Of a stretch of DNA of 64,000 nt, positions 1 to 64,000 are shown in pieces. The stretch spans positions 4,764,343 to 4,828,342 of the forward strand of contig CM030859.1 of assembly GCA_018105865.1 (NCBI GenBank), in the 5' to 3' direction. Positions within the stretch are counted from its first letter, which is position 1. Each line of letters opens with the position of its first letter. Both the position numbers and the translations under genes were made by a program. The notes below the pieces were generated by a model. That model did not search any database, was not told the origin of the DNA, and worked only from the letters and a program-made list of their open reading frames with translations. The stretch comes from Metaphire vulgaris. Its lineage: Eukaryota; Annelida; Clitellata; Crassiclitellata; Megascolecidae.

Positions 1-1503
1 CTAAGCCTTCTTTTGATTTTATCTATTGTCTCTTGCATTCCAAGTCTTTTTCTGATGTCTTCACTTCTTATTCTTTGTAGTCGGCTTACTCCCAAGATCT
101 TTGCAAGTAGCCCATTGCTGCCGCTGATCGTTTTAAGACCCATGTTTCTGATCCATATAGTATTTGTGGTGCAATGAAAGTGGTAAATATTTGAATTTTG
201 CTGCGGATTTTTATTTAATTTGCATTCCAAATATGCCTATTAGTCCCTTGGCTGCTCCCTTTTTAATATCTTGTTTGTGTCTACATTACATGTAGTTTCT
301 CCTCCTATATGTAAACTTATTTACTTGTTCTATGCTATTTCCTTCTAATGATATGTGTATATTTTTCTCTCTCTTTCTGTTGACTATCATGGTTTTAGTT
401 TTTTCTGCATTAACTCTGAGTCCAGATCTTTTTGCTTGTTTGATTTACTTGATCTGTGAGCCCTTGTAATCCTCAAGCATTATCTGCGAGTAGGCTCACA
501 TCATCTGCAAATTTTAGGACTTATATATTTTCTCCACTACAGTTCACTCCAATGCTTAGGTCCTCAGTTGCTATTTTAAAGATTACTTCTAGGATTACCA
601 CGAAGAGAGATAGGGATAGCATGCATCCCTGTCTATATTCCCAACTTCTGTCTTAAACCATTCTGATAGGTCTTTATCAACTTTAACTGCACTTTCCATT
701 TTCTTGTATATTGCTTGTATTAGGCTTATTAGTTTTTCTTCTATGCCAATAGTTCCCATAGCCTACCATAAGCCTTAATCCCATACTGAGTCAAAAGCCT
801 GTTTATAGTACATGAAATAGATGCATTAAGTTTTATTTGCTTCTGTATATTTTTCTATCAGTTGTCTTAATGCAAAGAGTTGGTCTATGGTACTTCTTCC
901 TGGCTTAAATCCCGCTTGTTCTTCTCTCATTACCTTCTCTATGTAACTACTGATTCTTTTCTGTACAACCCTTGTGAAGAATTTTCCTGGGATACTTAGC
1001 AAAGTTATTCCTCTATAACTATTGCATACTTCTTTGTCTCCTTTTCCTTTATATATATATTGATATGATGATTCCTTTTGCCCAGTCATCTGACACTGTC
1101 TCTGTGTAGTAGATAGATTAGTTCCTACGGTTAATTAGTTCATAGTTTGCGCATCTAGAGGGTGTCAATATTAGAGTTAGGGTTAAATTTTTTAACCTAA
1201 CCTCACCCTAACCCTTTACCCTAACCCTGGTGCGCAAATTCCTAGTGCGCAAACTCCCAGGTGGCAAACTTGGTATACCGTTTATCAATGCTTTTACCAA
1301 GTTGGTATATTATCAATGCCAAGGGCTTTATTTTTCTCGAGTTCTTTAACTGCCTGTTTTAGTTCCTCTTTCATGAGGTTGGATGATGTCTCTTGAAGAT
1401 TCATACTCAGTATTTCTTGAAGAACTGTCAAGTCCGTCTCATTTTGGTATGCATATAATTCTTCAAAGTACTCTCTCTCTCTCCATCTGCCTGTTATTTC
1501 CAT
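1..1503 (-). mobile_element. LINE (non-LTR retrotransposon) fragment, reverse transcriptase
   Basis: Read on the minus strand, 1503-1294 encodes the usual lead-in to a LINE reverse transcriptase (a WREREYFEELY-like stretch, then KNKALGIDNIP). 1122-826 continues with SDDWAKG and KEVCNSYRGITLLSIPGK, then EEQAGFKPGRSTIDQ, which are RT blocks of the L1/RTE/CR1 kind. Toward position 1 the frame is broken by stops, but the downstream LGMQETIDKI segment can still be read. The same C-terminal segment occurs in the minus-strand copy at 43.5-44.0 kb, so both belong to one family. The copy is 5'-truncated, disabled by stops and cut by a small insertion near 1123-1293. Confidence 0.85.
1123..1293. repeat. 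Small insertion in the LINE with TTTGCGCA repeats and telomere-like CCCTAA units
   Basis: The reverse transcriptase reading frame stops near 1122 and resumes near 1294. Between them lie several AGTTTGCGCA/TGCGCAAA motifs in both orientations and a short AT-rich stretch with CCCTAA and TTAGGG units. This looks like a small inverted-repeat insertion. The exact ends and any target duplication were not resolved. Confidence 0.4.
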
Positions 1504-1510
1504 GTTATAG

Positions 1511-2498
1511 GCATCACTTACAGGTAGTTTTTACTTCCTGTATACATTTCCTGAATTCTGTTGGTATTGTAGTTGTTATGTACTGTATATTTCTTTTTCA
1601 TTTGGGAGAAAGTAATGTACAAATAAACTTTGCCCTTATATTTCCTTGTATGTCCATCCATCACAGTGTCCTACTTAATAATATGACAGGACAGGCACCC
1701 AGCATGCTATCTGTGCTGTTTAAGGCAATACTTCAATTGTAACCCAACATCATGAATACCTGCAGTATGTGCCTGACCTATATGCCAATGGAGGGGAGCA
1801 AAATCTCCATAAAAGATACAGGTAACAGACATCAAACAAAACAATGAGAGAAACATCAAGGAACTGAATAATGAATGCTTGCCTAAGGCAAGCACCTAAA
1901 ATTTCATTATGCTACGTTGGCTTCTCTCCAAGAGAGAACTAAGACCAATTGAAACCAGTGTTTATTCCATTACCATAAGGTAGAGAAGTCCAAACACAAG
2001 CTTCATAAACGGACACTTAAAGTCCAAAGCAGTTTGAGAACAATAAAGAGGCAGTAACAAAGCTTTAGATATCATGCAAAGGGTTTTTCTACAGTCAAAT
2101 ATACAACTAAGTAAGTAAGTGCCAGAATCTTATTTTTTAAAACTGCTATTTATTAAAACTGCAAAAGTGCTGCACAATAGTGTAATGGATTACTTTAGAC
2201 AGGAAATAAACATCTACAAACAGTATATAAGTTATAATGAAAGGACTAGGACTGTCTATACTCCATAGGCGGGCAAACTTTTCTTTAAGGGGCCTCAGGA
2301 AACCTAATACTACATGGGGAACGGACATTCTTCCCTGGACATAATCCCCACTCTCACACCGGATGAAATGACCCCCACATAATCCCCCCTTAACCACCAT
2401 GAAAGATGCCTTTTTAAAAGCTACCCAAACATTACACAACTTTCTACTGAATGGGGGACAGTAGCAAAGTTATAGGTTAAAGGTTATGGAGAGATGTT
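1511..2498. other. Unannotated AT-rich stretch
   Basis: No recognisable coding exon, RNA gene or transposon ends were found. The open frames here are short and do not resemble any family I know. Confidence 0.4.
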
Positions 2499-2506
2499 AC
2501 ATAGGT

Positions 2507-3693
2507 CAGGGTTTCCCAAACATTTTGGAACTGTGGCCCACCTCAGCGGTTTTGTAATGTGCCACGACCCTAATCATAGCAAGCAAGCGACATAAAAAAA
2601 TGCATTATGCCATCTGGTGAACGTCAATTGAAAAGAATCTCCTGAGTTTTAAATAAACGGCAAAACAACAGCTCTGATTCAATTTGAATAAAAAATGTGG
2701 AAAATATATTAGACAAAATTATTCATATTTTTGCCAAATAAGGCAAAATGAGAGAAATAGAGATTGAAATTTCTTGAAAATTATCTTTTAAAATTTTACC
2801 ATGAAGACACCTTTGTTACGCGTCTTAAAAAGCCTATGAGTATAGAAAAATCGCTTAACTGCTAGGTTTCATATGTAATAATGTATGATTCTATATTGTT
2901 ATTGGAGTTTCAGAGCAAAATGGTCGGAATATGCTTCCTTGCGTTATTGCAAAATAAGGTTAATTAAAAAATACTATATAGGCCAGGATTTCCCAAACTT
3001 TCTGGAACTGTGCGACTCACCTCAGAGGCTTTGTAACATGCCGCGACCCTGCATACTTATTGTCAACTAAAACTGGATAAACACTAATCATTCTAATATA
3101 AACCACATACCAACGGTGGTCAAATTGCGGTTCTCGAAAAATTTTAAAAAATCAAAAAATTTTATGGTTGTAAATTTTTCCGGACCTAGGCTGAAAATAA
3201 TTTTTGGCTTAATTTTATTTATTTATTGTTAAAACTTGGGCATAATTTTCTTTTTAAAATTTAAATGAAGCATATGGTGACTCTGATTGGTTGGTGATGT
3301 TAAGGTTCTTGATCCTACTTCTTTTCTAATCCGTTAAACATTAATTAATTGAGAATTATAATAATTTCTTAAAATAAATGAATAAAATAATTTTCCATTG
3401 CAAATTGGGTCGCGACCCATAGTGAGTCAATGCGGCTCTCAGGATTTGGAAAATTTGCAAAAATGGCTCTTGGTTACTACAGGTCTGGCCACCCCTGCCA
3501 TATACAGAGGATTGCAGGCATATCAATTTCTTAAACCTAAGGCTACATGCAACTTTCAAGGCTTGTGACATTGCGGTAATTAGTGGTTAGAAAATGACAC
3601 TTTAGACTCAGTAATTTCTCAGATACCTGCAACCCACTAGACTAAGCCCTGCAACCCACTTTTGGGTTGTGACCCACAGTTTGGGAAACATTG
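2507..3693. mobile_element. hAT-type nonautonomous element (CAGGGTTTCCCAAAC ends), interrupted
   Basis: The left end reads CAGGGTTTCCCAAAC and the right end, reverse-complemented, reads CAATGTTTCCCAAACTGTGG, so these are inverted termini. The 8 bases outside each end are ACATAGGT and ATGTAGGT, a 6/8 match as expected of an aged hAT target duplication. A second copy of the end motif (CAGGATTTCCCAAAC) sits inside at 2984, preceded by ATATAGGC, so 2984-3693 could be a separate insertion. About 480 bp (2507-2985) match 14450-14922 in reverse complement. Another hAT element (3111-3497) is inserted inside. Confidence 0.7.
3111..3497. mobile_element. hAT-type MITE nested in the 2.5-3.7 kb element
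   Basis: The left end CAACGGTGGTCAAATTGCGG is inverted with the right end ...TGGCCACCCCTG (reverse complement CAGGGGTGGCCAGACC). Flanks are CCACATAC and CCATATAC, a 7/8 match of an 8-bp duplication. No transposase coding remains. Confidence 0.7.
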
Positions 3694-3701
3694 ATGTAGG
3701 T

Positions 3702-6700
3702 GAACAGGCTTCAAAGGAAAGATGCACATGTTCACATATGCTAAACACAGCCCAGACTCTTTAAGATTTACACACAAGAGCTGTGCAACAAATAAGAAAA
3801 ACCTATGCAAATCAGATGGCAATTATTAGAGTGGCAAAGAGTAGTCGCATAATATATATACATACATATATATAATACAAATTGAATACCAAATACCAGT
3901 AGGCAAGTTGCTTAGAAAATTTTAAGCCAAAATACAATTGGAAAAGTCTACAATTGAAATTTTTTATTAAAAAAGTACCTCCAACTTCAAGACAGTTACA
4001 AAAGCAAAAAGAACTCAAAATGTTTTCCTTATTTCAGATTTCTTGCCAACAATCCCCCCAAATTAAAAGATTCTGACTGAACATTAAACAATATAAATTA
4101 TAAATTTATGTAGTGCTTTGATAATGGTATATAGTCTGAACACAAGACTTACCATATACCTTCACTACCAATTGCAATATAAAAGCACTTAATTGTCAAT
4201 TTTTAAGTACTTAACTACTGGTAGATACCGGTAAGTTATCCATTATTAGTTAAGTTTGCACTAAGTCAATGCTAAAAAATATAGGAAATGAGAATCAGCA
4301 GTAAAGGAATATTGAAGGTTAAATGGATATTAGAAGTAACATGGCCAGAGCTTTATTCTTCCAGGTGCTATACAAGTAAGACTCCTTGGCTACTGTCAAT
4401 TATCTTTGAATATGCAGATGCAACTTTCTATCTGGGTCTTAATTATCATAGGATGGCATTGCTGCCTGTTGATGAAGGAGCTATTTCAAAGTTCAGTTTA
4501 ACTATACAGGTGCAACACAAGTCAACAGACAACCAGGAACAGCATTTGAACTGAAATACACCTGGCAGGTGAACTCATGTCAGGTAGTAAGCATACCAAT
4601 TAATAAAGCCACAAAATGCTTGTATTCTGTCAAGTTAGTAACCAAGGTCCAAGATATGTGCTCAGGATGAATAAAAAATATATTTTATTGACACTGTCAA
4701 CTCTACAGTGTACATGTAAATTTCAAAAGAAGAATTCAAAATGATGAAAGCCTGATTACCACTGAAGAAACAGAATTTACATTGATCACAAAATACAGGA
4801 CAACCGCAAGAAAATCAGCGGCAAAAATTATGAACAGGAAAACATTAATGGACTTAGAACGTCTACAAAGCATCAACTAAACTAGAGCAAATTCTTTCCA
4901 TGCAAAAGTCCAAGCAAGATATCTTACTAGCTGATTATACAGAAATTTCTCCAGCAAACACTTCATAATGCATGGTCACAGAAGAGCTGTTTGTTGCACT
5001 GGTACAAGTGCATTATATCTGAAAGCTAGTTCTGGGGTCATAATATCTATCAAATCTTGATGGAAAACTGTCCAGAGTCTCCCTGTTGCCCGGAGTAACT
5101 GGGCAAAAGCAAGACTTTTCACTCAGCTGTGGGAGGAGGAGAATGAAAGAATGCCTATGAACCCACTCTCAACTCCCTGGATAGGAACTGATGAAGACAA
5201 CATTGCTTATCAATCTTCATCTTCCCTTCACAATGCTCCAGGGAATAAACGGAAGGGGAAAGCCTGTCATAGGAGAGATGAATGAAACCAGGAACTAGTC
5301 CTAGCTCTCATGAAAACATGCTACAATTAACAACCATTAATCAGGATCTCAGCATTCACCAAACTTCAAAAAGTAAAGTGATTTCATCTGCAATTACTAT
5401 TACAACTGCTCCACATCAAGGTGAAATAGAGCACTGAGTGAAGATGATCCCATTCAGTAACCGCTGAATTCTTGAGGAAAATCCCAGTCTTATTACCGAT
5501 AACAGAAAAGATAAAATACTTTATAATCACTGGAATAAAAATTATAATAAATAATTTGAATAAAAAAGTGAGAAGATTATTAGGAAAGGCAAAAGAGGAA
5601 ACCCATTAAAATTGCAATTTTGCAACTCATTACAAAAGATGATTCACATTCAAAGTAATTGGGTAAAAATTCATGCCAAGAAAAGTGAATTTTTAAAATA
5701 TCCTGAAGTCATTAATTTTTAATTATTTCCACATATGCATAAACAGAAAGCAAAATTTCCCATCAGCTCTGTGCCAATCAATATTACAACTAAAACAATC
5801 AATACATAGTGTGGTTCTGTGTTTCCAAACCAGCACAGCCAGACAAGAAAGAAGACACTAACAAATGGAGGGAACCCTTCACAGAATCCCTCATCACCGG
5901 AACCCTCAAGAGAACCTACTGCTACAAAACCAAAATGAAAGGCAGTCAAAGGCAAGCCCTTCATTGGTTGGTTGGTTGGTTGGTCAGTGGGTGAATAAAG
6001 AGACAAAAGGCAAAGGAAATGCAGGAAGCTGTTTTGAGCATTGCAGAATAATTGGCCTCCAGTTGGCATGACAGTTTCCTTTAACCAATCGATATCTTCC
6101 TTGAAGCAGACAATGCTGCAGACTGTCAATTACTGCAAAGAAGCATAAAGCAGATGAAATGATGCTGCCACTGCTATACTCTCTTCACATTTTGTTTATT
6201 TCTTTTATTTATTTTTCTTTTAAATCTGCTATTTTCACTCCTATTTGGATAGCAATAATATAATCAAAATCAGAATTTAAGAAAAGGGTATGTATACTGC
6301 ATAATTCCACATGCCATGAATTGATTTGAATTTTAAATGAAAATGAAAGCCCAGTTGTCACAATATAAAAAAGTCATATCCTGTGATATTGTTTTCAGGT
6401 TTCTTTGTCTCAGTCAATGGCAACAATTTTTATGTCACAAAAGACTGTCCCATCATTCCATGAGACAAGTATCTACAGTAACTGTCAACTGTCAACAAAG
6501 TTAAGTTAGAGTGTAGAGTGGCTAGGTCAGGCGTTTCATATAAAACGTTCACTAACTACAACCAAAGAACAGAAATATCAGAACACTTACAGACAAGCAA
6601 TGCCAAGAGAGAAATGTTACAAATCCTGAGTGCAATGAAGCTCTATGGCAGCTGCACGAAAATTCATTTATATAAGAAGAAAGTCAAAACTTACGAGTAA

Positions 6701-7010
6701 GAAAGCAAGGAAAGAAGACTTAACACAATAATGATAAAATGCCACCAATGAGGACTCATAACAAGGACCTCAGTCAATGTAGACCATTCTATTTGAACCG
6801 ACCAAGACTTGATAAGTTTCTCTGGATTCAGTTAGCACTTATGCTGTTTTTGTGAGCCCCAAAATCCATGATTTACGTGAAACTTAGTAATGAAATAGAA
6901 AACACATGAAAAATGACCAACAAGGCTTTGGAAATGAAACAAAAAAAGCAGAAATAATTCGGAAGTCGAAGTCAAAGCGGTGAAAGCTTCTCTTGCAGAA
7001 AACTGTCTTC
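3702..7010. other. 3.3-kb stretch without a recognised gene
   Basis: AT-rich, with several short open frames (longest 136 codons, minus strand, 5719-6129) that lack domain motifs or exon signals I recognise. The 4.7-5.6 kb part is less AT-rich, and an AATAAA on the minus strand near 4682-4687 would fit the 3' UTR of a minus-strand gene. The APP-like gene runs in that direction, but nothing ties the two together. Confidence 0.3.
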
Positions 7011-7014
7011 TTAA

Positions 7015-7318
7015 CACCTTTACGGCGGGTCTCGAGATAACTCGGGCAGCGGAAACCAAGCACTAATGGCAGAGCCCGAGATAGCTCGGGAAAGCCATAT
7101 TATATCCAATAAATTATTTTAAGTTTCCAATCATACATCGCGATCCAAGATATGCTGGGCTAATAGTAGACGACTAAGCAACTCAGTGAAACTAGGTCAC
7201 GTGAAAATAGCACAGTATAATAACATAATACAACACAAGCTTTAGCCCTCAAATTTTTCCCCCCCAAAATTTCCGTGCCTGTGGAAAGTTTCGAAAAATC
7301 AATTCCGCCGAAAATGGG
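7015..7318. mobile_element. piggyBac-like MITE with TTAA flanks
   Basis: TTAA at 7011-7014 and 7319-7322 flank inverted ends: CACCTTTACGGCGG on the left, CCCATTTTCGGCGG reverse-complemented on the right. Just inside the left end, GATAACTCGGGC is followed by a second CGAGATAGCTCGGG motif. TTAA target choice is typical of piggyBac. There is no coding sequence. Confidence 0.6.
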
Positions 7319-7322
7319 TTAA

Positions 7323-8079
7323 GAATTCAATGCCAGATTTTGTCATGGCAGTGAACTCCTTTGTACCACCTGAGCAGAATTTCAAGACTGGTATCTTCCC
7401 TCATACATTGACATGTCAACATTGTCAATGTTCAGTATCTTCAGCTTCACTGCACCATGTCCCATACTATGTACATATGTACTATAAAAATTGTCTCTGA
7501 CAGGAAGAGTTTTTGAGCTTTCATCCTCTGTTTCACTGCACACAATTTGTTAGACAAGGCTAAACAGTATAAGAGTACCTATACAAACAGACCGAGAATT
7601 TTGCACTAAAACATAAATGGCAAAACAATACTGAGGCAGATGTCTCCACAATCCACATAACAGCCTATGTCCTCCTATACGTGACTGGTAGGTATCAACT
7701 ATCAAGTCTGGATTCCTGTCCTTCCATGATGAGGAGTGACAAAGAATTGTGAACCACATGTAACAAACAACCACTGATAGATGGTCTTTCCATTCACTGC
7801 ACTTCCTGACATGCAACTACACAACCTCCTGTTGCCATCTCTGCTGATAATCTCTGTATGCATGGCTTCTTCATCTCTCTTATGACCAAAGCCACATGTG
7901 CTGAACACATGTGAATACCGGTAATCTAGACATAAAATATGCATAAAAGGCTAACAACATTATTCAGAGCAGCTGCCAACCTACAATTCCCACGCATCAG
8001 TGAAAGAAGACACACACAGAGCAAAGCAACAAGACCATTACAGACTCATTGACTCAATTAGAATTTGTTCCATTTATTA
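7323..8079. other. Unannotated stretch
   Basis: No gene, RNA or repeat ends recognised. Short minus-strand open frames only. Confidence 0.35.
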
Positions 8080-8134
8080 TTCATCATCATCATCTTCTTC
8101 ACTTTCTGCCTGCATGGCGGCAATAGTTAGATCC

Positions 8135-8183
<49 letters not shown>

Positions 8184-8199
8184 GCTATTATTATTATTG
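8080..8199 (-). repeat. LINE 3' tail with CAT/TTA microsatellite
   Basis: A short CAT-repeat tail is followed by TTTCTGCCTGCATGGCGGCAA, closely resembling the segment after the CAT tail of the minus-strand LINE at 43.48 kb (TTTCTGCCAGCTCCTTAGCGGCAA). A run of TTA units fills 8137-8199. Confidence 0.5.
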
Positions 8200-11100
8200 A
8201 AGAAGTTTAGATCATGTTTAACATCTGTAGGTAAACCGATGTGCAAGGAAATTGGAGGAAAATCAGAAAAAAGATTGGTGTTTGGAACCAGTCACACCTG
8301 GGTACAACAGATCGGCAACGGCGCACCTTCAGCAATCACAAAAGAATGGGAAAAAGCCCAAGATTGCGGCCATAGTAGATCAACGCTACGCACCTTCGTT
8401 GTCTAAGCAAAATAATGAATGATGAATGATGTTTGAAACCATGTTTGAAACCAGAGGTATGAACTGCTGAGCATTCAAATGAGGAGCAGAGAAGGACTTT
8501 TTCAGCCATTGAAATTGGAAGACAGTATTCTCTTGGATCTGTCAAAATATGATTGGACAGTCGATTGGTCAGGGTCTCAGTTCAACCAAACTGTGTCAAT
8601 GGTTCATCCAACCATAACCAATGAAGATCAAGGAGTCCAAGTGTCTTCCTGGAAAGAACACGATGATACAGGCTGGTGGAACACTTAGCAGAGCTGGAGT
8701 CACTACTTGAACAGAGAACTTTCCTAATTATGAAGTGGTGAGGAGCTATGAATCCAGATTCCCTTTGCCTGGAGATGACCCTGAAGGACTCTTGATTCAT
8801 ACTCGAATGTCCTTGGACCATCTCAACAGTGTTCGTCTGCGGATTACTTATTTGTCATCTAGCCCATTTGATTGTCTTCTCCCGAGGCTTAACGACTTGA
8901 GAAGAGGAAGTTAAGCAATTTTTGGCCGGACTTCGATGAGATTGTAAGGAAGGCATCATGAAAGTGGTATCCAATAATTGTGATACCATGCTGTATTGCA
9001 GCCCGCAGGTCACTCTTACCATGATGGAAGCAATACTAGCAACATGCCTGGAATTCCTCCAAACCAGGACTGGCTTTCATCTGCATGGCCTTACTGAACT
9101 TTGAATTGGCAGATTACTTTTTTATGTTAATTATTAATCACATGCAAAATTGTGAGATTTGTTGAGCCAAAGTGTGACAGTGTGTAGTCAGTAGAAGTTA
9201 ATTACGTTAGTCTCCTATGTAGTGATGTTAGACGGCAGTACTTAGGAAAAATTGCTTAGTTAGCAAGCAGTTAATTTTTGTTGGTTTTGTTGCACTGATA
9301 TATTATGAATTGAAACCTCTCGGTGTATGAACACAACTGGTATGGGGGTTGTGAAAGAGCCGGTACTTTAGAAGTTTAGAGAAAAAGGACTTAAAGGAAT
9401 GGTACTAAAAAGTACGGGTTTAGAGAGAAGGCATATAAGAAAAATACTAGAGTATAACCAAAAAATTATATTATATAATAATAATTATTATTATCCAAGA
9501 GATTACCATTATTATTATATTATATTATATTTTCCAGAAAATGAGGAGTCAAGCCCTTCACTAACAGTTGAAAATGTTGGTCTACAAATAGTGTGATCCA
9601 CCCTGCTTTATAGAAAAGCCCCATGCAATGAAGCAGCCAATAGCCAAGTTGCTTCTTAGAGATACTCACAGCAAATCTAAGGGACTAGTCATGTCAATGG
9701 ATTTAATGCAAAAGGACAGAGACAAGTCTGATCCTTCTGTCAATCAGACTGTGCAAGGTGTCACCACGTCTGTGGTACCACTGACGTCATGTGCGGTGAC
9801 TAAGCACTGCCAGCAGTTCGAAATGGAGGGAAAGAGGGATGCAGATCCTAGTTGGTCAACTTGCCACATCATAGTAGTGCCAAGTCTAAGCCACATCTGC
9901 CACTAGAAAATCTGAGCAGCGATAGCAATTTGCAAACAGACTGAAATTCTGTGAGATTTGTTGCTGACATGCTGTATAATTATAAAACATGTCTCACACA
10001 TCTATTTTGTGCTTCATTATCTATAAACTATTAATATCATATTTGTAGGATACTGGTACCGGTATCTTAATATCTCCGCCTTTCTCCTTTTTCCTCCTTT
10101 CCTCCACCACTACTGTAAAGCCGTTTCTTCAAGATAAAGAAAGAAAGAGGAGCAAAAAAGTAAGTAAATCAAAGACCAATGCTACTGGAGGTATTTTACA
10201 CTGTTGCCTTTGAAGATCCCTCAAAAGGCCAGTCCTATGTCCAGTCATAATCTGTGCCTTTGCACATTCGGGATTCTGCGATAGACCATAACATCCCAAA
10301 TCCACAGCGGTGGCACTAATATCCAATATCCAGAGATCGGCATTCCAGGCAGGCGTGATGGTAGTATCCGTCGAATCCCACTGCACTGCATTCCTGCCCG
10401 GATGCACGAAGGCGCTACATAATCCATTTACAAGGCCAGACGAGACGGCGAGATGGCCAGGAAGCTTTGATGAATGAGCGTATTTACAGCGAGCAAGGAA
10501 CGGCAAATGGCCGGCTTTTCTGCTTAATATCCATCACATGGCTTCCCACAAGTCACAGCAGGCCTTTCAACCGCAGCGACATATCACTGATTTTACCCAT
10601 CCATACATACTTGCACCACAACAAAACAATATAAATTGTTCATCAATCAGTTCACAATATCAATCATATTTCCTGAATTCTTATCACAAACACTACCACA
10701 ACCACATTCCTCCTTTGTGCACTCATAACCTCCATCTTCCACTCTTTTCTCATTTTATTGCATTCACTTTTACAGAATTAGAATTTGTGATATCTCATTT
10801 CAAAATTTGAAAGTACTTTAAAAATTCCTGTATATTTCAAAATTCATTGAAATTCATTAACAGTTCTTTTATGGTCATTCATAAAAGATTCTGAAATATA
10901 ATCAAAGAAGGAAAGCAGCAAACAAGATGGTTCACAGCGTAGACAATCAGCCAAAATAAGTGAAGATTGCTTAAACTAATCTTTAAATCAGAACAGTTGA
11001 ATAATTTTTCAGTAGAAACTAATATATAGCAATAATGGAATGCCAAGGATCAAAAAGTTAACAAATCGGTATTTAGCAGAACATGATTGAGGGAAAATTG

Positions 11101-12252
11101 ACATGAAACCATAAACAGCTGAACAAATTTCAGTTTAAAATTCTTAACATTAATTTTCTTTTTACATTTTACTCTGTTAATTTCTGGGATTTTTCTAAAC
11201 TTCTCAACTTGATCAATTGTATGTCACCTTTCGGGTCATTCCACATGCAAGCTCCCCTTTGCATTCTCCGCTTTTCTCATGTCTATTTATTTCCCAGACA
11301 TCCATCCGCAAGGCGGTGTCGCAGTACTACATATATTCATGAAAACAGTCGCCTGCAGGTGTCAAGCACCTGATGGAAGCCGTAAAATGTCTGCAAAGCA
11401 ACACTGATGGAACACTAAGTTGATGATGATGAATGCAAAGTGGCCCTCCGTTATGGCTCCACCTCTGGCCCACATGGACTGGGTTGGACCCCACAATGGG
11501 ACATGGTAAAACAACCATGAAGAATGGCTTAGCAGCAAGGTTGATCCTTTCTACAGAATAATCTTAGCATTATACATTGCAAAGAGTTAGTAATGGAGTA
11601 GGTTTTAACAATTAAGCGTTCCAGCAGTGGCGATTGGATAAAACTGAATAGTTGAAAAATGGCACAAGATATGTTCAGCAGGATGAGCTGAGAGATACAA
11701 AATTTTTGTAGCAATATAATCAGTTATCATATTGCTTGTTTCTCTCTGACAGTGAAATGTCATTTGTTCTGCATTGGTTTGATCCTGCTCTACCTTGAAG
11801 CAACTTTCAACATGGTGCTTTACCAACATGCAATGCAAAATTCTGACATTTCCACCAATGCATTTAACAGAATGATTGCTATTACTCCTGCTTTGCCAGA
11901 GCTGTGCACTGGGTTGCAGCAAGCAACAATGATTATGGTAATCCTAGGCATTATAAAATTCATGCATCGATGACAGTGGGTTTGGAAGAGTGTCATGAGT
12001 TCCCCAACGGTGTTTGGGTGAAGAGCTCCAGAAGCAGAAACTTTTGAGTAATGTTAGAGTTATGGTAAACTGTGAGCTGTTGTGCATAATTTAAAGATTT
12101 AAATTGAGATTAGATAGTTACCAAAAGCAGTAATACTAATACAACTAAATGTATAAATTATGTTCCACTGACAATTCATCTAATTGGTTTTGCACAAATC
12201 CCATGACTGGTCCCAGCCCAAATAGGCCACCTCGCTCCTCTGTGGCTATGCT
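8200..12252. other. 4-kb stretch without a recognised gene
   Basis: Contains ATT/TATTA simple sequence near 9470-9535, a GC-richer patch at about 10.2-10.5 kb with a 125-codon minus-strand open frame (10129-10506), and several unrecognised frames (8479-8688, 9628-9906, 10538-10810, 11605-11922). None shows a domain or a consistent exon structure. The 8.2-9.1 kb segment reads like decayed coding sequence of unknown origin. Confidence 0.3.
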
Positions 12253-12398
12253 GAAACCATTAACATGGCTATGTTAATGAAACCATTAACATGGCTATGT
12301 TAATGAAACCATTAACATGGCTATGTTAATGAAACCATTAACATGGCTATGTTAATGAAACCATTAACATGGCTATGTTAATGAAACCATGAACATGG
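12253..12398. repeat. Tandem array of a 26-bp hairpin unit
   Basis: Five exact 26-bp copies (starting at 12253, 12279, 12305, 12331 and 12357) and a partial degenerate sixth. Each unit contains CATTAACAT-GGCT-ATGTTAATG, a perfect 9-bp stem around a 4-base loop. Confidence 0.95.
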
Positions 12399-12825
12399 CA
12401 CAACAGAGAATAATCAATCAATCAACTTCAATTTGTTTCAAGTCTTTTGAGTTCATTAATAAAGCCACAAGCTGCATTATATATCTATTAGCTGTCATAG
12501 ATAGGTGAAGTGGAAGGCAATAATCAAGGTCTTGAAGTTTTGATGCAATATTATAATTAATACACCTGCCCTGTTGATGGCAATTGGAAATAATGATCAT
12601 TCATCGATTACAATTTCTACAGTAGGATACTTTGCATAAATTGTTTGATAAATAACACCATCTTGATGATCAAATTGGGTTACCAATTAACCAACACACA
12701 GTTTAGCATGCATATACCAGTCCTTGCCTATTGCAGTGTTTCAAAAACTGTGGCTCGTGACCCAAAAGTGGGTCACAGGGATCAGTCTAGTGGGTTGCGG
12801 GGTAGCGCAAAATTAGATTCTAAAG

Positions 12826-14209
12826 CAGGGGTGTCAAAACCTTGGTCCGCAGGCCAAACTTGGCCCACATGCTGATTTTATTTGGCCCGCGAAAATATTT
12901 ACACTTTTAAAATTTCTGCTTAAAGTTTATGTGTGAAATTGGTTTGAAGTAAAATCTTTTTGGGTTTTAAAAATTGCTTTGATGTAGAATCGTATATCCT
13001 GTGTTTTGCTGGCGCGACAAATAGAAGAGCATACGGTAAATCTTTTATGGTTTTGAGTTTTGTTGGTGATGTTGACTGAACCAGTATATTGACGCGCTAT
13101 ATCAGTGTCTCGCAGCTGTGTGCCGCGGCACACTAGCTAGAGATTCCAGCTGTGCCGTGAAAGAATTTCAGAATTTTACTATTATTTTAATTTTTTTGTT
13201 CCCTTCCTAAAAATTTTGCCGGATGAGCAAGTGTAAAAATGGCGTCATATATAGAACCTAGCGGAACAGCCTACAATACAATATATCGGACATCCATTTT
13301 TTATATAACGCAACAGCGGCCAGAAATTAACGTCTTTCGTTGACGCCACCGTCAAACCTTTACAATGTAAAAACAACAGCGCCTGGAGCGCAGGATACAT
13401 TTGACCACAATTACCGTTTTGAAATTATTACATTGCATGTGTTGAGATGTTGCAATAGTAGGGTAACTATAAGTATAGTAACAGTTGAATTTGATGCTTT
13501 TGCAGATTTAGCCCTATGAAATTTGAAATGGATAAATTTTTGGCAAGATCTTAAAATGCAAGGTGAAAACGACACTAAGGAAAACAACGGCGAGAATCTA
13601 CAGTCTATGAACGTTAAATCTACATATCATTATATGTGACTGCAGACCCGCAATAAAGAACACTCAATTTAATAAATTGTTGGTTGGTTGTAATTTTATG
13701 AAGAATGTGCCGTGAAAAAAATTTGTTCTGTTTAGTGTGCCGCGAGGTAAAAAGTTTGCGAGACACTGCGCTATATCAACAGCGGGAGATTACTACAGTC
13801 ATCACGCAAATTTCAGTAGCTTTGGCTGCAGATTTAAAACCGGACGTGGCTAAACTAGTGAAAAATAAACAATGTCATGTCTCATCAGCTTCCATGTCTA
13901 CATCGAACGTCATCTAACTTTACATGTTTTCAATTTGATCATCAGTTCTTCACCATTAACAGATTTTGAAATTTAACTGTTTCTGTTAGACATGACTAGA
14001 ATACTGTTTGTTATAGTTACAACAATAGGTTTTAATCAATGTGAATAATGTAATAATTGAATGGCCTTTCATGTTTTCGTCATTTTACTTTAGATTTCAG
14101 ATAGCTCATATTTTGGAATATAATATTCCCTGGCATTTTTGCATTTGGTCCGCGAGGACATGGAAGACATGTCATTTGGCCCGCCACCCAAAAGGTCTCG
14201 ACACCCCTG
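12826..14209. mobile_element. Middle hAT-type element of the nest
   Basis: Ends CAGGGGTGTCAAAACC and ...GTCTCGACACCCCTG are inverted. They are flanked by identical 8-bp duplications TTCTAAAG at 12818-12825 and 14210-14217. Subterminal GGCCCGC/GCGGGCC-rich stretches (TTGGCCCGCGA and TTTGGCCCGCC) are shared by both sides. No intact transposase. Confidence 0.85.
13103..13768. mobile_element. Inner hAT-type element of the nest
   Basis: Inverted termini CAGTGTCTCGCA / TGCGAGACACTG have identical 8-bp target duplications CGCTATAT at 13095-13102 and 13769-13776. Both subterminal regions carry TGTGCCGCG-type motifs. At 666 bp it is too short for a transposase and none is recognisable. Confidence 0.9.
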
Positions 14210-14450
14210 TTCTAAAGTGTCATTTTCTAACCAATTTGATACCTATACAATGTCACAAGCTTTGAAAGTTGCAAGAAAGGTTTTAAAAGACTTATATGCC
14301 TGTAATCTTCCATACACAGCTTATATTAAAATAATTAGTGTTTTATGAAACTTTTATCCAATTTTAGTCGACAAAAAGTTTGCAGGGTCACATCATGTTA
14401 CAAAGCCACTGAAGTGAGTTGCACAGTTCCAAACAGTTTGGGGAAACCTG

Positions 14451-14922
14451 GTCTTTAGTACCTTTAAAATTAATCTAATTCACAATAATGCAAGGAAGCG
14501 TATTCCGACCATTTTGCTCTGAAACTCCAATAACAATAGGGCTCTTCAATGCGAAGAAGTATCACCTACCGGTTAAGCGATTTGGCAATACTCATGGGAT
14601 TTTTAAGACGCGTAAAAAAGGTATGTTCCTGGCAACATTAAAAAAAGATAATTTCAAGAAATTTCAATCTCTATTTCTCTCCTTTTGTCTTATTTGGCGA
14701 AAAGATGAATAATTATGCCTAATATACTTGCCACATATTTCATTCTAATTGAACCAGAGCTTTTTTTTGCCATTTTTTCAAAACTCAAAAGATTCTTTTC
14801 AACTAACGTTCGCCAGATGGCCTAATGCATTTTAATATTACATGCTATGATTAGGGTCGTGGCATGTTACAAAAACGCAGAAGTGGGTTGCAGTTCCAAA
14901 ATGTTTGGTATGAACTGCTGTT
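14451..14922 (-). repeat. Dispersed repeat, reverse-complement match of 2507-2985
   Basis: The segment matches 2507-2985 in reverse orientation over nearly its whole length, including the AGAGAAATAGAGATTG, TTAAGACGCGTAA and TTTCAGAGCAAAATGGTCGG stretches. It joins an internal end-type motif at 14450 exactly as its partner does at 2984. Confidence 0.8.
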
Positions 14923-16594
14923 TGTTTTATAGCCTATTGGCTATAAAAACATTTTACCCAGAAACTGATCACATGTTACTTCATGATATCCAGCTGAAAT
15001 GGTCATAGTGTTAACCTTGAAAACTAGCAAATAAATACAATCTGGTTTTATTTCATCATCTCTTGAAGAGCATTAAATTACAATATAAAGCAATATTTAT
15101 TAAAACTTCATGCCAATTGAATACCAAAAAGATTCATGCTTGTGGTCAAAATTTCATGTATCTGATTTTAGATCTGGACAGATAACATACCTGTATATAG
15201 CAACATTAGCAACACTGATAGATATAATGGCGGCACAAACAGCTATATTAAACATTACTATTCTTGAAGAAGTCTAGTTATTTGCAAGGAATTCAAGTAT
15301 GCTTTTTCTATAACAGTGCTCCACAGACCACAAACCCCACGACCAAATTTGGCCTGTGAAGGTACTTTACATAACCCCGTGAGTTCCTTTTCATATTATT
15401 GTAATCCTTAGTTTGTGACCTTATGCTTCTTAAACCATGCAGTCTTGTATACACTGTACCCACAGATATGGGTCGAATTCCAAGATACCAGAGGGTTGAG
15501 CTCATTAGTGTAGCCACAGAGGGAGCGGAGCCTATTTGAACTGGCACCATTTGTGGGACTAATACAAAACCGATGAGAATTTTTACAAGATGGTGTGCTA
15601 TTCAATTGATTCGATAAACTTAGTTGTATTGCAGCTTTTTACCATTCTTTAACAAATCAGTCTTTGAAGCACACACATATTAACTCTGTTATTACTCAAA
15701 AACTTTTGGACTGGGCAGTACTAGGTGAGTTAACAACACACCCTTCCGGAATAAATGGGGAAGTGTGCGCTGACTTGACGGTGCCCCCATTTCTTGAACC
15801 CTGGCTATGTTTGACAGTCTTTCATGGTTCTTATTATTATTATTATTATTCTTATTATTATTATTGTTACCGGCATTTCTAAAGCGCAATTTGCAATACA
15901 GCAAATGCATTACATAGGCCTATATACAATAGAATCCAAAAGATTATATCATTTATAAAATCTTTTCTTCTTATTTTCTGTAACAGGCTACTTTTTAGGC
16001 CTAAATTATTGCACATATGCGCCTAATCATTCTAAATAGTACACTAAACATTAACATTTGATACCTATACACTGGCAAGTGCTGTATAGTCAGGTTTCTT
16101 GTACTATGACCCATCAAAATTGCTTCAGAAATTGGCCTTTCATGGGAAAAGTTCGTGAACTGCTGCTCTGTAACTTGGGCAAGAACAAAAATGACAAATA
16201 GTATGTTTTGATCTACATGACAATATAACTTTATATGCACATGTTAAATCAAAAGCCTGTAAATTGCCACAATGTTTCGTTTTTTTCTGTCATTGTCAAT
16301 TAATAACTCAGACCATTCATGAAAACTTCAGAAGTTCAGATCAACATTCTTATGTACTTATCATAATCCTAAAATGCTTTTATCTCTCAATGATTAGGCA
16401 ATAAGATTGATGATATTCTGCTATGTCAAGTATTTAAAGCTTTTTAGTGCATACATTTAGTTTCAAGTTAATTGTGGATTCGTGAAGAGCTTTTATAGGC
16501 AACTTATTGAACAAGAATGATACATCATACAATTGATATACACACAGATGCACACATATAGGTATATGTGTATGTATGTGTATATGTACCTATA
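14923..16594. other. Stretch without a recognised gene; TTA microsatellite
   Basis: Contains an interrupted (TTA)n at 15834-15866 followed by TTTCTAAAGCGC, which resembles a LINE 3' tail, and an unrecognised GC-richer patch near 15310-15560. No exon or RNA gene is supported. Confidence 0.35.
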
Positions 16595-16602
16595 TATGTA
16601 TA

Positions 16603-16859
16603 CAGGACCCCCGAGAGAAATTCCAGGCCCCTGTGCAGAATAATTTTCTTGACAACCTTATTTTTTGCTTGTCAGCCTCTTTTACATGTTAAAATTAGCT
16701 GATGACCTTTTTTGCTTGTCAACCTTTCACGCCAGACCCCCTCTACTTTAGTGTTATTATTCATATTATTGTAAATTATACATATTCATCATGGGCTCGC
16801 CCCCCCCCGACCACCGGGCCCCTGTGCAGTTGCCCCTGTCTCCCCTCTCGGCGGCCCTG
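16603..16859. mobile_element. hAT-type MITE with TATGTATA duplication
   Basis: Ends CAGGACCCCCGAGAG and ...CTCTCGGCGGCCCTG are inverted. The 8 bp TATGTATA is present at 16595-16602 and 16860-16867. The interior contains GATGACCTTTTTTGCTTGTC (16701-16720), a motif seen in several other MITEs of this window. Confidence 0.85.
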
Positions 16860-16864
16860 TATGT

Positions 16865-17988
16865 ATATGTTATAGTCAAAACGTGTAATTAGTCATTACA
16901 CAAAATGACTAAAGTTTCAGTCATTGCATGTAATGCCCCATAGGGTCAGTCATTTCATGCAGTGACTAAAATAACCAGTCATTCCATGCAATGACTAACT
17001 TTTCCAATGATTTATTTCACACTTTGACTGACCTGCTATATATTCGCTAATATAATCCTACAAGACTGCGGTCACCGGCTGATAGGTTAATGATGGGTGG
17101 ATTATCGCTGGCCATAGGAGCTGAAAGTGTCGTCAGTTAACGATAAGTCAAAGACAAGGCAACAGTACTACATTCTTAAACGATATGAAGTACTGCAACG
17201 TGGAGATGCAGAAAAGTTGATTTTAAAAATGTACAGAAGCAAATGGCAAAGAGCAAACAGTGTATTTCACACATATTGATGAGTAGGCTACTGGGCACAG
17301 AGGACGGGACAAGGTGATGAAATCTTTATCAACCAAAATATATGCTAACATAACACGTGAGGTTTGTCTAATAATACAGCTCTTCGATCAAAATAAATTA
17401 TTCCGATTTAGTTAGCAATCCAGCTTTTTGTTGCTAGAACAAAGTTTTTCTACTTGTGCTGTGAACGTGTTTCTATATCTCTGTTATCCATTTTAGCATT
17501 TGCTGTATTCGTACTAACTGAAATGTCAAGGAGCTACTTCCATTTATATAGGACCACATTTCTATAGGAGGGTGTACTGGACATTGAGTCTAGTCTAGCC
17601 CAGTTGAATTTTAATGTCTGGATTAGTGTCACTATTTCAGTTTAACAGGTTCTCTCTTAGTGTCACTATTAGTGTAACAATTAGTGTGAATGAGTGCCAA
17701 ACAATGAATTGAATGAATCTGTCAATGACTAACAAAGACAGTAAAGGGGAAGTCTGAAAACATGGCCAGCGCTAATCCACCTGTCATTAACCTATCAGTC
17801 TGAAACACCGAAATCACAGCCTTATAGGATTATATTAGCGAAAATAGATGGTCAGTCAAAGTGTGAAATAAATCATTGGAAAAGTTAGTCATTGCATGAA
17901 ATGACTGACCCTATGAGGCATTAGCGCAATGACTGAAACTTTAGTCATTTCGTGTAATGACTAATTAAACATTTTGACTGTAACATAT
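16865..17988. mobile_element. Foldback/Mutator-like element with about 230-250 bp inverted arms
   Basis: The left arm (16865-17115) and right arm (17762-17988) are inverted copies, sharing for example ATATGTTA, TAATTAGTCATTACAC, TTTATTTCACACTTTGACTG and CGCTAATATAATCCTA. The left arm has an extra AGTCATT-rich stretch. The 650-bp core encodes nothing I recognise. Long terminal inverted repeats suggest a Mutator-like or foldback element, but no clear target duplication was found. Confidence 0.75.
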
Positions 17989-18000
17989 TATACACTGTAT

Positions 18001-18154
18001 ATACATACATACAGACAGACAGAAATACATACATACATACATACATACATACATACATACAGATAGATAGATAGATGGATGGATGGATAGATGGATGGAT
18101 GGATGGATGGATGCATGGATGGATGCATGGGTGGATGGATGGATGGATGGAGAG
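18001..18154. repeat. CATA/GATA/GGAT microsatellite
   Basis: Runs of ACAT, GATA and GGAT units grade into one another and produce artefactual histidine/serine/proline- or tryptophan-rich open frames on both strands. Confidence 0.95.
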
Positions 18155-18340
18155 CAGTGGCATCACCAGGAATTTTGGGTTGAGGGACAAAGGGGCTGGC
18201 ATTTCAGATTCCATATCCCAACCCACACACATCCTCCACAAAAAAACTTTTTCACCAGATTTGCACAAATCTGGTAGGTGGTCTGGGGGCAGGTTGGGGG
18301 GAGGAGTTGCCCCCATTTGCCTCCCGTGGCGACGTTAATG
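18155..18340. mobile_element. Short hAT-like MITE next to the microsatellite
   Basis: It starts CAGTGGCATCACCAGG and ends ...CCCGTGGCGACGTTAATG, with ATGGAGAG repeated at 18147-18154 and 18341-18348. The terminal repeats are imperfect and the flanks are low complexity, so the duplication could be coincidence. Confidence 0.5.
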
Positions 18341-18348
18341 ATGGAGAG

Positions 18349-19045
18349 AGATGGGGGGAGAGAGAGAATCTTGAAATGACAGTTGTTTTCTCAACATTTG
18401 GTGAATATAACATTGAAATAGCAAGTCTCAAAAAGAACAGACAGAACAGAGTGGCTGTCAAAATTCAATGGGTGTTCCAAGGTCATTGAGAGTTGAGACT
18501 GGAAGTTCTGTCGGGACGCCCGACAATTGTCACTGTGTGAGGAGAAGCAAGCCAAACATGCTGCACAAGCAGAAGACACTGATTACTGTAATTCAAACAA
18601 ATGAATTAATTAATCAACTTATAAGCCTCAAACTGTAGATCAAAAAGTTCCTCCCTTTACCCAATAGAGTCCATATTTATGAAAAAAAGCTTATTATTTC
18701 ATTCTACATATCAACTGCTGGTCATCAAGGAATTAACCATTATAAAAAGTTACCTACAAATTATCAAAAACTGAAAAACAATTTCAGACACACATCTTAT
18801 TAACCTAAATTACCATTAACTTAAATTAGCCCCAAAACATCAAAGTTTATCTCATTTTACTTGCATCAGAACAAGTAAAGAGTGTAAGTGAATACACAGC
18901 TATCCAGTTCACAAAAATATTTGCCAAACTATCGATACCATCTGAACATACTGGAAGTCACAAATATTGGGGCAAAAGTAGTCTGACCTCTCACAGGCTT
19001 TAAAAAATCGAACACCAATTACAATTTACAAAGCAAATGACAAAC
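18349..19045. other. Probable APP-like intron, nothing recognised
   Basis: On the minus strand this lies downstream of APP-like exon 2. No further APP exon (the segment leading to the PYRCL-type motif) was recognised here. Confidence 0.4.
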
Positions 19046-19183
19046 CTTTTGGCAGTAAGTGAGGATTTCTGAGGGATCCTTGAGGCATCCTGAACTGTCA
19101 TCTTTTATCCAACCATTGTCTGTCTGGTACATTGCAGGCTGGTTGCAATGGAATGCAACCATTGGTTCCTTGCCATCATCACC
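19046..19183 (-). CDS. APP: APP-like exon 2: start of growth-factor-like domain
   Basis: The exon is 138 nt (46 codons) with acceptor GTTACAG|GG and donor AAAAG|GTTTG, phase 0 at both ends. Its three cysteines (in FHC, SGC and TYC) match the first three of the APP E1 domain. Confidence 0.85.
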
Positions 19184-20023
19184 CTGTAACATTTAAATAA
19201 ATTCTGAATTTCTGTTTATGTCACCTTACTTCCCATCATTTTAAAGGGGCACTGATCTACACCAGAGATTCATAAATAGTACTATAGTGGCCAAAGACCC
19301 AGTAGGGCTTCTAAAAGCATCCTCCATGGTTAATTGAATATATGCAAGAAATGCATATTCATCCCAAATTTGTTTCATTTTTGTTAAATTAGACTAAATG
19401 AAACTGAAAATGAGTGGAAAATAGAAAAACAAATCACAAGAACAAATAGGGTCAAATTTTTTGCCATGATTTTGCAGATTTATAGAAATTTCAAAATTAC
19501 CAAATTCCCTAACATCTACTGGTAATGAAATTTCAAATCTGATCGGTGACGACACAGCTAAAATAATATTCAACTCATAAGCAAACAGCAACTATAATCC
19601 TCCTTGCATCTTTTATCAAATACTGCGCTTTCCCTCTCCCTCTTTCCCTCTGACTGATCTCTGGAATGACCTGGTCTTTTGCGGATGGATTTGAAGCACC
19701 ATCAATTGATACCCTTGGGTATTAGAACTGATGCTATAGAAGTGCATAATTATTACTCCACTTCATTCCCCCTTTTGCAAAGATGAATAAATCAGCACCT
19801 GCTATTTTACTCGCTTGCTCACCATTTTGCCCATTCACTCACTTATCTACCCATGCATTCTGCGTCATAATGCCAGCGCAGAGGCCATCTGCCCATCTAT
19901 GTCGGCGGATTTGCGTCGATTCAGACAAAATTATGTCCTAAACTAGCGTTTGAATGGCGCCGCGCTTACTCGGACGAAGAGGAACGAAGCCAGGAGGACG
20001 AAATTCGCTGCAATTGTCCGCAT
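19046..20023 (-). CDS. APP: APP-like (amyloid precursor protein family) gene, 5' coding part
   Basis: Two minus-strand exons join in phase to give a signal peptide followed by the start of the APP E1 growth-factor-like domain. Exon 2 reads EPMVAFHCNQPAMYQ...NGWIKDD...GCLKDPSEILTYCQK. It aligns with the vertebrate APP stretch around its first three conserved cysteines (FC..., TC..., YCQ). APP proteins are single-pass membrane proteins processed by secretases and act in neuronal adhesion and signalling. The split between the signal-peptide exon and the E1 exon, both phase 0, also matches the vertebrate gene as I remember it. Later exons (the rest of E1, E2, the transmembrane segment, the cytoplasmic NPTY motif) were not found and should lie at lower coordinates or beyond the window. 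It could equally be an APLP-type paralogue; family assignment is firm, the orthology label less so. Confidence 0.85.
19184..19969 (-). other. APP-like intron 1
   Basis: 786-bp intron between the two APP-like exons, GTAAGC...GTTACAG on the minus strand. No other feature seen. Confidence 0.75.
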
Positions 20024-20210
20024 TTTGCTCGCATTCAGATCGACCGACGCGACCGATTGCCAAGCAGAAAATGTCGGCAATTTCGGCAAAAACACTGACT
20101 CGTCTGACTGAGGCACGACAGCCGGACAGACAGGGCGGGGCTTCCTCCGACCGCCCTCAACACAAGTGGGCGTGGCCACGCCACCACAAGTATTTCCACG
20201 TTGAGTCAGA
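19880..20210 (-). promoter_or_regulatory. CpG-rich region around APP-like exon 1
   Basis: The stretch around and upstream of the signal-peptide exon is dense in CG dinucleotides (CGACCGACGCGACCG and similar) and contains GGGCGGGGC and GGGCGTGGC boxes at about 20135-20175, Sp1/KLF-like sites on the upstream side of a minus-strand start. The surrounding DNA is AT-rich. A promoter is inferred, not shown. Confidence 0.5.
19970..20023 (-). CDS. APP: APP-like exon 1: signal peptide
   Basis: The start ATG (complement of 20021-20023) has an A at -3. It is followed by 17 codons rich in A, F, L and V (MRTIAANFVLLASFLFVR), a typical secretory signal core. The exon ends at CGA|GTAAGC, a good donor, in phase 0. 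Reading on past the donor reaches a stop within nine codons. Confidence 0.8.
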
Positions 20211-20294
20211 AAAAAATGGCAACGATCTCCATATTCATGTATCGACGATAACATGCACAGGCCAAATTGTAAAAATCAATCAATGGGTAATGTA

Positions 20295-20660
20295 ATATAT
20301 CAGAATATTTGTATAGCATCTCTTCTGAAGAATCACTCAGAAGCGTTCTTGCTGTAGTTACTGCATATTGATAAAGAGATGATTAGCTCCGGGCACCACC
20401 CCTCCCCCAATTTGAGGTCGACCCCCCTCCCAAATTCACAATCCTAGAAATATCCCTGGTGGTGTAGACAACATAGGGACGCTGGAAGACTGGAATTGAG
20501 TGCCAAAGTTCTGGTGCAGCATATGAAAAAGCAGGGTTGCAAATATTGAGAGATCAGAGCTAGGACGAAGGAGAGTCATATGAGAGAAAGATCAAGCAGA
20601 TGGAGGATATTGTGGGATTAGGCCTATCAGCTTTTGTTGGCTTTTTGTAGGCTATCAGCT
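20295..20660. repeat. LINE 3'-region-like dispersed repeat
   Basis: 20295-20370 matches 41630-41720: the phrase ATATTTGTATAGCNNCTCTTCTGAAGAATCACTCAGAAG is common to both (internal run GAAGAATCACTCAGAAG). Such text is typical of L2/CR1-type 3' ends. A further low-similarity block follows at about 20490-20580. Confidence 0.5.
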
Positions 20661-20664
20661 TTTC

Positions 20665-20665
<1 letters not shown>

Positions 20666-20729
<64 letters not shown>
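20666..20729. repeat. (TAA)n(TTA)n snapback microsatellite
   Basis: About ten TAA units are directly followed by about eleven TTA units, giving one near-perfect palindrome. Confidence 0.95.
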
Positions 20730-20736
20730 GTAATAG

Positions 20737-21667
20737 TGTAGCGAAACCAGGCTATGACTTTACCAGATGACCTCACCCGGCTTCGTGCACAGTGTTTATC
20801 AATTATCTGTCTATTATTAGCTCTCTAGGCTCGTGGCGTTCGACCTAGGCTTTTTGGCTCTAGGGTTTATCAGTTCTCAGTTCTCAGTCCTTTCTTCCCT
20901 CGTTCCTGCTCTCAGATACCTCGTATCTCCTTTTGTCAGCCGGTACCGCTGGTACCTCTACCTTCTCAGCCGGTACCGCTGATCTAACGATCCTCTACCG
21001 TGTACCGCTAACGCTTCTTCCCTTCTCTCGCAGTTACCACCGCCGGTACCGCCTCTCCTTTATCTTTACCGCTTGGTACCTCCTAACTTCAATGTCAGGT
21101 ACCTCCTGGCATTCAAGCGGTTACTACCTGTCACCGCTCTACCTTCCGTCGTCTTCGGTACCGCTTGGTACCGAATCCTGCCTTCCGCCTTCGTCGGTAC
21201 CGCCTGGTACCGGAATCCTTCCTTCCTTCCTCCTTCGGTACCGCCTGGTACCGGGATCTCAAGGGGATTTACTACCTATACGCCTCTACTATCGGCCTTC
21301 GGTACCACCTGGTACCGGGATCTCAAAGGGAATCGTACCTTCTATCCCTTTCCACAACACACGCCGCCTCGGCAATCGGTCCTGATCTGTGGCAGAACCG
21401 GCTATTTATACGATTTCTGCCGGCCACTAACGCTTGCACTCATCTAACTAGCTCGCACTCATCGCTGCCCTTTAATTGCTGCGCGCTATACATTAATCAC
21501 CTATCTCTTAGCCTTACTGCTCTACTCGGTCAATCTATCATTATTATATGGGGCCTATCTACCTATGCGGGCGGCTACCTGTCAAAGGATTAAGCTCATG
21601 AATTATTAATGACTCACTTGCGTCTATTGCTGCTAAGGGTTCTACGCTATTATCTAAATTCGCTACA
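20737..21667. mobile_element. Candidate solo LTR with a GGTACC-rich repeated interior
   Basis: Begins TGTAGCGAA and ends TTCGCTACA, a TG...CA boundary with 9-bp inverted ends, as in LTRs of Gypsy-type elements. The interior (about 20940-21320) has many GGTACCG motifs, arranged as repeated pairs such as GGTACCGCCTGGTACCG. No convincing target duplication was seen and no internal retroelement genes are adjacent. It may instead be another repeat class. Confidence 0.4.
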
Positions 21668-21739
21668 CCAGCAATATTAATGATTATGACAATAATAGCA
21701 TTTACAATTTTTGTGGAAACTGAAATTCTACTGGAAAAT

Positions 21740-22570
21740 TAAATTTCCACTTATCCACAAGCAGGGACAGCAAATCAAAGACCTACGATTTGCTGATGAC
21801 ATTGATCTAATGGCTGAGAGTGAGGAAGACCTGCAGAAGCAACTCACAGAGGTATACCAAACCAGCAAAGAATATGGATTACTTATTAACAGAAGCAAAA
21901 CAAAAGTGATGGTGATGGGAAACAACAAAGGAGTTCAAATACATGTTGATGGTGAAAAGTTGGAATGTGTTGATCAGTTTATTTACTTAGGAAGTCTAAT
22001 AACCGAAGATAATGACTGCAGCAAGGAGATAAGAAGACGGATTGAATTGCAAGCAGTACTTTTCAATTTGAACATGATCTGGAAAAAGTAAAAACATTTG
22101 CACAGACATTAAATTGCGAATTATGGACACTTGCGTGATATCTACCCTACTGTATGCATGTGAGACATGGACCATGAAGAAACAAGACAGATTAAAACTG
22201 AACGCATTTGAAATGAAATGTTATAGGAAAATGCTGAAAATAAGTTATAAAGATATGATCAAAATGATACTATTCGCAAAGACCTGGGACGAACAAAGAC
22301 TGTTGTGGAGAAGATCAAAGAAAGAAAATTATCGTTATTTGGACACATCTGCAGAATGAGGATGACAGAATAATAAAGACAGTGATGATGGGCAGGTCAA
22401 ATGGTATGAGAAAAAGAGGAAGACCAAAGAGAAGATGGATCGATGACATTCTTGAATGGACTGGACTTGACACCACCCAAAATGCGATATACATGGCCAA
22501 AGAAAGGAAAGGGCCATGGGCGAGCACTTTTACACCGTTGGCTCCGACGGTCCTTATGGACTATGGAGTG

Positions 22571-22633
<63 letters not shown>

Positions 22634-22634
22634 C
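21740..22634 (+). mobile_element. LINE 3' half ending in a GAT/ATG microsatellite
   Basis: The plus frame reads through the RT catalytic block (LRFADDIDLM), then VDQFIYLGSLITED, then after a frameshift LLYACETWTMKKQ, and finally KRGRPKRRWIDDI, the standard C-terminal order in this LINE group. The last coding stretch runs directly into a (GAT)n tail at about 22573-22634. The copy is 5'-truncated and frameshifted. Confidence 0.9.
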
Positions 22635-22661
22635 AAGCAGGGAGTCTGTAAGCCTCTCTGC

Positions 22662-24178
22662 CATGGAGTTATTATTAGAGGAGACGGCATTACGTCATTT
22701 GGCTGAAGCCAACTACTTGGGAAATTCCCAAACGGCAGCCACATTGGTAGACCCAAAACATCATCAGCTGAGCGATGGGAAATAGCCGTGGGAATGGTTT
22801 ATCAATGTTCTAAGAACGTTTTATTAGTATGTATTGAAAATGGAGATTCAGATCAGTGGAGGCTCCAGGATTTGGCAAGTGGGGGGGGGGGGGGTTGGTT
22901 GGGATGGCAACTTCTAATCATGGGGCCTACCGCTTGTTGTTAGGTATGTAGTATTAATAGTATTAAGTATAGGGTCCCAACAGAGGGCCAGGCACTCAAT
23001 AGGGGCACAGACCCCATGGGCCCAGTGGCGGATCCAGGATTTGGCAAGTGGGGGGGGGGGGCGTTGGGGTGGCAACTTCTAATCATGAAGGGCCTACCGT
23101 TTTTGCTAGATATGTAGTATTAAGTATAGGGTCCCAACGCCTAGGGGGTACTGGGGGGCCAAGCACTCAAAAGAGGCACGGACCCCTCTGGGCCCATGCA
23201 GTGGCGGATCCAGGATTTGGCAAATGGGGGGCCGTTGGGGGTGGCAACTTCTAATCATGGGGCCTACTGTTTGTTGTTAGCTATGTAGTATTAAGTATAG
23301 GGTTCCAACAGGTGGCCACTGGGGGGCCAGGCACTCAATAGGGGCACGTCCCCCACTCCGGGACCCCCATGAGGAGCCGCCACTGATTAAGTTGCTGTTG
23401 TGTTGTTCGACATTTGTGTTTGAAAAATAGCAAGTGGACAGTATATTGGATGACATCAATCGTGTTTTCAATAAGGCAAAGGGGCTGTCCATTAATTATG
23501 TCAACAATTTTTGGACAATTTTTGACCACCTCCCAGTGATATTTTAACCCTCCTAACACCTCCCAACACCCCCCCCCCGCCAATTTGAGGTCGACACCCC
23601 CAAAATTTGGTAATGTGACAATGCAAAATGGATAGTAATTAGCTCTGAACACCCTCCCCCAATGGAGGACACCCCGTCCCCCACACTTTTATTGTCAAAT
23701 GTCGAACAATAGCAACTTAATCAGTGGCGGCTCCTCATGGAGGTCCCGGGGCGTGCCCTATTGAGTGCCTGGCCCTCAGTAGCCCCTGTTGGAACCCTAT
23801 TTTATTGTCAGCCTTTTTCGGGGAGAGACTTAAAAATTCCGACACCCTTCCTCCCGATTTTCTCAGCACCCCAAATTCAAAAAATAGAAATAACACTGCT
23901 CCTTCTCCTTGTCATCAACTGTCAACTTTCAGTTACCTCCCCAATAATTATGTCAAAACCCCCCTTAGATGAATGACAGGTCCCAATAACAAAGTTATTA
24001 TTTATTTTAAAAATTTAGTAGTGAATGATATAACTCTGACTTAATACTTCTGTATTCGTCCGATTCAACCACAATGGCCGCTAACAATAGAGGTGCTATT
24101 TTTAGCCTACGCGCCACTGGCTTCACGCAGCCTGGTTAGAAATGACGTAATGCCGTCTCCTCTAATAATAACTCCATG
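22662..24178. mobile_element. DNA transposon with 39-bp perfect terminal inverted repeats
   Basis: 22662-22700 is identical in reverse complement to 24140-24178 (39 of 39 positions; the outermost 20 bases are CATGGAGTTATTATTAGAGG). Exact 8-bp duplications CTCTCTGC lie at 22654-22661 and 24179-24186. An 8-bp duplication fits hAT or P superfamilies; the CATG start and long repeats are somewhat more P-like. No transposase is recognisable. Most of the interior is occupied by other MITEs, including a G-rich triplicate and an inverted partial copy. Confidence 0.85.
22854..23385. repeat. Three head-to-tail copies of a CAGTGGCGG MITE
   Basis: Units begin at 22854, 23023 and 23199, each with CAGTGG[A/C]GG[C/A]TCCAGGATTTGG and a G-run. 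The array closes with GGAGCCGCCACTG. Single copies with the same ends occur at 44838-45027 and 50882-51076. An inverted partial copy lies at 23720-23797, and 23295-23430 pairs with 23690-23797 as a foldback. Confidence 0.85.
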
Positions 24179-24559
24179 CTCTCTGCCCTCCCTGCCACAA
24201 GATAGACAAGCGCTATTCATGAATATTAATGAATTGTTAAACCCAAAGAAAAGTAATTAGTAATCCATGCTGGTTTCAAATTCATTCGAAATCTGGAATG
24301 AGAACGTGAGAAGGTGAAAGAATCTGCAATTTGGCTGCAATTTCAGTGGAAAAACAATCAAAGGCAGAAATTCAGACATACAGCGAGATACGAATTTCAG
24401 GTATTTGATATAATAACACTGGTCAACAAGGTTTTTGTTGCTTTTTTTAATTTCTGGGGTACCATGCTGATCACAGGAATAACTTTGAAACTCTCCTATC
24501 ACGTAAGTTTAGGCCTAGTTCAAGGCTGTGAATTGAATACCTGTATGCCGATATCTCTC

Positions 24560-24676
24560 TATACCTGATACCATCAGTTTGGTCCGTGCACTGGTCCTGT
24601 CGCGCATTGACTATTGCAATAGTGTTTTATTGGGTCTGCCTACGACGAGACTGAACTCCCTCCAATCTGTGATTAA
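24560..24676 (+). mobile_element. CR1-like LINE, left part (split by piggyBac)
   Basis: The plus frame reads LVRALVLSRIDYCNSVLLGL...LNSLQSVI, the well-known CR1/Jockey-type segment after the RT. It stops at TTAA, where the piggyBac element begins, and resumes at 27231. Confidence 0.85.
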
Positions 24677-24979
24677 CCCTAGAACGCATGACGGGGTCAT
24701 TTTGACCCCGAAGCAAGTATTTTTGTAGAATAACTTTCTCCCCAAAAAAGATTTTGCGGCGAGCCATGGTGACATCTTCCAAAAGTCTACAAGTTAGACA
24801 TAGATGACATAGATTTGTAAATTGTGAACATCCAAGCCTAACTACAGATGTTTATGTAAGTAGTGGTAGTATGTGCATGACGGGGTCATTTTGACCCCGG
24901 AATGGTACTAACACATACTAGGGAAATCTGGACAATTCTTGAGATAGAATCCATCATCATTATATGGTACCACTTATTT

Positions 24980-24983
<4 letters not shown>

Positions 24984-25047
<64 letters not shown>
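24984..25047. repeat. (TAA)n microsatellite in the piggyBac element
   Basis: About 21 TAA units. Confidence 0.95.
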
Positions 25048-25229
25048 TTACAATGATATCTGGAGCGTTTCCTGTGGTGTTATTACACGTGAAGTAGAGA
25101 TTATCAGTTGTCACAGAGAATTAGCTGTAAATTGTTGTAAATGTGACTAAAAGTGAGCAAAATGATTTTGTAAATCAGAAGCTGGGAATAGGATTAGTGG
25201 TTGGCTAAATGACAATACTATAGTGATAG

Positions 25230-26165
25230 TTCGGACGCGGACGTGGCATCACATGACGAAGACAAATTGGACCATCCGGTCATTCCTACACAGGAGATGA
25301 GTCAGTCTAATGCTGATAAGGGATGCAATGATTCCTTGTCACTGATGAAAGTTTGGCAGTTGCCAGTGATATCAGCGGCCAAACTGTTGAGGCAGTTAGT
25401 ACACAAAACCACAGGTTATATGTAGACCAGAGATTATATGTAGCACCATAGCAGAGTCAGGACGAACTTGGGACTGTTCCTCCCATCAAGTCACAGACAG
25501 TTCAAGTCAATCTAATTATGGAAAAGGCCTGGGCTGCAGATGCTGCAAGGAAAATAGGGACAATGACTGATGTATTTTCTTTGTTTGTACCGGATTCAAT
25601 GCTGAATGACATACTGAAGTATACCAACGTCCAACAAATATGCTCTGCAGTCGGAAGGGAAAGATCCACTGAGTTGCATTTCAGTTACACTTCTGGAGCT
25701 GAAAGTCGTTATAGGTTTGCTGTATTTGATGCATATGGTGTCTGCAAGGGACAACACGAGTCAACGAGACAACTATGGAGTTCTTGATCACTCGGACGAC
25801 CCAAGTTTACCGTTACCACGTCAATAAATGGTTTCGACGCAGTTCTTTCCCACATGCAATTCGATGGTCGTGAAACGCGTGGAGTTCGCCATCAGTCAGA
25901 TACATTTGCTCCATTTCGTTACATGTGAACCGCCTTTATTGACAACTGTTTGGAAAACGATGTTGTGTCACCACACAGGACAATAAAGTAGATGAGCAGC
26001 TCATGCCATTTCGTGGGCGATACCCATTTTAAAAATACTTACCAACCAAAACCAAACAAAAATGGTTTGAAAGTATGGTTGCTAGTTGACTCGGAGTTCT
26101 ATTATGTGTACAATGCGAAACCGAAGACCTACATTGGACAAGAAGGCGATGGTGTGCAAAACAAC
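25230..26165 (+). pseudogene. Degraded piggyBac transposase
   Basis: Fragments in shifting plus frames follow the DDE_Tnp_1_7 order. They are an acidic N-terminal part (SDADVASHDEDKLDHP), an LNDILKYTN segment, an SHMQFDGRETRG...DTFAPFRYM segment, then VDEQLMPFRGRYPF (25989-26030), and NKNGLKVWLLVDSEFYYVYN. DEQLMPFRGR carries the first catalytic aspartate of piggyBac transposases. Stops and frameshifts occur between the blocks, and the C-terminal half with the later aspartates is missing: the coding ends where a MITE copy starts. It cannot encode an active enzyme. Confidence 0.9.
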
Positions 26166-26168
26166 TCT

Positions 26169-27061
26169 CTGTTGGGATCCTATACTTAAAACCATAGATG
26201 TAAAAAACGTTTTTTATGTTTTTTATTTTTTCTTAAAAAACATGGTTTTTAATGTTTTTTAAGTTCCTTATGTTTTTTATTTTCTGTATCTTATTGCCTG
26301 CATATCACTTTCTGAAGGGATACGTTTTAATTATTCTGCTTGGATTTGGTTCGCTGGTTCATTATTTCCAATGTTGGAGTTGTGGAATTTGAGCTGGGGT
26401 GAGATTTCACCCCCTTCTTCCGGCAACTCCAACACCGACTATTTCTTCGTTCGCAGAATCCAAGGAATTCTTCATGCGGAAATAATTAGTGTTCGACAGC
26501 AGGTGTCATCGGCTGCACTGAGGAAGGGTTAGGGTTAGGGTTATCGTTCGGAATGTTGGGGCGGTCATCTGATAGAAGCCATCTCTGACCGGTCAACGTG
26601 GGTCGAAGGTGTTTCAGCTTTCGTTAAGTCGCTCGTGAGAATGTTCTCGAGGTCCGAGGTCAAAGGTTCTATAACGCCTATCAGGGCTTCTAGATGTTCA
26701 AGTGTTCTATACCTCACAATACAGTAGTATTGGATACTTTTAAAAATCATATTTCATTTGTGTAACGACTGACTGAGTTCTGGATCGTTCAATTGAATTA
26801 CTTCATTAATATGTGTCGAATGTAATGCATGGATGGATGGTCAATAAAGGTCTGTAAACGAGGCCAATGTTTTTTAAGACAATGTTTTTTAATGTTTTTT
26901 ATTATTTTATAAAAAACATGTTTTTTCATGTTTTTTATTTTAAAATTTATGTTTTTTACATCTATGCTTAAAACTACATACTTAGCAACAAATAGTTGGC
27001 CCCATGCGCAGAAGTTGCCACCCAAATGCCCCCCGCTTGCCAAATCCTGGAGCCGCCACTG
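26169..27061. mobile_element. Partial CAGTGGCGG-type MITE inside piggyBac
   Basis: CTGTTGGGATCCTATACTT (left piece) and ACTACATACTTAGCAACAAA through GGAGCCGCCACTG (right piece) match the MITE at 44838-45027 once the hAT element 26193-26966 is removed. The left terminus of the MITE is absent. Confidence 0.8.
26193..26966. mobile_element. 774-bp hAT-type element with 16-bp perfect inverted repeats
   Basis: CATAGATGTAAAAAAC at 26193-26208 is exactly inverted at 26951-26966, flanked by identical CTTAAAAC octamers (26185-26192, 26967-26974). Both subterminal regions consist of repeated TTTTTTATG/TGTTTTTTA motifs. The central part is CpG-richer unique sequence with GGGTTAGGGTTAGGGTTA near 26526. 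No transposase. Confidence 0.9.
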
Positions 27062-27230
27062 CTATGACCATGTATAATTATTTGCATTTAATATGTCATA
27101 AATAAATAGTTTTACAATAATGTAATAAATAAATAGTTGTATAACTTTGTTATACGTGGTTGTTGTTTGGGGTCATTTTGACCCCGTCATGCGTTAACGT
27201 TTGTAAAAAGCTCATGCGCTCTAGGGTTCA

Positions 27231-27682
27231 TTAACACAGCCGTGTGGCTAATATTCGGTCTGAAATGGAATGCCCATGTTTCACAGCCGCTGAAAGATCA
27301 ACTCCATTGGCTGAAGATTCCGGAGCGCATTGTGTTGAAACGGTGCTGGCTCACGTTTCGGGCACTTTATGATCCGCACTGTCCTACCTATCTTCGTGAC
27401 TTGATTCAACCTGCTCCGTCAGTACAATACCGTTCCCAGCTTCGGTCGAGGAATCGCAATCCGCTGCTTGTCCCCCCTCCGGCCAGGACTCCTGCCCTCG
27501 GGGACAGATCCTTTCGGAGAGGCAACCCAATCCTGTGGAACACCCTGCAAGGGTGGTCACCATGGAGACTTCGCCAGGAGCGTTTTTGAAGAACATGAAG
27601 ACACACCTGTTTAAAATTTCTTTTGGTTGTTAGACGCCTTTGACTTTAGCCTTAGCTATGCGTACGGCGTCGAATAAATCGT

Positions 27683-27722
<40 letters not shown>
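27231..27722 (+). mobile_element. CR1-like LINE, right part with (AAT)n tail
   Basis: Resumes after the piggyBac insertion as NTAVWLIFGLKWNAHV, then LHWLKIPERIVLK, TYLRDLIQPAPSVQYRS, LGDRSFRRGNPILWN and KNMKTHLF. This is the classic CR1/L2 C-terminus with one frameshift. It ends in CGTCGAATAAATCGTCCTG followed by AAT repeats (27689-27722). Confidence 0.9.
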
Positions 27723-27723
<1 letters not shown>

Positions 27724-27819
27724 CCTATATGAATACCTGTATGCCTATATGCCTATACAGGCATACCTGTATGCCTATTTCTTTTTATTTTATTTTTTAT
27801 TTATTTTATTTTATTTTTT

Positions 27820-28490
27820 TATTTCTATTTCCCTCTACTATAACCTTCCCAAAGCCTCCATCAACAAATTGCAATCAATACAAAATGCTTTAGCTCGTGC
27901 TGTTACTATGTCACCTAAATTCTCCCATATTTCACCCATACTAAAATCATTACATTGGCTTAAAATAACAGAACGTATCCAATATAAGATAATAACACTT
28001 ACACATAGCTCACTTCAGTCATCAAAACCTGTCTACCTTAGATCACTATTAACCCCTCAGCCTCCTCGACCCACACGTTCGTCATCTCATCTCACTCTGT
28101 CACGCCCGCTAAATCAGTCATCCCTGAAAATTTGCAACCGTGCCTTCTCATATACGCTGCACCTGAACTCTGGAACTCGATCCCAGCTTCCCTTCGCACA
28201 CTTGGACACTTTCAAACAATAAAATCTGAGTGTCCGTTTCCTATAATTCCTGCACTATCTCCTCAAGTCTTCAGGTCTAAGCTTAAATCCTTCCTGTTTC
28301 TTAAATCATTTCCGCCATAGCTGTAACAACCTAGCCTCACTGCCCTTCGGATATTGACTATTGCCTGGCTGATCCCACATCTTTCCTATAGCTATTTTAA
28401 GAGAGGCTGAGCGCCTAAGAATAAGCAGCTACTGTTGTGCTGCTCTCCAAGGCGCTATAGAAATCCACGAGATTTTACTTTACTTTACGT
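27820..28490 (+). mobile_element. Second CR1/L2-like LINE 3' end
   Basis: The plus frame encodes INKLQSIQNALARAVTMSPK, LKSLHWLKITERIQYKI, SSKPVYLRSLLTP and, after a frameshift, APELWNSIPASLR and FRSKLKSFLF. The 3' end reads GGCGCTATAGAAATCCACGAG and then ACTTT units. It is 5'-truncated. Confidence 0.9.
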
Positions 28491-28876
28491 TAATTTAATT
28501 TATTATTTGCCAGTAATTTCGCAATGCATCTGCATTAGGCCTAAAAGTTGTGTTGAAATCAATGATAACAGAGGAATGTTAATGAGGAGAAAACCCGTTA
28601 TTTATTCACAGAAGAATGTTACTCTTGTCTTAAGCATAATTAGCAGATAGGCCTAGAGTAACAATGAAGTTGTTAAACAAGTCTTCTGCACGGAAACGGT
28701 TACGGTAGCCTAAACGAATTTGTGCAAATACAAGGAAAATAGGCCTAACACCCGGGTGACCCGACTGGTGCTGAATTGTCTTTTCAGTTTTCTCTTTGCA
28801 CGCATTCACATGTTCTCTATGTTTTGCATATGCACACTTGCGTCATCGGGGTCCACGAAAATGACGAAATGCTGCT
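28491..28876. other. Unannotated stretch
   Basis: No recognised gene or repeat ends. Confidence 0.35.
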
Positions 28877-28884
28877 GGTGTATA

Positions 28885-29073
28885 CAGGGACGTAGCCAGG
28901 AATATGATTTGGGAGGGTATAAATTTTTTTTTGGGGGGGGGTATAAACCTTAACTATAAACCATAGGCTATAGACTACATATAACCACATAAATCACATA
29001 AAAAACTTTAAGGTAGACTGATTTTTGGGGTATATTTACTGATATACACACCCCCCCCGTCGCTACGTCCCTG
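28885..29073. mobile_element. hAT-type MITE, GGTGTATA duplication
   Basis: Ends CAGGGACGTAGCCAGG and ...GTCGCTACGTCCCTG are inverted. Exact GGTGTATA copies are at 28877-28884 and 29074-29081. 189 bp, with G-run and C-run subterminal stretches. Confidence 0.9.
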
Positions 29074-29147
29074 GGTGTATAATGACGGAATGTTCGTAAA
29101 TTCCACGTCTAATTCGCTCGATGTTTGCGTATGCTGCCCAGCCAAGG

Positions 29148-29448
29148 CAGAGCCGTAACTAGGGTTTTCAGCGCCCGACACAAGATTTCTATTTTGCGCC
29201 CCTAAATTTCGGTGATGACCTTTTTTTTAGCCGTCGCAAGTTATCTTCTTCCTAAAACACTAAAACACTCCATTTTCAGGGTGATGACCTTTAGTTATCT
29301 TCACCTTATAAAACACTCCTTTTTCGGGGTGATGATCTTTTTTTTAAAAAATCGTCACAGCTATGTTTTTATTCACATCAACCAAAAATGCGCCCCCCCG
29401 ACGGCTCGGTGCCCGGGGTGGATTGCCCCACCCCTAGTTACGGCTCTG
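29148..29448. mobile_element. hAT-type MITE, AGCCAAGG duplication
   Basis: CAGAGCCGTAACTAGGG on the left is exactly inverted on the right (CCCTAGTTACGGCTCTG, with one extra C). AGCCAAGG flanks both sides (29140-29147, 29449-29456). The interior has GATGACCTTTTTTT motifs and GCGCCC runs. Confidence 0.9.
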
Positions 29449-29453
29449 AGCCA

Positions 29454-29745
29454 AGGGCGTAAAACACGGGGGGGACGGGTGACGGTCTCCCAGGGCCCCA
29501 ACAATTAGTAAGAGGGGGACAGAGTATCAATTTCAATTATCCTCCCCCAATGTTTTGTGCCTATGGTAAAAAATTTATATCCTCGTCCCCATGATATTGA
29601 TACCAGGATTAAAACCAACAGCATTCACTCATTTCGGATGACCTTTTTTTGCTCGTCGACACAGTTTTCGGGTTTTTGGGAGACGAAAAGGGGTCTGACC
29701 TGATTCTATAGACGATTCTACCCCCTCAATGTTCACACCAAGGCA
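29454..29745. mobile_element. Truncated MITE related to 59391-59801
   Basis: Starts AGGGCGTAAAACACGGGG, as in the element in WNK intron 3. It shares the GAGGGGGACAGAGTA, CCCCAATGTTTTG and GATGACCTTTTTTTGCT stretches. The outer ends are degraded and no duplication was identified. Confidence 0.65.
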
Positions 29746-30152
29746 TTATAAAGAATTGGCATAGTCCAGGCTCCAGAATATCAGAGGCATAGTAGCCTCT
29801 ACAGGTGAATTTTTGGTCTGATCACATTATTATTATTAAATTATTATTAGGGCCTTAGGGTTGCGCCTTACGCCCTTACCGATAAAATTTTTTCCTTGAT
29901 TTGGCATGAATTTCAGAACATTTTGAGGCCACTGTACCCCTTGTGACATACTACTGTTGGAAATATGTATAGAAATGTTGTATTTTTTTAGAATTTTAAA
30001 ATAATCAATTAGGTTTGTAAATTGAATCATATTTGTATTTTTGTTCTTATTGTTTTACAATCCTACTTCAGCACTGAATCTTAATTTGGGTTATATTTTT
30101 ATGCAATCTCGGCTATGGTTTTGTGGTTGATGTGCAACAGTTGTCTTTAGGA
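29746..30152. other. Sequence upstream of the PRDM9-like start
   Basis: AT-rich. No clear core promoter motif or upstream exon was recognised. A 5' non-coding exon further upstream cannot be excluded, because CAACAG at 30135-30140 and TTTAG at 30146-30150 are possible acceptors just before the proposed start codon. Confidence 0.4.
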
Positions 30153-30342
30153 ATGGCCTTTTTTGAGCTTCGGTCATATGAGGAGTATGAGAAACGGATT
30201 GACGAGGCATACGAGGATGTCAGCAAAACACCAATTGACCTTCGGGAGTATATGTTGGAAGAGGATCTGGCTAAAATGTGTGACCTGGAAAAGTCAGTTT
30301 CCATCAATCGACTTAGAAACTACTTGATTATGAAGAAACTTG
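30153..30342 (+). CDS. PRDM9: PRDM9-like exon 1: KRAB-like domain
   Basis: Residues 1-63, ending in phase 1 at CTTG|GTAATT. Residues 29-57 (DLREYMLEEDLAKMCDLEK...RLRNY) follow the spacing of the human PRDM9 KRAB segment (DISIYF..EEWAEMGDWEK...KRNY). It is a divergent KRAB: the canonical W of EEW is L here. Confidence 0.8.
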
Positions 30343-32749
30343 GTAATTTAATGGAAAATTGGAAATACCAGTAACTATATTTTGTCAGCCTTTACACATA
30401 ATGTACTAAGAGCAGATGAACACCTACCGGTAATCACATTTTGATGTGTGTTGTTCATCTTCCAGACTTCATGGTTTGACAGACCTATTCCCATTGCATG
30501 AAATTCTGTCCAATTCAAATGATGACTCTGAGTATTTATTCATCAAGATGAACTGTGCATTTTGAAGAGAACACAGATTATTTAGTCTCTCAGACATTTG
30601 GCTGAAATTTTTATGATTAAGTTTATATTGCACAGTGCACACAAATGGTGATTTCACTTTCAGATGCATACACTTGTATTTAAGTGTCTTTCGGATTGTT
30701 TCAAAACACAGTAATAAAGCAAACTGCATGACCACATAAATGCTTAGAATTGTAATCCTCTAGTGATTTTCTTATTTACCTTAAATTGATAAAATTAGGA
30801 TATTGTAAACATTTTATCAATTCTATTATGCTTATGACTTTCTTCATTTAAAATGAGTATCAGTTATTTTCAGTGCAAATTATTATAAATATACAACTCT
30901 CATTGGGTGGAAAATTGTCTACTGTGTGATTTGCAGGGATCTTTGTCTTAAATTTATGTACTGCATCAATTTGAACACCTAATATGTTTTTATTATGGCT
31001 ATTTTTAATTATTCATTTTTGAAGATACAGCCCTGTATTGCAGCATATCTGATATCTTGTTTATGAGCTTACTATTGCAGCTCCTTAATATTATATGTGT
31101 TTAGCTCAGTTTAGTATCTGCATTTTATAATTGCTTGAGGCATTCCTGTAGGCACAGACATTCGACCTCCAGAGTTTCTAGCCAAGTCACAGCGGCCTAA
31201 TCGCAGGCCTAACATGCCTGAGAAAAGCATGGATCCTACCTGGAACCCTGGAAAACAAGGGAAGAATTCTAAAAGTATTTAAAGCCCTATTTGTCAATTT
31301 TTCAATTGTAGAGTCTAATTCAGAGTGGTATATGATGGTCAGACGTGTGGGTAAATATTGGCATTTCTCCAGTTCCCATTTCCCTTGCTATTTAAAGAGT
31401 GGACAAGTAAGTAAGCAGTGACCTTACATTTTCTCCTCCCTCCTACATATATCGCAGTGGTCTAGTATAAAAAATGAAAGGAGACTTTTTAGCGATGGTA
31501 GTGTATATTCTTTACAATTGTTAACATTTCTACAAAAGAATGAAGAAACTTTAGTTGATAAGTCTGTTGTTTAGTCATTCTTTCTTTATAGATTGGAAAC
31601 CCACAGTATGGATCACCAACAAAAATGCCAAGAATCCTTCTCTGAGTCAGGTTAAGACCTTTTTCTGTACACTGTCCATATCATAAAGTTAATTACATTG
31701 GTGGGTAGAAAGATTGTGCTGGCTTTGATACTGGAACCACCTTTATTGGTTTCCAGTACTAAGATATATAAAGTATTTACGCCTATTTCAATTATAAAAT
31801 TTCTTTTTGCATACCGATAATTAAAAAATGAATTTCCATCGCTTTGAATAATTTGTTGACTTTGCTTCTTTAATGATGAATGCGGTTCACCTATAGAGAG
31901 AGGAAGTGGAATCTTCTCAGGTGGTGCCAGGTATGTCTCAACCTGTTGAGCGTGAGTCTTTCTATGAATTTCGACGCGTTGAAGCACGGAGACTATTACG
32001 TCGGCTACAGGATGAATTGGAATTTATACTCTTCCTGAAAGAAGCTGCTGAAAAGAAAGTGATTGATTGCGATGAACTTGACTTTCTTGATCCTACAGGT
32101 ATTGATGTTTTTAATCATTGGCATTGATAATGATATTTGCATTAAGCAAATGATTTACCTTTCGTATATATTTGCTCAATGTGCTGTAAATACTGCGGTA
32201 TAATATTTCTGAGCAGATCATACAGAATAAAGTTGATCTCTCAAAAAGGTGGTGTTTCATACCCAATGATGATCAAAATATTCATTCTGCTGATATACAG
32301 TTCTAAAATTTGAGGTTGTGAGAAATTGCATGTTTGAATTTCAAATATGCTGTTAAATGCAGATGATGTCAATTTGACTAAACTGAAGAAGATTATTCAG
32401 GAAAAACAACGGAATGAAGGTCGCAATAGATATCCAAAGAGAAATATCACCAAAATTACTTATTGTGAAATCAAGGAGCCAGGCGATGATGAATATCTTT
32501 GTAAGTGCTTATGTAAAAATTTTGTTTCACAAGAAATATTGCTGAAATGCATGCTATCATAACTTGTCAATTGCACCCAAGTTCATTTATGAAAGGTGCC
32601 TAAAACCAAGACCACATCACTGGTAATGACGGTTGAAACAGTAAATGGATTCAAAGGCTATCTCAGAAAACTAGGTTATTGAATGTGGAGAGTTACTACA
32701 GTGGTCTTCACACAAGCTTACTTCTTAGCCTCCTAAACCACTTTGAATC

Positions 32750-32804
<55 letters not shown>

Positions 32805-35800
32805 CTTCATTAAAATTATATGTTGATGATATTTTAGCTTCTATGTTTTATTTGTGGTTAATTCCCCTCATATTTTGATAACTATTCATGATTCCATATT
32901 CATTTTCTTCAGGCTATTGTTTTATTTATTTATGATTTCAAAATGGCATTTGTTTGATCTTATTATATGCAGTGTGCACACAATGTAACAAGAAGCACTT
33001 GCATGGACGTTGCCCCGTCCATGGTTTACCTTGTTTCATTGAAGACAAACAGACCAGTGGCAGACATGTAAGAAATGTGGGACAACTGATGGCTCCTAAT
33101 AATTATGCTTCTTGGACGACACCGGATTGTCTTGAGGTTGCATCTTCAGGCATTTCTGGTGCTGGATATGGAGTGTGGACTCGACAGGCATTTCTAAAGG
33201 GAATGATGTTTGGACCATATCGAGGGAAGAAGGTTTATGAAGAGATAGTTGCTCGTGATTCCAGCTATGCATGGGAGGTAAATGATGAAGTTTTTAGCTG
33301 TCTTGAATACTCCTGGAATTTAGAAAATTTGAATTATTTTTAAAAAGTAATTATTTGCACATCCTACTTTATGAATAGCACCTTTATAATATAATTAACC
33401 ATATTCTAAAAGAGTGGTTCCCAAACGGTGGTACGCATACCCCCAAGGGTACAAAATGGACTTTCCAGAGGGTACGCGAAAGGCAGCGGATTTCATATGC
33501 ATTGATATCTGATGGTAAGAAATGTCACAATGTTTTTAAAAAGTTCTAAGAAACTGTGAGTTGATTTGATTTTCCTTTAACTGCAATGACGAGATAAAGG
33601 CCTTTTGGACTCTTCTAACCGGTCACTCCTCCCTTTAGAGTTTAGCCTATAAAATTCAGATAAACTAGTCACAAGAATGCATGGTCATTTCATTGTTTTT
33701 ATTTTACCGATATGCAATTTTATCCTTGAATGTTATATGTATGCTATTTTGATCCTAACTAGCAATTAATGATTAACTCTAATGCAGTCCGATCAGGTTT
33801 TAACTTTTAAGACTTTAGGTGTATTACATTTGACGATCAAGCTATTGTTATGTCTTTGCTTTCAAAATTGAAAATCTGCTTTCTTAACCCTTTCTCTTAC
33901 TTCGTGAATAAGCTGCAATGAAAATTAGAGATACCCCATTTCAAATGCTGTAAAGAAAATTGAGACAGGCAATATTGACTGTTCTAGTAGGATTTGAAGC
34001 AAAGAAGATGGGGACAAATGGAAATATGGTTTCCATCTGAGAATTTGTTCAATTTGCTGGAATTTTTGCATTATTATACACCGACTGTTCAATATTATTT
34101 CCACTGTCTTATGTCACACATTAAATCGATTTTTATAGGCCTGGGGATGGCATTGAGAAACAACTACTGCCACTGACTACAAGAGTGATGACATCAACAT
34201 AATTAATGAAAGTTATGCTTGATTGAAATGAAATGGCAAGTACTACAAGTCAATTGAGGGATGAGCCGTGACTTGTATCACAGGTTTTATAGATAACAAC
34301 AAAAATTATCAAATTGATTCGATGTGTGTCAGAAGGCAATGGAAGGAGGATTGAATAGTAGGTGTATAGATATGCAAAACTTTCAGCATTTTGAACAAAT
34401 TCTCTGATGAAAACCACATTTTCGTTTGTCACCATCTTCGTTGCTTAAAATCCTACTAGAATACAGTAGTGAGTAGTCAGTATATAGCCTGTCTTGATTT
34501 CGTTCTATGGTGTTTGAAATAGGGCATCTATCACTTTTATTGCAATATATTCACAATCCAAGTTTACTACAACTTATATAGTATGCAGTGAAGCAAAAAG
34601 TTTAAAGTTTTTTTTAAAATTAGGGAGTGTGCAGATTTTCAAAAAGTGCCTGAGGGGGTACACCGACCAAAAAAGTTTGGGGACCACTGTTCTAAAAGTT
34701 TCTACCTGGAGATATTTTCTTTCATTTGAATGAATACTTGTATATCTTAATTTTGAAGATTTATAATGATGGAAAGTTGGAACATTATATTGATGCTCAA
34801 GATCCTTGTCATTCAAATTGGATGAGATATGTCAATTGCTCTTCTTCTGAATCAACACAAAATGTGAAGGCATTGCAGTTCTGTGGGCAAATCTATTACT
34901 GTGCATGCATTGACATCCCACCAAATATAGAGATGTTGACATGGTATGGCGATCATTACGCAGAAGAATTGCAGCTTGTTGAAAGGACGTCTAAACTGCG
35001 AGGTTTAAGGAAATCTTTAGATATTATTCAATTATTTTGATTAAAAAAATTAAAGTGATTATATAAAAATAATAATCGCTGAGTGAAAAATGATTCAGTT
35101 GTATCTGTCCAGAGTGAGAATGTTTGCCATGTGTTAATTTTGTAATTTTTCATAGTTATTTCTGGTTCAGGTATTACCTACAACAATGAAATTCATATTC
35201 TGAAGTTGTAATTGTGATCAGTTTAGACATTATGAAATTCTAATGAATAATATATTTAGGTAGGTCGTACGTTATTTAATATTCTATCATTCGATTGTTG
35301 TCTGAATGGCGTGTGGAGCTGAGAAAATGAGAGAGAAAAGTGGTGGAACATATTTAACTGAAATTTAGCTGAAAGACATGATTAACTATTTGGTCACTGA
35401 CACCATCATTGACTAATGTGATGATGACGACAATGAAAGTAAGAAAAACTAGAAGAATACTTCAACGTAGTAGGTGCAAATTCTGGTTCTGGAGATATTT
35501 CCTTGATTGCAACTTTTCATATGAACATGATATTCTATATTTTGGTGTTAAGTATTACAGGCACTGAGCATATTCAGCGAGATTCTTGTTTTCTTTTGCA
35601 TGGTGTCATTTTCAGTCGGTCATGTATTCGTCAATAGAGCCAACCACAACGACCTGAAGAAGAAGAGTGTAAAGGTTGATGAATTTCCTTTGCCTGAGAT
35701 AAGAAGAGACCTTGGTTTTGAAGCACGTCAATTGGAACCACGTGAATTCAATGAACTAATATCGGCTGATTGCTCTGAAGAAGGAAAATGTGGATTATTG

Positions 35801-36265
35801 GTTGAAGACAAAGAGAAACCACATCTCTGTTCGCAGTGCAATAAGTCATTTAGATGGAAATCAAGCTTTAGACGACACAATAAGATTCACACTGGAGACA
35901 AACCTTACGAATGTTCTGTTTGTGGGTTGAAGTTTCGCCAGTGGACTGGTCACAATCAACACATGAGTATTCATACTGGGGAGAAACCCTACGATTGTTC
36001 TGTTTGTGGGGTGAAATTTAGTAGAGCATCTAATCAAATTAGACACATGAAGATTCACACCGGGGAGAAACCCTTCCAGTGTTCTGTTTGTGGGGTGAAA
36101 TTTGCTAGATCATGTAGTCAAATTAATCACTTGAGGATTCACACTGGGGAAAAACCCTTCCAGTGTTCTGTTTGTGGGATGAAGTTTCGCCAGTCGAGTG
36201 ATCGAAATATACACGTGGGAATTCACACAAGAGAAAAGGCATTGAATGCTGCTCGTGTGCAGTGA
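30153..36265 (+). CDS. PRDM9: PRDM9-like histone methyltransferase with C2H2 zinc-finger array
   Basis: Eight exons join with consistent phases into 636 codons: KRAB-like (about 29-63), a helical charged region (about 140-185), an SSXRD-like motif (about 214-235), a zinc knuckle (C239, C242, C251, H254), PR/SET (about 270-412) and five C2H2 fingers (492-624). PR/SET holds SGISGAGYGVW, FGPY (Tyr320), NWMRYVNC, QIYY (Tyr386) and WYGDHYAEEL (Tyr402). These match vertebrate PRDM9 motifs, including the tyrosines needed for H3K4/K36 methylation. Known role of the family: fingers bind DNA, the SET domain marks nucleosomes, and meiotic double-strand breaks are directed there. All four hallmark domains are present, which only PRDM9/PRDM7 combine. 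The start ATG (GGAATGG) is my choice; extra 5' exons are possible. The array is short, and a decayed sixth finger follows the stop. A candidate ATTAAA polyadenylation signal is at 36311. Confidence 0.92.
31152..31274 (+). CDS. PRDM9: PRDM9-like exon 2
   Basis: Residues 64-104, acceptor CCTGTAG|GC, donor AAAA|GTATTT, phases 1/1. TDIRPPEFLA resembles the RATRPAFM segment that follows KRAB in vertebrate PRDM9. The rest is basic and proline-rich. Skipping the donor would give an immediate stop. Confidence 0.75.
31592..31650 (+). CDS. PRDM9: PRDM9-like exon 3 (59 nt)
   Basis: Residues 105-124, acceptor TTTATAG, donor CAG|GTTAAG, phases 1/0. Short linker exon, supported mainly by splice sites and phase continuity. 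Confidence 0.65.
31897..32098 (+). CDS. PRDM9: PRDM9-like exon 4: charged helical region
   Basis: Residues 125-191, acceptor CTATAG, donor CTACAG|GTATTG, phases 0/1. FYEFRRVEARRLLRRLQDEL and the following FLKEAAEKK look like a long amphipathic helix or coiled coil. I know no named domain for this region. Confidence 0.7.
32363..32500 (+). CDS. PRDM9: PRDM9-like exon 5: SSXRD-like motif
   Basis: Residues 192-237, acceptor ATGCAG, donor CTTT|GTAAGT, phases 1/1. RYPKRNITKITYCEIKEPG followed by DDEYL aligns with the PRDM9 SSXRD segment (SLRERKGHAYKEVSEP, DDDYL). Confidence 0.88.
32754..32802. repeat. (TA)n microsatellite in PRDM9-like intron 5
   Basis: About 45 bp of TA dinucleotides. Confidence 0.95.
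32973..33277 (+). CDS. PRDM9: PRDM9-like exon 6: zinc knuckle and first half of PR/SET
   Basis: Residues 238-339, acceptor ATGCAG, donor GAG|GTAAAT, phases 1/0. CTQCNKKHLHGRCPVHG is the zinc knuckle before the SET domain. SGISGAGYGVW and FGPYRGK are SET motifs. The split after SSYAWE is within the SET domain. Confidence 0.92.
33412..34689. mobile_element. 1.28-kb hAT-type element in PRDM9-like intron 6
   Basis: The left end GAGTGGTTCCCAAACGGTGG and the right end, reverse-complemented, CAGTGGTCCCCAAAC are inverted termini. The target duplication TTCTAAAA is exact (33404-33411, 34690-34697). Inside are inverted arms of 149 bp (33982-34130 and 34313-34461). No transposase recognised. Confidence 0.9.
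34759..35002 (+). CDS. PRDM9: PRDM9-like exon 7: second half of PR/SET
   Basis: Residues 340-420, acceptor TTTGAAG, donor GCGAG|GTTTAA, phases 0/1. SNWMRYVNC, FCGQIYYCACI and WYGDHYAEELQL are nearly diagnostic of PRDM9 and include two of the three active-site tyrosines. Confidence 0.93.
35616..36265 (+). CDS. PRDM9: PRDM9-like exon 8: zinc-finger exon
   Basis: Residues 421-636, acceptor TTTTCAG, to the stop TGA. After a charged linker, five C2H2 fingers follow, with TG[E/D]KP linkers and 28-residue spacing (cysteine pairs at 492/495, 520/523, 548/551, 576/579 and 604/607). Helix positions -1, 2, 3, 6 read WSSR, QTGQ, RSNR, RCSN and QSDI, so DNA-contact residues vary while the frame is nearly constant. 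All fingers lie in one exon, as in vertebrate PRDM9. Confidence 0.95.
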
Positions 36266-36300
36266 AAGTTGCTCATTTGATTCAATGAAAGTTCAAACTG
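36236..36300 (+). pseudogene. Frameshifted remnant of a sixth zinc finger
   Basis: After finger 5 the linker reads TREK, then one base is missing from the expected proline codon. In the shifted frame the DNA encodes IECCSCAVKVAHLIQ before a stop, matching the CSVCGVKFA... start of a finger (two cysteines two apart, then VK). In the used frame the protein ends NAARVQ. Confidence 0.65.
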
Positions 36301-36448
36301 ATTAAGCACAATTAAATTAGAGGCTACATCAACATCTATCTATCTATCTATCAACAATCTACATCAACTCATTTCATTTGTTGTGAATTGTTCTCATTTG
36401 TTTGATTCGTTTTCAATACACTACCTGGTGATTTTTTCAAGCAAATAT

Positions 36449-36988
36449 CAGTGATGGGCAACTAACTAAAAAACTACAACTACAAGTTAAACTACAACTA
36501 GATTTAAACTAGAGGTAAGTAGTTAAACTTTTAGTTGCAAACTAACTTTCTAAAATAGTTAACTAAACTACAAAATTATGGTTAAACTTTTTGCAACTAA
36601 TTTTACAACTATTTCCCAGGCATCAGGTTTGTGTTCATGAAAATATAGACGGTGCTTGCAACTCGAACATGTCAGTCAATGAACCATCGATATCGTTAAT
36701 CATTGTCTATTTATTATTTAAGTCTCAGTCTAGACTGCAGGAACACAAAGTTTGTCTAGTTTTTTTGTTGAAAAAATGACCCAGAAAGGAATAGATAAAA
36801 AGGTACTGTTATTGAGAATTCAGGACACCAACTAACAAGTTTTAGTTAAACTATTTAGTTATTAACTAAAATTTTTCAGTTAAACTAGCATTTAAACTAA
36901 TCTATATTTAGTTAAGCTATGAAGATAACTAAAACTTTAGTTAAACTTTTAGTTAGTAACTATTTAGTTAACTAGTTGCCCATCACTG
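36449..36988. mobile_element. hAT-type MITE (CAGTGATGGGCAACT family), copy 1
   Basis: CAGTGATGGGCAACTA is inverted with TAGTTGCCCATCACTG. Exact GCAAATAT duplications are at 36441-36448 and 36989-36996. The interior is made of AACTAAA/TTTAGTTAAACT-like low-complexity repeats. It lies just downstream of the PRDM9-like gene. Confidence 0.92.
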
Positions 36989-36996
36989 GCAAATAT

Positions 36997-38640
36997 AATA
37001 CAGTAGCTTATTATTGTTCACAGCCTACATAAATGTTCAATTAAAACGTTTTATCTTTTGACAATTGTTTTCAAGTGTTTTACAAGGCTGTTTTGATTTA
37101 TATAACTCCATATAATTTTGGAGAAGCCATTGCAAAATGTTCTGTCACTGAATTATTTGACTCATTGGATGATTGCTCTAATATACGTTGATGAAACTGT
37201 AAGAGGGATTTGCTCTATTCAGGGCATTTCGTGCAAGCATGTTCTTAAATAAGACCAATGCACTTGATGTTGCACTTAATGTTTGCATATTGCATACTGT
37301 ACTTATTACTTGTTATTTCCTTTATCTAACGAATTATTTATTTCATTATCTGTAATATCTCCATCACCCCCTCATCAGGACCCTTCACTATGAAGGGTGC
37401 CGATGATGGTATTTCGAGCCATTAGTACTATTAGACGTTTTATGTAGCGGTTTCTGAGCCATTCAAATGTAAGACTGTCCAAAATTTTCTGGAAAATTTG
37501 ATTTTCTAATTTCAATCTTATACATTATATATAGTCAGATTAGTGTGACACTATTGAAAAATGCGAAGACAAGGTTCTCAAAACGAAAGAGCCCTTCCCG
37601 ATCACACAGGGTGACAGGATTCATGGCGTGGGGCAGATCTCTGTTTCTAAGTCAGCCTCTATCGGCCCTGGGCCTACTGTATATGGATAAAAATCAATTG
37701 TCAGGACAGAAATGTCTAACTTCTTGGTTACAGGATACTAAGAATCTGGAACAAAGTTGGCCCAAAAGTTAGTTATACCAACTCCGGTGGGTTTATGTTT
37801 CAAAACATCAAATGCTTGTAAATCAGCTGCACTAATGCCTGCTTAACATTTTCAAAAACTGAGCTGCCAATATTTGTCCAATCACCATCATGCTTAACAA
37901 TGAGAGGGTTGGAAACAAATAAAAACACTGTTTGATTGCAGTGACAACAGCAAGTGATTAAGCCGATATTACAGGCCCAAAATTTCTCAAACACAAAGCT
38001 GTGGCGGTCCACAAGAAACATCCTCGCGGTCCGAATTGTAGACCGCGGGCCGCGGTTTGAGTACCCCTGCTACAGGTTAAGCCATTAATCAGGAGTAGGT
38101 TAGTTAAAGCATTATTTATCTGCATGACGATGATGATGATTATGATGGTCAAAACAGACAACCACATTCGCTGAGCCCTTAGTTAAGGCGATGAGATACT
38201 TTGAGCGTCGCCACCTGTCGACCGTCTGTAACACTAAGCCGAAGATGGCGCCGTGAGGCTGGAAGTGGCACGATGGAATAAGGATACTTTGGGCGATCAT
38301 ATATTTTGACGCTTGGTTCTGCGGTTCTCGCAGAACATGAAGTGAGCGTCCCTATGCCCAGACACTCGATTAAACGCATCTAAGCAATTGTAAGTAATTG
38401 ACGCTAAATTATTTTATTTTAAAGATGCAAAGATGTGCAGACGTTAAGTAAGTAAGATCGTTTTGTTGTGATTAGTTGTGTATAGACTGGCTGCCAAACT
38501 GAAGTCCTGTGGAATACGGGGAATATTCTCAGATTGATTCAAAATTGGTTGAAGGGAAGAAGACAGAATGTCGGCATTTGGGGGAGGCCATTCGGAATGG
38601 GCAAGAGTTATTAGTGGAGTGTCGCAGATTCTTAGTTTTG
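36997..38640. other. Stretch with degraded repeats, no gene
   Basis: 37571-37680 weakly resembles the 3' body of the tRNA-derived SINE at 60960-61243 (CCCTTCCCGA...CAGATCTC). 38010-38080 ends with GGGCCGCGGTTTGAGTACCCCTG, a lone hAT-type terminus whose partner end was not found. The rest is unrecognised. Confidence 0.4.
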
Positions 38641-38862
38641 AGTTTGGAGTGTCGTAGGGTTTAGTGCTTGGGCCATTGCTTTTTCTAATATATACAAATG
38701 ATATCGATGAAGAATTGCTATTCAAAATTTTAAAGTTTGCAAGTGATACATTGATGTGCAGAAATATCGACTCTGATGATGATGCTAAAATTTTACAGGA
38801 GGATCTAAGGAAATTGTTTCAGTGGTCTGTGGACTGGCAGATGCTTTTTAATATTGACAATG
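38641..38862 (+). mobile_element. LINE reverse transcriptase fragment (left part)
   Basis: The plus frame reads LGPLLFLIYTNDI, then LLFKILKFASDTLM (the YADD-type block decayed to FASD), then FQWSVDWQMLFNIDN, an RT order of the CR1/Jockey kind. It breaks at about 38862 and appears to resume at 40916. Confidence 0.85.
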
Positions 38863-38865
38863 ACA

Positions 38866-39170
38866 ATTGACAATATGTCTCATGACGTACAGAGCAATAA
38901 ATGATCAAACCTGTCCTGAATATCTGGCAACACTGATTCAAAGACACACCACTCCTGCCAGCAGCCGACAACGTCGCTCTAGTAACAGGGCCTCCCTAAT
39001 TATCCCACCACCCTCGCAAACAACGATTCTAGGTGAAAGATCGGTCACCAGAGGGAACCCACTTCTGTGGAATGTCCTCCTGAACTTTGTCACTAATTCA
39101 AAATCTATTGATCAGTTCAAGAAGAATCTTAAGACATGCTTGTTTAGTATGTCGTATGATTGCTAATCAT
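38866..39170 (+). mobile_element. CR1-like LINE C-terminus
   Basis: LMTYRAINDQTCPEYLATLI, ILGERSVTRGNPLLWN and FKKNLKTCLF correspond to the end of CR1-type ORF2, the same section as 27231-27600. 5'-truncated. Confidence 0.85.
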
Positions 39171-39229
39171 ACATTACTTTGTATTTGTATTACATCATAC
39201 ATTCATACTAATCATACACATTACAACAA

Positions 39230-39716
39230 CAACAACATGGCTCAGAATTCTTCAAAGTTATGTGTGGGCAGTTCTGATGTACAGGTCAGAAACATGGACT
39301 TTGACAAAAACAACAGAAAGGAAACTGGAAGCTGCAGAGATGTGGTTTCTCAGACATATGCAAAAAATTTCATGGACAGAAAAAAATAACAAATGAGGAA
39401 GTACTAAAAGTTTTTGATGTAAAAAGAAAACTGATGCAAACAATAAGAAAGCAACAGTTGGAATTTTTCGGACATCTAATTAACAAGGATGGATTGCAAA
39501 ATCTAGTCATAACAGGAAAAATAGAAGGTAAAAAAGCAAGAGGAAGACAATGAATAACGTATACAGACCGCCTAAGAGAAGCAATAAGAGCTAAAGACTA
39601 CCGGGTACATTAAAATGATAAGGAAAACCAGACACAGAGAAGAGTGGAAATCCATGGTCGCCGACTTAGCAATATGTGGCACTTGAAGATGATTGCTAAC
39701 TCATTATTGTGAAGCA
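39230..39716 (+). mobile_element. LINE 3' end of the ETWT family
   Basis: VLMYRSETWTLTKTTERKLE and FLRHMQKISWTE, followed in other frames by a GKKARGRQ-like block and HREEWKSMVADLAIC, give the C-terminal order of the LINEs at 21.7 and 44.0 kb. Frameshifted. Confidence 0.8.
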
Positions 39717-40011
39717 CTCTTGACTAGACCCCTGCACGGGCCGACTTTTGGCAGCCCGGCCCGGCCCGTCACTCTTTTGGCCCGGCCCGGCCCGTTTCAT
39801 TGCTTTTTCTTTAGAGTCCGGCCCATTTCGGCCCGCCAAATTTCCGGCCCGGCCCGGCCCGGCCTGCTCATTTGCGATTACAATTTGCAACCTAACTTTT
39901 GGGAAATCAGTCATGATTCAGTTGACGTTTTAATAACAGTCTTCTTACTAAAATGTAGTGTCTACTGAAAACAACTCATAATGCAACAAAATTGAAGCCG
40001 ATCGATAAAGT

Positions 40012-40158
40012 TTAAGCATTAGAATGCAAAAATAGTATGTTTTCAATGGTGTCCGTGTCCAAAGCAGTGCGACGCTGTGTAATGGTTGCCCCAGCTGTAC
40101 TAAATGACCGTTCACTGGCAGCACTGGACGCTGGAATTGCAAGGATTTGCCTTGCCAC
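40012..40158 (-). pseudogene. hAT transposase C-terminal (hATC dimerisation) fragment
   Basis: The minus frame to the TAA at 40012-40014 encodes RQILAIPASSAASERSFSTA, GATITQRRTALDTDTIENIL and FLHSNA. This is the classic hATC signature: the P-x-S-x-x-S-E-R-x-F block, then RR and LxxDTIExLxFLxxN. The rest of the transposase is gone. Confidence 0.93.
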
Positions 40159-40169
40159 ACTGTTCTAGA

Positions 40170-40206
40170 ATGTCTGTCTGACTGTCTGTCTGTCTGTCTG
40201 TCTGTC
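40170..40206. repeat. CTGT microsatellite in the hAT element
   Basis: CTGT/GTCT tetranucleotide run. Confidence 0.9.
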
Positions 40207-40915
40207 TAAAGATTTCCACGTAGTGACGAAGAGAAGGCGAAGGCAAGGAGATCAAAGTATTTCAAACAATACATTCAAGCGATCCTGGCACTACACAGGC
40301 CCCAACGCTAGTCACTAGAATACGATATCTGGACAAGAAGGACAATGCGATTGCGTAATGCTAATATAATCGGTCAGACTCTGCCTTTGAAGACTCTACG
40401 GGATTAGAATTTCTACTCCCCTACATTACTTGCCCCAAATTACGTCATTCCATCTCTTGTGCGTTGGCACAGTTTCATATCTGATGACTCCATTTATACA
40501 TTTTACTGCACATCACTATAGGGAGTTATTACATTTCAGAGGGTGTTAATATTCTTCGTAGAATAAAGAGGTGGGGAGTATTTATTAAACGTAGAAAGAT
40601 GACTGGGTGATTCATCTTTAGGGGGATTCATTTTAATTCGTTATACCGGAAACAATTGGCAAGTTCCTTTGATCGGTGGTTCCTTAATGGGTTAAACAGA
40701 GGACGGGCCGACTTATGGCAGCCCGGCCCGGCCCGTCACTCATCCGGCCCGGCCCGGCCCGGCCCGTTTTATTTTGCAATGTTTTGAGCCCGGCCCGCGG
40801 GCCGCCCGGCCCGTGCAGGGGTCTACTCTTGACTTAGGCTTATGCCCTGTTATAGGGCTATATAAATTATCAGATAATAATAGTAGTAGTAGAAGTAATA
40901 ATAATAATAATAATT

Positions 40916-41322
40916 GATAAATGTTGTGTAATGTATGTTGGGAAATCTAGTAATGGTAATGAATATGCTTTAGGGGGGGAGGAAGGTTCTAACCACAAGA
41001 AAAAAAGAGATTTGGGGGTAATTGTCCATACAAGTATGAATCCATGTCAACAGTGTATGATGGCAGCAAATGTTGGGAATGATGAAAAGTACAATAGTGT
41101 GCTGAGACAAAGAGATAGTCATAAAACTATATAAGTCATTGGTAAGGTCCCATCTAGAATACTGTGTTCAGGCATGGAATTCATTCTTGAAAAAAGATAT
41201 AGAGCTTTTAGAAAAAGTGCCAAGACGAGGAAAAAAATTGGCCAGTGGATGCCATAATTTAAGCTGTGGAGAAAGACTTTAATATTGTAGATAATAATAA
41301 TAATAATAATAATAATAATAGA
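40916..41322 (+). mobile_element. LINE right part with (TAA)n end
   Basis: CCVMYVGKSSNGNEY, RDLGVIVHTSMNPCQQC and, in another frame, LVRSHLEYCVQAWNSFLKKD continue the LINE that breaks at 38862 (FNIDN...). It ends in (TAA)n at 41293-41322. Confidence 0.8.
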
Positions 41323-41624
41323 CATTTGCAAAATCCACGTTGATTCTCAAATATATAATTGAAGGTATTATTTGCACTGATTTTGTTGATAATTGAAATT
41401 AAGGACTTAAAATCTTCTGGTTCTCATTTTGTCCAGTAATTATATTTTTCATTTATTATTTAACTGTTTCATATTTCCCTTCAATATATCCGTTGATTTG
41501 GGATAAAATCTTTCTAGGACAGATAATAAATATCAATTTCTCTTCTATCTTCTTCTTTCTTTCCTTCCATTGTTCCCTATTGGGTTGGATGATGGGTCTG
41601 AATCAGTTCCTTCCACCTTTGTAA

Positions 41625-41935
41625 TGTAATGTAACAAAATATTTGTATAGCGCCTCTTCTGAAGAATCACTCAGAAGTGCGCCTGCTGCAATTACCAGTA
41701 CTGCATATTGACAAAGAGATAAGTTTTAAGTCATTTCATAAAGAGGGCCGTAGAATTGCTAAGCCACACATACTAGCTTCAAGAGCATTCCAAAGGATAG
41801 GGCCAACTGATTCAAAACCTCGCTTCAGGAACAAGGAGGTTCGTGCTTGGGGCACACTGAGAAGATCATTGGTTGTGGACCGAAGACATGGCCGACCAGG
41901 AAATTGTTTAAAGTTGTGAATTTAGATATAAAGTG
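41625..41935 (+). repeat. LINE 3'-region-like repeat, partner of 20295-20370
   Basis: Shares GAAGAATCACTCAGAAG and the preceding TTTGTATAGCG stretch with 20.3 kb. The following 200 bp carry the 'RAFQRIGPTDSKPRF...' frame, which looks like an incidental frame within a LINE 3' UTR. Confidence 0.5.
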
Positions 41936-42762
41936 TCTCTTAAATTGAGAACTAGATATAACTGAATATATTATAAAAAAAATTACAGTGTTATAATAGA
42001 TCTAATTACAGGCATAAATAAAAATGTAAAATCCTCTTTCAAAATTTATTTAAATTTGGTTCACATTTTATATTTATACTGGGATAATAGATTCATTTTG
42101 CCTCTGAATTTAATATCTTTTTTATGATTTTGTCTTACATACTTTTTTAAAGATTCATATTTCTAGGCCTTGATTTTGTGCATCCAGTTTTATTTCCAGT
42201 ACGAACAACTTCTCATGAGTGTACTTGATAACCTAGTACCACAAGAGAAGTGCGGATTGATTCATTCCTGTTACACTAATTTGGTCCTGAGTGTTATCTT
42301 GACCTATATTTTTTCTGTTTTTAATTGAAGTGTGTGTGTGTGTGTGTGTTCAGGTTGTCATCATATCTTTCAAGTATTCTGCAAATTATTGTATGAACTT
42401 GTCCTATTCCCCCTTTTGTTGTCTTTTTAGGGCAATTATTTTTGTTTTGAACAGATGTAATTAATTTTTTCATTATTTTGCACTTCATGATCTTGGTTTG
42501 CAATGCATGCAGACTTAAGGTACATTTTCACACAAAAAACTACTTCAGACTTTCTGCATCTGCTTTCTTTTACAATTCTTTTAAAATAAAAATTTAAAAT
42601 GCTGCTACTGCAGAAAGTCATTTCAATCTTCAGCTTGTAAGAAGATTAGTGTAACCTCATGGAGGTCATGGGGCTTAAGCCACTAATTTGGTCTAGACCA
42701 GTTGTTATGCTTTGATGCTGAATTTTCTATTACATTTTGATGATTGCTTTAATGCAAGACAT
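41936..42762. other. AT-rich stretch with (GT)n at 42332-42350
   Basis: No gene recognised. Confidence 0.4.
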
Positions 42763-42766
42763 TAAC

Positions 42767-42837
42767 CCCTTAACTGGGTGCCCCGAGTAACGCTGTCCAT
42801 TTTACGTTGAGTTACAAATAGTTGCCCAGTTAAGGGG
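42767..42837. mobile_element. 71-bp piggyBac-like MITE
   Basis: TTAA at 42763-42766 and 42838-42841 enclose CCCCTTAACTGGG at one end and its exact reverse complement at the other. One of the smallest elements in the window. Confidence 0.7.
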
Positions 42838-42841
42838 TTAA

Positions 42842-43475
42842 ATTGTGGAAAAATCATTTGACTGACCTCTTATTTAAGCAATTATATTATAAGCGTAAAT
42901 TTGATTTAAGGATAAATTCTGCTATTTTTTAATTTGCTTTTGCTGACTGTGCCTTCCTTCATACCATCATTGGCAAAATCCAACTTCCACCTGTGAGAAT
43001 ATGGTTAATCTGAACTCAGACAATTGAAGCACTTTAAACTTTTGGTTTGTCAGGACCTTTGTTCTTACTAATTTATCTTTGAAGATTTTCTTCTAAGGAC
43101 ACCGTAGCAACTTTAAAAAATGCAATTTTCAGATCCACTTTCCTTTTGACAAATCTCCTATCCAAAGGTTGTCTCTGCAGTTGTATAGTCTCTCATTTGA
43201 AAAACACATTGTCACTGCATTCAGCTCTACGCATTTTCCCATTCGCATATGCCTAAAATTAGATGCCCTTAAACCCGTTATACTTTTGTTTAGCAACTAT
43301 ACTTTTGTCTTTTGTCTACTTTTGTTTTCTCATGATGTGTCCATGATGCACGGGTTTTCAGACACTTGGATTACTGTAGCTCCAGTTTCTTATGATGCTC
43401 CCTCAAACCTAATGAAGCTTGTATTTATTTCTTAATGATGCCTCTGAAACCCTGGCTATGCCACTGTATAAGAAT
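42842..43475. other. Unannotated stretch
   Basis: An 88-codon plus-strand frame (43169-43435) has no recognisable domain. Nothing else seen. Confidence 0.35.
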
Positions 43476-44640
43476 GTCATCATCATCATCATCATAGTTG
43501 CTTTCTGCCAGCTCCTTAGCGGCAATAGCTAGACACAAAACTTTTTCATTTATTGCCACAAAACTTTTCCATTTATCTTTTCCGTTGTTAATCTCATTCC
43601 ATCTGTTATTGTCATTTGATATCTTTTGAAGTCTTCTTTGATGTTATCTATCCACTTTTCCTGGGTCTTCCTCTTCCTCTTTTGCCTTCTTTGTATGTGT
43701 AGAGTGCTTTATATGGGAGTCTGTTGCTTTTCATTCTATTTACGTGTCCATACCATCTAAGTCTTTTTGTTCTGATTTTATCTATTATTGTCTCTTTCAT
43801 CCCCAGTCTATTATATATTCCTGATGTACCGGTATTCATTTCTTGTCTTTTGAATCTACTTACTCCCAATATCTTTCTCAAACAACTCATTTCTGCCACC
43901 AACAGTCTGTTTTCATCTGCTCATTTTAATACCGGTATTCATGTTTCTGATCCATAAAGCATTTGTGGAACAATGATAGTGTTGTATGGACAGAAGGTAG
44001 AACAAGTGAAACAATTCTGCTACCTTGGCAGCCTTATCACGGAAGATGCCAGATGTCAAAGCGAAATAAGAAGGAGAATTGCAATGGGAAAGGAAGCATT
44101 TTACCAAAGGAAGGAAATAATGAGGAGTAATCTCGATAAAGGGCTAAAGAAGAGAATGATTAAAACACTGATATGGAGTGTGGTGTTATGGCTCAGAGAC
44201 ATGGACGATGAGAAAAGACGACATCAGAAGACTGGAGGCGTTCGAGATGTGGACATGGAGGCGAATGGAAAGAATAAGTTGGACACAACATATATCCAAT
44301 AAAGAAGTCCTAGATATCGTGGAAGAGAAAAAGACAATAATACAAACAATAAAACAAAGGCAAAGGAGCTGGATGGGCCACATTTTAAGAGGAGAATCAT
44401 TGTTCAAAACAATACTGGAAGGGCACATGGGGGGTAAAATAAACAGAGGAAGACCAAAGACGGATACAAAGGATTAAAGACCCAAGCTGCTGACAGAGAA
44501 AGATGGCGCCAATGGGAACCAGGACCTGCTTCCGGGCAGAGAACTTAAAGAAAAAGAAAGATAGTGTTGTATATTTGAATTTGCTGATTTTTATTTCTTT
44601 TGCATTCCAAATAAGAATGTAATTATTACAATTGAACAAT
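43476..44640 (-). mobile_element. Minus-strand LINE with CAT/GAT tail, interrupted
   Basis: The minus frame reads LRKILGVSRFKRQ, IYNRLGMKETIIDKIRTKRL, RWYGHVNRMKSNRLPYKAL and KRGRGRPRK, the C-terminus of the family seen at 1-1503. Its 3' end is a (GAT)n tail (43476-43495 as CAT). It is interrupted at 43987 and resumes at 44573: TATTTGAATTTGCTGATTTT and TTTGCATTCCAAATA there match 190-235 of the first LINE. Confidence 0.88.
43988..44559 (+). mobile_element. 5'-truncated LINE insertion with 13-bp target duplication
   Basis: GATAGTGTTGTAT occurs at 43975-43987 and 44560-44572, flanking a plus-strand LINE end. That end has VEQVKQFCYLGSLITED, WCYGSETWTMRKDD, MWTWRRMERISWTQ and NRGRPKTDTK, with an A-rich tail (AAAGAAAAAGAAA). 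This is the signature of target-primed reverse transcription into the older opposite-strand LINE. Confidence 0.92.
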
Positions 44641-44837
44641 ACTTGTCTTATTTCATTATTATTCTAATATAGATGACTTGACTGGTGTTTATGTAGTGCC
44701 TATTTATAAATGAGTATTTTCATGTAAGTTGTCTGAGTATTATGTGATCTGTATTGGATGATTGTGTGAAGATTTCTGTGCATCATAAAGCCCATTGTTT
44801 TAATGCCGTCTTTCAATGTATTATATCTTCTGACCAT

Positions 44838-45027
44838 CAGTGGCGGCTCCACCGGGGGGTCAGGGGGGCCTGTGCCCCCCTATTGAGTGCCTGGCCCCCC
44901 AGTGGCCCCCCTGTTGGGACCCTATACTTAATGCTACATACATTAAACAACAAATGGTTGGCCCCCCCATGATTAGAAGTTGCCACCCCAACGGCCCCCC
45001 ACTTGCCAAATCCTAGAGCCACCACTG
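44838..45027. mobile_element. hAT-type MITE (CAGTGGCGG family), CTGACCAT duplication
   Basis: CAGTGGCGGCTCC on the left, ...GAGCCACCACTG on the right, with CTGACCAT at 44830-44837 and 45028-45035. The 190-bp unit with C-runs is the reference for the copies at 22.9, 26.2 and 50.9 kb. Confidence 0.93.
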
Positions 45028-45479
45028 CTGACCATTGCACTATATCAACAGTTTACTGCATTACATAAGCAAAGTTCAGACTGTCAGGACAAGACTCTAT
45101 ACATGATTTCACTTGTCTTGTTCTCTGTTTTTTGGGTTCCAGTGAAGCATCTCTTGGCTTAATGTTGATGGTGTTAATGTTAACTTAGACGATGTAAGTT
45201 ATTTGGCCTTGTTTGAACAGAAATAGAATTTCTGATGTTTTGACTTACCAGGTAGAAATGGTAACAAGGATATATTTTAATGGCCTTGTACACTAAGGAA
45301 TATTGTTAATTGCTGTTCAGATGTCAGCACTTTTCATTTCATTTTACCTCAAAATTACTGGTAAATACAATGCATATGTAGCATTACTTTCACTAATTTT
45401 GGGATATTATTTGGTAAAAGGTTAAACTTGATGGGGAATGAAGATTCAAAACATCAAATTAACTTAAGAAGGTTGACAG

Positions 45480-45746
45480 TAGGGCTGTCAATTTTGTTTA
45501 AAGTTGCTCGGGTACCGTCCAATTTTTTAACGGGTACCCAAATTGGCATAATGTCCATTGTGACCTCATCTCTACACCCAACTAAATAACCACACTCCCC
45601 CTCCGATCGCTGAAACTAATGATTCTCTCAGGGACCAGAGGGGAGTGTGACATATTGGCCTTGTTTCTACGGGTACCCAATTTTACTGCCCGAGTAATAG
45701 GACACCAACAGGTACCCAAGTTCTCGGGTACCCTTTGACTCCCTTA
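45480..45746. mobile_element. hAT-type MITE with GGGTACC repeats
   Basis: TAGGGCTGTCAA and ...TTTGACTCCCTTA are imperfect inverted ends. GTTGACAG is duplicated exactly (45472-45479, 45747-45754). Several CGGGTACC motifs lie near both ends. Confidence 0.8.
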
Positions 45747-45754
45747 GTTGACAG

Positions 45755-46183
45755 TTTGTATTTGAATGCAGCTGCTACTAACTTCTACATCAGATTATGC
45801 AGTAAGTATCTCAGATTTTAAGACAGAAAGTAATTTTTGAAATGCATGTGACACTATTATATTTTAAATATAGAATTTAGTGGTTATAGGACTATTTGCC
45901 CACTTGGCTAAATGGGTTCGAATGGGCTAATGAACTAGAGAGTGCATCCGGGATGAGATGAATATTTGATTTATAGTCGTCCTTACGATCAATTTAAAGA
46001 CCACTCAGAAGATCAAATCAATAATAGTTCTGACCAAGATTTGGAAGCTAACTAGGACAATTATTAGGTCATTTAAATCAGTCGTTCTCCACAGGTCCAT
46101 CAAAGCTCTTTAGGGTTCCTTGAACAGAGTCCAGAGCAGGCCATTAGTTTGATAAAAGCAACCTATAACATCTTTGGAGTGGG
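45755..46183. other. Unannotated stretch
   Basis: No recognised gene or repeat ends. Confidence 0.35.
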
Positions 46184-46470
46184 AAGGTGGCCAAGTGGTA
46201 AAACACTAGAGCGACACATTGACAGAACATGGATCTAGTTCTGCTGAAGCCCCGAAGGTCGGCTCAGCCTTAACTGCTGATGGGTGTTGGTAAAAATGAG
46301 AAGCAGTGTTATGCTGGGAGGTAAAAATGTGGGGATTTGGGGGAAGGCAATGGTAAACTACCCTAGATTAATGGCGTAAGCCACCTGTGTCACTGCTTGC
46401 CTAGTACCGGAGATCAGCGCTGGGTCCAACATTCAAATTTGAGTGTGGGTGAGACCTTTACCTCTATAAT
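46184..46470 (+). mobile_element. tRNA-derived SINE
   Basis: Starts GGAAGGTGGCCAAGTGGTAA with a good A box (TGGCCAAGTGG). The B box is degraded. The body (GGTCGGCTCAGCCTTAACTG, then TAAAAATGAGAAGCAGTG) matches the SINE at 60960-61243, confirming a dispersed family. Confidence 0.75.
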
Positions 46471-47728
46471 TCTTTTAATGGCATTTTGACTATATTGTAA
46501 TCCTTGTACAAATGTTGGGGTCCATGAGGATATCAAGAGTCAGAGATAGGGGTCTGCCACTGAAACAAGCTTGAAAATGACTGATTTAAGCTACAACTTG
46601 ATCTATATACCGGTATTTGAGGTTGATGAGTATTTGATTGGTTTTAAGAAGGTATGAGAGACAGGTTTGTGCCTTTTCTTGCTGGAATGTTCTTGGACTA
46701 CATTTGCTGATTGCTCTGTCGTTGACTTGATGAAGACTTTTGCATCTGTGCCCTTATGCAAATGTTGTCTGATTGGGTCAGAATTCCAGAACTTTGTGCA
46801 ATTTGTCTGTTGCCATGGTAAAGAATGAAATGAACGGATTATAAAGATGACAATGACTTTCCTAGTTTTTCATTGTTCCACATGGATTGGACTTTTTGTT
46901 CTTTCATTTGAGGTTTCCCAGTATTATCATCCTTTTGGCTGACAGGCGTTTTTGTGTGAAGCAGTACATGGAGGGAGTGTTTAATTATCATTATTGTTGT
47001 TGGCGTTTCTTGTAATTTGAAATTCTGATTAGGATTGTGATTATTATAATGAGTGTAATCATTAGAGCACTATGTATACTGTTATTACCATTGATTCCTC
47101 TGGCCAATAGTTATTGTGTTTACTGATGTTTTTTTTTGTATTTGATTTACCCGGTATATTCATTGTCATTGGTGTTGTTATTGTGGTATCAGTTTATCTT
47201 ACTTAAAAATTTTGGATCATATCATCATTGTTATAGTATCGTGTTTTTTTTACAGATAAATGATGTATTGTTGTTATTATTAGCTATTTCTTAGTTAGAT
47301 TATTATTTGTTTGTAAGAGGGCTTCATTATCTCTTCTGCCAGACACTTTGCCTTGAGATGATGAACTGACAGTAATGGATGCTGGTTTTGGCTTCTTAGT
47401 GTCTTCAGGATGCAGCTTTTTTATGCAGCAGTTTTGTAGTCTTGTTAAAATCATGGAGAATGTCCATTTTTGTTTTGGTCATCAGTGAGACGTGGTGCCT
47501 GATTTGACCTGTACTTCATGTTCTGACTGGATGTCTACTTGGTTCTTTTCTAAATTTCTTGACTATTGCAGTTGTCTGTTTTGATGATGTATTATATATT
47601 CATTGTTGTTTTGGTTGGCAGTCGATGTGTCTGATGGATGCCAATATCATTTGTGTGAGAGTCAGACACCCTCCCACACTGAATCTCCACAATTCCTTAC
47701 AACATTTTTCACATCTCTTCACTCACAG
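46471..47728. other. Region 5' of the first recognised WNK exon
   Basis: T-rich with scattered short frames. No upstream coding exon recognised. A promoter or 5' intron is plausible but no site is convincing. Confidence 0.35.
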
Positions 47729-47751
47729 CTGCTGAGGCAGGAGTTTCTGAC

Positions 47752-63591
<15,840 letters not shown>

Positions 63592-64000
63592 GTTATACAT
63601 TTTATGTAATTTCACTATTATTGGTTGTAATTTTCGTGATATTTTAAATTTTCCATTTCATTCAGGTGATAACCTCAATCATCCACAATTGATTGTCAAC
63701 AATGGATATATGTGTGTGTTTTTCTTTTAAGTTAAGATTAAGCCACACCACATTGCACTGGGTTACCTAAGAAATACGCAGGTCATTTAGGCTGACGTGG
63801 AAGATCAGTTAATGGATTCAATAAAACAGTTACACACACACACACATCGACAAATGTGTCAAATTTTTGACAGCCTTTGTCACGTTCCCCAGCCTATGAA
63901 CTGGTTTGATTAGCAACACTTATACATTGTGGCTAGGCACCCAATTTCCAAGTTTATCTCTGTAGTCCTGCATCTGACTTTGCATTTTTTATGTTTGTCT
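63592..64000. other. Right edge: probable WNK intron 7
   Basis: No further WNK exon recognised. (CA)n run near 63832-63846. Confidence 0.4.

Follow-up and report, generated by a model that had tools for sequence, protein, structure and literature searches.

The window analysed here, a stretch of 64,000 nucleotides from the earthworm Metaphire vulgaris, carries a gene of eight exons at positions 30153-36265 (this and all other features given below are on the + strand), which encodes a protein of 636 amino acids followed by a stop codon. Exon 1 (30153-30342) contains the start codon and, from about residue 28, a KRAB-A-type domain; the KRAB-related region ends in exon 2 (31152-31274). Exons 3 (31592-31650) and 4 (31897-32098) together gave no match to an invertebrate PRDM9 profile (hhalign E 0.37). 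An SSXRD-like motif, RYPKRNITKITYCEIKEPGDDEYL, lies at approximately 32428-32500 in exon 5 (32363-32500). The zinc knuckle and the first half of the PR/SET domain are found in exon 6 (32973-33277; codon of Tyr320 at 33218-33220), and the second half in exon 7 (34759-35002; codons of Tyr386 and Tyr402 at 34897-34899 and 34945-34947). Exon 8 (35616-36265) encodes a linker and five C2H2 fingers (35828-35890, 35912-35974, 35996-36058, 36080-36142 and 36164-36226) and ends with the stop codon at 36263-36265. The order of domains is thus ancestral-type KRAB, SSXRD-like motif, zinc-knuckle PR/SET and C2H2 fingers. All seven introns have GT-AG ends, and the exon end phases (1, 1, 0, 1, 1, 0, 1) are consistent. 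An earlier note on this DNA had described eight exons with matching phases and all four domains in an apparent invertebrate; the host is indeed one, and the structure was confirmed by the gene model, by profile comparisons and by Pfam matches to SET/PR and C2H2. It is not a chance arrangement, since the same exon structure recurs elsewhere in the genome at 13 separate loci, in some of them with one exon damaged. In the window gene and 13 other copies an acceptor-like TAG stands 1-2 bases 5' of the ATG, which suggests an unseen 5' UTR exon.

Pfam detected the SET/PR domain and the C2H2 fingers of the window protein, but a cut-off as loose as E<=10 brought up no KRAB and no SSXRD match. The same two domains were absent from the Pfam results for seven invertebrate PRDM9 records (for two of them, among the best 25 families), and eight KRAB pieces gave no KRAB match. 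Profile comparison by hhalign with eight annotated invertebrate PRDM9-like records, however, matched both regions at the corresponding places, with E 3e-9 for KRAB and 5e-9 for SSXRD (each value being that of the single comparison). A KRAB profile built from eight sequences (the window copy, one paralog and six others) found the KRAB domains of ZNF93 (7z36, E 0.0034) and ZNF568 (0.018) at the top of the PDB ranking, unrelated proteins appearing from E 0.13 on; the SSXRD profile had no match in the PDB. Judged by these comparisons, the N-terminal domain is of the KRAB type that characterises PRDM9, and the SSXRD motif is PRDM9-like by its match to the invertebrate PRDM9-like records, not to vertebrate SSX itself.

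The top PDB match of the SET domain was that of PRDM9 (4c1q, E 1.7e-34), followed at lower rank by PRDM14 (2.3e-24), PRDM12 (2.3e-21) and PRDM11 (7.2e-18), and 69 of 167 residues aligned with the mouse structure 4c1q were identical. Tyr320, Tyr386 and Tyr402, which the earlier note had listed as retained active-site residues, aligned with Tyr276, Tyr341 and Tyr357 of PRDM9. Of 16 gene copies, 15 retain all three; the one that does not, L017, has a frameshift in exon 6. A SET tree of 19 rows and approximately 71 columns, from which PRDM11 was left out, united the earthworm copies with the PRDM9s and set them apart, with 100/98, from PRDM14-like genes of this genome. The nine other PRDM9s also formed a side of their own without the earthworm copies, weakly (69/83). 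Ranking and tree put the window SET domain closer to PRDM9 than to the other PRDMs compared, and the earthworm copies may lie either among the other PRDM9s or beside them. The stem leading to the earthworm SET domains is long (0.52), and they have common changes adjoining the conserved NWMRYVNC stretch; both points count against the explanation favoured below. PRDM14 was considered as an identity for the window gene and rejected because PRDM9 ranked above it in the PDB; locus L034 of the same genome fits PRDM14.

Mammals usually have one PRDM9. The window gene is not "the" PRDM9 of its species, as the earlier note had supposed, but one of 14 eight-exon copies (two of which are perhaps one locus), in addition to two likely haplotigs. 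Ten of the 14 are intact, all of them on chromosome-scale contigs (14 Mb or more), and four are disrupted; at one more locus, L010, nothing beyond exons 1-3 was seen. A single invertebrate PRDM9 directing recombination would agree with the architecture and the catalytic residues, but the 13 other copies already refute "single", and we regard this as extremely unlikely. No single-copy PRDM9 beside the family was seen among 47 SET-exon matches in the genome, of whose weaker members four loci were read and one was tested and fits PRDM14, the three weakest (on C19, C7 and C31) and the fragments on C36, C38, C4 and C157 lying outside this reading. It might be thought that assembly artefacts, namely uncollapsed alleles, had inflated the copy number. 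L014 is 99.8 % identical to L013 and L023 98.9 % to L022, L014 and L023 being on contigs of only 127 and 74 kb; L016 equals L017 where compared; and the assembly paper describes a highly heterozygous genome with haplotigs in unplaced scaffolds (PMC7666815). Any two of the ten intact copies, however, are 3.6-11.5 % apart over exons 1-7, and all ten reside on large contigs, so that this explanation is very improbable.

The unit shared between copies extends at its widest over 29743-37665 and includes exons, introns and flanks common to other copies, several of which match a shorter stretch. An upstream block (24195-24416) lies within approximately 15-80 bases of the block starting at 29.74-29.85 kb in L009, L020, L021, L022 and L023; in the window copy this upstream region is split by about 5.3 kb (24417-29742). 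Two more insertions distinguish the window copy. One, in intron 6 (33412-34690), has hAT-like ends (GAGTGGTTCCC / CAGTGGTCCCC) and the direct repeat TTCTAAAA, and was unmatched in the 15 other full copies aligned. The other, 3' of the stop codon (36449-36989), has hAT-like ends CAGTGATGGGCAAC and the direct repeat GCAAATAT, and found no match among the other copies aligned. A whole-genome duplication was considered as the source of the copies. For the neighbouring WNK gene in the window, the best other WNK match in the genome reaches 65 % protein identity across 176 residues, whereas the peptides of exon 1 and of SET in the full copies agree with their window counterparts to at least 77 %. This is no more than a hint at a more recent origin of the PRDM9 copies. 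When seven other open reading frames of the window were compared with Pfam, there was one reverse-transcriptase match.

The window copy has five fingers and the ten intact copies have 5-8. Among 72 array fingers from 13 copies (10 intact, 3 disrupted) 67 were distinct, and residue diversity peaked at DNA-contact sites and their neighbours in the helix (6, -1, 3, 1 and -2). Only six of 10,626 four-position sets, {-1,2,3,6} included, were as diverse as {-1,2,3,6}. Finger backbones were more alike within arrays than between them (0/5000 permutations). What is surprising is the presence in one genome of about ten intact PRDM9 copies whose DNA-reading fingers differ. Baker et al. linked PRDM9 that directs recombination to the complete architecture together with rapid finger evolution, and complete vertebrate PRDM9 has a contact-site share of diversity, P, of 0.331-1.0 (Baker et al. 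2017, Table 1, PMC5519329). We set our values directly against that table, the actual criterion of Baker et al. being the rank among all C2H2 genes of the own genome. P of the window copy was 0.246 (0.309 without finger 1), that of 14 other copies with all fingers 0.215-0.341, and only L021 (0.341) exceeded the lowest complete vertebrate ortholog. Among the ten intact copies, two rose above 0.4, and did so only once finger 1 was left out (L011 0.457, L021 0.543). Uncorrected pN/pS was 1.19 at contact sites versus 1.14 at other helix sites. Since the array lacks strong contact-site diversity, the PRDM9-directed recombination proposed in the earlier note is possible but not indicated by a P of 0.25/0.31, below the complete vertebrate orthologs, even though diversity across copies is highest at contact sites and their helix neighbours. 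Within each of two presumed allele pairs (n=2) the number of fingers was the same, which, like P and pN/pS, counts against the explanation favoured below. L011, L018 and L020 have second finger exons downstream.

Outside the finger exon, dN/dS over exons 1-7 was 0.38 (11 copies, 55 pairs), with 0.24 in the KRAB exon, 0.49 in exons 2-4, 0.42 in the SSXRD exon and 0.34 in SET. The constrained SET domain with its intact tyrosines and the KRAB exon as the most constrained part suggest that methylation and the KRAB part still matter. The differences in P between copies, together with the four disrupted ones, the locus L010 and the three unmatched insertions of the window copy (one of them in its upstream region), would also suit a mixed family, in which one or two copies (e.g. 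L021 or L011) do the hotspot work and all the rest, among them the window copy, are redundant or in decay. Salmonids, with full-length and truncated paralogs, offer a parallel (PMC11703093). The window copy, however, is open across all eight exons and has a dN/dS of 0.27-0.50 against ten others, and we consider a mixed family rather unlikely.

Invertebrate PRDM9 genes of full length have been published before (Oliver et al.), so the topic is not, as had been claimed, rarely considered outside vertebrates. The PRDM9-like proteins of Owenia, Branchiostoma, Asterias, Cryptotermes and Trichonephila have the same domains in the same places; these species show 1-3 records each among the matches listed, in contrast to the earthworm family of 14. 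No close relative of the window protein was among the matches listed, the best being Owenia PRDM9-like, which covers 95 % of residues 1-420 and is 33 % identical there. The profile search for PRDM9 proteins, whose candidates were proteins of 0.55-1.75 times the query length, returned no vertebrate; mouse and human PRDM9 sequences were taken from the PDB. With vertebrate PRDM9 (Meisetz) the earthworm genes share the KRAB-SSXRD-zinc-knuckle SET-C2H2 order and the tyrosines corresponding to Y276, Y341 and Y357, but they differ in the ten intact copies, the low contact-site share, the long tree stem and KRAB and SSXRD parts below the reach of Pfam. Several PRDM9 genes per genome are also known from catfish, cattle and salmonids (PMC5519329; PMC11703093). 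The eight catfish genes, however, are SET-only in Table 1 of Baker et al. 2017 (PMC5519329), which gives three PRDM9 genes for Bos taurus against six in its text, and salmonids have one full-length PRDM9 and in some species a second (PMC11703093).

Tetrapod KRAB zinc-finger proteins are not known to carry a SET domain. They resemble the earthworm family as duplicated genes with KRAB and diversified finger arrays, and differ from it in that the latter has an ancestral-type KRAB and a constrained SET domain; as such a protein (KRAB and fingers without SET) the window gene was rejected, because its SET domain is present and constrained. In function, though, the parallel could go further: a PRDM9-derived family might consist mainly of sequence-specific regulators of chromatin or transposons, each copy tracking a repeat family, with hotspots elsewhere or promoter-based. 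Many related copies with differing arrays in a repeat-rich genome (45.88 % repeats, PMC7666815) have the look of a repeat-driven expansion, and in each array contact sites hold a modest share of the diversity. Dreissena polymorpha likewise has, among the matches listed, 28 records (isoforms included) under PRDM9-like or zinc-finger protein names, of which one was positive with the KRAB profile and none with the SSXRD profile, and whose gene models may be truncated. The dN/dS values of SET and the KRAB exon and the intact tyrosines speak against such regulators, as does the ancestral kind of KRAB, for which human PRDM9 shows no silencing and no TRIM28 binding (PMC8835667). We hold this possibility to be somewhat unlikely.

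The genome has a ZCWPW-type reader gene: neighbouring exons at C5:683 kb encode zf-CW and PWWP, and the CW part has ZCWPW2 as its top PDB match; the gene may be a ZCWPW1 or a ZCWPW2. In the explanation that we favour, the window gene is a true PRDM9-family gene, one of 14 copies (ten intact) that arose when a unit of at most about 8 kb, introns included, was duplicated at the DNA level; the copies have putative methyltransferase activity and would act in the germ line to place breaks. We give this explanation as a whole an even chance. Each copy would work in the germ line as a histone methyltransferase: its fingers would select the DNA sites and its SET domain would write H3K4me3/H3K36me3 there. 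The KRAB and SSXRD parts may recruit partners. A ZCWPW-type protein would read the double mark, and meiotic breaks would be placed at the marked sites. With ten copies, the genome might use several target motifs at once. That recombination is directed by a multi-locus PRDM9 repertoire, with about ten full-length proteins of differing finger arrays marking breaks side by side, is doubtful. If true, the allelic turnover of one gene in vertebrates would be played out between paralogs in the earthworm. No PRDM9-directed system is known to have been demonstrated outside vertebrates, nor one whose specificity is distributed, and this would be the first of either kind.

Ten complete copies with only moderate finger scores test whether architecture suffices, and the family bears on how far back PRDM9-directed recombination goes and on whether hotspot erosion slackens when many specificities act at once. 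Since earthworms can readily be had, gonad RNA and chromatin maps are feasible. In a bivalve, an embryo and larva series shows a peak of PRDM9 in the blastula (PMC10451705), which counts against the favoured explanation.

The PRDM9-type gene at 30153-36265 (plus strand), rebuilt exon by exon, comprised eight exons encoding 636 residues and seven introns, all GT-AG, with exon end phases of 1,1,0,1,1,0,1. Pfam detected the SET domain and C2H2 fingers in its protein and gave no match to KRAB or SSXRD; these were likewise not shown for seven invertebrate PRDM9-like database proteins (for two of the seven, among the best 25 families only). In profile comparisons with eight invertebrate PRDM9-like proteins, exons 1-2 aligned with KRAB (E 3e-9), exon 5 with SSXRD (5e-9) and exons 6-7 with SET (4e-49), and exons 3-4 found no match (0.37), each value being the E of a single comparison. 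The KRAB profile (8 sequences) retrieved the KRAB domain of ZNF93 from the PDB first (E 0.0034), then ZNF568 (0.018), followed by unrelated proteins from E 0.13; the SSXRD profile matched nothing in the PDB.

The PDB structure nearest to the SET domain was PRDM9 (4c1q, E 1.7e-34), ahead of PRDM14 (2.3e-24), PRDM12 (2.3e-21) and PRDM11 (7.2e-18). The three active-site tyrosines reported in the earlier note (Tyr320, 386 and 402) were borne out, since the alignment placed them at PRDM9 Y276, Y341 and Y357; this numbering is that of Baker et al., and the spacing agrees with the PDB alignment. A tree built from 71 columns in the second half of SET, with seven earthworm copies, nine other PRDM9s and three PRDM14-like sequences from the earthworm genome (PRDM11 absent), united the earthworm copies (100/99) on a long stem of 0.52. 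Together with the nine PRDM9s they split from the PRDM14-like sequences (100/98). A grouping of the nine that leaves out the earthworm copies was weakly supported (69/83), so the family may nest inside PRDM9 or stand beside it. The PRDM14-like PR-domain loci were L033 (C37), L034 (C21), L035 (C21) and L036 (C15), of which L034 fitted PRDM14 when tested, L033 and L036 grouped with it in the tree and L035 looked alike by eye. Both the PDB match and the tree uphold the proposed PRDM9 membership, and the gene is very probably a PRDM9-family member within a multi-copy family.

This family is at odds with the single PRDM9 assumed in the earlier note, as 13 other copies accompany the window gene and 10 of the 14 are intact. 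We searched 728,303,522 bases in 246 contigs; the paper on the Metaphire vulgaris assembly reports 728,570,957 bp and 41 chromosomes, the longest scaffold measuring 50,191,389 bp (PMC7666815, consulted in part). The KRAB-exon query gave 26 matches (exons and fragments counted) and the SET query 47 (counting exons, fragments and other PR-domain genes). Only the best candidates were scored, so that copy counts are lower bounds. Besides the window, 19 loci were fetched, 15 of which shared the eight-exon structure (L014 in the seven exons other than exon 3). L025-L027 contained no more than a part of the KRAB exon, and the 9.9 kb examined at L010 contained exons 1-3; no SET match lay near it. Because L014 and L023 lie on small contigs and match L013 and L022 at 99.8% and 98.9% identity, respectively, over exons 1-7, we counted them as likely haplotigs, which makes 14 the likely number of copies. 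L016 and L017 lie 440 kb from each other on contig C43 (800 kb) and were identical where compared, and therefore the true number may be 13. Each of these two near-identical loci has its frameshift in a different exon, and they may represent an assembly duplication.

The copies intact as modelled were the window gene, L009, L011, L012, L013, L015, L018, L019, L021 and L022. All lie on contigs of at least 14 Mb: C28, C9, C4, C24 (three copies) and C18 (four copies, within 15.38-15.67 Mb). The other four were disrupted: the frame is broken in exon 8 of L016, in exon 6 of L017 (whose model also has a stop in exon 2) and in exon 1 of L024, and L020 has lost the acceptor of exon 5. The stretch that was duplicated, about 29.74-37.67 kb of the window at its maximum extent, contains the introns, and the copies therefore arose by DNA-level copying, not retrotransposition. 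The intact copies were 88.5-96.4% identical pairwise in exons 1-7. A neighbouring WNK-type kinase exon (47683-48996, plus strand; PDB WNK3/WNK1, E 4e-18) had its best other genome match (65% identical in protein) on C36, with weaker matches on C13, C2 and C4; this suggests, weakly, that the WNK duplication predates the PRDM9 copies. Further PRDM9-like SET fragments matched the query at C36:2702233, C38:3882078 (a contig of 12.2 Mb), C4:21885994 and C157:45112 of the same genome (G000). At 21699-22091 and 27182-28320 (plus strand) the window also held a reverse-transcriptase piece (Pfam RVT_1, E 2.4e-9) and, within the insert upstream of the gene, ORFs that by eye resembled retroelement tails and had no Pfam match.

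The complete PRDM9-type gene announced in the earlier note is thus real, and such a gene in an invertebrate is already known in kind. This follows from four papers, each consulted in part: Oliver et al. 2009 reported that Prdm9 fingers evolve in concert in Nematostella, Lottia and Capitella, and found germ-line transcripts in sea urchin and snail (PMC2779102); ancestral KRAB was traced back to Protostomia in 2022 (PMC8835667); a full-length copy is present in many metazoans (salmonid paper, PMC11703093); and a bivalve has one PRDM9 with ten fingers, its expression highest in the blastula within an embryo and larva series (PMC10451705). In the open-access literature we found no paper treating PRDM9 together with earthworms, and no title on invertebrate PRDM9 expansion (titles only, most subscription journals lying outside). 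Dreissena is likewise rich in PRDM9-like records (28, isoforms included) but differs in that the KRAB profile found its domain in one of the 28 and the SSXRD profile in none, the gene models possibly being cut short. The eight PRDM9 copies of catfish are SET-only in Table 1 of Baker et al. (PMC5519329).

Among 11 copies (the ten intact ones and L016; 55 pairs, dS about 0.18), dN/dS over exons 1-7 was 0.38; by part, it was lowest in the KRAB exon (0.24), followed by SET (0.34), the SSXRD exon (0.42) and exons 2-4 (0.49). The window gene gave 0.27-0.50 against each of the ten others. Of the 16 gene copies (haplotigs counted), 15 kept all three catalytic tyrosines, the exception being L017 with its exon 6 frameshift. 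The intact copies probably encode active methyltransferases.

There is about an even chance that the family guides meiotic breaks through marks that a ZCWPW protein reads. Intact copies would bind sites via their fingers and SET would write marks; by analogy with vertebrates, from which the steps after site binding are taken, the reader would recognize these marks and breaks might then be placed there. The genome has four zf-CW loci, one of which (C5:683 kb) runs into the start of a PWWP domain whose remainder lies in a nearby exon, an architecture like that of ZCWPW1/2. Its CW part was nearest to ZCWPW2 in the PDB, and the top single match of the whole query was the PWWP of MSH6. In vertebrates ZCWPW1 seems to co-evolve with PRDM9, according to the accessible text of the salmonid paper (PMC11703093).

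The ten intact arrays have 5 to 8 fingers by pattern. From 13 arrays (three from disrupted copies; L014, L023 and L016 left out; first finger excluded) we obtained 72 fingers, 67 of them distinct. Residue diversity peaked at helix sites 6, -1, 3, 1 and -2, in a helix numbering that agrees with the sites named in the salmonid paper. Only six of 10,626 four-position sets, itself counted, were as diverse as {-1,2,3,6}. Synonymous-only differences were scarce at -1, 3 and 6, as expected because residues there nearly always differ. Contact sites had a summed pN/pS of 1.19, other helix sites 1.14 and the backbone 0.41, all uncorrected for multiple hits. Backbone similarity was 0.855 within arrays against 0.830 between them, a difference reached in none of 5000 label permutations.

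The share of finger diversity at contact sites (P of Baker et al.) counts against a role in guiding meiotic breaks. P of the window array was 0.246 (0.309 without the first finger). Across 14 other copies that have four or more fingers, a set that includes haplotigs and disrupted copies, it ranged from 0.215 to 0.341 over all fingers and from 0.255 to 0.543 once the first was dropped. We compared P by value with the vertebrate table, whereas Baker's own criterion is the rank among all C2H2 genes of a genome; Table 1 gives 0.331-1.000 for complete orthologs with a value and 0.158-0.331 for partial ones, except one Myotis entry of 0.524 (PMC5519329, in part). Full-length genes of salmon and trout have 0.49 and 0.55 in the accessible text of PMC11703093. 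With all fingers only L021 (0.341) fell within the complete vertebrate range. Dropping the first finger brought L011 (0.457) and L021 (0.543) above 0.4 and placed L019 (0.364), L020 (0.346) and L024 (0.336) between 0.331 and 0.4. A role nearer to that of KRAB zinc-finger regulators would be an alternative to the placing of breaks; we regard it as rather unlikely.

Downstream of exon 8, L018, L011 and L020 carry a second, partly broken finger exon, possibly a spare or relic array. On the minus strand of L026 (C46), at about 3.4-5.1 kb, a finger-rich relative of exon 8 with broken frames lies near a degenerate KRAB exon, and 11 fingers were counted across its four ORFs.
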